NCBI GenBank assembly: GCA_013044175.1
Contig: JABEUY010000043.1
Location: forward strand, 1-41,161
Reading direction: 5' to 3'
Length of the DNA: 41,161 nt
Source of the DNA: Bacilli bacterium
GTDB taxonomy: Bacteria; Bacillota; Bacilli; Alicyclobacillales; SLC66
Both the position numbers and the translations under genes were made by a program. Under the pieces are notes generated by a model. It was not told the origin of the DNA. It worked only from the letters and a program-made list of their open reading frames with translations, and ran no database searches. Positions 1 to 41,161 of this stretch are shown here, in pieces. The first letter of the stretch is position 1, and each line of letters opens with the position of its first letter.

Positions 1-19
1 AGGCCTATAATCTTGGGTA

Positions 20-48
20 ATTATATGGCATCCATGAGGAAGTGTCAA
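20..48 (-). promoter_or_regulatory. Perfect-consensus sigma-A promoter directed out of the window
   Basis: On the minus strand a TTGACA -35 box (43-48) and a TATAAT -10 box (20-25) are separated by exactly 17 bases. It starts only a few bases past the dus stop codon and points leftward, so the gene it serves lies outside the window. In B. subtilis lysS follows dus here. That the target is lysS or an RNA operon is inference. Confidence 0.75.
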
Positions 49-55
49 CGGATTC

Positions 56-1069
56 TTACACTTCTTCCCACAAGCGACGCAAAAGGGCTTCCATACCCAG
101 AAGTGATTCTTCTTGATTGACATCATTTCGAAGTTGTGCCGAACCCGGCATACCTTTGAGATACCAACCCGCATGTTTACGCATTTCGCGCACGCCGACC
201 TGCTCCCCTTTTTCCGCAACAAGCAAATGAAGATGTTCGATCGCTACCTCGATGCGTTCTTTCGCGCTAGGTGGTTCCATATGTTGTTCCGTCTTAAGAT
301 AATGCGTTATCTCTCGGAAAATAAAAGGATTGCCCAGTGCACCTCGACCGATCATCACGCCATCGCAACCGGTAAGTTCCATCATCTGCGCCGCTTCTTC
401 TGGCGTCGTGACATCACCGTTGCCGATGACAGGAATCGACACAGCACTTTTAACTTCCGAGATGATCGACCAATCTGCTTTACCCGCATAGAGTTGCTTT
501 GCAGTTCGACCATGCACGGTAACCGCTTGGGCACCTGCAGCTTCGACCGCTTTGGCGACTTCAACGGCATTGATATGATCATCATCCCAGCCTTTGCGAA
601 ATTTTACCGTTACGGGTCGTTTGATACGCTTAACCACCGCATCGACAATTTTCGCAGCGTAAGAAGGGTCACGGGCGAGAGCAGCACCCGAACCATTTTT
701 GTAGATCTTCAATACCGGACAGCCCATGTTGATATCGATAATATCAGCCGGCGTTTGTTCATTCACCATTTCCGCCGCTTTCACCATGGTTTCAATATCA
801 TAACCAACAAGCTGCAAACTAACCGGATGCTCTTCAGGGATGATACTGAGCATATGTTTGGTACGCTCGTTTTTATGCACTAACGCTTTATCACTGACCA
901 TCTCCGCACAAACCATACCCGCGCCATAACGTTTGGCAAGTTTTCGAAACGGGGGATTGCACACGCCAGCCATCGGAGCGAGGATCACGGGATCTTCGAT
1001 CGTCACATTGCCGATGCGAAGAGGTTGCCATGTCGCTTTAGTTTTTACCGTCATTTCTTGCAAGCCCAT
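56..1069 (-). CDS. dusB: tRNA-dihydrouridine synthase (DusB/NifR3 family)
   Basis: This FMN enzyme reduces uridine to dihydrouridine in the D-loop of tRNAs with NADPH, in the cytoplasm. The 337-residue product is full length. The N-terminal TIM barrel opens with LAPMAGVCNPPFR (about 29-42). The family signature INMGCP (113-118) is followed by KIYKNGSG, and HGRTAKQLY (about 185) belongs to the phosphate-binding part of the barrel. The C-terminal third is the usual helical tRNA-binding domain. It is the last gene of the folate/cysK run and follows the small XRE gene after 13 bases, as yazB-dus do in B. subtilis. The start at 1069 has a GAAAGGGG stretch almost touching it. ATG at 1054 is an alternative. 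Confidence 0.95.
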   Translation of the reverse strand: MGLQEMTVKTKATWQPLRIGNVTIEDPVILAPMAGVCNPPFRKLAKRYGAGMVCAEMVSDKALVHKNERTKHMLSIIPEEHPVSLQLVGYDIETMVKAAEMVNEQTPADIIDINMGCPVLKIYKNGSGAALARDPSYAAKIVDAVVKRIKRPVTVKFRKGWDDDHINAVEVAKAVEAAGAQAVTVHGRTAKQLYAGKADWSIISEVKSAVSIPVIGNGDVTTPEEAAQMMELTGCDGVMIGRGALGNPFIFREITHYLKTEQHMEPPSAKERIEVAIEHLHLLVAEKGEQVGVREMRKHAGWYLKGMPGSAQLRNDVNQEESLLGMEALLRRLWEEV

Positions 1070-1082
1070 TCCCCTTTCTCCG

Positions 1083-1301
1083 TTATTCTTCTCGCTGAGA
1101 AATACTGTCTAGTTCCTCGACAGTTACATGTAACGCTTTAGCAATTCTTATTTTTTGTTGATCATTAGGCAAGCGAGTACCCCGTTCTAACTTGCCGATG
1201 ACGGAAACGGGCATTTCGACAGATTCCGCCAATTCATGTTGCGTCATGTTTTTCAATTTACGAAACCCTCGTAGTCTCTTCGCAAAGTTTTGCGGTAACA
1301 T
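1083..1301 (-). CDS. yazB: Small XRE-family HTH protein (YazB-like)
   Basis: A 72-residue protein that is almost entirely one Cro/C1-type helix-turn-helix. The segment around residues 19-45 (MTQHELAESVEMPVSVIGKLERG) carries the recognition helix, and the C-terminus (IRIAKALHVTVEEL) is the typical end of the fold. It has no other domain. Its first 49 bases overlap the end of folK in another frame, so the two are probably translationally coupled. The same small regulator sits between folK and dus in B. subtilis. Its target genes are unknown, and control of the folate operon or itself is only a guess. Confidence 0.85.
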   Translation of the reverse strand: MLPQNFAKRLRGFRKLKNMTQHELAESVEMPVSVIGKLERGTRLPNDQQKIRIAKALHVTVEELDSISQREE

Positions 1302-1780
1302 ATCACATCCTCCTTACCACTGACCACTTCATAAAGAGCTTGGATCGTCTTTGTAAAAACAGGATGGATGACATTAGCCGCCACATCACATAAAGGACGT
1401 AAGACAAAAGCCCGATCTTGCATACGCGGATGTGGAACAATCAAGGTAGGCGGTTGTTCGATGATCTGCTGATCATACAAAAGCAGATCAAGGTCGATCG
1501 TGCGCGGACCATTTCGTATCGATCGCACACGTTTTTGTTGTTGTTCAATCGCTAGCAAATGCGTTAGCAAACGATCTGCCTTCAAATCGGTTGAAATGAC
1601 AAGAACGGCGTTCAAAAAATTCGGTTGGTCAAGGTAACCAACCGGTTTCGTTTCATAGATCGATGACACGCCAATAACACTTGTTTCCTCGGGTAATGAT
1701 GCGATCGCTTCAATCGCATCCGACAAATGGGAAAGGCGATCGCCAAGATTCGAGCCTAGTGCGATATACGCCTTAGCCAT
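1253..1780 (-). CDS. folK: 2-amino-4-hydroxy-6-hydroxymethyldihydropteridine diphosphokinase
   Basis: FolK transfers pyrophosphate from ATP to hydroxymethyldihydropterin, the step before dihydropteroate synthase in folate synthesis. The 175-residue protein begins AKAYIALGSNLGDR, the family's N-terminal strand and loop. SIYETKPVGY binds pterin, RNGPRTIDLDLLLY carries the two catalytic Mg-binding aspartates, and VPHPRMQDRAFVL is the conserved C-terminal signature. I chose the ATG at 1780 because the family starts just before YIALGSN and because this ATG overlaps the folP stop by 8 bases. An ATG at 1798 would add six residues. folB, which normally stands between folP and folK, is absent. Confidence 0.95.
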   Translation of the reverse strand: MAKAYIALGSNLGDRLSHLSDAIEAIASLPEETSVIGVSSIYETKPVGYLDQPNFLNAVLVISTDLKADRLLTHLLAIEQQQKRVRSIRNGPRTIDLDLLLYDQQIIEQPPTLIVPHPRMQDRAFVLRPLCDVAANVIHPVFTKTIQALYEVVSGKEDVICYRKTLRRDYEGFVN

Positions 1781-2570
1781 GATAGCGAATAATCGCATCC
1801 GACATGGTTGTCACTCTTTTCATCGCCAATACATCATGAACGCGTACGATCGATGCGCCTTTATGAATCGCGATGGCTACGGTTGCTGCCGTCCCCTCTT
1901 CACGTTGATCAACGGGTAGTGACAGGACATGACCGATCATGGATTTGCGAGATGTTCCGATCAAGACAGGAAAACCAAGGGCGACCAATTGTTCAAGTCT
2001 GGCGAGCAAAGCGATATTCTGCTCTACAGTCTTTCCAAATCCGATCCCAGGATCGAGTACGATCTGTTCCCGTTGTACGCCATGGGATTGAGCACTATCG
2101 ATTTGATGTCGGAGATCAGTGACTACTTTGTTCACGATATCCCCTTCATAGATCGGTTCATCCGTATTGTTATGCATCATGACATAGGTGACATCGGAAG
2201 CAGCGATCACCTCATACATGGTGGCATCTCGTTTGCCACCCCAGATGTCATTAATGATCGTCGCACCATGCGCGATCGCTTGGCGTGCGATTTCAGGCTT
2301 ATACGTATCGATCGAAATCCCGACTTCTACGCGTCGCACGATCTTGTCAAGAATGGGTTCCAAACGCCGCCACTCTTCCTCGAAGCCAACAGGCGTAAAG
2401 CCAGGTCGCGTGGACTCCGCACCGATATCAATCAGATCAGCACCTTCTTGAACCAGCGTTACCGCATGTTCTACAGCTTGATCAGGATCGAGATAGCGAC
2501 CACCGTCAGAAAACGAATCGGGGGTCGCGTTGACGATCCCCATTACATATGTCTTATCTTGAAAGCGCAT
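1773..2570 (-). CDS. folP: Dihydropteroate synthase
   Basis: FolP condenses p-aminobenzoate with hydroxymethyldihydropterin diphosphate to 7,8-dihydropteroate and is the sulfonamide target. The 265-residue TIM-barrel protein shows VMGIVNATPDSFSDGG (about 9-24), DIGAESTRPG (about 48-57), NDIWGG for pterin binding, DPGIGFGKT, and LIGTSRKS with the conserved Lys/Arg of the last strands. An AAAGGAG Shine-Dalgarno lies about 14 bases upstream of ATG 2570, a little far. The gene follows cysK directly. The pabB, pabA and pabC genes that lie between cysK and folP in B. subtilis are not here. Confidence 0.96.
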   Translation of the reverse strand: MRFQDKTYVMGIVNATPDSFSDGGRYLDPDQAVEHAVTLVQEGADLIDIGAESTRPGFTPVGFEEEWRRLEPILDKIVRRVEVGISIDTYKPEIARQAIAHGATIINDIWGGKRDATMYEVIAASDVTYVMMHNNTDEPIYEGDIVNKVVTDLRHQIDSAQSHGVQREQIVLDPGIGFGKTVEQNIALLARLEQLVALGFPVLIGTSRKSMIGHVLSLPVDQREEGTAATVAIAIHKGASIVRVHDVLAMKRVTTMSDAIIRYHG

Positions 2571-2602
2571 GAAACGATAACGCGCTCCTTTCCATCATCC
2601 CA

Positions 2603-3529
2603 TCAATCTTGTTGAAATAGCGGTGTACTTAAATAACGTTCACCATTGGAAGCGACGACAGCAAGGACGCGTTTGCCTTTTCCAAGTTTGCGAGCCACTT
2701 CGATCGCAGCATACACCGCAGCACCTGAACTGATACCGCAGAGCAATCCTTCTTCTTTGGCCAAACGACGCGCTGTGACAAAAGCGTCCTCCGAAGAGAC
2801 TGTCAATACCTCGTCGATCACTTCTTTGTTGACGATCGCCGGGATAAATCCTGCCCCGATACCTTGGATTTTATGGGGTCCAGGATTACCACCTGAGAGC
2901 ACTGGAGATTCACTCGGTTCGACCGCGATAATGCGACAAGTCGGAATTTCTTTTTTCAAAATGGTACCGACGCCTGTAATCGTGCCGCCAGTACCAACAC
3001 CTGCAACGAACGCGTCGAGTTGTCCTTGCATTTGTTCCACGATCTCAGGACCTGTACCTTCCAAATGGGCTAGGACATTATCCGGATTATTAAACTGTTG
3101 GGGCATAAAATAAGGTTGGTCAGCTTTTTTAATGATCGCTTCTGCTTCTTCAATCGCGCCACGCATTCCTTTAGCACCTGGTGTCAAAACGAGTTCTGCA
3201 CCAAAAGCCCGAAGAAGACTACGCCGTTCATGACTCATCGTATCAGGCATTACCAAAATAGCACGGTACCCTTTCGCGGCAGCAACCATCGCCAAACCAA
3301 TCCCTGTGTTACCGCTTGTCGGCTCAACGATGGTCATACCCGCCACGAGATCACCACGCTTTTCAGCCTCTTCGACCATTTTTAACGCGATGCGATCCTT
3401 TACACTGCCTCCTGGATTCATCCATTCCAATTTGATAAAAACATCGGCACTGTCTGCATCCGGCAAATTACGGAGTTGTACAATTGGCGTATTACCAATT
3501 AACTGCGTTAGATCTGTGACGAAACCCAT
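2603..3529 (-). CDS. cysK: Cysteine synthase A (O-acetylserine sulfhydrylase)
   Basis: This PLP enzyme makes cysteine from O-acetyl-L-serine and sulfide. In the 308-residue protein the Schiff-base lysine is in NPGGSVKDR (about K44), the substrate-binding loop is PTSGNTGIG, the PLP-phosphate loop is [10 protein letters not shown], and CGISSGAA holds the Ser that contacts the pyridine nitrogen. The start is ATG 3529: the AAAGGAG Shine-Dalgarno ends 8 bases upstream, whereas the GTG at 3538 lies inside that Shine-Dalgarno. It follows hslO after 13 bases, as in B. subtilis. I see no CymR-type operator or T-box in front, so it is probably read through from ftsH-coaX-hslO. Confidence 0.96.
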
Positions 3530-3542
3530 GATAGACACTCCT

Positions 3543-4439
3543 TTAGTTGTTTGTATGGATGTGATCGATCAATGCTTGTAATTCAAAGGCATCGAATTGA
3601 TATTTTTCCCCGCAAAAATGGCAGACTAATTCGGCGCCATTTTGCTCTTCACGCATTGCCGTCAATTCTTCATGACCAAGCGTCTGCAAAATACCGGCAA
3701 GTCGTTCTTTACTACAGGTGCACGCAAACATAACCGACTGTTCATTGACGATCTGGACATCATCACCGAGGACGAGCGTTAAGATATCCTCTAAGCGAGC
3801 GCCGTCTTCGAGCATCGTCGTCATACTCGGTAAAGCGGCAAGCCGTTTTTCCATCGCATCGATCACTTCCGTGGGCGTTTGTGGCAGCACTTGCAACAGC
3901 AAGCCACCAGCACGTTTGACCGAGTAGTCACGATCCACTAAAACACCGACAGATACTGCGGAAGGCGTCTGTTCGGAGACGGCAAAGTAATACGTGAAAT
4001 CTTCGCCGATCTCACCTGAAACGATCGGAACACTACCGCGATAAGGTTCTCGTAAACCGAGATCTTTAATGACCGTCACAGAACCTTCTGTACCTACCGC
4101 ACGACTTACATCCAGTTTACCATTTTGTTTTAAGTCAAGCATGATATGTGGTTCATCCGCGTAGCCACGAACGGTTTGTGAACCTGTAGCCACGACAAGA
4201 ATACGACCGATTGGACCGTCACCCTGAACTTGCAAGGTCACTTGATGCTTTTCATGCTTCAAAGTCGATCCTAATATCGCCCCGAGCGTTGCCGTTCTTC
4301 CCAGTGCTGCGGTCACGACTGGCCATGTGTCATGACGACGACGCATTTCTTCGACAAGATCATGCGTATCTGCGATATACGCGACAACTTGTCCTTCAAA
4401 ACCAAGTGCCGTGATGATCCGGTCTTTGGATGACGTCAT
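3543..4439 (-). CDS. hslO: Redox-regulated holdase chaperone Hsp33
   Basis: Hsp33 protects unfolding proteins under oxidative stress. It is activated when its zinc-bound cysteines form disulfides. The 298-residue protein has the expected N-terminal chaperone domain ([12 protein letters not shown] near the start) and at the C-terminus the zinc/redox motif: CTC in [10 protein letters not shown] and CHFC in VCHFCGEKY. All four cysteines are present, so the switch should be functional. ATG 4439 is preceded by AAAGGAGA at 7 bases and overlaps the coaX stop codon as ATGA. An upstream in-frame start at 4472 lies inside coaX and lacks a ribosome binding site. Confidence 0.96.
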
Positions 4440-5218
4440 GATGATCTCTCCTTTTGCCCGTTTTTTTCCCACAAGATACGCAACCCTTTAAGCGTGAGAT
4501 GAGCATCGATGATGTCGATCACTTTCGTTTCTGCGCCTAACACCGCAGCAAATCCTCCGGTTGCGAGTACACGATAAGGGAGTGGGTTTTCTTGCTTTAT
4601 CCTCGCTACGATACCTTCAATTAATCCTGTATAGCCAAAGATCACACCAGCCTGCATCGCTTCGACCGTGTTACGACCAACGACATGTTCGGGTCGACGC
4701 AACTCGATACGCGGTAATTTCGCAGCACGTTGAAACAACGCCTCCGCCGAAATCTGAATACCTGGCACGATCAAACCACCTTTATACCGACCCGAATCAT
4801 CGATCACGCAAAACGTCGTCGCTGTGCCGAAATCGATGATAATAAGTGGTGGTTCGTACTCGGCGATGCCTGCAACGGCATTAACGATCCGGTCAGCGCC
4901 TACTTCACGCGGTGGATCATAATCGATAGGCATGTCCGTAATGCTTTCTGGTGTCACCAAAAAATGAGGCGCTTGAAAATGACGATCCACCATCGCCATA
5001 ATCGCTGGCGTCACTGGCGGTACGACACTTGATACAGCAATGCCCCCGATAAGATTGGCGACGACGCCCGCGTCCACAAAAAGCGCTTTGACCTGAATCC
5101 ACCATTCATCCGCTGTGCGTTCCCGAACCGTTTGAATACGCCAGTGATGGCGCAATGTATCCCCTTCATAAATACCAAGAACTACATTCGTATTGCCAAT
5201 ATCGATCACTAGGAGCAA
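4436..5218 (-). CDS. coaX: Type III pantothenate kinase
   Basis: CoaX phosphorylates pantothenate, the first step of coenzyme A synthesis. Type III kinases belong to the ASKHA fold and need a monovalent cation. The 260-residue protein has the phosphate-1 motif DIGNTN at its extreme N-terminus, PPREVGADRIVNAVA (pantothenate binding), IIDFGTATT (phosphate-2) and ATGGFA (adenosine motif). I place the start at TTG 5218, where LLVIDIGNTN begins exactly as in homologues and a GGAGGTG Shine-Dalgarno lies 8 bases upstream. Longer forms from 5269 would run through a hairpin. Its stop overlaps the hslO start (ATGA). Confidence 0.95.
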   Translation of the reverse strand: MLLVIDIGNTNVVLGIYEGDTLRHHWRIQTVRERTADEWWIQVKALFVDAGVVANLIGGIAVSSVVPPVTPAIMAMVDRHFQAPHFLVTPESITDMPIDYDPPREVGADRIVNAVAGIAEYEPPLIIIDFGTATTFCVIDDSGRYKGGLIVPGIQISAEALFQRAAKLPRIELRRPEHVVGRNTVEAMQAGVIFGYTGLIEGIVARIKQENPLPYRVLATGGFAAVLGAETKVIDIIDAHLTLKGLRILWEKNGQKERSS

Positions 5219-5226
5219 CGAGATTA

Positions 5227-5233
5227 CACCTCC
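5227..5233 (-). promoter_or_regulatory. Shine-Dalgarno deciding a TTG start for coaX
   Basis: GGAGGTG on the minus strand lies 8 bases before the TTG at 5218. No ATG is at suitable distance, and the protein family begins at this residue, so the site supports a TTG start. Confidence 0.7.
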
Positions 5234-5242
5234 ACTTTGAAG

Positions 5243-5272
5243 AAGGTGGGTACCGCATTCGGCACCCACCTT
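5243..5272 (-). repeat. Strong hairpin between ftsH and coaX without a U-tract
   Basis: The arms AAGGTGGGTGCC and GGTACCCACCTT (as transcribed) pair over 12 bases with one G-U and a 6-base loop. Pyrimidine-rich CTTCTTC follows, but no run of T, so it is not a standard intrinsic terminator. It begins 12 bases past the ftsH stop and ends 9 bases before the coaX Shine-Dalgarno. It may stabilise the upstream RNA or tune coaX translation. Both ideas are inference. Confidence 0.6.
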
Positions 5273-5284
5273 CGAGACATCTTA

Positions 5285-7174
5285 TTACGATAAGGAAGGC
5301 ATCGGATCCTCACCGAATCCACCTACACCGTTAATCGTAATTTTTGGTCCTTCATCTGGCTCAACGCCTTCAATAAAGCGACCATATTCCATCAATTGTC
5401 TCACTTGTTCCCCATCAAGTGTTTCTTTTTCAAGCAACGTAGTAGCAAGAAGTTCGAGTTTATCTCGTTTCTCAGTCAATAAATGACGCGTTCTCTCATA
5501 GCAATCATCGACCACTGAACGCATCTCTTTATCGATCTCAAAAGCGATCGCATCACTGTAATTCGGCTCAGAGGCGATATCGCGTCCAAGAAAAACCTGT
5601 CCTTGCCGATGGCCAAACTGCAAAGGTCCAAGCCGATCGCTCATACCAAATTCGGTGATCATGCGTCGAACTGTCTCCGTGACACGTTCAAGATCATTCG
5701 AAGCCCCTGTGCTGATTTCACCGAGAAAAATCTCTTCAGCAACACGACCACCTAAAAGTTCTACGACCCGATCAAGGATATCTTCTTTAGTCATAAAACT
5801 TCGGTCTTCTTTCGGAAGGCTTACCGTATAACCACCAGCCATACCGCGAGGAATGATCGTCACTTTGTGTACAATCGTACCATTCTTTAAAAAATAGCCG
5901 GCAATCGCATGTCCACTTTCATGAAAAGCGACCAACCGCTTTTCTTTATCGGAAATCACCCGACTGCGTTTCTCAGGCCCTGCCATTACACGATCAATAG
6001 CATCATCAATCTCAGCCATGTCAATAACCATCTTACTGCGTCGAGCTGTCAGCAAGGCGGCTTCATTCAGCACATTTTCCAAGTCAGCACCAGTAAATCC
6101 CGGCGTTCGTTTTGCGATGATATCGAGTTTGATCTCTTTGGCAATCGGCTTATTACGAGCATGTACGCGTAAAATTTGTTCGCGTCCACGCACATCAGGA
6201 CGGTCAACCGTGATCTGACGGTCAAAGCGACCTGGACGCAATAAAGCATTATCCAGAATATCCGGGCGGTTAGTCGCGGCGATGATAATAATACCTTCAT
6301 TAACGCCAAAACCATCCATTTCAACAAGCAACTGATTGAGCGTCTGTTCACGTTCATCGTGACCACCACCGACACCTGCACCACGCTGACGTCCAACAGC
6401 ATCGATTTCATCGATAAAAATGATACAAGGTGCGTTTTTCTTCGCATTTTCGAAAAGATCACGTACACGAGAAGCACCGACACCGACAAACATCTCAACA
6501 AAGTCAGAACCACTAATCGTAAAGAAAGGAACACCCGCTTCACCAGCTACAGCACGAGCAAGAAGTGTTTTCCCCGTACCTGGAGGGCCAACTAACAAGA
6601 CACCCTTCGGAATTCGCGCGCCAACGGCTGAAAAACGACGCGGGTCTTTAAGAAACTCAACCACCTCGACCAATTCCGCTTTTTCCTCGTCAGCACCAGC
6701 AACATCTTCAAAAGTCACACGACGCTTATCTTCTGTGTAAAGTCGCGCTCGGCTTCTGCCGAAATTCATCACGCGATTATTTCCACCTTGCCCCTGGTTA
6801 AACAACATGAAAAACAAAAACAACCCTAAAAGAAGCGGTATGCCAATATACGCAATCGACAACCAGTTTGACAAACTCGAAGGCGCATTGATCGTTACAT
6901 TGGGTAATTTACTGATTTCATTCACCAAGGTATTGTTATAAAGCGCCCGAGAAGTAAACACCGTATTATCGGTCAAAGTTCCGTCGAGTTGCATCGTCGT
7001 TCCATCGTTCGATACTTTCAGGGATTTGATTTCATGGTTGCTCATATCGGTCTGGAACTGACTCCACGAAATCTGCTGAGGCGAACTGCCATTCGATAGA
7101 AATTGGAAGACGATAACAATCCCCAAGATCAAGATAATATACGGCCAAATTCCCTTATACATTCGTTTCGGCAA
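5285..7174 (-). CDS. ftsH: ATP-dependent zinc metalloprotease FtsH
   Basis: FtsH is the membrane-anchored hexameric AAA protease that degrades misfolded membrane proteins and regulators. The 629-residue protein has a transmembrane helix at about 11-26, an external domain to about 105 and a second helix at about 107-125. The AAA module has Walker A GPPGTGKT (196-203), Walker B IFIDEID (252-258) and the second region of homology around RPGRFDR (313-319). The zinc motif HESGH is at 418-422, and ASNDLERVT supplies the distal ligand. The start is TTG 7174 with AGGAGGT six bases upstream. ATG 7162 would be 18 bases away. A TATGAT/TACAAT stretch upstream lacks a -35, so no promoter is called. Confidence 0.97.
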
Positions 7175-7267
7175 TGCTTTACCTCCTCTCGGTCAAGGCG
7201 GCAATATTGTATCATACCTGCCAGCCAAAAACACGTTTATCCACAGTGAGTCCCACGATTTTCCGAC

Positions 7268-7813
7268 TTATTCGTGCGTATAGACACTTTCTTTCAATAC
7301 ACCAACGTACGGAAGATGACGATAGCCTTCCGCATAGTCAAGTCCATACCCTACGATAAAGAGATTCGGAACGGTAAAACAGAAATAGTCTGGCACAATC
7401 GGTACCTTACGTCCTTCCGGCTTATCAAAAGCCGTAGCAATTCGAATACTCTTCGCACCACGACGCAATAACGTATCGCGAAGATACGTCAATGTCAGAC
7501 CACTATCGACGATATCTTCAACGATGACGACATCGCGTCCTTGCAAAGGTACATCGAGATCCTTAAGAATGCGAACTACACCAGAAGACTGTGTAGAAGC
7601 ACCATAACTTGATGTAGCGATAAAATCGATCTCGATCGGAATCTCAATATGCCGGATTAAATCGGCAAAAAAGATCACCGCACCTTTGAGCACGCCGACA
7701 AACAGAGGAACTGTTCCCTCATAATCGCGCGAAATCGCCTTCGCGATCTCAATGGTGCGTTCTTCAATGTCATGAGCCGTAAACAAAATTTCTTTCATAT
7801 CTTCGTTCAACAC
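7268..7813 (-). CDS. hpt: Hypoxanthine(-guanine) phosphoribosyltransferase
   Basis: Hpt salvages hypoxanthine and guanine to IMP and GMP using PRPP. The 181-residue type I phosphoribosyltransferase has VGVLKGAVIFFADL near residue 40, the PRPP-binding signature VVIVEDIVDSGLTL (about 94-107) and the C-terminal FIVGYGLDYAEGYRHLPYVG. The start is GTG 7813 (GGAGG 6 bases upstream) or the adjacent TTG 7810. ATG 7798 is too far from the ribosome binding site. It follows tilS by 16 bases, the arrangement tilS-hpt-ftsH being conserved across Firmicutes. In B. subtilis HprT also interacts with TilS to regulate ftsH. Whether that holds here is not visible. Confidence 0.96.
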   Translation of the reverse strand: MLNEDMKEILFTAHDIEERTIEIAKAISRDYEGTVPLFVGVLKGAVIFFADLIRHIEIPIEIDFIATSSYGASTQSSGVVRILKDLDVPLQGRDVVIVEDIVDSGLTLTYLRDTLLRRGAKSIRIATAFDKPEGRKVPIVPDYFCFTVPNLFIVGYGLDYAEGYRHLPYVGVLKESVYTHE

Positions 7814-7829
7814 ACACTGCCTCCAAAAT

Positions 7830-9245
7830 TTACGATTCTTCTATAGGTATTATGCTCACATGCACCACACTTTGTTCTCCATCTTCGCCCACTAACTGAT
7901 GGCGACTTCGAACAAAACCTGGTACCCACAGAATTTTTCCATTAAAGGTGATGACGGGATAATGTATTCTTCGGTGCTTCGGTAACTTAGCATCGATAAA
8001 AAGATCAGACAACAATTTACTCCCCATCATGCCTAATGGTTCGATACGGTCACCTTCTTGAGTTGGACGCAAACATAGTTCTTCATCGCAGGGTAGTGAA
8101 AACCACGCCTCCCAAAGCGAGTGCTTTTGACCTCGAGGAAACGGTTGTTTATCCGTTCGAATTTCCCACTTCTTTTGCGGCAGGAAAAAAAAAGAAGACT
8201 TACCCAAGGTCATAGGTTCCCATGCCTCATTCAATCGCTGAACAAACGTCGGAGACACGATATAGAGCCAATCGTGTTCGCGCCATGCGCGCAATCCACC
8301 ACCGACATCGAAAGACGTACCTGAACGATGTGCAATCAAGAACCGAACACCCTCAATATGTTCAAAATCTACTTTTTCTCGATGATCAAGATATTCTAAT
8401 ACTAATTTAATGCAACGTCGTTGTAAAGCATAAGGCAGTGCTGCAAATCGTTCTATGGAACAAAAAGCATGGTCTTCACGGAGGAAAAAGTGAGTTTGTA
8501 TTGCCTGTTGCGTCAATTGATCAAGATATTCGTCCTCATCACGCAAGATTTCCGCCATGCGCACGATCGTCGTATCGAGATTTTCGTTGTACATAGCGCG
8601 AAGTTGCGGCAAGGTTTCATGACGAAGTCGATTGCGCCGATACATAAGATCGGTATTCGACGAATCCTCTTGAAAGTCAATTCCCCTTTGTCGCGCGTAC
8701 GCCATGATCTCTTTTTTGTTTACGTCTAAAAACGGACGATATAAGCGGTGCTTCCCAACATCTCGAAGCAGATTCATGCCACGAAGTCCTTTGGATCCCG
8801 TTCCACGTAAAAAACGATCGAAAATCGTCTCCACCTGATCTTGTTGATGATGTGCCGTTACGATCAATACGGACTCACCCATGGCATCGGCGATAGTGGT
8901 TAGTGCGTCATAACGCAGTTTACGAGCGGCTGTCTCGATAGAAAGTTTATGCTTAAAAGCATAAGCCGGAACATCACAATAAACAATCTGATAAGGTAAC
9001 TGCTGATCTTCACAATAAGCACGTACAAATGCAGCATCACGATCCGCTTCCTCACCTCGAATGCCGTGATGCACGTGACAGATAAGAAGCGTAAGGGAAA
9101 GACGTTCTTTTTGAGCAAGGATGAAATCGCACAATACCATCGAATCTACGCCACCACTAATCGCAAGCAGCATTTTGGCTTGGATACCGACGATTTGTTC
9201 AAATCTAAGAGATAGCGATTCATCGAACGGGAGGTGTGCTGACAC
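7830..9245 (-). CDS. tilS: tRNA(Ile)-lysidine synthetase
   Basis: TilS attaches lysine to C34 of the CAU-anticodon tRNA-Ile, changing both codon reading (AUA) and charging, and is essential. The 471-residue protein has the N-type ATP-pyrophosphatase P-loop SGGVDSMVL (about 30-38), HVHHGIRGEEADRDA (about 57-71), AHHQQDQVETIFDRFLRG (about 132-149) and RPFLDVNKKEIMAY, then substrate-recognition and C-terminal domains (LRPTQEGDRIEPLG, LPKHRRIHYPV). The start is GTG 9245 with GGAGG 7 bases upstream. Its 5' end overlaps the end of the upstream exporter gene by 26 bases. Confidence 0.95.
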   Translation of the reverse strand: MSAHLPFDESLSLRFEQIVGIQAKMLLAISGGVDSMVLCDFILAQKERLSLTLLICHVHHGIRGEEADRDAAFVRAYCEDQQLPYQIVYCDVPAYAFKHKLSIETAARKLRYDALTTIADAMGESVLIVTAHHQQDQVETIFDRFLRGTGSKGLRGMNLLRDVGKHRLYRPFLDVNKKEIMAYARQRGIDFQEDSSNTDLMYRRNRLRHETLPQLRAMYNENLDTTIVRMAEILRDEDEYLDQLTQQAIQTHFFLREDHAFCSIERFAALPYALQRRCIKLVLEYLDHREKVDFEHIEGVRFLIAHRSGTSFDVGGGLRAWREHDWLYIVSPTFVQRLNEAWEPMTLGKSSFFFLPQKKWEIRTDKQPFPRGQKHSLWEAWFSLPCDEELCLRPTQEGDRIEPLGMMGSKLLSDLFIDAKLPKHRRIHYPVITFNGKILWVPGFVRSRHQLVGEDGEQSVVHVSIIPIEES

Positions 9246-9666
9246 GGTATTTCCTCCAAATCGCTTTAGCTACAATCCCTGACATAGCGATTCCAGAAGC
9301 GAGTGCCCCAGCGACGAGCGCCGTCTGCGTGGCCATGGAAATACCGGTCATATACTGATGCGACACGAACGCTTTCATGGCCGAATACGCCAAGAGACCA
9401 GGTAGCAAAACCACGATGCCTGGAACGGCAAATAAGACGACTGGCATGTGAATAAAACGGGCAAATGCTTCGCTCAATAAAGAAGCGATGAGGCTACCGA
9501 TAAAGCTCGCCAACACGACATTATGAGAAAATTGCAAGCTAATGGAATACGATAACCAAGCTACCATACCGACGACGCCAATCGGAATGATCGCTTTTTT
9601 AGGAACCTGATAAAGGATTGAAAAGGATATGGTTGCAAGAATACTGAGCAAAGTCATCGTGATCAT
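9220..9666 (-). CDS. Threonine/serine exporter-type membrane protein, small subunit (ThrE C-terminal / YjjB type)
   Basis: A 148-residue hydrophobic protein with about five transmembrane segments, of the family (ThrE_2, YjjB-like) that corresponds to the C-terminal half of corynebacterial ThrE. Conserved-looking features are FIGSLIASLLSEAFARFIHMPVV's charged loop, VPGIVVLLPG and the polar helix ending. It is presumed to work with the preceding gene as a split exporter, possibly for threonine/serine, although many family members have no tested substrate. ATG 9666 has GGTGG 7 bases upstream. A TTG at 9684 overlaps the stop of the partner gene but has no ribosome binding site. Confidence 0.85.
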   Translation of the reverse strand: MITMTLLSILATISFSILYQVPKKAIIPIGVVGMVAWLSYSISLQFSHNVVLASFIGSLIASLLSEAFARFIHMPVVLFAVPGIVVLLPGLLAYSAMKAFVSHQYMTGISMATQTALVAGALASGIAMSGIVAKAIWRKYRVSTPPVR

Positions 9667-9680
9667 ACGAAAACCACCGA

Positions 9681-10445
9681 TCAATGAAAATAGATACTTA
9701 AATCGAGTGCTAATGCGACAGCAACGGCAATCGAACCCGTAACCAAAAAGGCTTCTGCGCCTCGCGCAACACCAGAAAGCAAATCACCCGCTAAAAGGTC
9801 ACGAATCGAATTCGTTAATGCCATCCCTGGCAAAAGCGGAATCACCGAACCGATAATGATTGATCCTTGCATCGGAACATGCAAAAATCCACTAATTCCT
9901 GCTCCGATAAAAGATGCGACAAGCGCTGCCATCAATACGGCCAGTAAAGAAGGCACATAGCGAATCAACCATTCCAACACGATTTCAGCCAATAAGCCAG
10001 CAATGCCACCAAATAAAAAATCCCAGCCTGTTCCTCCGAAAAAAAGCGTAAAACTACCACTCGATAAAAAGGCCGCGATTACTCTCACCCAGTATCCATA
10101 TAACAAGGGAGCCTGCTCGATACGATCGAGTTCATGAAGAGCTTCCGAAAGCGTACACGCATTTCTTTCAAATCGTCGCGACAAATCATTAATCGCAGAA
10201 ACTTTCGCTAAATTCAACGAAGCGGGCCCGACAATCCTTTGCAGTTTCGTCGTTGTGCCTGTCGGCGTGGTCATGGAGATAAAAATACCTGTCGGCGTGA
10301 CAAAACTCTGCACCGATTGCGGTTCGATACCAGCACCACTCGCGAGATGGCGAATCGTTCGTTCCACGCGCGAAGTCTCTCCGCCGTATTGCAATAATAA
10401 TGTGCTTGAACGTAGGCATAGTTGTAATAATTCTTCCTCTTGCAG
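9681..10445 (-). CDS. Threonine/serine exporter-type membrane protein, large subunit (ThrE N-terminal / DUF1212, YjjP type)
   Basis: A soluble N-terminal domain (QYGGETSRVERTIRHLA, FVTPTGIFISM, about residues 18-60) is followed by about five transmembrane segments. The last ones contain GSVIPLLPGMALTNSIRDLLAGD, the family's VPLVPG-like motif. It matches the DUF1212 half of ThrE and partners the next gene. Homologues begin with a helix equivalent to EEELLQLCLRSSTLLL. This helix is encoded in frame upstream of TTG 10394 but contains no ATG, GTG or TTG. CTG 10445 has GAGGTGG 6 bases upstream, so I take CTG as the probable start (254 residues). TTG 10394 would give 237. Confidence 0.8.
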   Translation of the reverse strand: MQEEELLQLCLRSSTLLLQYGGETSRVERTIRHLASGAGIEPQSVQSFVTPTGIFISMTTPTGTTTKLQRIVGPASLNLAKVSAINDLSRRFERNACTLSEALHELDRIEQAPLLYGYWVRVIAAFLSSGSFTLFFGGTGWDFLFGGIAGLLAEIVLEWLIRYVPSLLAVLMAALVASFIGAGISGFLHVPMQGSIIIGSVIPLLPGMALTNSIRDLLAGDLLSGVARGAEAFLVTGSIAVAVALALDLSIYFH

Positions 10446-10499
10446 TTCGAACCACCTCGACGTTTTTACTTAGATCGTCAAAAACGTGATCGTGATTCT

Positions 10500-10526
10500 A
10501 TTGTACTTCATCCAGTACTATCTCAA
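10500..10526 (-). promoter_or_regulatory. Possible weak promoter of the ThrE-type gene pair
   Basis: TTGAGA (10521-10526) and TACAAT (10500-10505) on the minus strand resemble sigma-A boxes, but only 15 bases separate them, shorter than usual. It overlaps the end of the kinase gene. Confidence 0.25.
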
Positions 10527-11507
10527 AAGCCAAATAAAAAGAACACTCATACAGACAACACAAAGACCTGCTGTGACGAGCAGGCTTTGCACCAAAAGCG
10601 GGATGTGCGTTCGCGTTTTTTTCTTTTTTGATGATTTCTTCGCAGTAGCTTGCTCTTGCAATAAGGATGCGCCTTGCGCCAAAGCGCTTTCAGGTGTAAG
10701 CGGTGGGTCTGCTAGTAAGATTTTCTCAATCAAGTGAAAAAGCGATGTAGCACTTTGCTGATGCCGTGTAAGATGCTGAACTAACCATTTTTTACGCTGT
10801 GACTGAGAAAACGTCAGCAACGTTCGTTCTTGTTCCTTGGTGATGGGCGCAACAGAAAAAACAATGATCAAAGCGAGAGCGATAAAGTCATACAAGGGTT
10901 CCGCTTTGCGCGCACCAATCCCCCAAAATGCACGATCATATAAACCGGTGAACTCCTTAATCGCATGGTCAAAACGAGTCATGCCCGCAAAATCGACAAA
11001 ACTCACCTGAAAAGTGCTCGGATCGATCAAGATGTTCGCCGGTTTACTATCGCCAAAACTATAGCCGATCTCATGCAAAGCATGTACACTGCGTAAACAC
11101 CGCATCAGGCAAAATGGCGCAAAGGAAACCCCATTGCGCGATAGAAAGCGATCGATCGTCTCACCGTGCACATAATTCATCGTAAAAAATGACCATCGCT
11201 TACGTTCTAACTCACAATCGTCTAGTTCAAAAGCTTGCGGTCCGATAAGAACATGGCGAATCTGCTTTTCTACAATCTGTAAATGGCGATATTCAAGAGA
11301 GATCGCATTGGCATCACGACCAAGTTTCAGTGCAACCTGTTGACTTTGCTGGGCAACCAGATAAACACAACCGTTAGCGCCTTCACCGATCTTGCGGATC
11401 ACAAGATACTTATTTCGATGCCACAGTCCCGTGATGACTTCCCCTACCGTTAATTTCGGCAACGCCGTATCGTTGTTATACAACGGAATCTCTTCGCGGT
11501 GCATCAT
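10518..11507 (-). CDS. yabT: Hanks-type serine/threonine protein kinase with C-terminal membrane anchor (YabT-like)
   Basis: About 329 residues. The glycine loop is IGEGANGCVYLV, the ATP lysine is in VALKLG, the catalytic loop is FGDSKPANILID (D, K and N retained, but no HRD arginine), and the DFG position reads DFAGM. GIGARKAEPLYDFIALAL follows as in B. subtilis YabT. A Lys-rich stretch (KKSSKKKKTR) and a single C-terminal transmembrane helix end the protein. YabT is a sporulation kinase that in B. subtilis is activated by DNA and phosphorylates RecA. The basic stretch would suit DNA contact, by inference. The start is ATG 11507 or 11504, inside the end of yabS (32-base overlap). Upstream TTG 11588 has no ribosome binding site. 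Confidence 0.85.
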   Translation of the reverse strand: MMHREEIPLYNNDTALPKLTVGEVITGLWHRNKYLVIRKIGEGANGCVYLVAQQSQQVALKLGRDANAISLEYRHLQIVEKQIRHVLIGPQAFELDDCELERKRWSFFTMNYVHGETIDRFLSRNGVSFAPFCLMRCLRSVHALHEIGYSFGDSKPANILIDPSTFQVSFVDFAGMTRFDHAIKEFTGLYDRAFWGIGARKAEPLYDFIALALIIVFSVAPITKEQERTLLTFSQSQRKKWLVQHLTRHQQSATSLFHLIEKILLADPPLTPESALAQGASLLQEQATAKKSSKKKKTRTHIPLLVQSLLVTAGLCVVCMSVLFIWLLR

Positions 11508-12189
11508 CGCGATAAGCCAGCATAGCGACGACTGTCTCTGAAAGTGCAGGACCTGTCGGGGTGTTACCTGCTGGTTTGATTCGTCCAATCAATTCGGAAA
11601 GCGACTCCTCGTGATGTGAAAGAATAAGTTCTTTGGCATACTGCCTGCTACCCCCATCAGGAAACGTAAATACGCGTAAGTGAAACTGTCCCTTTCTCGC
11701 CTCAAGCCCGATCGATAGCTCCCGTACAGAAGCTACCACATCATTCATTTTCGAAGTCATACTCGCCGAGACATCGATCAACAAACTCAGTGATAAACTC
11801 GCTTCTTCCGCTAAGTCATCGATAAAACTCACGACCTCTTGGCGCTGTTCCGGGGGCATCATCGCCGTTTCTTTACCTATCAACTGGCGCAATTCTTCAT
11901 TGACCGCTTGATGCAAAGTCAATTGCGTTGTTTGTCGCGTCACCATTTGCATCGTCATACTCAGATCGGTAACCTCGACAAATCGGCATAATCCCCCACC
12001 AGCTTTCGCAATTGCTTGCGCTTCATCTCGACCTGCTGCGCCTTTCGAATCCGCATCCACAATGCCGATCACGCTAACGATGATTCCCTGCCGCTTAGCT
12101 TCCTTAGCGACCACGATAGGATCGGAGCCAACATTCGAACATCCATCCGTTACGACGAGAATTTGCGATACTCGAATCGGTTTAGCCAT
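11476..12189 (-). CDS. yabS: von Willebrand factor A domain protein (YabS-like)
   Basis: The 237-residue protein has an N-terminal half with ILVVTDGCSNVGSDP and VIGIVDADSKG, and a second part with a complete MIDAS signature in LLIDVSASMTSK plus the Thr of GNTPTGPAL, typical of metal-binding VWA domains. GAGRDEAQ-like and AGGGLCRFVEV segments also resemble B. subtilis YabS. YabS is encoded between spoIIE and yabT and is thought to act during sporulation. Its partner is unknown, though the overlapping kinase gene suggests the two work together. The start is ATG 12189, after GGAGG about 11 bases upstream. TTG 12207 overlaps that Shine-Dalgarno and is rejected. Confidence 0.85.
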   Translation of the reverse strand: MAKPIRVSQILVVTDGCSNVGSDPIVVAKEAKRQGIIVSVIGIVDADSKGAAGRDEAQAIAKAGGGLCRFVEVTDLSMTMQMVTRQTTQLTLHQAVNEELRQLIGKETAMMPPEQRQEVVSFIDDLAEEASLSLSLLIDVSASMTSKMNDVVASVRELSIGLEARKGQFHLRVFTFPDGGSRQYAKELILSHHEESLSELIGRIKPAGNTPTGPALSETVVAMLAYRDDAPRRDSVV

Positions 12190-12250
12190 CTTTTGACCAT
12201 CCTCCAAAAATGGGATAACGGTCAGTTTAACCTGCTTATTAGCAATTTAT

Positions 12251-13885
12251 TCACATCGTCACAAGACCCCGACGATCACCATTTTTATTCATACGGGAAG
12301 ATTTTTTGCGACGCACTCTAGGCATATTCGGTAAACGGATCGTTGACCATTGTGGTTGGTGTCGAACCATCTTGGCACAAAGCACCGTCATATCGTCATT
12401 GATTTTTCCTCCAGCAACACGCACTGCAGCTTCAAGCAAAAAATCGGCTACCATTTGCGGATCAACAGACTCATAACGTTCAAGCTGTCGTTTGATCCAA
12501 ATCTCAGGATCTTCGCGAAAGGCGACAGCATCAAAGATACCGTCAGAGACAAAAATCACGATATCATTTTCAGCAAGCGTGATCGCTTTCGTTTGAACAT
12601 CGATATCGGCGAGAATCCCGATGGGAACATTTTCACCACGGATTGCAAAAACATTACGTCCTTCTTTGATAAAGCTCGTCACCGATCCGATTTTTAAGAG
12701 TTCAACATGTAGTGTGTATAGGTTGATAACAGCCAGATCTAAGGTAGTATACATCTCTTTTTCAGAACGCAAGACAAGAGCTGAATTCACCGTTTTAATC
12801 GCCACTTGTTCATCAAAACCCGCTTTAAGAAGTTGTGCAATCAACGTAACCGCGGCACCTGATTCACGACTAGCCTCTTCGCCATTACCCATGCCATCAC
12901 TGATCGCAATCGCATAACGTCCATCACCAACGTCTGTTGCACAATACGAATCGCCACTTTTCACCGTACCATCCTTGGCAGCACAAGCTACACCGTAGAC
13001 AACATCATAGCTTCGAGCTGACACGAGCGTGACGAGTTGACACGTCCCATCTGGTGATTTTTCCATACTGCGTACACCGATCGTTTCTCCGAGGATATCG
13101 GATAATAATGGGGCTACAAGTTTTTTACATTCATCTTGTTCGGATGGTTCAAGTTGAAAAATACGAATAAGGACATTACCTTCTTCTAACGAAACAATAT
13201 CAATCGCTTGCATCTCAAGACCTAATCGACTAATCGCCGCCATGATCTGTACTTCATGCTGATGATTCAACCCTGTCTCTCGACGAACTTCTTGCGATAA
13301 ATCATCGAGAATCGTCGCAACACCGCCAAGTTGTGAGGCGATCAATTGTCTTGAATTCGCCAAGCCTGGATGCTGCGTCAAGGCACTCGCATCATGAAAC
13401 GCATAGGCAAGTTCTTCAAATACATGACTCACCGCCTCCATCCGCGAACTCATCAATTCACGGATTTTACGCGAAAAAGCTTGAGCATTTTGCTCATGTT
13501 CAACCGTACCTGGGACATACGGCAAGAGACGATGCCATGCGCGTCGAGGCGTAATCGCAAATACAATGATCGCTAACAAGGATGTAAAAATCGTATGTAT
13601 TGCGCTTTGCATGGGCATGAAATAAAACGCTAACGCACTGACGCCTAGCAAAAAGGCACCGAAAATCACGATTCGTCGACTGTCTTTTACCATGCCCGCT
13701 AAAACTCCACATAAGCCAAAAACGCTAATCAAAGCAGCATCTTGTACTTGATTTAAAGCGAAAATAACGCCGATGATTAAGCCAACAGCTCCGGCAACAC
13801 CAGCTCCTGCCAAGCTTGCTGTCAATAAAATCACATAAAAGGCACTTAGTACTTCTAAGGATATCCCGTGATACGTCAGGTCCAT
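12251..13885 (-). CDS. spoIIE: Stage II sporulation protein E, C-terminal part (PP2C phosphatase), separated by a frameshift
   Basis: SpoIIE dephosphorylates the anti-anti-sigma factor SpoIIAA, releasing sigma-F in the forespore, and binds FtsZ at the polar septum. This 544-codon frame holds the last transmembrane helices (to about residue 115), the conserved YVPGTVEHEQNAQAFSRKI segment, the central helical region and the PP2C domain with AISDGMGNGEEA, TLDLAVINLY, FVSDGIFD and KINDDMTVL (metal-binding aspartates present). It begins in mid-membrane domain. The first half lies in another frame (see next entry). ATG 13885 is the first start after a TGA at 13895-13897. The central region is about 80-90 residues shorter than I recall for B. 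subtilis and lacks its cysteines. Confidence 0.85.
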   Translation of the reverse strand: MDLTYHGISLEVLSAFYVILLTASLAGAGVAGAVGLIIGVIFALNQVQDAALISVFGLCGVLAGMVKDSRRIVIFGAFLLGVSALAFYFMPMQSAIHTIFTSLLAIIVFAITPRRAWHRLLPYVPGTVEHEQNAQAFSRKIRELMSSRMEAVSHVFEELAYAFHDASALTQHPGLANSRQLIASQLGGVATILDDLSQEVRRETGLNHQHEVQIMAAISRLGLEMQAIDIVSLEEGNVLIRIFQLEPSEQDECKKLVAPLLSDILGETIGVRSMEKSPDGTCQLVTLVSARSYDVVYGVACAAKDGTVKSGDSYCATDVGDGRYAIAISDGMGNGEEASRESGAAVTLIAQLLKAGFDEQVAIKTVNSALVLRSEKEMYTTLDLAVINLYTLHVELLKIGSVTSFIKEGRNVFAIRGENVPIGILADIDVQTKAITLAENDIVIFVSDGIFDAVAFREDPEIWIKRQLERYESVDPQMVADFLLEAAVRVAGGKINDDMTVLCAKMVRHQPQWSTIRLPNMPRVRRKKSSRMNKNGDRRGLVTM

Positions 13886-14465
13886 GAAGACCCGTCAACA
13901 TGGAAGACAACGCGATGACCATAGCGATAATCTCGTCGATACGAAGTTGTGTATGCGGTCGCAGTGTCGTAACCATTGCGGGAATTTGCAATGCCATCGA
14001 GGTCATCAAAAAACTCAAGGCTCCATCCACGAAAGAAATCACGATCGTATAAAGGGATAGTCCCGTAATGGGGAGATAAAAGCCAAGGCGAAAACCGGTA
14101 TCGACTAAAAAAACCATGAAAGGCAAGAGAGAAAGTTCGATCGCTTCGATCCGTCGCCATAGAATGATCAAGCCATAAAAGGCGAGCATCATGGAAACGA
14201 CAAGCCAGGGATTCGTACCCTCTGCACGCATCGTCCACGCGCCAATCGTCAACCCAGCGCCGACCCAAAGCGCTGTTTTTTTGCGCATGAACAAAGCGGT
14301 TGCAAACGCTGGTAAGACACAAGGAAACAAAGCGTGCAGGAATACGACTCGTCCCAAAATAACACCGGCCGAACAAGCGATTAACAAAAACACAAGTCGC
14401 TTTGACACGGACAAATTGGGTTGGCGAACTGATTTTCTTGCAATGACACGTAATTTCTCTTGCAT
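13725..14465 (-). CDS. spoIIE: Stage II sporulation protein E, N-terminal membrane part, separated by a frameshift
   Basis: This frame encodes the start of SpoIIE: a basic N-terminus (QEKLRVIARKSVRQ) and about six transmembrane helices, continuing to IDEIIAMVIALSSMLTGLHG at about residue 195. Beyond that the reading becomes non-homologous (PDVSRDILRS and so on). The true continuation, LTYHGISLEVLSAFYVILL, is one base further on in the other frame. Removing one base near 13881 would join LTGLHG to LTYHG, matching the B. subtilis order LTGLAG-LSYQG. ATG 14465 follows GGTGG at 9 bases. The gap to the divergent deaminase gene holds a Spo0A-type promoter candidate. Confidence 0.8.
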   Translation of the reverse strand: MQEKLRVIARKSVRQPNLSVSKRLVFLLIACSAGVILGRVVFLHALFPCVLPAFATALFMRKKTALWVGAGLTIGAWTMRAEGTNPWLVVSMMLAFYGLIILWRRIEAIELSLLPFMVFLVDTGFRLGFYLPITGLSLYTIVISFVDGALSFLMTSMALQIPAMVTTLRPHTQLRIDEIIAMVIALSSMLTGLHGPDVSRDILRSTKCLLCDFIDSKLGRSWCCRSCWLNHRRYFRFKSSTRCCFD

Positions 14466-14486
14466 CAAAAGACACCACCCGTTTTT

Positions 14487-14563
14487 AAGATAGCCTCAGT
14501 GTAGTCGCTCTATTTCAAGAATTTTGTCATTTCACGTAGGACAATCCATAATATTTATCGACA
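14487..14563 (-). promoter_or_regulatory. Candidate Spo0A-activated sigma-A promoter of spoIIE
   Basis: TTGAAA (14513-14518) and TATCTT (14487-14492) lie 20 bases apart, a too-long spacing like that known for Spo0A-activated spoIIE and spoIIG promoters. TGTCGAT at 14557-14563 matches the 0A box TGTCGAA at 6 of 7 positions, and TTTGTCATT (plus strand, 14523-14531) next to the -35 matches TTTGTCRAA at 7 of 9. Confidence 0.5.
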
Positions 14564-14626
14564 ACGTCCGCATCGCCTTGTCCCCAATTTTTGCGTTATA
14601 CTAAACCCAAAAAAGAAGGATATCCA

Positions 14627-15055
14627 ATGCGAAAACCCTGGGATGCTTATTTTATCGAAATGGCTAAGATGGTAGCGACGCGATCAACTTGCGATCGTCT
14701 TCATGTCGGCGCGATCATCGTGCGTGAAAAAAGAACGATTGCAAGTGGCTATAATGGCAGTGTATCAGGGGATGTGCATTGTCAAGATGTCGGTTGTCAC
14801 GTCGTGGATGGTCATTGCATTCGGACGATTCATGCTGAAAGTAATGCGATTTTGCAGTGTGCTAAGTTCGGCGTACAGACGCAAGGCGCAGACTTATATG
14901 TCACGCATTTCCCATGCTTGCAATGCACCAAACAGATCATCCAATCCGGTATCGTGCGTGTCTACTACGAAACGGCTTACCGCGTGGATCCTTATGCACT
15001 CGAACTGTTAACGACAGCAAAGGTTGAACTTTTACAGATTGATGTCTCTCCATAA
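14627..15055 (+). CDS. dCMP deaminase-like protein (ComEB type)
   Basis: The only plus-strand gene. The 142-residue protein belongs to the zinc cytidine/deoxycytidylate deaminase fold: HAESNAIL supplies the His ligand and catalytic Glu, FPCLQC supplies the two Cys ligands. DRLHVGAIIV, ASGYNGSVSG and the Cys/His insertion HCQDVGCHVVDGHCIRTIHAE are typical of dCMP deaminases, which make dUMP for thymidylate synthesis. In B. subtilis the homologue ComEB lies in the comE operon. ATG 14627 has AAGGA 7 bases upstream. An in-frame start at 14591 lacks one. A TATACT at 14597-14602 could be a -10, without a clear -35. Confidence 0.88.
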   Translation: MRKPWDAYFIEMAKMVATRSTCDRLHVGAIIVREKRTIASGYNGSVSGDVHCQDVGCHVVDGHCIRTIHAESNAILQCAKFGVQTQGADLYVTHFPCLQCTKQIIQSGIVRVYYETAYRVDPYALELLTTAKVELLQIDVSP

Positions 15056-15088
15056 AAAAAACCGCTGCACTTAGTCAGCGGTTTTTTT
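15054..15088. terminator. Bidirectional intrinsic terminator
   Basis: ACCGCTG (15061-15067) and CAGCGGT (15076-15082) form a GC-rich stem extended by flanking A and T runs, with an 8-base loop. The A-run on one side and T-run on the other let it end both the deaminase gene and the convergent small membrane gene. Confidence 0.9.
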
Positions 15089-15098
15089 CTCCAGTCTA

Positions 15099-15275
15099 TT
15101 ACCAGGGTGTTACGATAAAAAATGTGGTATATCCAAAAACAAACACCGTTGCCGCAAGGACGACAGACGGAAATACACGGCGGTCTTTCAGGTTTTTATA
15201 TAACCCATACACCGCCATCAGCGTAAAGAGTAAAAGGACAATCATCATCCACCAATAATGGAGTGGCGGCATCAT
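15099..15275 (-). CDS. Small membrane protein of unknown function
   Basis: I do not recognise this 58-residue protein. It begins MMPPLHYWWMMIVLLLFTLMAVYG, one transmembrane helix, then a short charged loop (KNLKDRRVFPS) and a second helix ending FFIVTPW, so it is a two-helix hairpin with the loop rich in basic residues. ATG 15275 is preceded by AAGAAGGT a few bases upstream. A perfect TATAAT at 15312-15317 stands at a suitable distance upstream, without a good -35. It ends at a shared terminator. Its position between spoIIE and yabR, where B. subtilis has tRNA genes, gives no clear functional hint. Confidence 0.6.
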   Translation of the reverse strand: MMPPLHYWWMMIVLLLFTLMAVYGLYKNLKDRRVFPSVVLAATVFVFGYTTFFIVTPW

Positions 15276-15395
15276 GGATACCTTCTTTCGTAACGATAAG
15301 TTCCGAATTTCATTATACAGAAAGAATCGGAACCAAAGCGCGTTCGTCAAAAAGGTGTTAATAAGCTGTAGACAAAAGTTCGAAATATCGCCGAT

Positions 15396-15430
15396 AAAAC
15401 AAAAAAGCGAAGGCTATAGCCCCCCGCTTC
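15396..15430 (-). terminator. Intrinsic terminator of yabR
   Basis: As transcribed, AAGCG pairs with CGCTT around a GGCTATAGCC core with G-U pairs between, followed by TTTTTTGTTTT. It begins about 17 bases after the yabR stop codon. Confidence 0.8.
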
Positions 15431-15446
15431 TCAGTTACAATCGATA

Positions 15447-15854
15447 CTAACTTCTTCTTCCGCCACGACCACCACGTTTTGATTCACTACGCTTTAAAGC
15501 CTGTAAACGGTCTTCACTGTCTTTCATAAATCTGCTCATCTTGTCTTCGAAAGTCTGCCGACCACCACCGCCACCTTGGTTGGCATTGCGGGGTCTGCTC
15601 GGTCTTGGGGGGGATGGGGGACGATCAACAGCTTGTCGAATCGACAGACCGATCTTGCCGTTATCGACATTGATGACTTTTACTACGACGGGATCATTCA
15701 CCTTTAAGTGCTCATTGATATCCCGTACATAAGAATCCGCAATCTCAGAAATATGAACGAGTCCGGTTTCTCCTCCAGGCAGTAACACAAAAGCACCAAA
15801 ATTGGTTATGCCGGTCACTTTACCTTCCAGCTTGCTGCCCAACTCAATCGACAT
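15447..15854 (-). CDS. yabR: S1-domain RNA-binding protein (YabR-like)
   Basis: The 135-residue protein starts with one S1 domain (about 1-75): EGKVTGITNFGAFVLL, GLVHISEIADSYVRDI and VKVINVDNGKIGLSIR are the classic strands. The tail is low-complexity: proline/arginine-rich to about 90, a glycine run, a short helix and a RGGRGGRR-type end, likely unstructured and RNA-binding. B. subtilis YabR/general stress protein 13 relatives associate with ribosomes. The exact role is not established. A strong Shine-Dalgarno GAGGAGGA lies 12-13 bases before ATG 15854, an unusually long spacing. The gene has its own perfect sigma-A promoter. Confidence 0.9.
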   Translation of the reverse strand: MSIELGSKLEGKVTGITNFGAFVLLPGGETGLVHISEIADSYVRDINEHLKVNDPVVVKVINVDNGKIGLSIRQAVDRPPSPPRPSRPRNANQGGGGGRQTFEDKMSRFMKDSEDRLQALKRSESKRGGRGGRRS

Positions 15855-15899
15855 AATAGAGAAAAAATCCTCCTCATTAGAAATACCGCTTCACATTAA

Positions 15900-15929
15900 A
15901 TTATACAGAAGCGCGAAAATAGGTGTCAA
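15900..15929 (-). promoter_or_regulatory. Perfect-box sigma-A promoter of yabR
   Basis: TTGACA (15924-15929) and TATAAT (15900-15905) on the minus strand are 18 bases apart. The -35 overlaps the divIC stop codon, so yabR is transcribed strongly on its own in addition to read-through from the yabP-yabQ-divIC run. Confidence 0.8.
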
Positions 15930-16291
15930 GATGTAGCATGGGAAGTTCCTGAATTCGAATGACTTGTGTTCGAAGAAAACAAAACTTCACCAGGCAATAT
16001 CAAATTATAATCTTTTTGAGCGATTTGTGCGACATAAGCATTTGAATGAAGTGCGACAATCTGATTGGATAACGCTTCCGTTTGCGCTTTCGTTTGTGAA
16101 AGTTGAGTTTGCAGCGCAAGATAGGTCGCCTTTTCATGCAATTCAATCGGTTTCTGGACAAAGGCATACTCATAGATCCCCCATACCAAGAACCCCGCTA
16201 ACAAGATATAGCGCACACGAAAGCGCTGATACCAGCGACGCTGATCAGGAACATCGAGTAAGACCACATTTTGAGCTGCTTTCTTCATCAC
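15926..16291 (-). CDS. divIC: Cell division protein DivIC (FtsB-like)
   Basis: DivIC is a bitopic divisome protein that pairs with FtsL (and DivIB) to activate septal wall synthesis, and is needed for vegetative and sporulation septa. The 121-residue protein has a basic cytoplasmic N-terminus (QRRWYQRFRVRY), one transmembrane helix at about 28-45 and an external coiled coil (about 55-90, EKATYLALQTQLSQTKAQTE and following). NYLILPGE-like DYNLILPGEVLF is the conserved C-terminal segment. A Ser/Thr-rich tail follows. The start is GTG 16291 or ATG 16288, both suited to the AGGAGA upstream. It follows yabQ after 9 bases. Confidence 0.9.
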   Translation of the reverse strand: MMKKAAQNVVLLDVPDQRRWYQRFRVRYILLAGFLVWGIYEYAFVQKPIELHEKATYLALQTQLSQTKAQTEALSNQIVALHSNAYVAQIAQKDYNLILPGEVLFSSNTSHSNSGTSHATS

Positions 16292-16300
16292 GCATATCTC

Positions 16301-16729
16301 CTACTGATCATCACCGTCAATATGCTGATCAACGGCATGATTTCTTTTCACCCTCATCAGACTAACCACCAACCATCGAAAGGGCAAGCTCGCTTTCACG
16401 ACAGTTATAACAGTCGTTCGAACAACCTTTCGTTGGAAATTAATCCACTGAGTATGTATCGTAAAACGATAAAGTAAAAACCCGACGAGCAATAACCAGT
16501 ATGAAACGATGCGTACAATCCCATTGCTTACGACAAGCAAGAGAAAAAAAACAAGAAAGAGCGCAAGAATCCAGTAAAGCAGATCACCGATCGATTGCCA
16601 ACGTCGTAAAAACCGCAGTTCGGTCAAAAGCACAGCATAACTATCAAAAAACAAACCTAACAATGCACCAGTTACCAGCATCGTCATCAGAACAAACCAC
16701 TGCATGGGTAAATCCATGACGGTCGTCAT
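16301..16729 (-). CDS. yabQ: Spore cortex biosynthesis protein YabQ
   Basis: YabQ is a mother-cell membrane protein needed for spore cortex formation, found in the forespore outer membrane in B. subtilis. The 142-residue protein has about four transmembrane segments: an N-terminal one with TGALLGLFFDSYAVL (the family's most conserved stretch), a central pair (about 50-90) and a basic cytoplasmic tail. The DLLYWIL segment also matches the family. It is shorter than the B. subtilis protein as I recall it (about 210). ATG 16729 overlaps the yabP stop in the form TGATG, implying coupled translation. TTG 16732 is an alternative. Confidence 0.88.
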   Translation of the reverse strand: MTTVMDLPMQWFVLMTMLVTGALLGLFFDSYAVLLTELRFLRRWQSIGDLLYWILALFLVFFLLLVVSNGIVRIVSYWLLLVGFLLYRFTIHTQWINFQRKVVRTTVITVVKASLPFRWLVVSLMRVKRNHAVDQHIDGDDQ

Positions 16730-17025
16730 CAACGAAATAATTTACGCAATACATGGCGTGAGGTCGTCGTGTCTTTCGCTTCGGTCAACGAATAATTCGA
16801 GCTTTGAATACTACCTTCAATCGAGACAAAACCATTTTCGAGACTGAGTGCTTTAATCGATAAGTCTTCACCGCGAATCACCAAATTCCCTGCAATCGTC
16901 ATCAGAACAAAGGAATTCCGATCAAAGGACGCGATTTGCGTAACGCCAGTCACTTCGACATATTTGCGATCGACAAGTAACAATTGGTGACGGTCAAAAT
17001 TGGTTTCCCCATCGCCTCGTACCAC
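16729..17025 (-). CDS. yabP: Sporulation protein YabP
   Basis: YabP is a small protein made in the mother cell together with YabQ and required for efficient sporulation in some species. The 98-residue sequence is one YabP/YqfC-type domain of beta strands: HQLLLVDRKYVEVTGVTQIASFD, FVLMTIAGNLVIRGEDLSIKALS and GFVSIEGSI are characteristic, with the RG of VIRGEDL well conserved. GTG 17025 is the only reasonable start and has a G-run 9 bases upstream. A sigma-E-like -10 element lies about 55 bases upstream, fitting the known mother-cell control. Confidence 0.88.
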   Translation of the reverse strand: MVRGDGETNFDRHQLLLVDRKYVEVTGVTQIASFDRNSFVLMTIAGNLVIRGEDLSIKALSLENGFVSIEGSIQSSNYSLTEAKDTTTSRHVLRKLFR

Positions 17026-17079
17026 AGCTTTTTGCCCCCATCCATGGTATGTAAAACGAAAACGGCTACGTACGATACC

Positions 17080-17106
17080 ATTGTATGGGCAAATCGCAAA
17101 GGTTAG
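17080..17106 (-). promoter_or_regulatory. Candidate sigma-E promoter of yabP-yabQ-divIC
   Basis: CATACAAT (17080-17087) is the sigma-E -10 consensus. Sixteen bases upstream the -35 core reads CTA instead of ATA. The position before yabP agrees with sigma-E control known in B. subtilis. Confidence 0.5.
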
Positions 17107-17121
17107 AACGGGAAGACGGCC

Positions 17122-17427
17122 TCAGTCTTCAAGACCGTCTTCATCATCGTCATATTCGCCTTTGGCAGCGCCTGCGATCCGTTCCTCACTTACGATTTCA
17201 TAAAGATCAACAGCCAATTCTTTACGGGCATTTTCTGCGATTTTTGCGACTCGAACTGTTAGGATTCGCGTGCCAAAACGAATGCGAATCGTATCGCCGA
17301 CCTGTACTTCCGTACCTGCTTTCGCCGTACGGCTATTCACTTCTATACGACCGGCATCACATATCTCTTTGGCCAGTGTCCTTCTTTTGATCAATCGGGA
17401 CACCTTCAGATATTTATCGACGCGCAT
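17122..17427 (-). CDS. rqcP: S4-domain ribosome-associated quality control protein RqcP (YabO)
   Basis: RqcP binds obstructed 50S subunits together with RqcH and peptidyl-tRNA and assists alanine tailing of stalled chains. The 101-residue protein is one S4 RNA-binding fold: MRVDKYLKVSRLIKRRTLAKEICDAG has the conserved Arg/Lys face, with ANSRTAKAGTEVQVGD-like NSRTAKAGTEVQVGD and IRFGTRILTVRV following. An acidic tail (EYDDDEDGLED) is extra. It starts 2 bases after the HU stop codon. The same small S4 protein is next to mazG in most Firmicutes. Confidence 0.92.
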   Translation of the reverse strand: MRVDKYLKVSRLIKRRTLAKEICDAGRIEVNSRTAKAGTEVQVGDTIRIRFGTRILTVRVAKIAENARKELAVDLYEIVSEERIAGAAKGEYDDDEDGLED

Positions 17428-17429
17428 AA

Positions 17430-17702
17430 TTATTTCGTTGCATCCTTCAATTTGTTACCTGGTTTAAAAGCTGGAACCATCGATTCTGGAATTTCAATGA
17501 CTTCACCGGTTTGTGGATTGCGGCCACTGCGCGCTTTACGCTTGCGCGTCTCAAATGTGCCAAAACCGATTAATTGTACTTTATCGCCTTCAGCGAGAGC
17601 TTCTGAAATGCTATCAAGTACCGCATTAACAGCCAGTTCAGCCTCTTTCTTCTTTAGGCCACTTTTCTCAACAACTTTATTGACGAGATCAACTTTATTC
17701 AT
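17430..17702 (-). CDS. hup: DNA-binding protein HU
   Basis: HU is the dimeric nucleoid protein that bends DNA with little sequence preference. The 90-residue product is exactly family length: [20 protein letters not shown] at the N-terminus, [22 protein letters not shown] with the signature GFGTF and the DNA-intercalating RNP arm, and [13 protein letters not shown] at the end. ATG 17702 has AAAGGGG upstream at about 11 bases. An upstream in-frame extension to 17789 overlaps mazG and adds no homologous residues. In B. subtilis hbs is elsewhere. A HU gene between mazG and rqcP is the clostridial-type arrangement. Confidence 0.96.
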
Positions 17703-17775
17703 GGAACAGGGTACCCCTTTCAAGGCATAATTAACATTCGTTGACACTATTCGCGCTTGAGGTGCGAATCTCCTG

Positions 17776-19245
17776 CTACTTTTGTTCATTTCGCTTTACT
17801 TCATCCCAAAAATCCATAAAAACCTCAAAATCCGCCGTAGAAAAATCCATATTATTGGATTGAAGCATTTTTTCAACACCTAAAAAACGGCGACGAAACT
17901 TTTGATTCGCAGCACGCAACGCTTCATCAGGGTCGATTTTAAGCCAACGCGCCACATTGACGAGCGCAAAAAGCAGATCTCCCCATTCCTCTTGTTGCGA
18001 CGAAGGTGCTGCTTCTCGCAATTCAGCCAATTCCTCTTGTACCTTTTCATACACTTGTTCGACATCCTGCCAGTCAAAGCGCAGTGTAGCGGCCACCTCT
18101 TGTAATTTATAACTTTCGACAAGAGGAGGTAAGCCCTCTTTCACCTTGGCAAGTCGCGAATTCATGATCATCCCATTTTGGGCACTTTGCTTTTCTGCTT
18201 GCTTGATCGCCTCCCAATTCGCGTGAACATCTTCGACCCCACGAACAGTAACATCCCCAAAGACATGAGGATGCCGACGAATCATTTTCTCACTGATCGA
18301 TCGAACGACATCACGATGGGAAAACCAGCCTTCTTCCTGACCGATCTGACTGTGCAAAACGACTTGAAGCAAGACGTCACCAAGCTCATCTCGCAATGAC
18401 GCCCAATCTGCTTGATCGATCGCATGTACCGCTTCATACGCTTCTTCGATCAAAAACGGCCGCAACGTTGCGTGCGTCTGTTCCATATCCCAAGGACAGC
18501 CATCGGGTGATCGCAGTTTCTCGATAATGCCGATCAGTTCTGACCATTCTCCGATCGGCTTGCTCAAATCCGCAATCGGAGGAACATATAACGTCGTAAG
18601 GTGATCGATCTTGGCAATGCGATCTAACTCATAAAGCTTAACGCGATCGATTCGCTCCTCGCCTGCAATCCCTATAGCTCGCGCTACCACGACCTCATGC
18701 TCATCACCGTAGCATTCTGCCAAGGATAACTTCGCCTCGGAAGCCTTTTCATGATTATACATCTGAACCACGATCAAATGGTGGCGTAACGAAAAATTCG
18801 CTTTTTGTATATCATCCACGTCCAGTAAAGTGAATCCTGTAACAGGATCTATCTCAAGGCGTAACCATAGATCATCCAAAAAACTTTGCCCAGGACCGAG
18901 TTGAATGTACACTTTGCCCTCTTTGGCGAGTTGTTGTAAAAGACGAACTGTTTTTTCCGCCACGCCAGGATGACCTGGAACAGCATAGACAAGCGCTTCT
19001 ACTTCTTTGGAACGATTGACCAGCGTTTCCACGATCGTTGCATAAACGGCATCAAACGTTTCCTCGCGATCATAGATATCATCAAAACTACAGAAAGATA
19101 GCGCGCGATCACGCAAGTGATCGACGACAGGATGACGCGCCGTGCGTAAATAAACGGGATAGCCTGCGAACAATAAACTCTGGGTTCCACTTGGCAAAGC
19201 ATCCAGAGAGCCTCCACCAAGGCCCACGATATGGATAACACCCAC
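17776..19245 (-). CDS. mazG: Tetrapyrrole methylase-like / MazG nucleoside triphosphate pyrophosphohydrolase fusion (YabN)
   Basis: The 489-residue protein has two domains, as in YabN. Residues about 1-230 form a tetrapyrrole-methylase fold: [14 protein letters not shown] at the start, [14 protein letters not shown] and VVQMYNH. The rest is MazG, which hydrolyses NTPs to NMP and pyrophosphate and clears unusual nucleotides: [23 protein letters not shown] with the EExxE motif, [28 protein letters not shown], then a second MazG-like repeat ([17 protein letters not shown]). I chose GTG 19245: the GGAGG lies 7 bases upstream, whereas ATG 19251 is only one or two bases from it. The substrate of the methylase-like part is unknown. 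Confidence 0.92.
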
Positions 19246-19262
19246 TTGCATTCCTCCTAAAA

Positions 19263-20882
19263 TCATACTTCTCGCACAAAAAGCCCAATACGATGACAGA
19301 AAAAGATCAAATAAGGTCCCACTTTCGGTACAGCAGCAAGCTCTTTTTCTTTGATTAGACCGATGACGATTAACAAAAAAACATAAAGGCCTATACCGAC
19401 AAACACACAAATTCCTGTGATGAAAAGCGCATTCCATCTAGGTGAAAGCAAAAAATGAAAGCGAGTCCACTGATCATACATGGCATAAAGAAAAGCGCCC
19501 ATAATCAAAGTGACCGTCAAGGGTTTAACGATATCTTCCTCGATCTTCAAACGAAGTTTTGTTCTTCGTTGCAGTACCATAAAGCCATAGCCTGTCGCAA
19601 ATAAATAGCTAAGCAAGGTGGCAAAGGCTGCACCGTCGATACCAAAAAAACGAATGAGCAACAAGTTACCGGTGATTTTAACGAAAAAAGAGCCGATCAA
19701 GCCGACAAGTGGCGCATAAACAGCACCAATCCCTTGCAAACACGCCATTAAAACAATTTCAATCACACTCAATAAAATCGTCATACTGGTAATTTGAATG
19801 CTAAGCATACCTTGCGCATTTTTAAACAATGCAATATCGATCGGTTTAGCTAAAATCATCATGCCGAGAGAGGCTGGTAAAGCCATAAATACAGCAACTT
19901 GAAGACCTGAGCGCACCCTGCGTTGTAATTCGCTTTGATTACCTAGAGCATGTGCGACAGAGACAAAGGGTAAAAGTGCTGCCGCAACAGAACTCGCTAG
20001 AGCACCCGGTAACATCAACAACTTGAATGCCCTGCCCGCTAATAAGCCAAATTGCTGTGTCGCCATCATTTGTGATAATCCTAGTGACTTCAACATATTC
20101 GTCACAGTAAAGGCATCGACAGCGCTGATCAAAGGGATCATGAGCGCACCCAAGCTGACAGGTAAAGCATAATGGATCATTCGCATCACAATCAACCGCT
20201 TAGGCAGACGCAAGGAAGCTTCAGTACGACGCAAAGTGCGTGTTGGGATCCGCTTTCGGATAAAGACGATCACCATTACGATAAAACCGCCAAGCGAACC
20301 TACCACAGCACCAAATGCAGCCATCGAGGCGGCACCGACGATGCCATAGCCAAGTCGTAAGAGCAGATAAGCCCCTACCAAGATCGTAACTACGCGGATC
20401 AATTGCTCGACGATTTGCGAAATCGCAGTTGGCGTCATCCACTGCCAACCTTGAAAATAACTGCGCATTGCACTGACGATCGGAACGGTAAAAAGTGCGG
20501 GTGCAATGGCTCGTAAAGCGAGTGTTGCCTCAGGATCTCCTGACCATTTTGCCACGATCGGTGCACTTACAAACAGACTAATCGCGACGACAAAGCCGAT
20601 CATAGCGACCATCATCAACGATACACGGTAAATACGACGCGCGCCATCCTCATCACCTATCGCGTGGTATTCACTGACGAATTTTGCTATCGCGATGGGA
20701 AACCCCGCTGTCGTAATGATCAGTAGCATCGCGTACACAGGATAGGCCATTTGATAAAGTCCCATACCTCGATCACCAATAAGATTTTGTAAGGCTATCG
20801 TATAGATAGAGCCCATCATCTTGGATAAAATCGTAGCAAAAGCGAGGATAAAAGCTCCTTTAAGAAACGATTTCGCACTCAT
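19263..20882 (-). CDS. yabM: MOP-superfamily polysaccharide flippase of the SpoVB/YabM type
   Basis: A 539-residue integral membrane protein with about 14 predicted helices, of the SpoVB/MurJ-like group of lipid-linked oligosaccharide flippases. The N-terminus FLKGAFILAFATILSKMMG, then GLYQMAYPVYAMLLIITTAGFPIAIAKFVSEY, is characteristic, as is AYLLLRLGYGIVGAA. In B. subtilis yabM lies at the same place between spoVT and yabN. SpoVB itself is a sporulation wall protein elsewhere. ATG 20882 follows a GGGTGG at 7 bases, and an upstream extension would run through the spoVT terminator. A sigma-E-like promoter in the gap suggests mother-cell expression, by inference. Confidence 0.88.
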   Translation of the reverse strand: MSAKSFLKGAFILAFATILSKMMGSIYTIALQNLIGDRGMGLYQMAYPVYAMLLIITTAGFPIAIAKFVSEYHAIGDEDGARRIYRVSLMMVAMIGFVVAISLFVSAPIVAKWSGDPEATLALRAIAPALFTVPIVSAMRSYFQGWQWMTPTAISQIVEQLIRVVTILVGAYLLLRLGYGIVGAASMAAFGAVVGSLGGFIVMVIVFIRKRIPTRTLRRTEASLRLPKRLIVMRMIHYALPVSLGALMIPLISAVDAFTVTNMLKSLGLSQMMATQQFGLLAGRAFKLLMLPGALASSVAAALLPFVSVAHALGNQSELQRRVRSGLQVAVFMALPASLGMMILAKPIDIALFKNAQGMLSIQITSMTILLSVIEIVLMACLQGIGAVYAPLVGLIGSFFVKITGNLLLIRFFGIDGAAFATLLSYLFATGYGFMVLQRRTKLRLKIEEDIVKPLTVTLIMGAFLYAMYDQWTRFHFLLSPRWNALFITGICVFVGIGLYVFLLIVIGLIKEKELAAVPKVGPYLIFFCHRIGLFVREV

Positions 20883-20918
20883 CGTCCACCCACCCTTTCC
20901 GAACATAAAGCTAGTACC

Positions 20919-20945
20919 ATCGTATGCTTTCATCAGAAAGGGTAT
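20919..20945 (-). promoter_or_regulatory. Candidate sigma-E promoter of yabM
   Basis: CATACGAT (20919-20926) differs by one base from CATACAAT. ATA (20943-20945) lies exactly 16 bases upstream, as in the ATA-N16-18-CATA pattern of sigma-E. It sits between the spoVT terminator and the yabM start. Confidence 0.45.
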
Positions 20946-20963
20946 GAAGATTAAGCCTAGACA

Positions 20964-20993
20964 TAAAAAAGAGGCAGCAAAGTGAGCTGCCTT
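20964..20993 (-). terminator. Intrinsic terminator of spoVT
   Basis: As transcribed, AGGCAGC pairs with GCTGCCT around a 7-base loop, then TCTTTTTT follows. It lies about 45 bases past the spoVT stop codon. Confidence 0.9.
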
Positions 20994-21035
20994 CCTTTTC
21001 AATAAGTCCGTGTGAGCTTGAAAGATATGATGATG

Positions 21036-21578
21036 TTATTGATCCATTTGCTTGCCGAGGAAACTCGCTGCTGCTTCTGCAAGTTTCAATTCGACATCAC
21101 CCATTTTGATATCGTTATCGCGTGAAAGTAAGACAACAGCGCCAATCGGGTCGCCACCAGAAATGATCGGCACGATGACACGGGAACTGATTTTTTCCCA
21201 TTTATCCCGTACGATTTGCAATTCCATCTCTGTTGTCGAGCATACGGAACGACGACTGTCGATCACTTTCTCAAGGTCAGGTCCAACCGCTTTTTCATAA
21301 TAATCTTTCTTAAACACACCTGCTGTTGCGATAACAGAGTCACGATCTGTGATCAGCGTGATGTGGCTAAGCGTATCATGAAGGGCTTCCGCATATTCCT
21401 TCGCAAATTCACCGAGTTCATTGATCGGCGAGTATTTCTTCAAAATCACTTCGCCATCGCGATCGACAAAGATTTCAAGCGGATCGCCTTCGCGAATGCG
21501 AAGCGTACGGCGAATTTCCTTGGGAATAACGACTCTTCCTAAATCATCGATGCGTCTAACGATACCAGTTGCTTTCAT
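21036..21578 (-). CDS. spoVT: Stage V sporulation regulator SpoVT
   Basis: SpoVT is an AbrB-like tetrameric DNA-binding regulator that adjusts sigma-G-dependent genes in the forespore. The 180-residue protein has an N-terminal swapped-hairpin domain (1-52): MKATGIVRRIDDLGRVVIPKEIRRTL, REGDPLEIFVDRDGEVILKKY. A GAF-like domain follows (about 58-180: TLITDRDSVIATAG, IVPIISGGDPIGAVVLLS). The length equals the B. subtilis protein. ATG 21578 has GAGAGGG 6 bases upstream. The gene stands as its own unit between a PrsA-like gene and its terminator. A perfect 8-base inverted repeat lies in its leader. I could not find a convincing sigma-G promoter. Confidence 0.96.
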   Translation of the reverse strand: MKATGIVRRIDDLGRVVIPKEIRRTLRIREGDPLEIFVDRDGEVILKKYSPINELGEFAKEYAEALHDTLSHITLITDRDSVIATAGVFKKDYYEKAVGPDLEKVIDSRRSVCSTTEMELQIVRDKWEKISSRVIVPIISGGDPIGAVVLLSRDNDIKMGDVELKLAEAAASFLGKQMDQ

Positions 21579-21611
21579 GGTGAGCCCTCTCTTTCGTTAC
21601 TTCTTACTTAT

Positions 21612-21638
21612 CCTTGTGGATTATCTTGTCCCACAAGG
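21612..21638. repeat. Perfect inverted repeat in the spoVT leader
   Basis: CCTTGTGG and CCACAAGG are separated by 11 bases, 34 bases upstream of the spoVT start. No T-run follows on either strand, so it is not an intrinsic terminator. It could be a regulator-binding site or a 5' UTR hairpin. Confidence 0.6.
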
Positions 21639-21724
21639 GCGTTCCTTACCAAACGTTTCGCCGATATTATCAAGCAAATAGCCCGATTTTTGGGAAAATG
21701 ACACCAAATTCACATAAGCGCATT

Positions 21725-22645
21725 TTATGATAAGGTAACTGTGATATTTGCCGTTTTTTGCAGTTGTAAAGCTAAGTTTGAAATGGCAGTCGATGCTTGT
21801 TGTGGCGCGATTTGCGAATTAATTTGCGATTGAACTTGGTTGAACGGAGCAATCGTGCGCTTTAAGACTTCCATGACAAAGTAGCCATAGGTTGAATTAA
21901 ACGGAGCGCCAATCTGACCAATCGGCTGCGTCATCGAATGATCCTTAAACGGAGTTACCCATTGTGTTGGATTTTGATTCGCGTATTCCCCACCGTTGTT
22001 TTTCGAACCAGGGTCTTGCGAGTATTGCTTAGCAAGCGTATTCCAACTGCCACCTGCTAAAAGCAATTTTTGCACCTTTTGCGCAAGCGGAAGTGTTTTG
22101 ACAAGGATCGCTCTTTCCGTTACCGTAGCAAAATTCGCCAAATTCTGTTGATAATACGTTTTTGCTTGGGCAATTGGAATGGATTTAACCAATGTCTGCG
22201 AATAAGCTTGAAGCGTTAGTTGAACGCCGATCAAGGAAGAGATATCATTCTCCGTCAGATTCAACGATTGTAATTTTGCATCAAAATTCTGGCTGTTTCC
22301 TTGAAAAGTCTGAGAGATTTCGCCTTGTTTCCATTGCAAAACGGTATTATCAATCGTTGATTGCGGGATCTTGATCCCTGCCGCTACGGCTTTTGCATAC
22401 AAAAGTCGATCATACACGATGATTTCGTTAAGAATCTGCTTCTTGACGGCTGTGGTTACGTTCAGACTAGGATACAACAGTTGCTCAATGTGAACTTGTG
22501 TATCGAGTTGCGATTGTGTCACCGTACCACCGTTATAGGTTGCCACGATGCTGGCATTCGAGGTCCCACATCCCGCAAGTAGGCCAATGGCAACGGCAGC
22601 TGTCGACAGCCAACCGAGCGGTTTGATGGTAGATCTAATGGACAT
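21725..22645 (-). CDS. PrsA/SurA-type peptidyl-prolyl isomerase lipoprotein
   Basis: An exported foldase that would help proteins fold on the outer face of the membrane. The 306-residue precursor has a lipoprotein signal peptide with lipobox LLAGC (about 22-26), an N-terminal SurA-like helical region (about 35-165) and a parvulin domain (about 170-265) containing ILVKTL, SQDPGSKNNGGEY and PIGQIGAPFNSTYGYFVMEV. ATG 22645 has AGGGGGA about 9 bases upstream, and its first bases overlap the mfd end by 11, so it is coupled to mfd. A parvulin lipoprotein after mfd is known from other Firmicutes. Whether it equals B. subtilis PrsA in function is uncertain. Confidence 0.88.
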   Translation of the reverse strand: MSIRSTIKPLGWLSTAAVAIGLLAGCGTSNASIVATYNGGTVTQSQLDTQVHIEQLLYPSLNVTTAVKKQILNEIIVYDRLLYAKAVAAGIKIPQSTIDNTVLQWKQGEISQTFQGNSQNFDAKLQSLNLTENDISSLIGVQLTLQAYSQTLVKSIPIAQAKTYYQQNLANFATVTERAILVKTLPLAQKVQKLLLAGGSWNTLAKQYSQDPGSKNNGGEYANQNPTQWVTPFKDHSMTQPIGQIGAPFNSTYGYFVMEVLKRTIAPFNQVQSQINSQIAPQQASTAISNLALQLQKTANITVTLS

Positions 22646-25600
22646 TTTGCAATTCCCCCTGCACCTGAATTACCTTTTTAAGTGCCTCAAGCACTCTTAT
22701 GGTCAAGGCTAAAAGCTGATCATCACGAAGCATACGCCCGTCGAGTACAATAGCATACTTACCTTCCGTTGCTGATAAACTAAGACGTGGTGTTAACTCA
22801 CCGAGTGACATCAGCCCTTCACCTGAAAGTTTAGCAGTTTGTTCTGCACGAAAGGTGATCACCATCTTTTGGCTTTGCTTAAGGATTGACTCGAGATCAT
22901 AAAGAAAAGCATAACCACGAATTCTCGAAACGGAGAGAAGATTGAGCACCGGTTCGGGAACTTCGCCAAAGCGGTCTTCGATTTCCTCATGCAAATCATC
23001 AGCATCTGCTGGTGAGCCTACCGCCACAAATTTCTTATACATCTCAATTTTCTGCATCGGATCCGTAATATACTCTTCCGGTATGTAGGCTTCGATGCTA
23101 ACTTCCACGTTCGGGTCAGGCTTTTGTTCTTGGACTTCGCCACGCAGTTCTCGTACAGCTTGTGCCAACATATCGGAATACAAATCAAATCCCACTGAAC
23201 TGATAAAACCGTGTTGTTCAGCGCCGAGAAGATTACCTGCCCCCCGTATAGCTAAATCCCGCATCGCGATCTTGAAACCACTACCAAGCTCGGTGAATTC
23301 TTTGATCGCTTGCAGCCTTTTTTCAGCAACCTCTGATAGCACTTTATCAGGTTGATACGTAAAATACGCATAAGCGATGCGATTAGACCGACCTACGCGT
23401 CCCCGAAGTTGATACAGCTGAGAAAGACCCATGCGATCCGCATGAAAGACAAGCAGGGTATTGACGTTAGGGATGTCCAACCCGGTCTCGATAATCGTCG
23501 TCGATACGAGAACATCCGTTTCCCCTTGTAAAAACCCCAACATCACCTGCTCAAGTTCGTCTTCCTCCATTTGCCCATGACCAATCGATACTTTTGCTTC
23601 CGGTACTAGGCGCATGACACGATCTGCAATCGATTGAATGCCACTCACTTGGTTAAACAAGACATACACCTGTCCGCCTCGACCAAGTTCCCGTTCAATC
23701 GCCTCTTTGAGCAGAACGTCACTATATTCTAACACATAGGTCTGCACAGGAAAACGATTCTCAGGCGGTGTTTCGATGATTGACAAATCTCGTACGCCGA
23801 CCATCGACATATGTAACGTGCGGGGGATCGGCGTTGCTGTTAAGGTTAGACAGTCTATAGAGTGACGCATTTGTTTTAATTTTTCCTTATGCGTCACACC
23901 GAATCGTTGCTCCTCATCAATCACAAGTAACCCGAGATCACGAAATTCAATCCCTTTGTTAAGCAGACGATGCGTACCGATGACAACATCGACCGAACCT
24001 TTCTTAACGCCTTCGATCACTTGATTCGACTCTTTTTTGGAGCGAAAACGACTTAACACTTCGACAGTGACGGGAAAACCGGCAAAACGTTCTTTAAACG
24101 TCTCATAATGCTGTTGTGCCAAAATGGTCGTTGGTACGAGAACGGCGACTTGTTTCCCATCAAAAACCGCCTTCGACGCTGCGCGAAGCGCGACTTCCGT
24201 CTTACCATAGCCGACATCACCGCATAAAAGGCGATCCATCGGACGATTTTTCTCCATATCTTTTTTAATTTCCGTAATCGCTCGTAACTGATCTGGCGTT
24301 TCTTCATAGGCAAACATCGCTTCAAAGTCTTTTTGCCACTCAGTATCCGAACGAAAAGCATGCCCAGGTTGCGCTTCGCGCTGTGCATACAATTTAATCA
24401 ATTCTTCGGCGATATCCTTAACCGATTTTTGCACTTTACTTTTCGTACGTGCCCATTCCGAACCGCCAAGATGCGTAACACGTGGCTCACGATCTTCACT
24501 GCCAAGGAATTTTTGCACCTGATTAATCTGTTCAACAGGCACATAAAGCTTATCATTGCCTGCGTATCGAAGATGCAGGTAATCATGATGCGTTCCATCG
24601 ACAACCAGCGTCACGATACCAAGATATCGTCCGATGCCATGACTGACATGCACGACATAATCCCCTTCGCGCAAGTCCTGATAGCTTTTAATCCGCGCTG
24701 CTTCCGAGACGTCTTGTCGTAATCGCCGAGCTTTACGCTTATTGACGAACACTTCATTTTCCGTGATGATGACCAATTTTGCGCCAGGCAATTCAAAGCC
24801 TGTCGCTACATTACCGATCAAAATCTGCGGCGTCGTCACTGCCTCATCAAAACGGTCTCTTATCTCCGTTTCAATCGAGAAATCAGAAAGTACGCGCTCC
24901 AGTCGTTGCGCACGATCGATCGACCCAGCAAGAAAAACAACGTGATTCTGCCCTTTTTTGTAGCGTTGCGTTTCTGATTTTAACAACGGTAATTGTCCAT
25001 GGAACTGCTGCATCGCGTGCATACTGATCGTCGTCATCGTCGATGCTTGCGTACCGGTGACATGCCGTGCGAAGGTGCTTGTGAACAATTGTCTTAACGT
25101 TCCTCGAGCAAAAATCGTCTCCAACTCGATCGGCTCAAGGAGATCAGGCACCCATTCACCGTGTTCCAGTGCCGCCGTAATCCATTCCATTTCTTCACGA
25201 TTAATACGTTCCATTGTTTCACGAAGTCGACTCGGTTCATCATAGGCGACAACGAAATCTTGAGGAACATAATCGAGAAAAATCGTCTCCTTCGCATCGA
25301 TCAATCGCTCATAACGCAATAATCCAGGAAAATGCTCATTATTGCGCATTCTTTCGATATCACGACGAAAGTGATGATCGATTTTCTTAGCAAGTTCCGC
25401 TGATTTCGTTTTTTTCAAATGGCGATCGACGCGTTCTTGCAATCGATCGGCCGCCATCATCAGTTGTTCTTTCGTCGCAATGATTTCACGAGCTGGCCAG
25501 ATGACGACTTCTTTCACGGAAGATAATGATCGCTGTGTTTCAATATCAAAATAGCGAAGTGAGTCTACTTCGACATCAAACAATTCAAGGCGAATCGGAC

Positions 25601-26162
25601 TTCCAGCCAGTGGATAGATATCGATTAAGCCACCACGTACTGAAAATTGCCCTGTCGTTTCTACCCGGTCTACACGTTCATAGCCAAGCGTAGTCAACTG
25701 TTTTGCAAGAAGATGCGTATCGATTGACTGACCGACGGCAACTGGAATCAAGGCATCTTCCAACCGTGTTTTTGCAATGATCGACTGACGCAAACCACGA
25801 ATCGTCGTGACGATCACACGCGCTTTTTTTTCAAGCAAAGCCCGTAACGTATTCATACGCATCGCCGAAAGTTCCGGACTAAATGCGAATAAATCGCTAT
25901 GCATCGCTTCTCGTTCAGGAAAGACGAGCACGTCTGTCTCTGGCATCAAATCGGTTAAATCGGCAGACATTGCGTAAGCCGCCTGCATCGAATGAACCGC
26001 GATCACAAGACCATGACCGGATTGTTGCAAAGCAGCATAGAAAAAATTGCGTGCCGAACCGGACAAACCGGCTACCGAATGAATCGTATTGCCCGATTGA
26101 TAAGCCTGTAGAATCTGAGCGATTTCCCGTGAATGTGCGAAATATTGTACCAAATCCCGCAA
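22635..26162 (-). CDS. mfd: Transcription-repair coupling factor Mfd
   Basis: Mfd removes RNA polymerase stalled at lesions and recruits UvrA. About 1175 residues. The UvrB-like N-terminal domain includes AGLSGSARNFF and VFPEREAMHSD, followed by the RNA-polymerase interaction domain (DYVVHVSHGIGRYLGI, near residue 490). The superfamily-2 helicase motor has GDVGYGKTEVA, DEEQRFG (DEEQ box), LTATPIPRT and QLRGRVGRSNR. The TRG region and C-terminal UvrA-interacting domain follow. I place the start at TTG 26162, 7 bases after a G-rich Shine-Dalgarno, which gives the N-terminus homologues have. ATG 26192 lacks a properly spaced site but cannot be excluded. Confidence 0.95.
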   Translation of the reverse strand: MRDLVQYFAHSREIAQILQAYQSGNTIHSVAGLSGSARNFFYAALQQSGHGLVIAVHSMQAAYAMSADLTDLMPETDVLVFPEREAMHSDLFAFSPELSAMRMNTLRALLEKKARVIVTTIRGLRQSIIAKTRLEDALIPVAVGQSIDTHLLAKQLTTLGYERVDRVETTGQFSVRGGLIDIYPLAGSPIRLELFDVEVDSLRYFDIETQRSLSSVKEVVIWPAREIIATKEQLMMAADRLQERVDRHLKKTKSAELAKKIDHHFRRDIERMRNNEHFPGLLRYERLIDAKETIFLDYVPQDFVVAYDEPSRLRETMERINREEMEWITAALEHGEWVPDLLEPIELETIFARGTLRQLFTSTFARHVTGTQASTMTTISMHAMQQFHGQLPLLKSETQRYKKGQNHVVFLAGSIDRAQRLERVLSDFSIETEIRDRFDEAVTTPQILIGNVATGFELPGAKLVIITENEVFVNKRKARRLRQDVSEAARIKSYQDLREGDYVVHVSHGIGRYLGIVTLVVDGTHHDYLHLRYAGNDKLYVPVEQINQVQKFLGSEDREPRVTHLGGSEWARTKSKVQKSVKDIAEELIKLYAQREAQPGHAFRSDTEWQKDFEAMFAYEETPDQLRAITEIKKDMEKNRPMDRLLCGDVGYGKTEVALRAASKAVFDGKQVAVLVPTTILAQQHYETFKERFAGFPVTVEVLSRFRSKKESNQVIEGVKKGSVDVVIGTHRLLNKGIEFRDLGLLVIDEEQRFGVTHKEKLKQMRHSIDCLTLTATPIPRTLHMSMVGVRDLSIIETPPENRFPVQTYVLEYSDVLLKEAIERELGRGGQVYVLFNQVSGIQSIADRVMRLVPEAKVSIGHGQMEEDELEQVMLGFLQGETDVLVSTTIIETGLDIPNVNTLLVFHADRMGLSQLYQLRGRVGRSNRIAYAYFTYQPDKVLSEVAEKRLQAIKEFTELGSGFKIAMRDLAIRGAGNLLGAEQHGFISSVGFDLYSDMLAQAVRELRGEVQEQKPDPNVEVSIEAYIPEEYITDPMQKIEMYKKFVAVGSPADADDLHEEIEDRFGEVPEPVLNLLSVSRIRGYAFLYDLESILKQSQKMVITFRAEQTAKLSGEGLMSLGELTPRLSLSATEGKYAIVLDGRMLRDDQLLALTIRVLEALKKVIQVQGELQNVH

Positions 26163-26209
26163 CCAATATCCCCCCGCCCCTCTAAAGCGCATCCTTAGCG
26201 AAAAGCAAA

Positions 26210-26419
26210 TCAGTGTAATAAGATCTGCTCTTCTTGGTGCTCACAACGCTCACAGAGCGTTTTAACATACAACGTGTTTTTCGAACCATCATAGCGCAAA
26301 AATTCTGTGCGTTCTTCCGGTGTCAGCATGCTAAAACCAAGACGTTCTTCACTGGCTTTGGCTGCATCCAGACTACCCATGTACGCATTACAGCGTTTGC
26401 AATAATAGACGATGTCCAA
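26210..26419 (-). CDS. fin: Anti-sigma-F factor Fin (YabK)
   Basis: Fin is a small zinc-ribbon protein that inhibits sigma-F and aids the sigma-F to sigma-G switch in the forespore. The 69-residue protein has the two CxxC pairs, YYCKRC near the N-terminus and LCERC near the C-terminus, and between them SEERLGFSMLTPEER, which aligns with the family's LGFHLLTNEER. TTG 26419 is preceded by GGGGG at 8 bases and gives the N-terminus DIVYYC that homologues have. The TTG at 26425 is too close to the G-run. A CATACTA element upstream suggests forespore expression. Confidence 0.9.
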   Translation of the reverse strand: MDIVYYCKRCNAYMGSLDAAKASEERLGFSMLTPEERTEFLRYDGSKNTLYVKTLCERCEHQEEQILLH

Positions 26420-26448
26420 CGACAAAACCCCCTACATATCGTTTCAGA

Positions 26449-26455
26449 TAGTATG
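26449..26455 (-). promoter_or_regulatory. Candidate forespore sigma (-10) element of fin
   Basis: CATACTA on the minus strand, 30 bases upstream of the fin start, equals the -10 core used by sigma-G and resembles sigma-F sites. A matching -35 is not evident. Confidence 0.35.
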
Positions 26456-26459
26456 GGGA

Positions 26460-27038
26460 TCAGTTTTTTAAATTAAACCTGTTCATCGCGATCGTAAACG
26501 ATTCACGAAGCGCAAGGACAATCGCATCGCTTGCCTGATTCACCGCATCGTCGATGATCGGACGCTCCTGCTTGGTAAAAGCAGTTAACACGTGATCAAC
26601 GACGGTCACATCAAAAGGAGGACGGCCGATACCGATGCGAATGCGCGCATATTCATCCGTTCCAAGATGAGCGGTAATCGATTTGATACCATTATGACCG
26701 CCCGATCCTCCTGAAGTTCGCAAGCGAATCTTCCCCGTCGGCAAATCAAGATCATCATAGATGACGATCAAATCATGGTTGGCATCACCATTGCCATACG
26801 AGAGCGCTTCACGAACGGCTTCTCCACTGTTATTCATATACGTCAGTGGACACATCAGATAGACCTTTTGTCCGTAAAGCATCGTTTCAACCACAGATGC
26901 CTGCCATTTTTCTTTCGGTTTTTCCCGATCTAATCCCAAGGTATCCCGGATTGCATCGACGCACATAAACCCGACATTATGTCGGGTTTTTGCATACGAG
27001 CTACCCGGGTTACCAAGGCCGACAATCCATTTGGCCAC
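26460..27038 (-). CDS. pth: Peptidyl-tRNA hydrolase
   Basis: Pth cleaves peptidyl-tRNAs dropped from ribosomes and recycles tRNA. It is essential. In the 192-residue protein the N-terminus is VGLGNPGSSYAKTRHNVGF with the catalytic His of RHNVGF (about 20), PLTYMNNSGEAV has the Asn that binds substrate, DDLDLPTGKIRLR has the catalytic Asp, and GGHNGIKS the second Asn. GTG 27038 has AAGGG and GGAGG stretches upstream. In B. subtilis ctc (a ribosomal protein L25 relative) lies between prs and pth. Here only 24 bases separate them and ctc is missing. Confidence 0.96.
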   Translation of the reverse strand: MAKWIVGLGNPGSSYAKTRHNVGFMCVDAIRDTLGLDREKPKEKWQASVVETMLYGQKVYLMCPLTYMNNSGEAVREALSYGNGDANHDLIVIYDDLDLPTGKIRLRTSGGSGGHNGIKSITAHLGTDEYARIRIGIGRPPFDVTVVDHVLTAFTKQERPIIDDAVNQASDAIVLALRESFTIAMNRFNLKN

Positions 27039-27062
27039 TTGCCCTTTTTCCTCCCGATTCGA

Positions 27063-28013
27063 TCACGTATCAAACATCTCACTGATCGAACGCATCTCAT
27101 GAACACGCAAGATCGATTCAGCAATGATTTCAGCAACAGAGAGCACAACGATTTTTTCGCTGTGTTTTCCCGGCGGTATCATGATCGTATTGGTAACGAC
27201 CAATTCTTTAATCGGTGCCGATTCTAAGCGTTCAATAGCCGGTGGCGACAAAACAGGGTGTGTACAACTTGCGTACACTTCTTTTGCGCCTTTCTCCATT
27301 AACGCTTCTGCAGCGAGTGCGATCGTACCGGCCGTATCGATCATATCGTCGATAAGGATCGCTGTCTTACCTGCAATATCACCGATGATATTCATCACTT
27401 CAGCAACATTGGGGGCAGGACGACGTTTATCGATGATCGCAATCGGTGCACCAAGACGTTCCGAAAGGCGTCTTGCCCGTGTCACACCACCAAGATCAGG
27501 TGAGACGACCACGATATCATTTAGATTTTTCGCTAAGAAATAATCAGACAGTATCGGCATAGCGACTAAGTGATCCAGCGGAATGTTAAAGAATCCTTGA
27601 ATTTGACCCGCATGCAAATCCATACAGATCAAGCGACTCGCACCGGCAGTCTGGATAAGATCAGCAACCAACTTAGCGGTGATCGGATCTCTCGCCCGTG
27701 CCTTACGATCCTGTCTTGCATAACCATAGTAAGGAATGACGACATTTATGCTTTTCGCGGAAGCTCGCTTTAAGGCATCGATCGTAATCAGAAGTTCCAT
27801 AAGATGTTCGTTGACAGGCGCGGAGGTTGGCTGGATCAAAAAAACATTACATCCACGCACACTTTCACCAAGCGTCACTCTTACTTCACCATCACGAAAG
27901 TGAGCGATCTGACAACGCCCGAGTTCAACGCCGACAGCATTCGCAATTTCAGAAGCCAAAAGAGGATTAGCGTTGCCTGAAAAAATTTTAAGCTTTGCAT
28001 CCTGATAAGCCAT
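27063..28013 (-). CDS. prs: Ribose-phosphate pyrophosphokinase (PRPP synthetase)
   Basis: Prs makes PRPP from ribose 5-phosphate and ATP, feeding purine, pyrimidine, histidine, tryptophan and NAD synthesis. The 316-residue class I enzyme shows [21 protein letters not shown], the flexible loop [36 protein letters not shown] and the PRPP-binding [13 protein letters not shown]-like segment [16 protein letters not shown] 28013 has AAAGGAG in the end of glmU. The gene follows glmU after 6 bases, the conserved glmU-prs pair. Confidence 0.97.
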
Positions 28014-28019
28014 CCTCTT

Positions 28020-29426
28020 TTACTCCTTTCCACTTGTCCGAACGGAACTGCTGTCATGAAGATCCTGTAAACGACGCCGCAGATGATTCGCATAATCAGG
28101 TTTTGTTGTTTGACGTTCTCGTGCGATCGCAAACGATTCAACGGGAACATCATCGGTGATCGTCGATCCTGTCGCGATATAAGCACCGTTTCCAATCGTA
28201 ACAGGCGCAATCAAGTTGACATTTGAACCGACAAAACAATGATCGCCAACCACCGTGCGGTGCTTTTGAAAGCCATCATAGTTTACCGTGACGACACCGC
28301 ATCCGACATTGACATTCGAGCCGATATCGCTGTCGCCCACATAGGCCAAATGACTCACTTTACTATTTTCACCGATTTTTGCATTTTTGATTTCGACAAA
28401 ATCGCCAATTTTAACATCAGCACCAATTTCACTATCTGGACGGAGATAAGCATAAGGTCCAACGGTCGTGCGATCACCGACTTTACTTGCAACGATAACA
28501 GAAGATTCCACACGAACTCCATCACCGATCGTCGCATTCTCGATACGTGAATTCGGGCCGATCACACAATCTTCTCCGATCACCGTCTTACCTTCGAGCA
28601 TCGTACCTGGAAGCAATACCGTATCACGCCCGATCACGACATCCGCCTGTACATACGTCGCATCAGGATCAAGAATCGTTACCCCATTTTGCATATGACG
28701 GAGCAAGATCCGTTTGCGCAGTTTCTGTTCCACGTAAGAAAGTTGCAACCGATCATTGACATTGGCGATATCATCTGGGTCACCAACGACAACCGGATAG
28801 ATTCGTTCCCCTGTACGACGGATATGTTCGATACAATCGGTCAAAAGATACTCGCCTTGCGCGTTGTCGCGACTTAATTTGTCTAATGACATGCGTAAGG
28901 AAGGGATCGAAAATGCGTAGATACCACTATTGACTTCGCGAATTTGTCGCTGCTCTGGCGTCGCATCTTTCTCTTCGATGATACGACTGACATCACCACG
29001 CGCATCGCGCAAAATTCTTCCAAAAGCGAAAGGATTATCGACAACCGCCGTCTGTACAGCCGTTCCGCCAGAATCTTTAACTGTTGCAAGCAACCGTTGA
29101 ATTTCTTCTCGACGAACGAGTGGACAATCACCATATAAAACAACGGCAGTTCCGGTTTCCGGTAGATACGGCTTAGTGATCATAACAGCATGTCCCGTAC
29201 CTAATTGCTCCTCTTGGCGAATGTATTCAACACGATCGCCAAGAACATTTTTGACTTGATCTTCAAGCATTCCGACAACGACAAAGAGGCGATCGAAGCC
29301 GACCGCCAACATTTCTTCTACGATATGTTCAATCATCGGTTTCCCGCAAACTTCATGCACTACCTTATGACGCTTCGAATTCATTCGCTTGCCGAGTCCA
29401 GCAGCTAAGACGATACCAACTAACAC
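28020..29426 (-). CDS. glmU: Bifunctional glucosamine-1-phosphate acetyltransferase / UDP-GlcNAc pyrophosphorylase
   Basis: GlmU makes UDP-N-acetylglucosamine, the precursor of peptidoglycan and teichoic acids. The 468-residue protein has the Rossmann-like uridyltransferase (about 1-230: VLAAGLGKRMNSKRHK, LYGDCPLV, NSGIYAF) and then a left-handed beta-helix acetyltransferase with hexapeptide repeats (IGEDCVIGPNSRIENATIGDG and following; SHLAYVGDSDIG; NYDGFQKHRTVVGDHCFVGSN; catalytic His in the KVSHLAYVGD region). The nucleotide loop reads GLGKRM where many proteins have GxGTRM. GTG 29426 is the start, GGGAG lying about 11 bases upstream. The 161-base gap to spoVG contains only weak hairpins, among them GCCGAGA/TCTCGGC at 29526-29549, and no clear promoter. 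Confidence 0.96.
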   Translation of the reverse strand: MLVGIVLAAGLGKRMNSKRHKVVHEVCGKPMIEHIVEEMLAVGFDRLFVVVGMLEDQVKNVLGDRVEYIRQEEQLGTGHAVMITKPYLPETGTAVVLYGDCPLVRREEIQRLLATVKDSGGTAVQTAVVDNPFAFGRILRDARGDVSRIIEEKDATPEQRQIREVNSGIYAFSIPSLRMSLDKLSRDNAQGEYLLTDCIEHIRRTGERIYPVVVGDPDDIANVNDRLQLSYVEQKLRKRILLRHMQNGVTILDPDATYVQADVVIGRDTVLLPGTMLEGKTVIGEDCVIGPNSRIENATIGDGVRVESSVIVASKVGDRTTVGPYAYLRPDSEIGADVKIGDFVEIKNAKIGENSKVSHLAYVGDSDIGSNVNVGCGVVTVNYDGFQKHRTVVGDHCFVGSNVNLIAPVTIGNGAYIATGSTITDDVPVESFAIARERQTTKPDYANHLRRRLQDLHDSSSVRTSGKE

Positions 29427-29587
29427 AAAAACTCACACTCCCGACACCATGATCGCGCCTAAACGATAGCTTACGCATCCACGGGTTCAATCCTCGCTAG
29501 TATCCTGTTTGAGAACAGACACCAAGCCGAGAGCAAGAAGCATCTCGGCAAAACGCAGGCTATGATTTTCCGGGATTTACTTGTATG

Positions 29588-29896
29588 TCACTCAGCCATC
29601 GCAACGACTTCTTCTGGCGCTTTCACTTTGATCATCGCATCCGCTCCATCTTGGTAGTACACTTCCAAGACAGCATCTTGAATCATTTGCCGTGTTGAAG
29701 ACGTAATCGGATGCGCAATATCGCGAAATTCCCCGTCTGGCGTACGTTTGCTTGGCATGGCGACAAACAATCCTGTATTGCCATCGATAACACGTATATC
29801 GTGGACAACGAATTCATGATCGATCGTAATCGATGCGATCGCCTTCATTCGTCCCTCCGTGACCACTTTACGTAACCGTACATCAGTAATTTGCAT
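29588..29896 (-). CDS. spoVG: Septation/stage V sporulation protein SpoVG
   Basis: SpoVG is a small nucleic-acid-binding regulator that affects septation and sporulation in Bacillus and virulence gene expression in staphylococci. The 102-residue protein starts [26 protein letters not shown] and includes [35 protein letters not shown]'s conserved core ([12 protein letters not shown]) and ending [15 protein letters not shown] 29896 is the family start. An ATG at 29914 adds six residues. The gene has a sigma-H promoter directly upstream and is followed by the glmU-prs pair, as in B. subtilis. Confidence 0.96.
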
Positions 29897-29940
29897 TATC
29901 CCCCACCCCATCAAGTAAGCTTACTGTCCAATGTCTAGAT

Positions 29941-29967
29941 ATTCCACATTGAAAGACAATATCCTGC
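29941..29967 (-). promoter_or_regulatory. Sigma-H promoter of spoVG
   Basis: GCAGGATAT (-35, 29959-29967) and GTGGAAT (-10, 29941-29947) are 11 bases apart and fit the sigma-H consensus RnAGGAwww / RnnGAAT at every defined position. The same words with the same spacing occur in B. subtilis PspoVG as I recall it. Confidence 0.85.
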
Positions 29968-30024
29968 TTGAAATGAGAAAGTAACGAAAAGAATTTCTGC
30001 AAATTACACGTATGAAAAAATAGA

Positions 30025-30402
30025 TTATTTTACCGCAATAACTTCGATTTCAACGCGCACATCACGGGGTAATCGTGCGACTTGCACCGTCGAACGCGCT
30101 GGCCGATGACCTGCAAACGCCTTTTCATAAACTTCATTGACCACAGCAAAATCATTCATGTCGGCGAGAAAAACGGTTGCTTTCACCACTTTTTGCAAGG
30201 ATGAGCCACCCTCTTGCAGTACGGCTGAAAGATTTTCCAAAACTTGCTCCGCTTGCGCCTTAACATCGTCTCCAACCAATTGCCCATCTGCAGTCAACGG
30301 AATTTGACCAGAAGTAAAAATCAAATCTCCAACAGCGATCGCTTGCGAATACGGTCCGATCGCAGCCGGTGCATCTTGAGAAGCAATGATCGATAACGTC
30401 AT
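30025..30402 (-). CDS. ridA: Enamine/imine deaminase RidA (YabJ)
   Basis: RidA hydrolyses reactive 2-aminoacrylate and related enamines to ketoacids, protecting PLP enzymes. In B. subtilis YabJ is also needed for full PurR function. The 125-residue protein shows [49 protein letters not shown]'s core VVKATVFL, and [25 protein letters not shown] with the Arg that anchors the substrate carboxylate. ATG 30402 has GGGGTG about 9 bases upstream. It follows purR after 25 bases and keeps the conserved purR-ridA-spoVG order. Confidence 0.96.
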
Positions 30403-30427
30403 CGACAGCTACACCCCTTTTTTACCT

Positions 30428-31246
30428 TCACATACGTTCCGTAAAATAATTACCCGGTTCCACAACGACTGAACCACTCATCTCGTCCATATGGGCTAAT
30501 GTAACCAACGACCGATAGGAGGATATAAACTTCTCACTGGGTTCTGCCGTTGCCATGAAGACGCCTGTACCGACAACCGTCGCTGAAAACTCTTCCATCA
30601 AAGCGATCATGCCTTTGATCGTCCCACCAGCTTTCATGAAATCATCCAAGATAAGCACACGCGCGCCCTGTACGATTGACCTTCTCGACAAAGACATCGA
30701 TTGAATCCTTCGGTCAAAGCTAGACACATAATTCGTACTTACGGATGGCCCTTCACTCCAGTTATGGTCACGTCTCGCCACGACGTAAGGAATGTTCAGG
30801 TACTCCGAGGTGATGACAGCAAGCGGAATACCCTTGGTTTCCACTGTCAATATGACATCGGGTTCTTCTTTGGCAAAAAGTTTGGCAAACATCTTACCGA
30901 CATTGCGTAAGATTTGTGGTTGTGAGAGGACGTCCGTAATAAACATATAGCCGCCCGTCAGTATCCTTTGTGGATCGGATAACTGTGCGAGAATCTCTGC
31001 CATGATCTCTTGTTCACGCGTTGTAGACACATCGACCTCAAAGAGGATTCCACCGTTTGCGCCGAGTTGCGTACGAAGAAAGCCATTACCATCTTGTTCA
31101 AAAACACTGCGAATAATCGCCAGATCTTCACTTAACGAAGACTTAGCGACACCATAATGTTCGGCCATTTCAGTTAAGGACAGCGCAGTACCCGGATGAT
31201 CGACCAAGTGACGGGTCAATCGTACTATTCGTTCACTTCGGCGCAC
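30428..31246 (-). CDS. purR: Purine operon repressor PurR
   Basis: PurR represses purine synthesis and related genes. PRPP, which rises when purines are scarce, releases it. The 272-residue protein joins an N-terminal winged helix (RRSERIVRLTRHLVDHPG, YGVAKSSLSEDLAIIR) to a phosphoribosyltransferase-like domain (about 75-272) with TVETKGIPLAVITSEYLN and the PRPP loop VLILDDFMKAGGT. I chose GTG 31246: GGGAG lies 8 bases upstream and the protein then begins RRSERIV as homologues do. GTG 31255 overlaps the ribosome binding site. It has its own promoter between ispE and purR. No PurBox was identified. Confidence 0.95.
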   Translation of the reverse strand: MRRSERIVRLTRHLVDHPGTALSLTEMAEHYGVAKSSLSEDLAIIRSVFEQDGNGFLRTQLGANGGILFEVDVSTTREQEIMAEILAQLSDPQRILTGGYMFITDVLSQPQILRNVGKMFAKLFAKEEPDVILTVETKGIPLAVITSEYLNIPYVVARRDHNWSEGPSVSTNYVSSFDRRIQSMSLSRRSIVQGARVLILDDFMKAGGTIKGMIALMEEFSATVVGTGVFMATAEPSEKFISSYRSLVTLAHMDEMSGSVVVEPGNYFTERM

Positions 31247-31278
31247 GCATCCCACTCCCTGGCTCGGAATCTATTGCG

Positions 31279-31308
31279 ACTATAGCACTCTAAATTGGAC
31301 TTTGGCAA
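31279..31308 (-). promoter_or_regulatory. Sigma-A promoter of purR
   Basis: TTGCCA (31303-31308) and TATAGT (31279-31284) are 18 bases apart on the minus strand, each one mismatch from consensus, in the short gap after ispE. Confidence 0.6.
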
Positions 31309-31316
31309 CCAATGTC

Positions 31317-32165
31317 TCAACACGTGCGACATAGATAAACCTCTTTATAATCGCTTTTGATCTCATGATAGATACGTTTTGCTCGTTGTTCTCTCGTGAC
31401 GATCGCAAATACGGTCGGTCCACTTCCCGACATTCGTACCATCTGACCACCAAGTCGTACAAGATGTGCGATGATTTTGTCGATCTCAGGGTGCATCGAT
31501 AACGTTACGGCTTCAAGCACATTGCCCATAGCTTCTTGCATCTTGCCGATATCAGCCGACTCAATCGCTTCGATCATCGACTGCGTTTGCGGCCGGACTA
31601 CGATCTGATCAAGACGTAAAGCTCGGTAGACATCGGCGGTTGACACCGCGATCGCTGGTTTGACAAGGATCACCCAAAAGCAGGGCTTGACGTCAATCGG
31701 TTCGACCACTTCGCCTCGACCGCGAACAATTGCGGTACCTCCATAGATACAAAACGGCACATCCGATCCAACTTTCGCACCAATGACAGCCAATTCATCA
31801 TCGGTCAAACCTAATTGCCACAATCGATTGAGTCCACGCAAAACAGCCGCAGCATCGGCGGAACCCCCCGCGAGCCCTGCGGCAACTGGAATACGCTTAT
31901 CGATCTCAATGGTCACACCTTTTTGCACAGAACAGGCAATACGCAGTGCATCTGCCGCTTGCCAAGCCAAGTTTCGCTCATCGTTAGGTATGAAAGGCGC
32001 TTGACAACGAACTACAATCTGTCCATCTTGACGCTCTTCAAACGTAAGATAATCACACAGATCAACCGTCTGCATGATCATCTCTACTTCATGGTAATTG
32101 TCTTCTCTTTTGCCCAATACGTCGAGGGTGAGATTGATCTTCGCCCGCGCATTTTCAAAAATCAT
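31317..32165 (-). CDS. ispE: 4-diphosphocytidyl-2-C-methyl-D-erythritol kinase
   Basis: IspE phosphorylates CDP-methylerythritol in the MEP route to isoprenoids. The 282-residue GHMP kinase begins MIFENARAKINLTLDVLGKREDNYHEV's hallmark ARAKINLTL, has the ATP loop PVAAGLAGGSADAAA (about 90-104), the catalytic Asp of GSDVPFCIYGGTA, and MSGSGPTVFA near the C-terminus. ATG 32165 is the family start, and an in-frame extension to 32189 adds eight residues. It is 54 bases after cphA, with no terminator between. In B. subtilis the upstream neighbour is the small acid-soluble protein gene sspF, absent here. Confidence 0.96.
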   Translation of the reverse strand: MIFENARAKINLTLDVLGKREDNYHEVEMIMQTVDLCDYLTFEERQDGQIVVRCQAPFIPNDERNLAWQAADALRIACSVQKGVTIEIDKRIPVAAGLAGGSADAAAVLRGLNRLWQLGLTDDELAVIGAKVGSDVPFCIYGGTAIVRGRGEVVEPIDVKPCFWVILVKPAIAVSTADVYRALRLDQIVVRPQTQSMIEAIESADIGKMQEAMGNVLEAVTLSMHPEIDKIIAHLVRLGGQMVRMSGSGPTVFAIVTREQRAKRIYHEIKSDYKEVYLCRTC

Positions 32166-32219
32166 GTTAAAAATCGCCCCCGCAACCACTATACCATAAC
32201 CATACGGGCACGAGGGGAT

Positions 32220-34889
32220 TTATACAAGGATCGAAGCGTTGACTACTTTCGTTTTTTTGGCCTGCTCTTGAAAAAAATCGTGTACGTCAACAGCTTGCGC
32301 CTGCAATTCTTGCATCAACGTTTCAACTGGGGAAAGCACCTCATAAAACACGAGAATCACGGGTACTGTCACACATTCACGAATCGCCTGCGAAAGAGCA
32401 ACCCGTTCATTTTCCATCGCGACGACATGAATCGTAGGTTCAATCTCCTGAATGGCCTTTACCAATAAACTCAGCATCGCACCGGGTTGGCGTCCGCGTT
32501 TGTCGACATCCTCCTTGACATAAATCGGTGCAAAGAAGCGTGTCGCCTCTTGCGCTGCTTCGATGAGAATCTGATCAGCCCTATCGCCAGGAAAACCGAT
32601 GACAGCCGGAATCTTTCGACCAAATAGTCGCGACATCATCGTACCGATCGCCTCCATACCATGCGTATTGTGTCCATAATCAGCAACGACATAACGACCA
32701 CAAGGCAAGCGGTAGATCATCAAACGTCCGCGATTTTGAAGGCGAGGCACAAAGCCAGATACATACGTCGCGATCTGTTCTCTCGACAATCCCAAGTGAC
32801 GTGTCGCAGCGATCGCTTGCATCACGTTGGCGATATGAAACCGCGCATGACCAAACCATGTAATAGCAAGGTGATCAACACGCAAGATCGGGTATTTTTT
32901 TCCCTCAAAAAACTCGATGATCATACCATCGATCAACACATAGGCGCGATGTCCATGCTTAATGTGCTCTTGTAAAGCAGGGAGATCCTCCTCAAGACTC
33001 GTCAACACAACGGGATGCGAAAGCTTTGTAGACAGACGAAGTAAAGCTTCATCTTGCGCATTGATAATCGCGATCCCATGCTCGAGTAATCTTTCCACGA
33101 CCAAAGATTTCGTATGAAGGATATCTTCTTTTGAAGCTAATCCATCTTGCCCGAGATGATCGTCAGAAAGATTGGTGATAATGCCAATATCCGCAAAATC
33201 ATACCCCAATCCACCGCGCAAAATACCCCCGCGCGCCGTCTCCAAGACCGCGATCTCCACAGTTGGATCGGCTAAGACCAATCTTGCACTTTGCGGCCCT
33301 GTCGTATCACCCACCATCACTTGTTCATGGCCAATCGTGATGCCTTCTGTCGTCGTCATGCCCACACAGTATCCTGCTTGACCAAGAAGATAACCAATCA
33401 TCCGCGTCGTGGTCGTCTTGCCATTCGTACCTGTAATCGCGATGATCGGCACGCGCGCCTGTACACCAGGTGCAAAAGCATGATCGAGCAACGCCTTGGC
33501 GACATTGCGAGTTTGTCCTACGCTTGGATAATGATGCATACGAATCCCTGGCGCCGCATTGACTTCAAGAACGACCCATTTACCCTTTTCAAACTGCGCG
33601 ATATCCTGCGCGATCAAATCAATGCCACAGATATCAAGCCCGATGGTCGTTGCCACGCGTTTTGCCACGCGTAGAAAACCGTCATGAACTTGTTGTGTGA
33701 CATCGATCGCGATGCCGCCCGTACTCAAATTAGCACTATCGCGAAGCCAGATATACTCATCTCGCTTTGCGACATCATAAATCGTCCGATTTTTTTCTTG
33801 TAAAAAAAGTTTCGCCGTCTCATCCAGGCGGATTTTCGTCAATGGCTTCTCATGCCCGTCACCACGAAGCGGATCAAGATTGATCATGGAAACCAACTCT
33901 TCAATCGTGTGCACCCCATCACCGATCACATGAGCAGGCAGTCTTTGCGATGCAGCAACCACTTGACCATCGATGACCATCAAGCGATACTGTTGTCCGT
34001 TCACGATTTGTTCCACAAGAACTGCCTGGGAAAAACGTTGCGCTACACCGAACGCTTTCGCTAACTGTTCGGGTGTTTGAACACCCATCGTGACGCCATT
34101 GCCTTGACAACTATCGCGTGGCTTCACGACGACAGGCTTTTGCAGTGACGAATACACTTGTAGCGCTTCTCGAACATCATAAACCACACTTCCTTCTGGC
34201 ACCGCAATGCCAGCATCACTTAACAAACGTTTCGTCAACACCTTATCACTTGCGATATCCACAGCGATCGCACTCGTAGCTGGTCCAACCGTCGCCTCAA
34301 ACAATCGACGGTATTTACCCGTACCCAATTGCACCAAACTCGAAGCACGGGCAATTCTGCGCACAGGTATGTGCCGTCGTTGCGCTTCCTCAACAAGCGC
34401 ACGCGTACTTGGACCGAGATCATACTTCGCGGCGATCCGTTTGCCTTCTTCGAGCTTTTCCTCCAGTGCAAATGGCGTATCAAAAACGCATGCTTGAACG
34501 AGTTCCATGGCTGTCAACAAAGCAAACTGTCCGACTTCCTCACAACCATACTCCATCACGATATCGTACAAAGAAGGTTCCCCTGCATTGCGCGTCTTAC
34601 CGAAATTTGTAGTATAGCCAAGAACCGTCTGAAGCTCCAAGGCGACATGTTCGATGATATGACCAAAATAAGTACCACCATAAAGTCGCTCAACAAACCC
34701 TCCTGGCCGCTTCATCGCGCAGTGATGATCGTAAAGGCCCGGACAAAGCGCAAGAAGACGTTCGACAAACCCCGGATATTCATCGCTGTCGCGCTCGGTA
34801 AACGCCATCAAATCGATGCGCATCACGATCACAGGTCGATCCACATAGACATTTGGTCCTTCGATGACACGCATGGTGACCATCTTCAA
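32220..34889 (-). CDS. cphA: Cyanophycin synthetase
   Basis: CphA polymerises aspartate and arginine, with ATP, into multi-L-arginyl-poly-L-aspartate, an insoluble nitrogen/carbon reserve. At 889 residues it is full CphA1 length. The N-domain (about 1-165) has YPGFVERLLALCPGL, GGFVERLYGGTYFGHIIEHV and ALELQ. The ATP-grasp domain (about 217-472) has KPRDSCQGNG, LVEQIVNGQQYRLMVIDG and LEVNAAPG. The Mur-ligase-like domain starts near 480 with ITGTNGKTTTTRMIG, then TTEGI, ETARGGILRGGLGYDFADIG and YGHNTHGMEA. The ATP-grasp loop KPRDSCQGNG differs from the KPxDGNHGRG I recall in cyanobacteria. The TTG start at 34889 overlaps the cphB stop (TTGA) and has AAGGAG 9 bases upstream. ATG 34883 is an alternative. 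Confidence 0.93.
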   Translation of the reverse strand: MKMVTMRVIEGPNVYVDRPVIVMRIDLMAFTERDSDEYPGFVERLLALCPGLYDHHCAMKRPGGFVERLYGGTYFGHIIEHVALELQTVLGYTTNFGKTRNAGEPSLYDIVMEYGCEEVGQFALLTAMELVQACVFDTPFALEEKLEEGKRIAAKYDLGPSTRALVEEAQRRHIPVRRIARASSLVQLGTGKYRRLFEATVGPATSAIAVDIASDKVLTKRLLSDAGIAVPEGSVVYDVREALQVYSSLQKPVVVKPRDSCQGNGVTMGVQTPEQLAKAFGVAQRFSQAVLVEQIVNGQQYRLMVIDGQVVAASQRLPAHVIGDGVHTIEELVSMINLDPLRGDGHEKPLTKIRLDETAKLFLQEKNRTIYDVAKRDEYIWLRDSANLSTGGIAIDVTQQVHDGFLRVAKRVATTIGLDICGIDLIAQDIAQFEKGKWVVLEVNAAPGIRMHHYPSVGQTRNVAKALLDHAFAPGVQARVPIIAITGTNGKTTTTRMIGYLLGQAGYCVGMTTTEGITIGHEQVMVGDTTGPQSARLVLADPTVEIAVLETARGGILRGGLGYDFADIGIITNLSDDHLGQDGLASKEDILHTKSLVVERLLEHGIAIINAQDEALLRLSTKLSHPVVLTSLEEDLPALQEHIKHGHRAYVLIDGMIIEFFEGKKYPILRVDHLAITWFGHARFHIANVMQAIAATRHLGLSREQIATYVSGFVPRLQNRGRLMIYRLPCGRYVVADYGHNTHGMEAIGTMMSRLFGRKIPAVIGFPGDRADQILIEAAQEATRFFAPIYVKEDVDKRGRQPGAMLSLLVKAIQEIEPTIHVVAMENERVALSQAIRECVTVPVILVFYEVLSPVETLMQELQAQAVDVHDFFQEQAKKTKVVNASILV

Positions 34890-35710
34890 GACTGTTCACT
34901 CCTTACCGTACTCGCTGGTATCGGCTGGCGATTACGCAAATCAAAGCGATCACCAGCCGGCAGCACATGAAGTTTGACGCCGTGTAATGCGAGGGCGTCA
35001 CCTTCTTGTAACGATCCGACATTGGAAAACCACAAAGCACCAGCATCGACCACAGAAACAGCACCTTTACCCATCACCGTAAATTGGGCATCTTTCACGA
35101 TTACCGCCGTGTCTTCATCGATTCCAAGACCCAGATGATGAGGATACTGCGCCACTGCAACCAATAATCGACCGAGTCTACCGCGCTGGGCAAAATGCTG
35201 ATCGATCACAACACCTTCGATAAACTCCATACCTGGTGCCATCTCAACGACCCCGACCCGTGGATTCGTCTTGTTATTGCCCTCTACAATCATCGTACTG
35301 CTCATCATCGAGGCTCCTGCACTCGTTCCCCCTAGCACCAAACCTTGTTCGTGGCGCGTATGCAACGCAGCATCGATCTTCGTTCCACCCAAGAGCGTGG
35401 TGATGCGTATCTGCTCGCCACCAGTAAAAAACACGCCCGTTGCGTCTTCAATCGCAGCCACCGCACTTTGACGGTCTGCTGCCTCGCGTGAAGACACATC
35501 AAACATGCGCACGTCCTTGACACCAATCGTCGTAAAGACATCGACATAAAGCGATCCGATCTCGATCGGCTTCGCTGTCGCCACCGTCATCACGACAAGA
35601 CGCGCATGCATGCCGCCAGCTTTGTCGACAAAAGCACGCAGGATCTCCTTATGACCTTCTTTGTCTTCCGCACCGCCAATGATAATCAGTTCCCCTTTGC
35701 TGGTTTCCAT
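34886..35710 (-). CDS. cphB: Cyanophycinase
   Basis: CphB is an intracellular serine exopeptidase of the peptidase S51 family that releases beta-Asp-Arg dipeptides from cyanophycin. In the 274-residue form, GELIIIGGAEDKEG opens the fold, FFTGGEQIRI follows at about 95, the nucleophile is Ser130 in GGTSAGAS, and DQHF (His172) and GIDEDTAV (Glu199) supply the probable triad residues. No signal peptide is seen, so it should act in the cytoplasm. ATG 35710 begins where homologues do but has only AAGG two bases upstream. GTG 35725 is possible. The TTG at 35797 lies in the veg terminator and is rejected. It overlaps cphA, an obvious make-and-use pair. Confidence 0.9.
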   Translation of the reverse strand: METSKGELIIIGGAEDKEGHKEILRAFVDKAGGMHARLVVMTVATAKPIEIGSLYVDVFTTIGVKDVRMFDVSSREAADRQSAVAAIEDATGVFFTGGEQIRITTLLGGTKIDAALHTRHEQGLVLGGTSAGASMMSSTMIVEGNNKTNPRVGVVEMAPGMEFIEGVVIDQHFAQRGRLGRLLVAVAQYPHHLGLGIDEDTAVIVKDAQFTVMGKGAVSVVDAGALWFSNVGSLQEGDALALHGVKLHVLPAGDRFDLRNRQPIPASTVRSEQS

Positions 35711-35794
35711 CGCCTTGTTGGCCACGCACCTTTCTGCACCATAAAACCGCAAAGTTGTCACGCAGTTAGATTTTCCGATTGGCGTCACGCTATA

Positions 35795-35843
35795 CAAAAA
35801 AGGCGTTATCCTTCCATCTACCTGATGGAAGAGATAACGCCTT
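35795..35843 (-). terminator. Long intrinsic terminator of veg
   Basis: As transcribed, AAGGCGTTATC pairs with GATAACGCCTT and an inner TTCCATC pairs with GATGGAA, with a small asymmetric bulge between them and a 5-base loop, followed by TTTTTTG. It lies 19 bases past the veg stop and separates veg from cphB. Confidence 0.92.
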
Positions 35844-35862
35844 ATCGTTTAAAAGACGAAAA

Positions 35863-36141
35863 TTATGATTCGAAGGCACCGATCCGCATAAGATCATCAC
35901 CGCGATATACCGTAAGCTCTACTGAATCCGTCAGGATATCCGCATAACTATAGGATACACGTTTTACCGATTGATCGGTTTGATCCAGTTTCACGACGAA
36001 AACAGATGGGTATGTTTCTTCAAGGATGCCTGTACGTTCAATCGTCTTGCGACGACCCCCATTTGCACGGAGAACGATCTTTTCACCGACAAAACCTTCT
36101 AAGTTACGCTTAATATCATGCAAAGCGCTCTTCGCCGCCAC
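35863..36141 (-). CDS. veg: Veg protein
   Basis: Veg is a small, abundantly made protein. In B. subtilis it stimulates biofilm matrix genes by acting against SinR, and its biochemical activity is not settled. The 92-residue protein contains [27 protein letters not shown] and [19 protein letters not shown], nearly identical to the family. The start is GTG 36141, 5-6 bases after GAGGTGG. GTG 36150 lies inside that Shine-Dalgarno. Homologues likewise begin two or three residues before the DIKR segment. Two tandem sigma-A promoters and a strong terminator make it a single-gene unit. Confidence 0.95.
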
Positions 36142-36166
36142 ACACGCCACCTCTTTCTACTGTAAA

Positions 36167-36195
36167 AGTATAGCATGCGATGTGTGACATGTCAA
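36167..36195 (-). promoter_or_regulatory. veg promoter P2 (proximal), sigma-A
   Basis: TTGACA (36190-36195) and TATACT (36167-36172) are exactly 17 bases apart, about 26 bases before the veg start. Confidence 0.8.
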
Positions 36196-36204
36196 AAATT
36201 TTTT

Positions 36205-36234
36205 ATTATATCAACGAGTAATTTTATTTGTCAA
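36205..36234 (-). promoter_or_regulatory. veg promoter P1 (distal), sigma-A
   Basis: TTGACA (36229-36234) and TATAAT (36205-36210) are 18 bases apart. The spacer contains ACTCGTTGA, resembling the spacer of the very strong B. subtilis veg promoter as I remember it. Confidence 0.8.
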
Positions 36235-36279
36235 TCACCCGAACGGACTTGGTAATAATTACTGTCTTTCAAAACCCTT

Positions 36280-37164
36280 TCATTCCATTATAGGGAATTT
36301 ATTAGTAAGATAAAGGAATTCTTCGAGCGTTAGTGTCTCACCACGGCGCTGTGGATCGATCATTGCACTACCCAGCCAGGCCTGCACGCCTTCTTTACCA
36401 AGATGAGAAAACTCCGCGCGAAGCGCATTATGCAACGTTTTTCGCCGCATCGCAAAAGCCGCTTTAACCACGCGAAAAAACAATATTTCGGCTTGCGGAT
36501 TCTCAGCTAGTGGTCGCTGTTCCTTCATCGCCAAAGCGACAACCGCTGAATCGACATTCGGTTTAGGCATAAAACTACCTGCTGGTACGATCGTCACAAT
36601 GCGTGGTGTCGCATAGTACTGCACCGCGACGGTGATTGCACCATACTCCTTCGTACCAGCATGTGCCGTCAGTCGTTGTGCCACTTCTTTTTGCACCATG
36701 ATCACCATGCGTCGAAAGGGCACATGAGCTTCGAGAAATCGCATCAACAACGGCGTCGTGATGTAATAAGGCAGATTGGCGGCAAAACACAGATTCGATC
36801 CTGCAGGCGCCTTCGCAAGAATGGGTTCAAGATCCATCGATAACGCATCGCCAAAATGTACATCGACATTATCGTAATCGCCAAGAGTCTCTTGTAAAAT
36901 CGGAACCAATGAGGTGTCCTTCTCAATCGTCAAAACTTTTGCGAAACCTTCCTCACACAACGCTTGGGTCAATGTGCCCAGTCCCGGCCCGACTTCAAGC
37001 ACACTGCACTGTGCTGCGTCATCATCACCGCAAACAGCATCGATGATCTCTTCGAGCGCATGACGATCGATCAGAAAATTCTGACCAAATCCCTTTTTAG
37101 CACGAATCGTATGGCGATCCATCAAAGCGCGAAGCACGGTCGGTTGATATAATCTATCTTTCAT
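36280..37164 (-). CDS. rsmA: 16S rRNA dimethyltransferase RsmA (KsgA)
   Basis: RsmA dimethylates the two adjacent adenines near the 3' end of 16S rRNA, a late step of small-subunit assembly. The 294-residue SAM enzyme shows KKGFGQNFLIDRHALE, motif I VLEVGPGLGTLTQ, ALSMDLEPI, the catalytic motif IV FAANLPYYITTPLL (NLPY), VMVQKEVA-like IMVQKEVAQRL and FMPKPNVDSAVV. ATG 37164 has GGAGG six bases upstream and lies inside the end of rnmV (11-base overlap), so the pair is coupled. ATG 37176 overlaps the Shine-Dalgarno. Confidence 0.96.
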   Translation of the reverse strand: MKDRLYQPTVLRALMDRHTIRAKKGFGQNFLIDRHALEEIIDAVCGDDDAAQCSVLEVGPGLGTLTQALCEEGFAKVLTIEKDTSLVPILQETLGDYDNVDVHFGDALSMDLEPILAKAPAGSNLCFAANLPYYITTPLLMRFLEAHVPFRRMVIMVQKEVAQRLTAHAGTKEYGAITVAVQYYATPRIVTIVPAGSFMPKPNVDSAVVALAMKEQRPLAENPQAEILFFRVVKAAFAMRRKTLHNALRAEFSHLGKEGVQAWLGSAMIDPQRRGETLTLEEFLYLTNKFPIME

Positions 37165-37708
37165 TATTGCCTCCATCCAAGACGATTATCGCCGCTTGAA
37201 ACTCTTCTCTTGTTACCGAAAGCGCATTGAGACGGCCAAGGAACGCCTTGACATTACCATACCCGACGCCAAGAAGGGCACCTAGCTTTGCCCTGCGCAT
37301 CGCCGCATAAGGATTCCCTGCAAGTTGCGCTTCAAAAAGATCTTCGACGAAAAAAATCGGTTCGCGTGCCCACAACGTGCGCACGTTGGAAAGCGCAGCC
37401 TCAACAGCCGTCACAGAAGCATTTTCCACCCCGATATCGCCATCCACAATCGCATCGACTTTGGGGATAAACGCCTGCTTGCAAGTAGGAAAACGCTTCG
37501 TGATGCGCCGGCGTATCTGTTCGCCGGCATAATCGGGATCGGTGAGAATAATCACACCGCGTGTATCGATCACACGCGCGATTTGATCAAAAACTTCACC
37601 TTGAATATGCGAGCCGCCCGTGACGATCACATCAGCATCAACCGCTTTTTTCACACGGTCGCGATCATGTGTCCCTTCGACGATGATCACTTCTTGGATG
37701 GTCAGCAT
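37154..37708 (-). CDS. rnmV: Ribonuclease M5
   Basis: RNase M5 trims 5S rRNA precursor in the 50S context, and its catalytic core is a Toprim domain. The 184-residue protein has the Toprim Glu in IIVEGTHDRDRV (about 10-20), the DxD motif in ILTDPDYAGEQIRRRI, and KQAFIPKVDAI, followed by the C-terminal region (RRAKLGALLGVGYGNVKAFLGRLN) that contacts RNA. ATG 37708 is about 10 bases after GGAGG. The in-frame TTG 37717 is too close to that site. It is 5 bases downstream of tatD. Confidence 0.95.
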   Translation of the reverse strand: MLTIQEVIIVEGTHDRDRVKKAVDADVIVTGGSHIQGEVFDQIARVIDTRGVIILTDPDYAGEQIRRRITKRFPTCKQAFIPKVDAIVDGDIGVENASVTAVEAALSNVRTLWAREPIFFVEDLFEAQLAGNPYAAMRRAKLGALLGVGYGNVKAFLGRLNALSVTREEFQAAIIVLDGGNNER

Positions 37709-37713
37709 GGCAA

Positions 37714-38487
37714 TCAACCCTCCAACCCAAATATGCGCAGAGCGTTCGTAAACGTCGCCTGTTCGATCACATCCACCTCAACGCCGCGCAAATCGGCGAT
37801 TTTTTGCGCCACAAAGCGGACGTTGGCCGGATGATTTTGCTTGCCTCGATAAGGTTCTGGCGTCAAATATGGCGCGTCTGTCTCAATCAACAATTTATCA
37901 AGGGCAATCCACTCGGCGACTTGTGCAGGTTTCTTGCCGTTTTTAAACGTGACAGGTCCACCTAAAGACAACAAGAAGTTTTCCTTTAAAAACTGTGGCG
38001 CCATCTCCTTACTCGCCGAATAGCAGTGCATGATACCACCAATCTCGCGAGCTTGCGTCGTTTGTAACATCGTCAAAATATCCGCGTGCGCTTCGCGATC
38101 ATGAATCACAATCGGCTTTCTAACTCGCTTAGCGATCTCAATCTGCGCGGCAAAAATCTTTTTTTGTACCTCGACAGGAGAATTGTCATAGTGATAATCC
38201 AGTCCGATCTCACCGATCGCGACCACTTTCGGATGCTTTAACCATACTTGCTCAAGTTCCGTTAGATCCTGATCCGTGACGTCTTTCGCGTCATGCGGAT
38301 GAAACCCTACAGCGGCATATACACCTTCAAAACGGTCAGCAAGTTCCATCGCACGAAGCGAAGAATCGCGATCATAACCTGGCACGACCATATGCGTAAC
38401 GCCGACAGCGCGTGCTTCGTCAATGAGCGAAGCCGCGCTGCCATAGAGATCCGGATCATTCAGATGCGTATGCGTATCGAATAACAC
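37714..38487 (-). CDS. tatD: TatD-family metal-dependent DNase
   Basis: TatD proteins are two-metal TIM-barrel nucleases (3'-5' exonuclease activity on DNA, linked to repair and oxidative stress). The 257-residue protein has LFDTHTHLNDP with the HxH metal ligands, GFHPHDA, IGEIGLDYHYDNSP with the bridging Glu, PIVIHDREAH, GIMHCYSAS and LIETDAPYLTPEP with the last Asp. All ligands are present. GTG 38487 is the start, with GGGAG about 10 bases upstream. The position between metG and rnmV is the conserved one. The B. subtilis yabE gene (a cell-wall protein) between them is missing. Confidence 0.95.
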   Translation of the reverse strand: MLFDTHTHLNDPDLYGSAASLIDEARAVGVTHMVVPGYDRDSSLRAMELADRFEGVYAAVGFHPHDAKDVTDQDLTELEQVWLKHPKVVAIGEIGLDYHYDNSPVEVQKKIFAAQIEIAKRVRKPIVIHDREAHADILTMLQTTQAREIGGIMHCYSASKEMAPQFLKENFLLSLGGPVTFKNGKKPAQVAEWIALDKLLIETDAPYLTPEPYRGKQNHPANVRFVAQKIADLRGVEVDVIEQATFTNALRIFGLEG

Positions 38488-38506
38488 CGTGATTATGCTC
38501 CCTTAT

Positions 38507-40489
38507 TTACTTGACTTTCGCACCGTTGGCGATGTCTTTCGCTACGGTGACAAGCACCAATTGATCCTCAGTCGACGCGGCGAGAATCATACCGTGCGAT
38601 TCCACACCACGCAATTTAACCGGTTGTAGATTGGCGACGAGCACCACTTTTTGCCCGATAAGACTTTCTGGTGTGTAATACTTAGCGATCCCCGACACGA
38701 CTTGACGTTGATGATCACCGACATCAAGCTGTAGAATCAGTAGTTTATCTGCCTTCTCCACTTTGGAAGCGGAAATCACCTGAGCTACACGCAACTCCAC
38801 TTTCGTGAAATCATCGATCGCAATTAGGCTCGTCACGCCTTCAACCTTCGTATCAGCCTTTGCTTTTTCGTTGTTTTGTGACGCTTCTTCGGGCGACGAA
38901 GAAGAAGGATTCATCAACAGATTCAGTTCGCCGATCTCTTTTTCCACATCAAGGCGTGGGAAGAGCGATTCACCTTTGGCGATCGTATGACCCGAAGGAA
39001 GAATACCCGCTTTTTTCGCGTTATCCCATGAAGTAACTTCTCCCGGTTCAATACCAAGTTGTTGCCAAATCTGTGGTGATGTATCGGGCATAAACGGTTG
39101 TAACAAGACACTGACGGCACGAATCGCGTCAAGCACCGTATACATGACCGTCGCAAGACGATCCGTATCTCCTGCCTTATTTAATGCCCAAGGTGCCATT
39201 TCATCGATATACTTGTTGCCATGGCGTACGAGCTTCCAAATGGCCGCAAGCGCACCATTAAAATCATACCGTTCATCCATCTTATCTTCGACTTCTGCGA
39301 CAACGTCTTTGAGCATCGCGGCAAACGCGATCTCCGGTTCTTTGACTTCTCCTCTCGCTGGAACGCGACCTTCACAAAAACGTTCCACCATGGCAAGCGT
39401 TCGTTGCAACAGGTTGCCAAGATCGTTTGCCAGATCAAAGTTTAAACGTTCCATCAACGATTCAAGTGTAAACACGCCATCTTGCCCAAACGGAATATCA
39501 CGAAGCAAAAAATACCGAAGTGCATCAGAACCATAGCGATCGATCAACGTGTTGGGATCGACGACATTGCCTTTGGACTTCGACATTTTGCCATCTTTCG
39601 TCAATACCCAACCATGCGCGAAGATTTGTTTTGGCAAAGGGAGATCGAGCGCCATCAAGATGATCGGCCAATAGATCGTATGAAAACGGACGATTTCTTT
39701 CGCCATCACATGCACATCCGCCGGCCAAAACCGTGCGAACTGCCCGCGTAACGCTTCATCCTCCGAAAGATAGCCTAACGAAGTGATATAACTCGAGAGC
39801 GCATCGATCCAGACATACACCACATGCTTAGGATTTTGCGGAACCGGAATCCCCCAATCAAACGTCATGCGCGACACACTTAAATCCTCTAAGCCGGGCA
39901 GCAAGAAGTTATTGAGCATTTCCGTTTTGCGCGAAACAGGTTGGATAAATTCCGGATGTTCCTCATAGTAACGAATCAATCGATCCGCATACTTGCCCAT
40001 CCGAAAGAAATAACTTTCTTCACGCACAAGTTCGACTGATCCACCGCATTCCGGACACGCGCCGTCTTTTAATTGCGTTTCTGTCCAGTACGATTCACAA
40101 GGCGTGCAGTACCACCCTTCATAGTGCCCTAGATAGATATCATCTTGTTCGAGCAGACGGGTAAAAATCTTTTGCACCACCACGCGATGTCGTTCTTCCG
40201 TCGTACGGATAAAATCATCATAGGAAACGTTCAGTCGCTGCCATAGCGCTTTGATCCCCGCAACGATTCCGTCCACATAAGGTAACGGTTCTTTCCCCGC
40301 AGAAAGTGCTTTTTTCTGAATTTTCTGTCCATGTTCGTCCGTTCCCGTTAAGAAACGTACATCATACCCACGCATTCGCTTGTACCGCGCGATCGTGTCA
40401 GTCACGGTCGTCGAGTACGCGTGACCGATATGTAGCTTATCATTGGGATAATAAATCGGCGTTGTAATGTAAAATGTAGGCTTTGTCAT
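38507..40489 (-). CDS. metG: Methionyl-tRNA synthetase
   Basis: MetG charges tRNA-Met for initiation and elongation. The 660-residue class I enzyme has PIYYPNDKLHIGHAY with the HIGH motif (about 20-23), a zinc knuckle (CTPCESYW and CPECGG), VYVWIDALSSY for methionine, and KMSKSKGNVVDP (KMSKS at about 302). The anticodon-binding helical domain follows, and after a Ser/Glu-rich linker (about 535-555) a C-terminal EMAP/Trbp111-type tRNA-binding domain (DFTKVELRVAQVISASKV, GIAKYYTPESLIGQKVVLVANL). ATG 40489 has AAGGAGGT six bases upstream. No T-box leader is seen in the short gap upstream. Confidence 0.97.
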   Translation of the reverse strand: MTKPTFYITTPIYYPNDKLHIGHAYSTTVTDTIARYKRMRGYDVRFLTGTDEHGQKIQKKALSAGKEPLPYVDGIVAGIKALWQRLNVSYDDFIRTTEERHRVVVQKIFTRLLEQDDIYLGHYEGWYCTPCESYWTETQLKDGACPECGGSVELVREESYFFRMGKYADRLIRYYEEHPEFIQPVSRKTEMLNNFLLPGLEDLSVSRMTFDWGIPVPQNPKHVVYVWIDALSSYITSLGYLSEDEALRGQFARFWPADVHVMAKEIVRFHTIYWPIILMALDLPLPKQIFAHGWVLTKDGKMSKSKGNVVDPNTLIDRYGSDALRYFLLRDIPFGQDGVFTLESLMERLNFDLANDLGNLLQRTLAMVERFCEGRVPARGEVKEPEIAFAAMLKDVVAEVEDKMDERYDFNGALAAIWKLVRHGNKYIDEMAPWALNKAGDTDRLATVMYTVLDAIRAVSVLLQPFMPDTSPQIWQQLGIEPGEVTSWDNAKKAGILPSGHTIAKGESLFPRLDVEKEIGELNLLMNPSSSSPEEASQNNEKAKADTKVEGVTSLIAIDDFTKVELRVAQVISASKVEKADKLLILQLDVGDHQRQVVSGIAKYYTPESLIGQKVVLVANLQPVKLRGVESHGMILAASTEDQLVLVTVAKDIANGAKVK

Positions 40490-40540
40490 GAAAGAACCTC
40501 CTTGCCTGTCTTTCATCGTAACAGGTAAGGAAATGGCCTG

Positions 40541-41086
40541 TCAATTTGCCTGCACACCCACGACAACTTCTTCTTCATGCTTAGAAGAAAGCGAGATGGA
40601 ATGGCGCATCGATGGCAAGACTAGCGTGATCACGGAGAGAATGACGCCAAAAACACCAATGCCGATAATCACCGGTAGGATCGGGAATCGCGCCGCAACC
40701 ACGCCACCGATCAACATGCCAAGAGGCATTGCTGCACCAAACACGGTACCAAGCAGAGAAAATACACGTCCCATCACATCTTTAGGAACCACTTTTTGCA
40801 AAATCGTTGAGATCGTTACGTTCGTCAAACTCATCCCAATCCCTGCGATCACCATCGCCACCATCACAAAAGGAGTATAGGGAAAAAGACCGACGAGCAA
40901 AATCAGTGAGGTACTCACGAATAAACCGAGACCAACCACTTGCCCACCGCGCATCCATTTGCCAACAAAGCCAGTAATGAGGGCACCTAGTAACATGCCG
41001 ATAGCAAAAATCGCATTTAATTCACCGACGAGCACTTGATTGCCATGAAGCACATTGGTAACTAGGGACTGCTGATGGTTCCATAA
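40541..41086 (-). pseudogene. MFS transporter, C-terminal half only (5' part missing)
   Basis: The open frame gives about 180 residues with five or six hydrophobic helices, typical of the second half of a 12-helix major facilitator: VGELNAIFAIGMLLGALITGF, then the mid-helix motif VMGRVFSLLGTVFGAAMPLG and an ending with charged residues. The frame continues upstream of GTG 41053 with family-like codons (QQSLVTNVLHGNQ), then meets TGA at 41087-41089. The remaining 72 bases to the window edge do not look like an MFS protein in any frame. So the gene is truncated or interrupted rather than simply cut by the window. A short functional form starting at GTG 41053 is less likely. The substrate is unknown. 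Confidence 0.65.
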
Positions 41087-41161
41087 TCACAATAAATACA
41101 AGGATTTATGGGGTTTTATGTCGAATCTGTATGCATGGGTTTTCAAGGGGTAGCCGGTTAA

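Follow-up and report, generated by a model that had tools for sequence, protein, structure and literature searches.

Gene order, promoter patterns and phylogeny suggest, with a probability that we put at roughly 0.7, that the cyanophycinase and cyanophycin synthetase genes (cphB and cphA) of this Bacilli bacterium form an old, vertically kept two-gene operon in a yabG-veg-sspF-[cphBA]-ispE cluster, read by a forespore sigma factor (sigma-F alone or together with sigma-G) from a promoter of its own. The stretch analyzed, here called the window, comprises the 41,161 nucleotides of contig JABEUY010000043.1 (assembly GCA_013044175.1). What appears to be new is the arrangement upstream of the pair, in which a strong terminator closes veg and is followed by a putative forespore-type promoter of cphBA.

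Identity of the cphB and cphA genes

Both genes lie on the reverse strand. cphB (34886-35710) probably starts at an ATG at 35710, and its stop codon, ending at 34886, overlaps by four bases (TTGA) the TTG start, at 34889, of cphA (32220-34889; 889 aa). The pair is flanked upstream by veg (35863-36150, reverse strand; NF046033) and downstream by ispE (31317-32189, reverse strand; TIGR00154); open reading frames and coordinates agree with the placement given in the initial annotation. Profile searches confirm veg, ispE, purR, ksgA, and rnmV as neighbors.

The same annotation had credited both proteins with their catalytic motifs, and this is upheld by curated family cut-offs and by alignment to solved structures. 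CphA scores 1063 bits against TIGR02068 (cut-off 850; residues 2-862) and CphB 309 bits against TIGR02069 (cut-off 126.6). CphA consists of an N-terminal PF18921 domain, an ATP-grasp domain, and a Mur ligase domain, with both ATP sites intact; it aligns over its full length with the solved cyanophycin synthetase 7lg5, keeping the ATP-grasp and the P-loop (GTNGKTTT). The HxxEH motif (H77, E80, H81), E442/N444, and the P-loop lysine K491 are invariant across 18 sequences; this N-domain motif is intact in the window protein, whereas the solved 7txv carries an E to Q change there relative to 7lg5. CphB, a PF03575 protein, retains the GTSAGA nucleophile motif and DQHF..R.R..R when aligned with the solved cyanophycinases 7uqv and 3en0. 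Compared with its counterparts in 39 Bacilli relatives, CphA of the window deviates at 12 otherwise near-invariant columns, none of them in catalytic motifs, and CphB at one conserved column. Judged by sequence, the two genes encode intact members of the cyanophycin synthetase and cyanophycinase families, and synthesis of the Asp/Arg polymer is the predicted activity of CphA.

CphA1 of the Synechocystis type (7lg5) and of Desulfitobacterium hafniense has the same order of domains (N, ATP-grasp, Mur ligase), the same motifs, and the same length, though the window protein is about 35-43% identical to homologs outside Bacilli and belongs to a Bacilli clade fixed in the sporulation cluster. Similarly, CphB shares the GTSAGA nucleophile motif, the arginine cluster, and TIGR02069 with cyanophycinases of family S51 (3en0, 7uqv), but its gene precedes and overlaps cphA and stands behind a candidate forespore-type promoter.

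Conservation and history of the locus

The window genome and 39 of its 40 relatives have cphA, with the gene in a few of them cut by contig ends or lying in two frames. The exception, G008, is an assembly of 73% completeness in which the sole match is Mur ligase-like. Wherever the loci of the relatives extend far enough, gene order is uniform: metG-tatD-rnmV-ksgA-DUF458-yabG-veg-sspF-cphB-cphA-ispE-purR-ridA-spoVG-glmU-prs; ispE adjoins cphA in every syntenic locus that reaches it. In a class-wide sample of Bacilli, 59 of 400 genomes passed the CphA cut-off, and the same order recurs in six other families (f14, f22, f29, f36, f37, f44). Beyond the class, a Peptococcaceae bacterium, Clostridium rectalis, and an unclassified Bacillota MAG have veg-cphB-cphA-ispE with some spacing; around its cphBA, C. 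rectalis has yabG as well as veg and ispE, and it carries the promoter pattern described below.

In the CphA tree, the syntenic Bacilli genes form one clade, within which families f1 and f2 are supported subclades. The Clostridia sequences fall outside this clade and the root is not determined, and the common descent of the slot across Bacilli and Clostridia therefore rests more on gene order than on the tree. A recent random insertion, the finding that the initial annotation had named as counting against its proposal, is excluded, since cphBA occurs order-wide and the Bacilli genes in the tree sort by family. Together, order and tree support an old operon, apparently inherited vertically at a fixed place in the sporulation gene cluster.

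cphBA of low similarity also occurs at other places in six other Bacilli; these copies (L172, L176, L179, L180, L181, L182) are 37-43% identical and were probably acquired separately. Separately, cphA lies in two frames in L071 (G035) and L182 (G396), a state that could reflect decay or sequencing error.

A candidate forespore promoter upstream of cphBA

In the window, two strong sigma-A-type promoters (36167-36234, reverse strand; consensus matches 12/12 and 11/12) precede veg, and an intrinsic terminator follows it (35796-35843, reverse strand), with a 19-pair hairpin and then a T run (-32 kcal/mol, z = -7.35). This terminator would shield cphBA from transcription that starts at those vegetative promoters. 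Immediately after it, and 56 bp upstream of the cphB ATG, comes GTATA-N14-GGAAAATCTA (35767-35795, reverse strand), an exact match to a pattern first recognized as a recurring GNATA-N14/15-GGNNANNNTR in the veg-cphB interval of the relatives and defined as GNATA and GGNNANNNTR placed 14-16 bp apart. This recurring pattern fits the forespore sigma consensus of B. subtilis, and cphBA thus carries, upstream of the operon and at the proper spacing, both elements by which a forespore-regulon promoter was recognized here.

Exact matches precede cphB in 26 of 46 loci (0.1 expected), as compared with 5 of 425 upstream regions from 11 other genes in these loci. The pattern was fixed after inspection of the sequences, and only the loci fetched later, some of them congeneric with the first set, provide an independent test; of these, 8 of 17 match. 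Across all syntenic loci, with spacings of 14-16, exact matches number 41 of 66 (~0.1 expected), and 57 of 66 match with at most one mismatch (~6 expected), leaving nine without even a one-mismatch match; because many of the loci are related, these counts are not independent events. By group, exact matches occur in 11/16 loci of f1, 18/30 of f2, 3/3 of f14, 4/7 of f37, and 3/4 of the syntenic Clostridia, and we regard the spread of exact matches over six Bacilli families and Clostridia as a stronger point than the counts. The exact pattern was found before none of seven non-syntenic Bacillota cphB genes and none of seven from other phyla. One-mismatch matches were observed in 5 of the 7 non-syntenic Bacillota (1.25 expected).

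Elsewhere in the 41-kb window the exact pattern occurs once more (two matches in all, 0.7 expected), at 12223-12252 on the reverse strand, and this second match serves as a positive control. The genes behind it, for a vWA protein and a protein kinase, form a yabS/yabT-like pair; among 13 family members, 9 have the pattern before yabS, and in B. subtilis expression of yabT depends on SigF (PMC3708118). Regions upstream of spoIIR were uninformative as a control, with the pattern in 1 of 31, and the pattern thus captures the sigma-F promoters of these genomes incompletely. In 10 of 41 loci it is also found before sspF, a sigma-G gene in B. subtilis, and for this reason it cannot separate sigma-F from sigma-G; the pattern would mark the forespore without telling the two factors apart. 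Genes of the yabT (sigma-F) and sspF (sigma-G) type thus share a promoter pattern with cphBA in the same genomes, though they serve spore development or DNA protection, whereas cphBA encodes the enzymes of a storage polymer.

Cyanobacteria use cyanophycin as a vegetative reserve, and on this precedent cphBA could be an ordinary vegetative nitrogen reserve, with its place in the sporulation cluster historical and its promoter pattern incidental or secondary. The adjoining veg, ispE, purR, and glmU are themselves vegetative genes, and C. ljungdahlii is reported to form granules in cells under gas fermentation and to catabolize arginine in culture (PMC13241827). However, patterns for sigma-A, E, K, H, and B were found before cphB in none of 62 Bacilli loci, 33 of which carry the forespore pattern, and no sigma-A-type promoter was found in the veg-cphB gap of the window, where transcription of veg is cut off by its terminator. 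Given also the excess of forespore matches over the syntenic loci, we consider a purely vegetative role unlikely.

A possible cyanophycin reserve of the spore

The forespore reading of the locus implies a particular order of events. With a promoter of its own downstream of the veg terminator, and a forespore sigma factor to read it, cphBA would allow the forespore, after asymmetric division, to make CphA. This enzyme would link Asp and Arg into cyanophycin, which would serve the maturing spore as a dense reserve or as filler. CphB would cut the polymer to beta-Asp-Arg, a step presumably most useful at germination, and IadA, in those relatives that have it, would free Asp and Arg from the dipeptide. 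cphBA is most likely part of the forespore program, which would place polymer synthesis in the spore and not in the mother cell, and the probable site of cyanophycin deposition is the spore itself. The initial annotation had proposed a nitrogen reserve of the mother cell or spore: its link to sporulation is strengthened by the conserved promoter and the fixed place in the sporulation cluster, whereas the evidence favors the spore compartment over the mother cell.

Studies in clostridia provide some precedent. CphA has been implicated in spore assembly in C. perfringens on the basis of spore proteomics and a mutant, as described in papers citing that work (Liu 2016, cited in PMC5532821 and PMC13241827), and in C. 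ljungdahlii cphB is among the up-regulated sporulation genes (PMC13241827). The clostridial genes, as those citing papers present them, likewise constitute a spore-former cphBA linked to spores; there the link comes from proteomics and a mutant, whereas here it comes from gene order and from a promoter that Bacilli and Clostridia share, and a compartment is predicted as well. As far as these citing accounts go, the C. perfringens mutant is the known hint as to why spore-forming Firmicutes carry cyanophycin genes. A paper on the C. perfringens sporulation transcriptome makes no mention of cyanophycin, and, among the papers searched, the one in which "cyanophycin" and "forespore" occur together deals, by title and abstract, with another subject.

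More broadly, cyanophycin may be an ancestral forespore product of Bacillota under sigma-F/sigma-G control, predating the split between Bacilli and Clostridia and lost in the B. subtilis lineage, a proposal to which we would give even odds. If true, an entire type of spore reserve has escaped notice because the model B. subtilis lacks cyanophycin, and the loss would explain why work on that organism never met the polymer. From a forespore-type promoter in a fixed sporulation neighborhood one would expect the spore to hold a store of nitrogen and arginine on which outgrowth could draw.

Gene losses and dipeptide use in the window genome

The initial annotation noted that the window encodes no isoaspartyl dipeptidase, which profile searches bear out, and reasoned that full use of the dipeptide would need one elsewhere. 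This holds for most relatives, where IadA is encoded away from cphBA (over cut-off in 34 of 41 genomes, or 34 of 40 relatives), but not for the 92%-complete window genome, which contains no match over cut-off to TIGR01975 (IadA; the best weak matches are NagA and another M38-like ORF) and none to PF01112 (IaaA). Judged by IadA and IaaA, the full cyanophycin utilization pathway thus appears incomplete at this step in that assembly. Arginase and agmatinase are present. Neighbors of iadA are not conserved within the family. According to a previous survey, only 10% of Firmicutes with CphA1 have IadA or IaaA, and the enzyme in the rest was termed undiscovered (PMC10206079); within this order, IadA is the rule. 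In one relative the IadA gene is in fragments (G021:C1:1051453-1052293) and cphBA is kept.

Additional losses surround the operon. sspF, which B. subtilis has at this position, is found in most relatives between veg and cphB and is absent there in the window, where the veg-cphB gap measures 158 bp; among relatives this gap is mostly 320-640 bp long. yabG and a DUF458/YkuK-like gene, located between ksgA and veg in the relatives whose loci reach that far, are missing as well (36150-36280), leaving a ksgA-veg gap of 132 bp. The whole window assembly contains no match to the YabG family; of 18 family genomes, 16 have one, and the incomplete G008 is the second that does not. G026 and G031 likewise lack sspF at the slot and keep yabG; the combined loss of sspF and yabG is confined, among the genomes compared, to the window genome. 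In the window organism, operon and promoter would thus have outlasted sspF, yabG, and, on the evidence of this assembly, IadA.

The window genome retains SigE, SigG, SpoIIGA, SpoIVA, SpoVT, YabQ, and one alpha/beta SASP, as well as a SpoIIR-like protein just below cut-off. spoIIE (12251-14468, reverse strand) lies in two frames, as ORFs of 544 and 247 aa that jointly cover SpoIIE_N and the phosphatase; the frameshift, at ~13870-13890, may be an assembly error. Because spoIIE is split and sspF, yabG, and IadA are missing, the organism may sporulate differently or poorly.

These losses could also indicate that the operon is a remnant in a lineage where sporulation and cyanophycin use are decaying, and the terminal branch of the window CphA (0.83) is the longest of its family. 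Such decay seems very unlikely, however, since catalytic motifs, promoter, and terminator are all intact, as are SigE, SigG, SpoIIGA, and SpoIVA; CphB deviates at a single conserved column, and IadA is missing too in the nearly complete genomes G005, G012, and G034, which keep cphBA. The distance of the window CphA to family f2 is 1.15 times that of its kin, no more than for ridA, tatD, or veg. Accelerated evolution of CphA was likewise considered and set aside, as the branch is long yet the relative distance is no higher than that of several neighbors.

The initial annotation, seeing cphBA where sspF would sit in a window without that gene, had suggested that the polymer enzymes took over the slot in the service of mother cell or spore; this is scarcely credible, because sspF adjoins cphBA in one shared order in nearly all relatives and in the six other Bacilli families, the loss of sspF in the window is accompanied by that of yabG and the DUF458-like gene, and the sigma-E and sigma-K patterns of mother-cell service are absent before cphB. 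In G002, sspF is inverted upstream of cphB (L044:1-400), beside an apparent 3' end of a group II intron.
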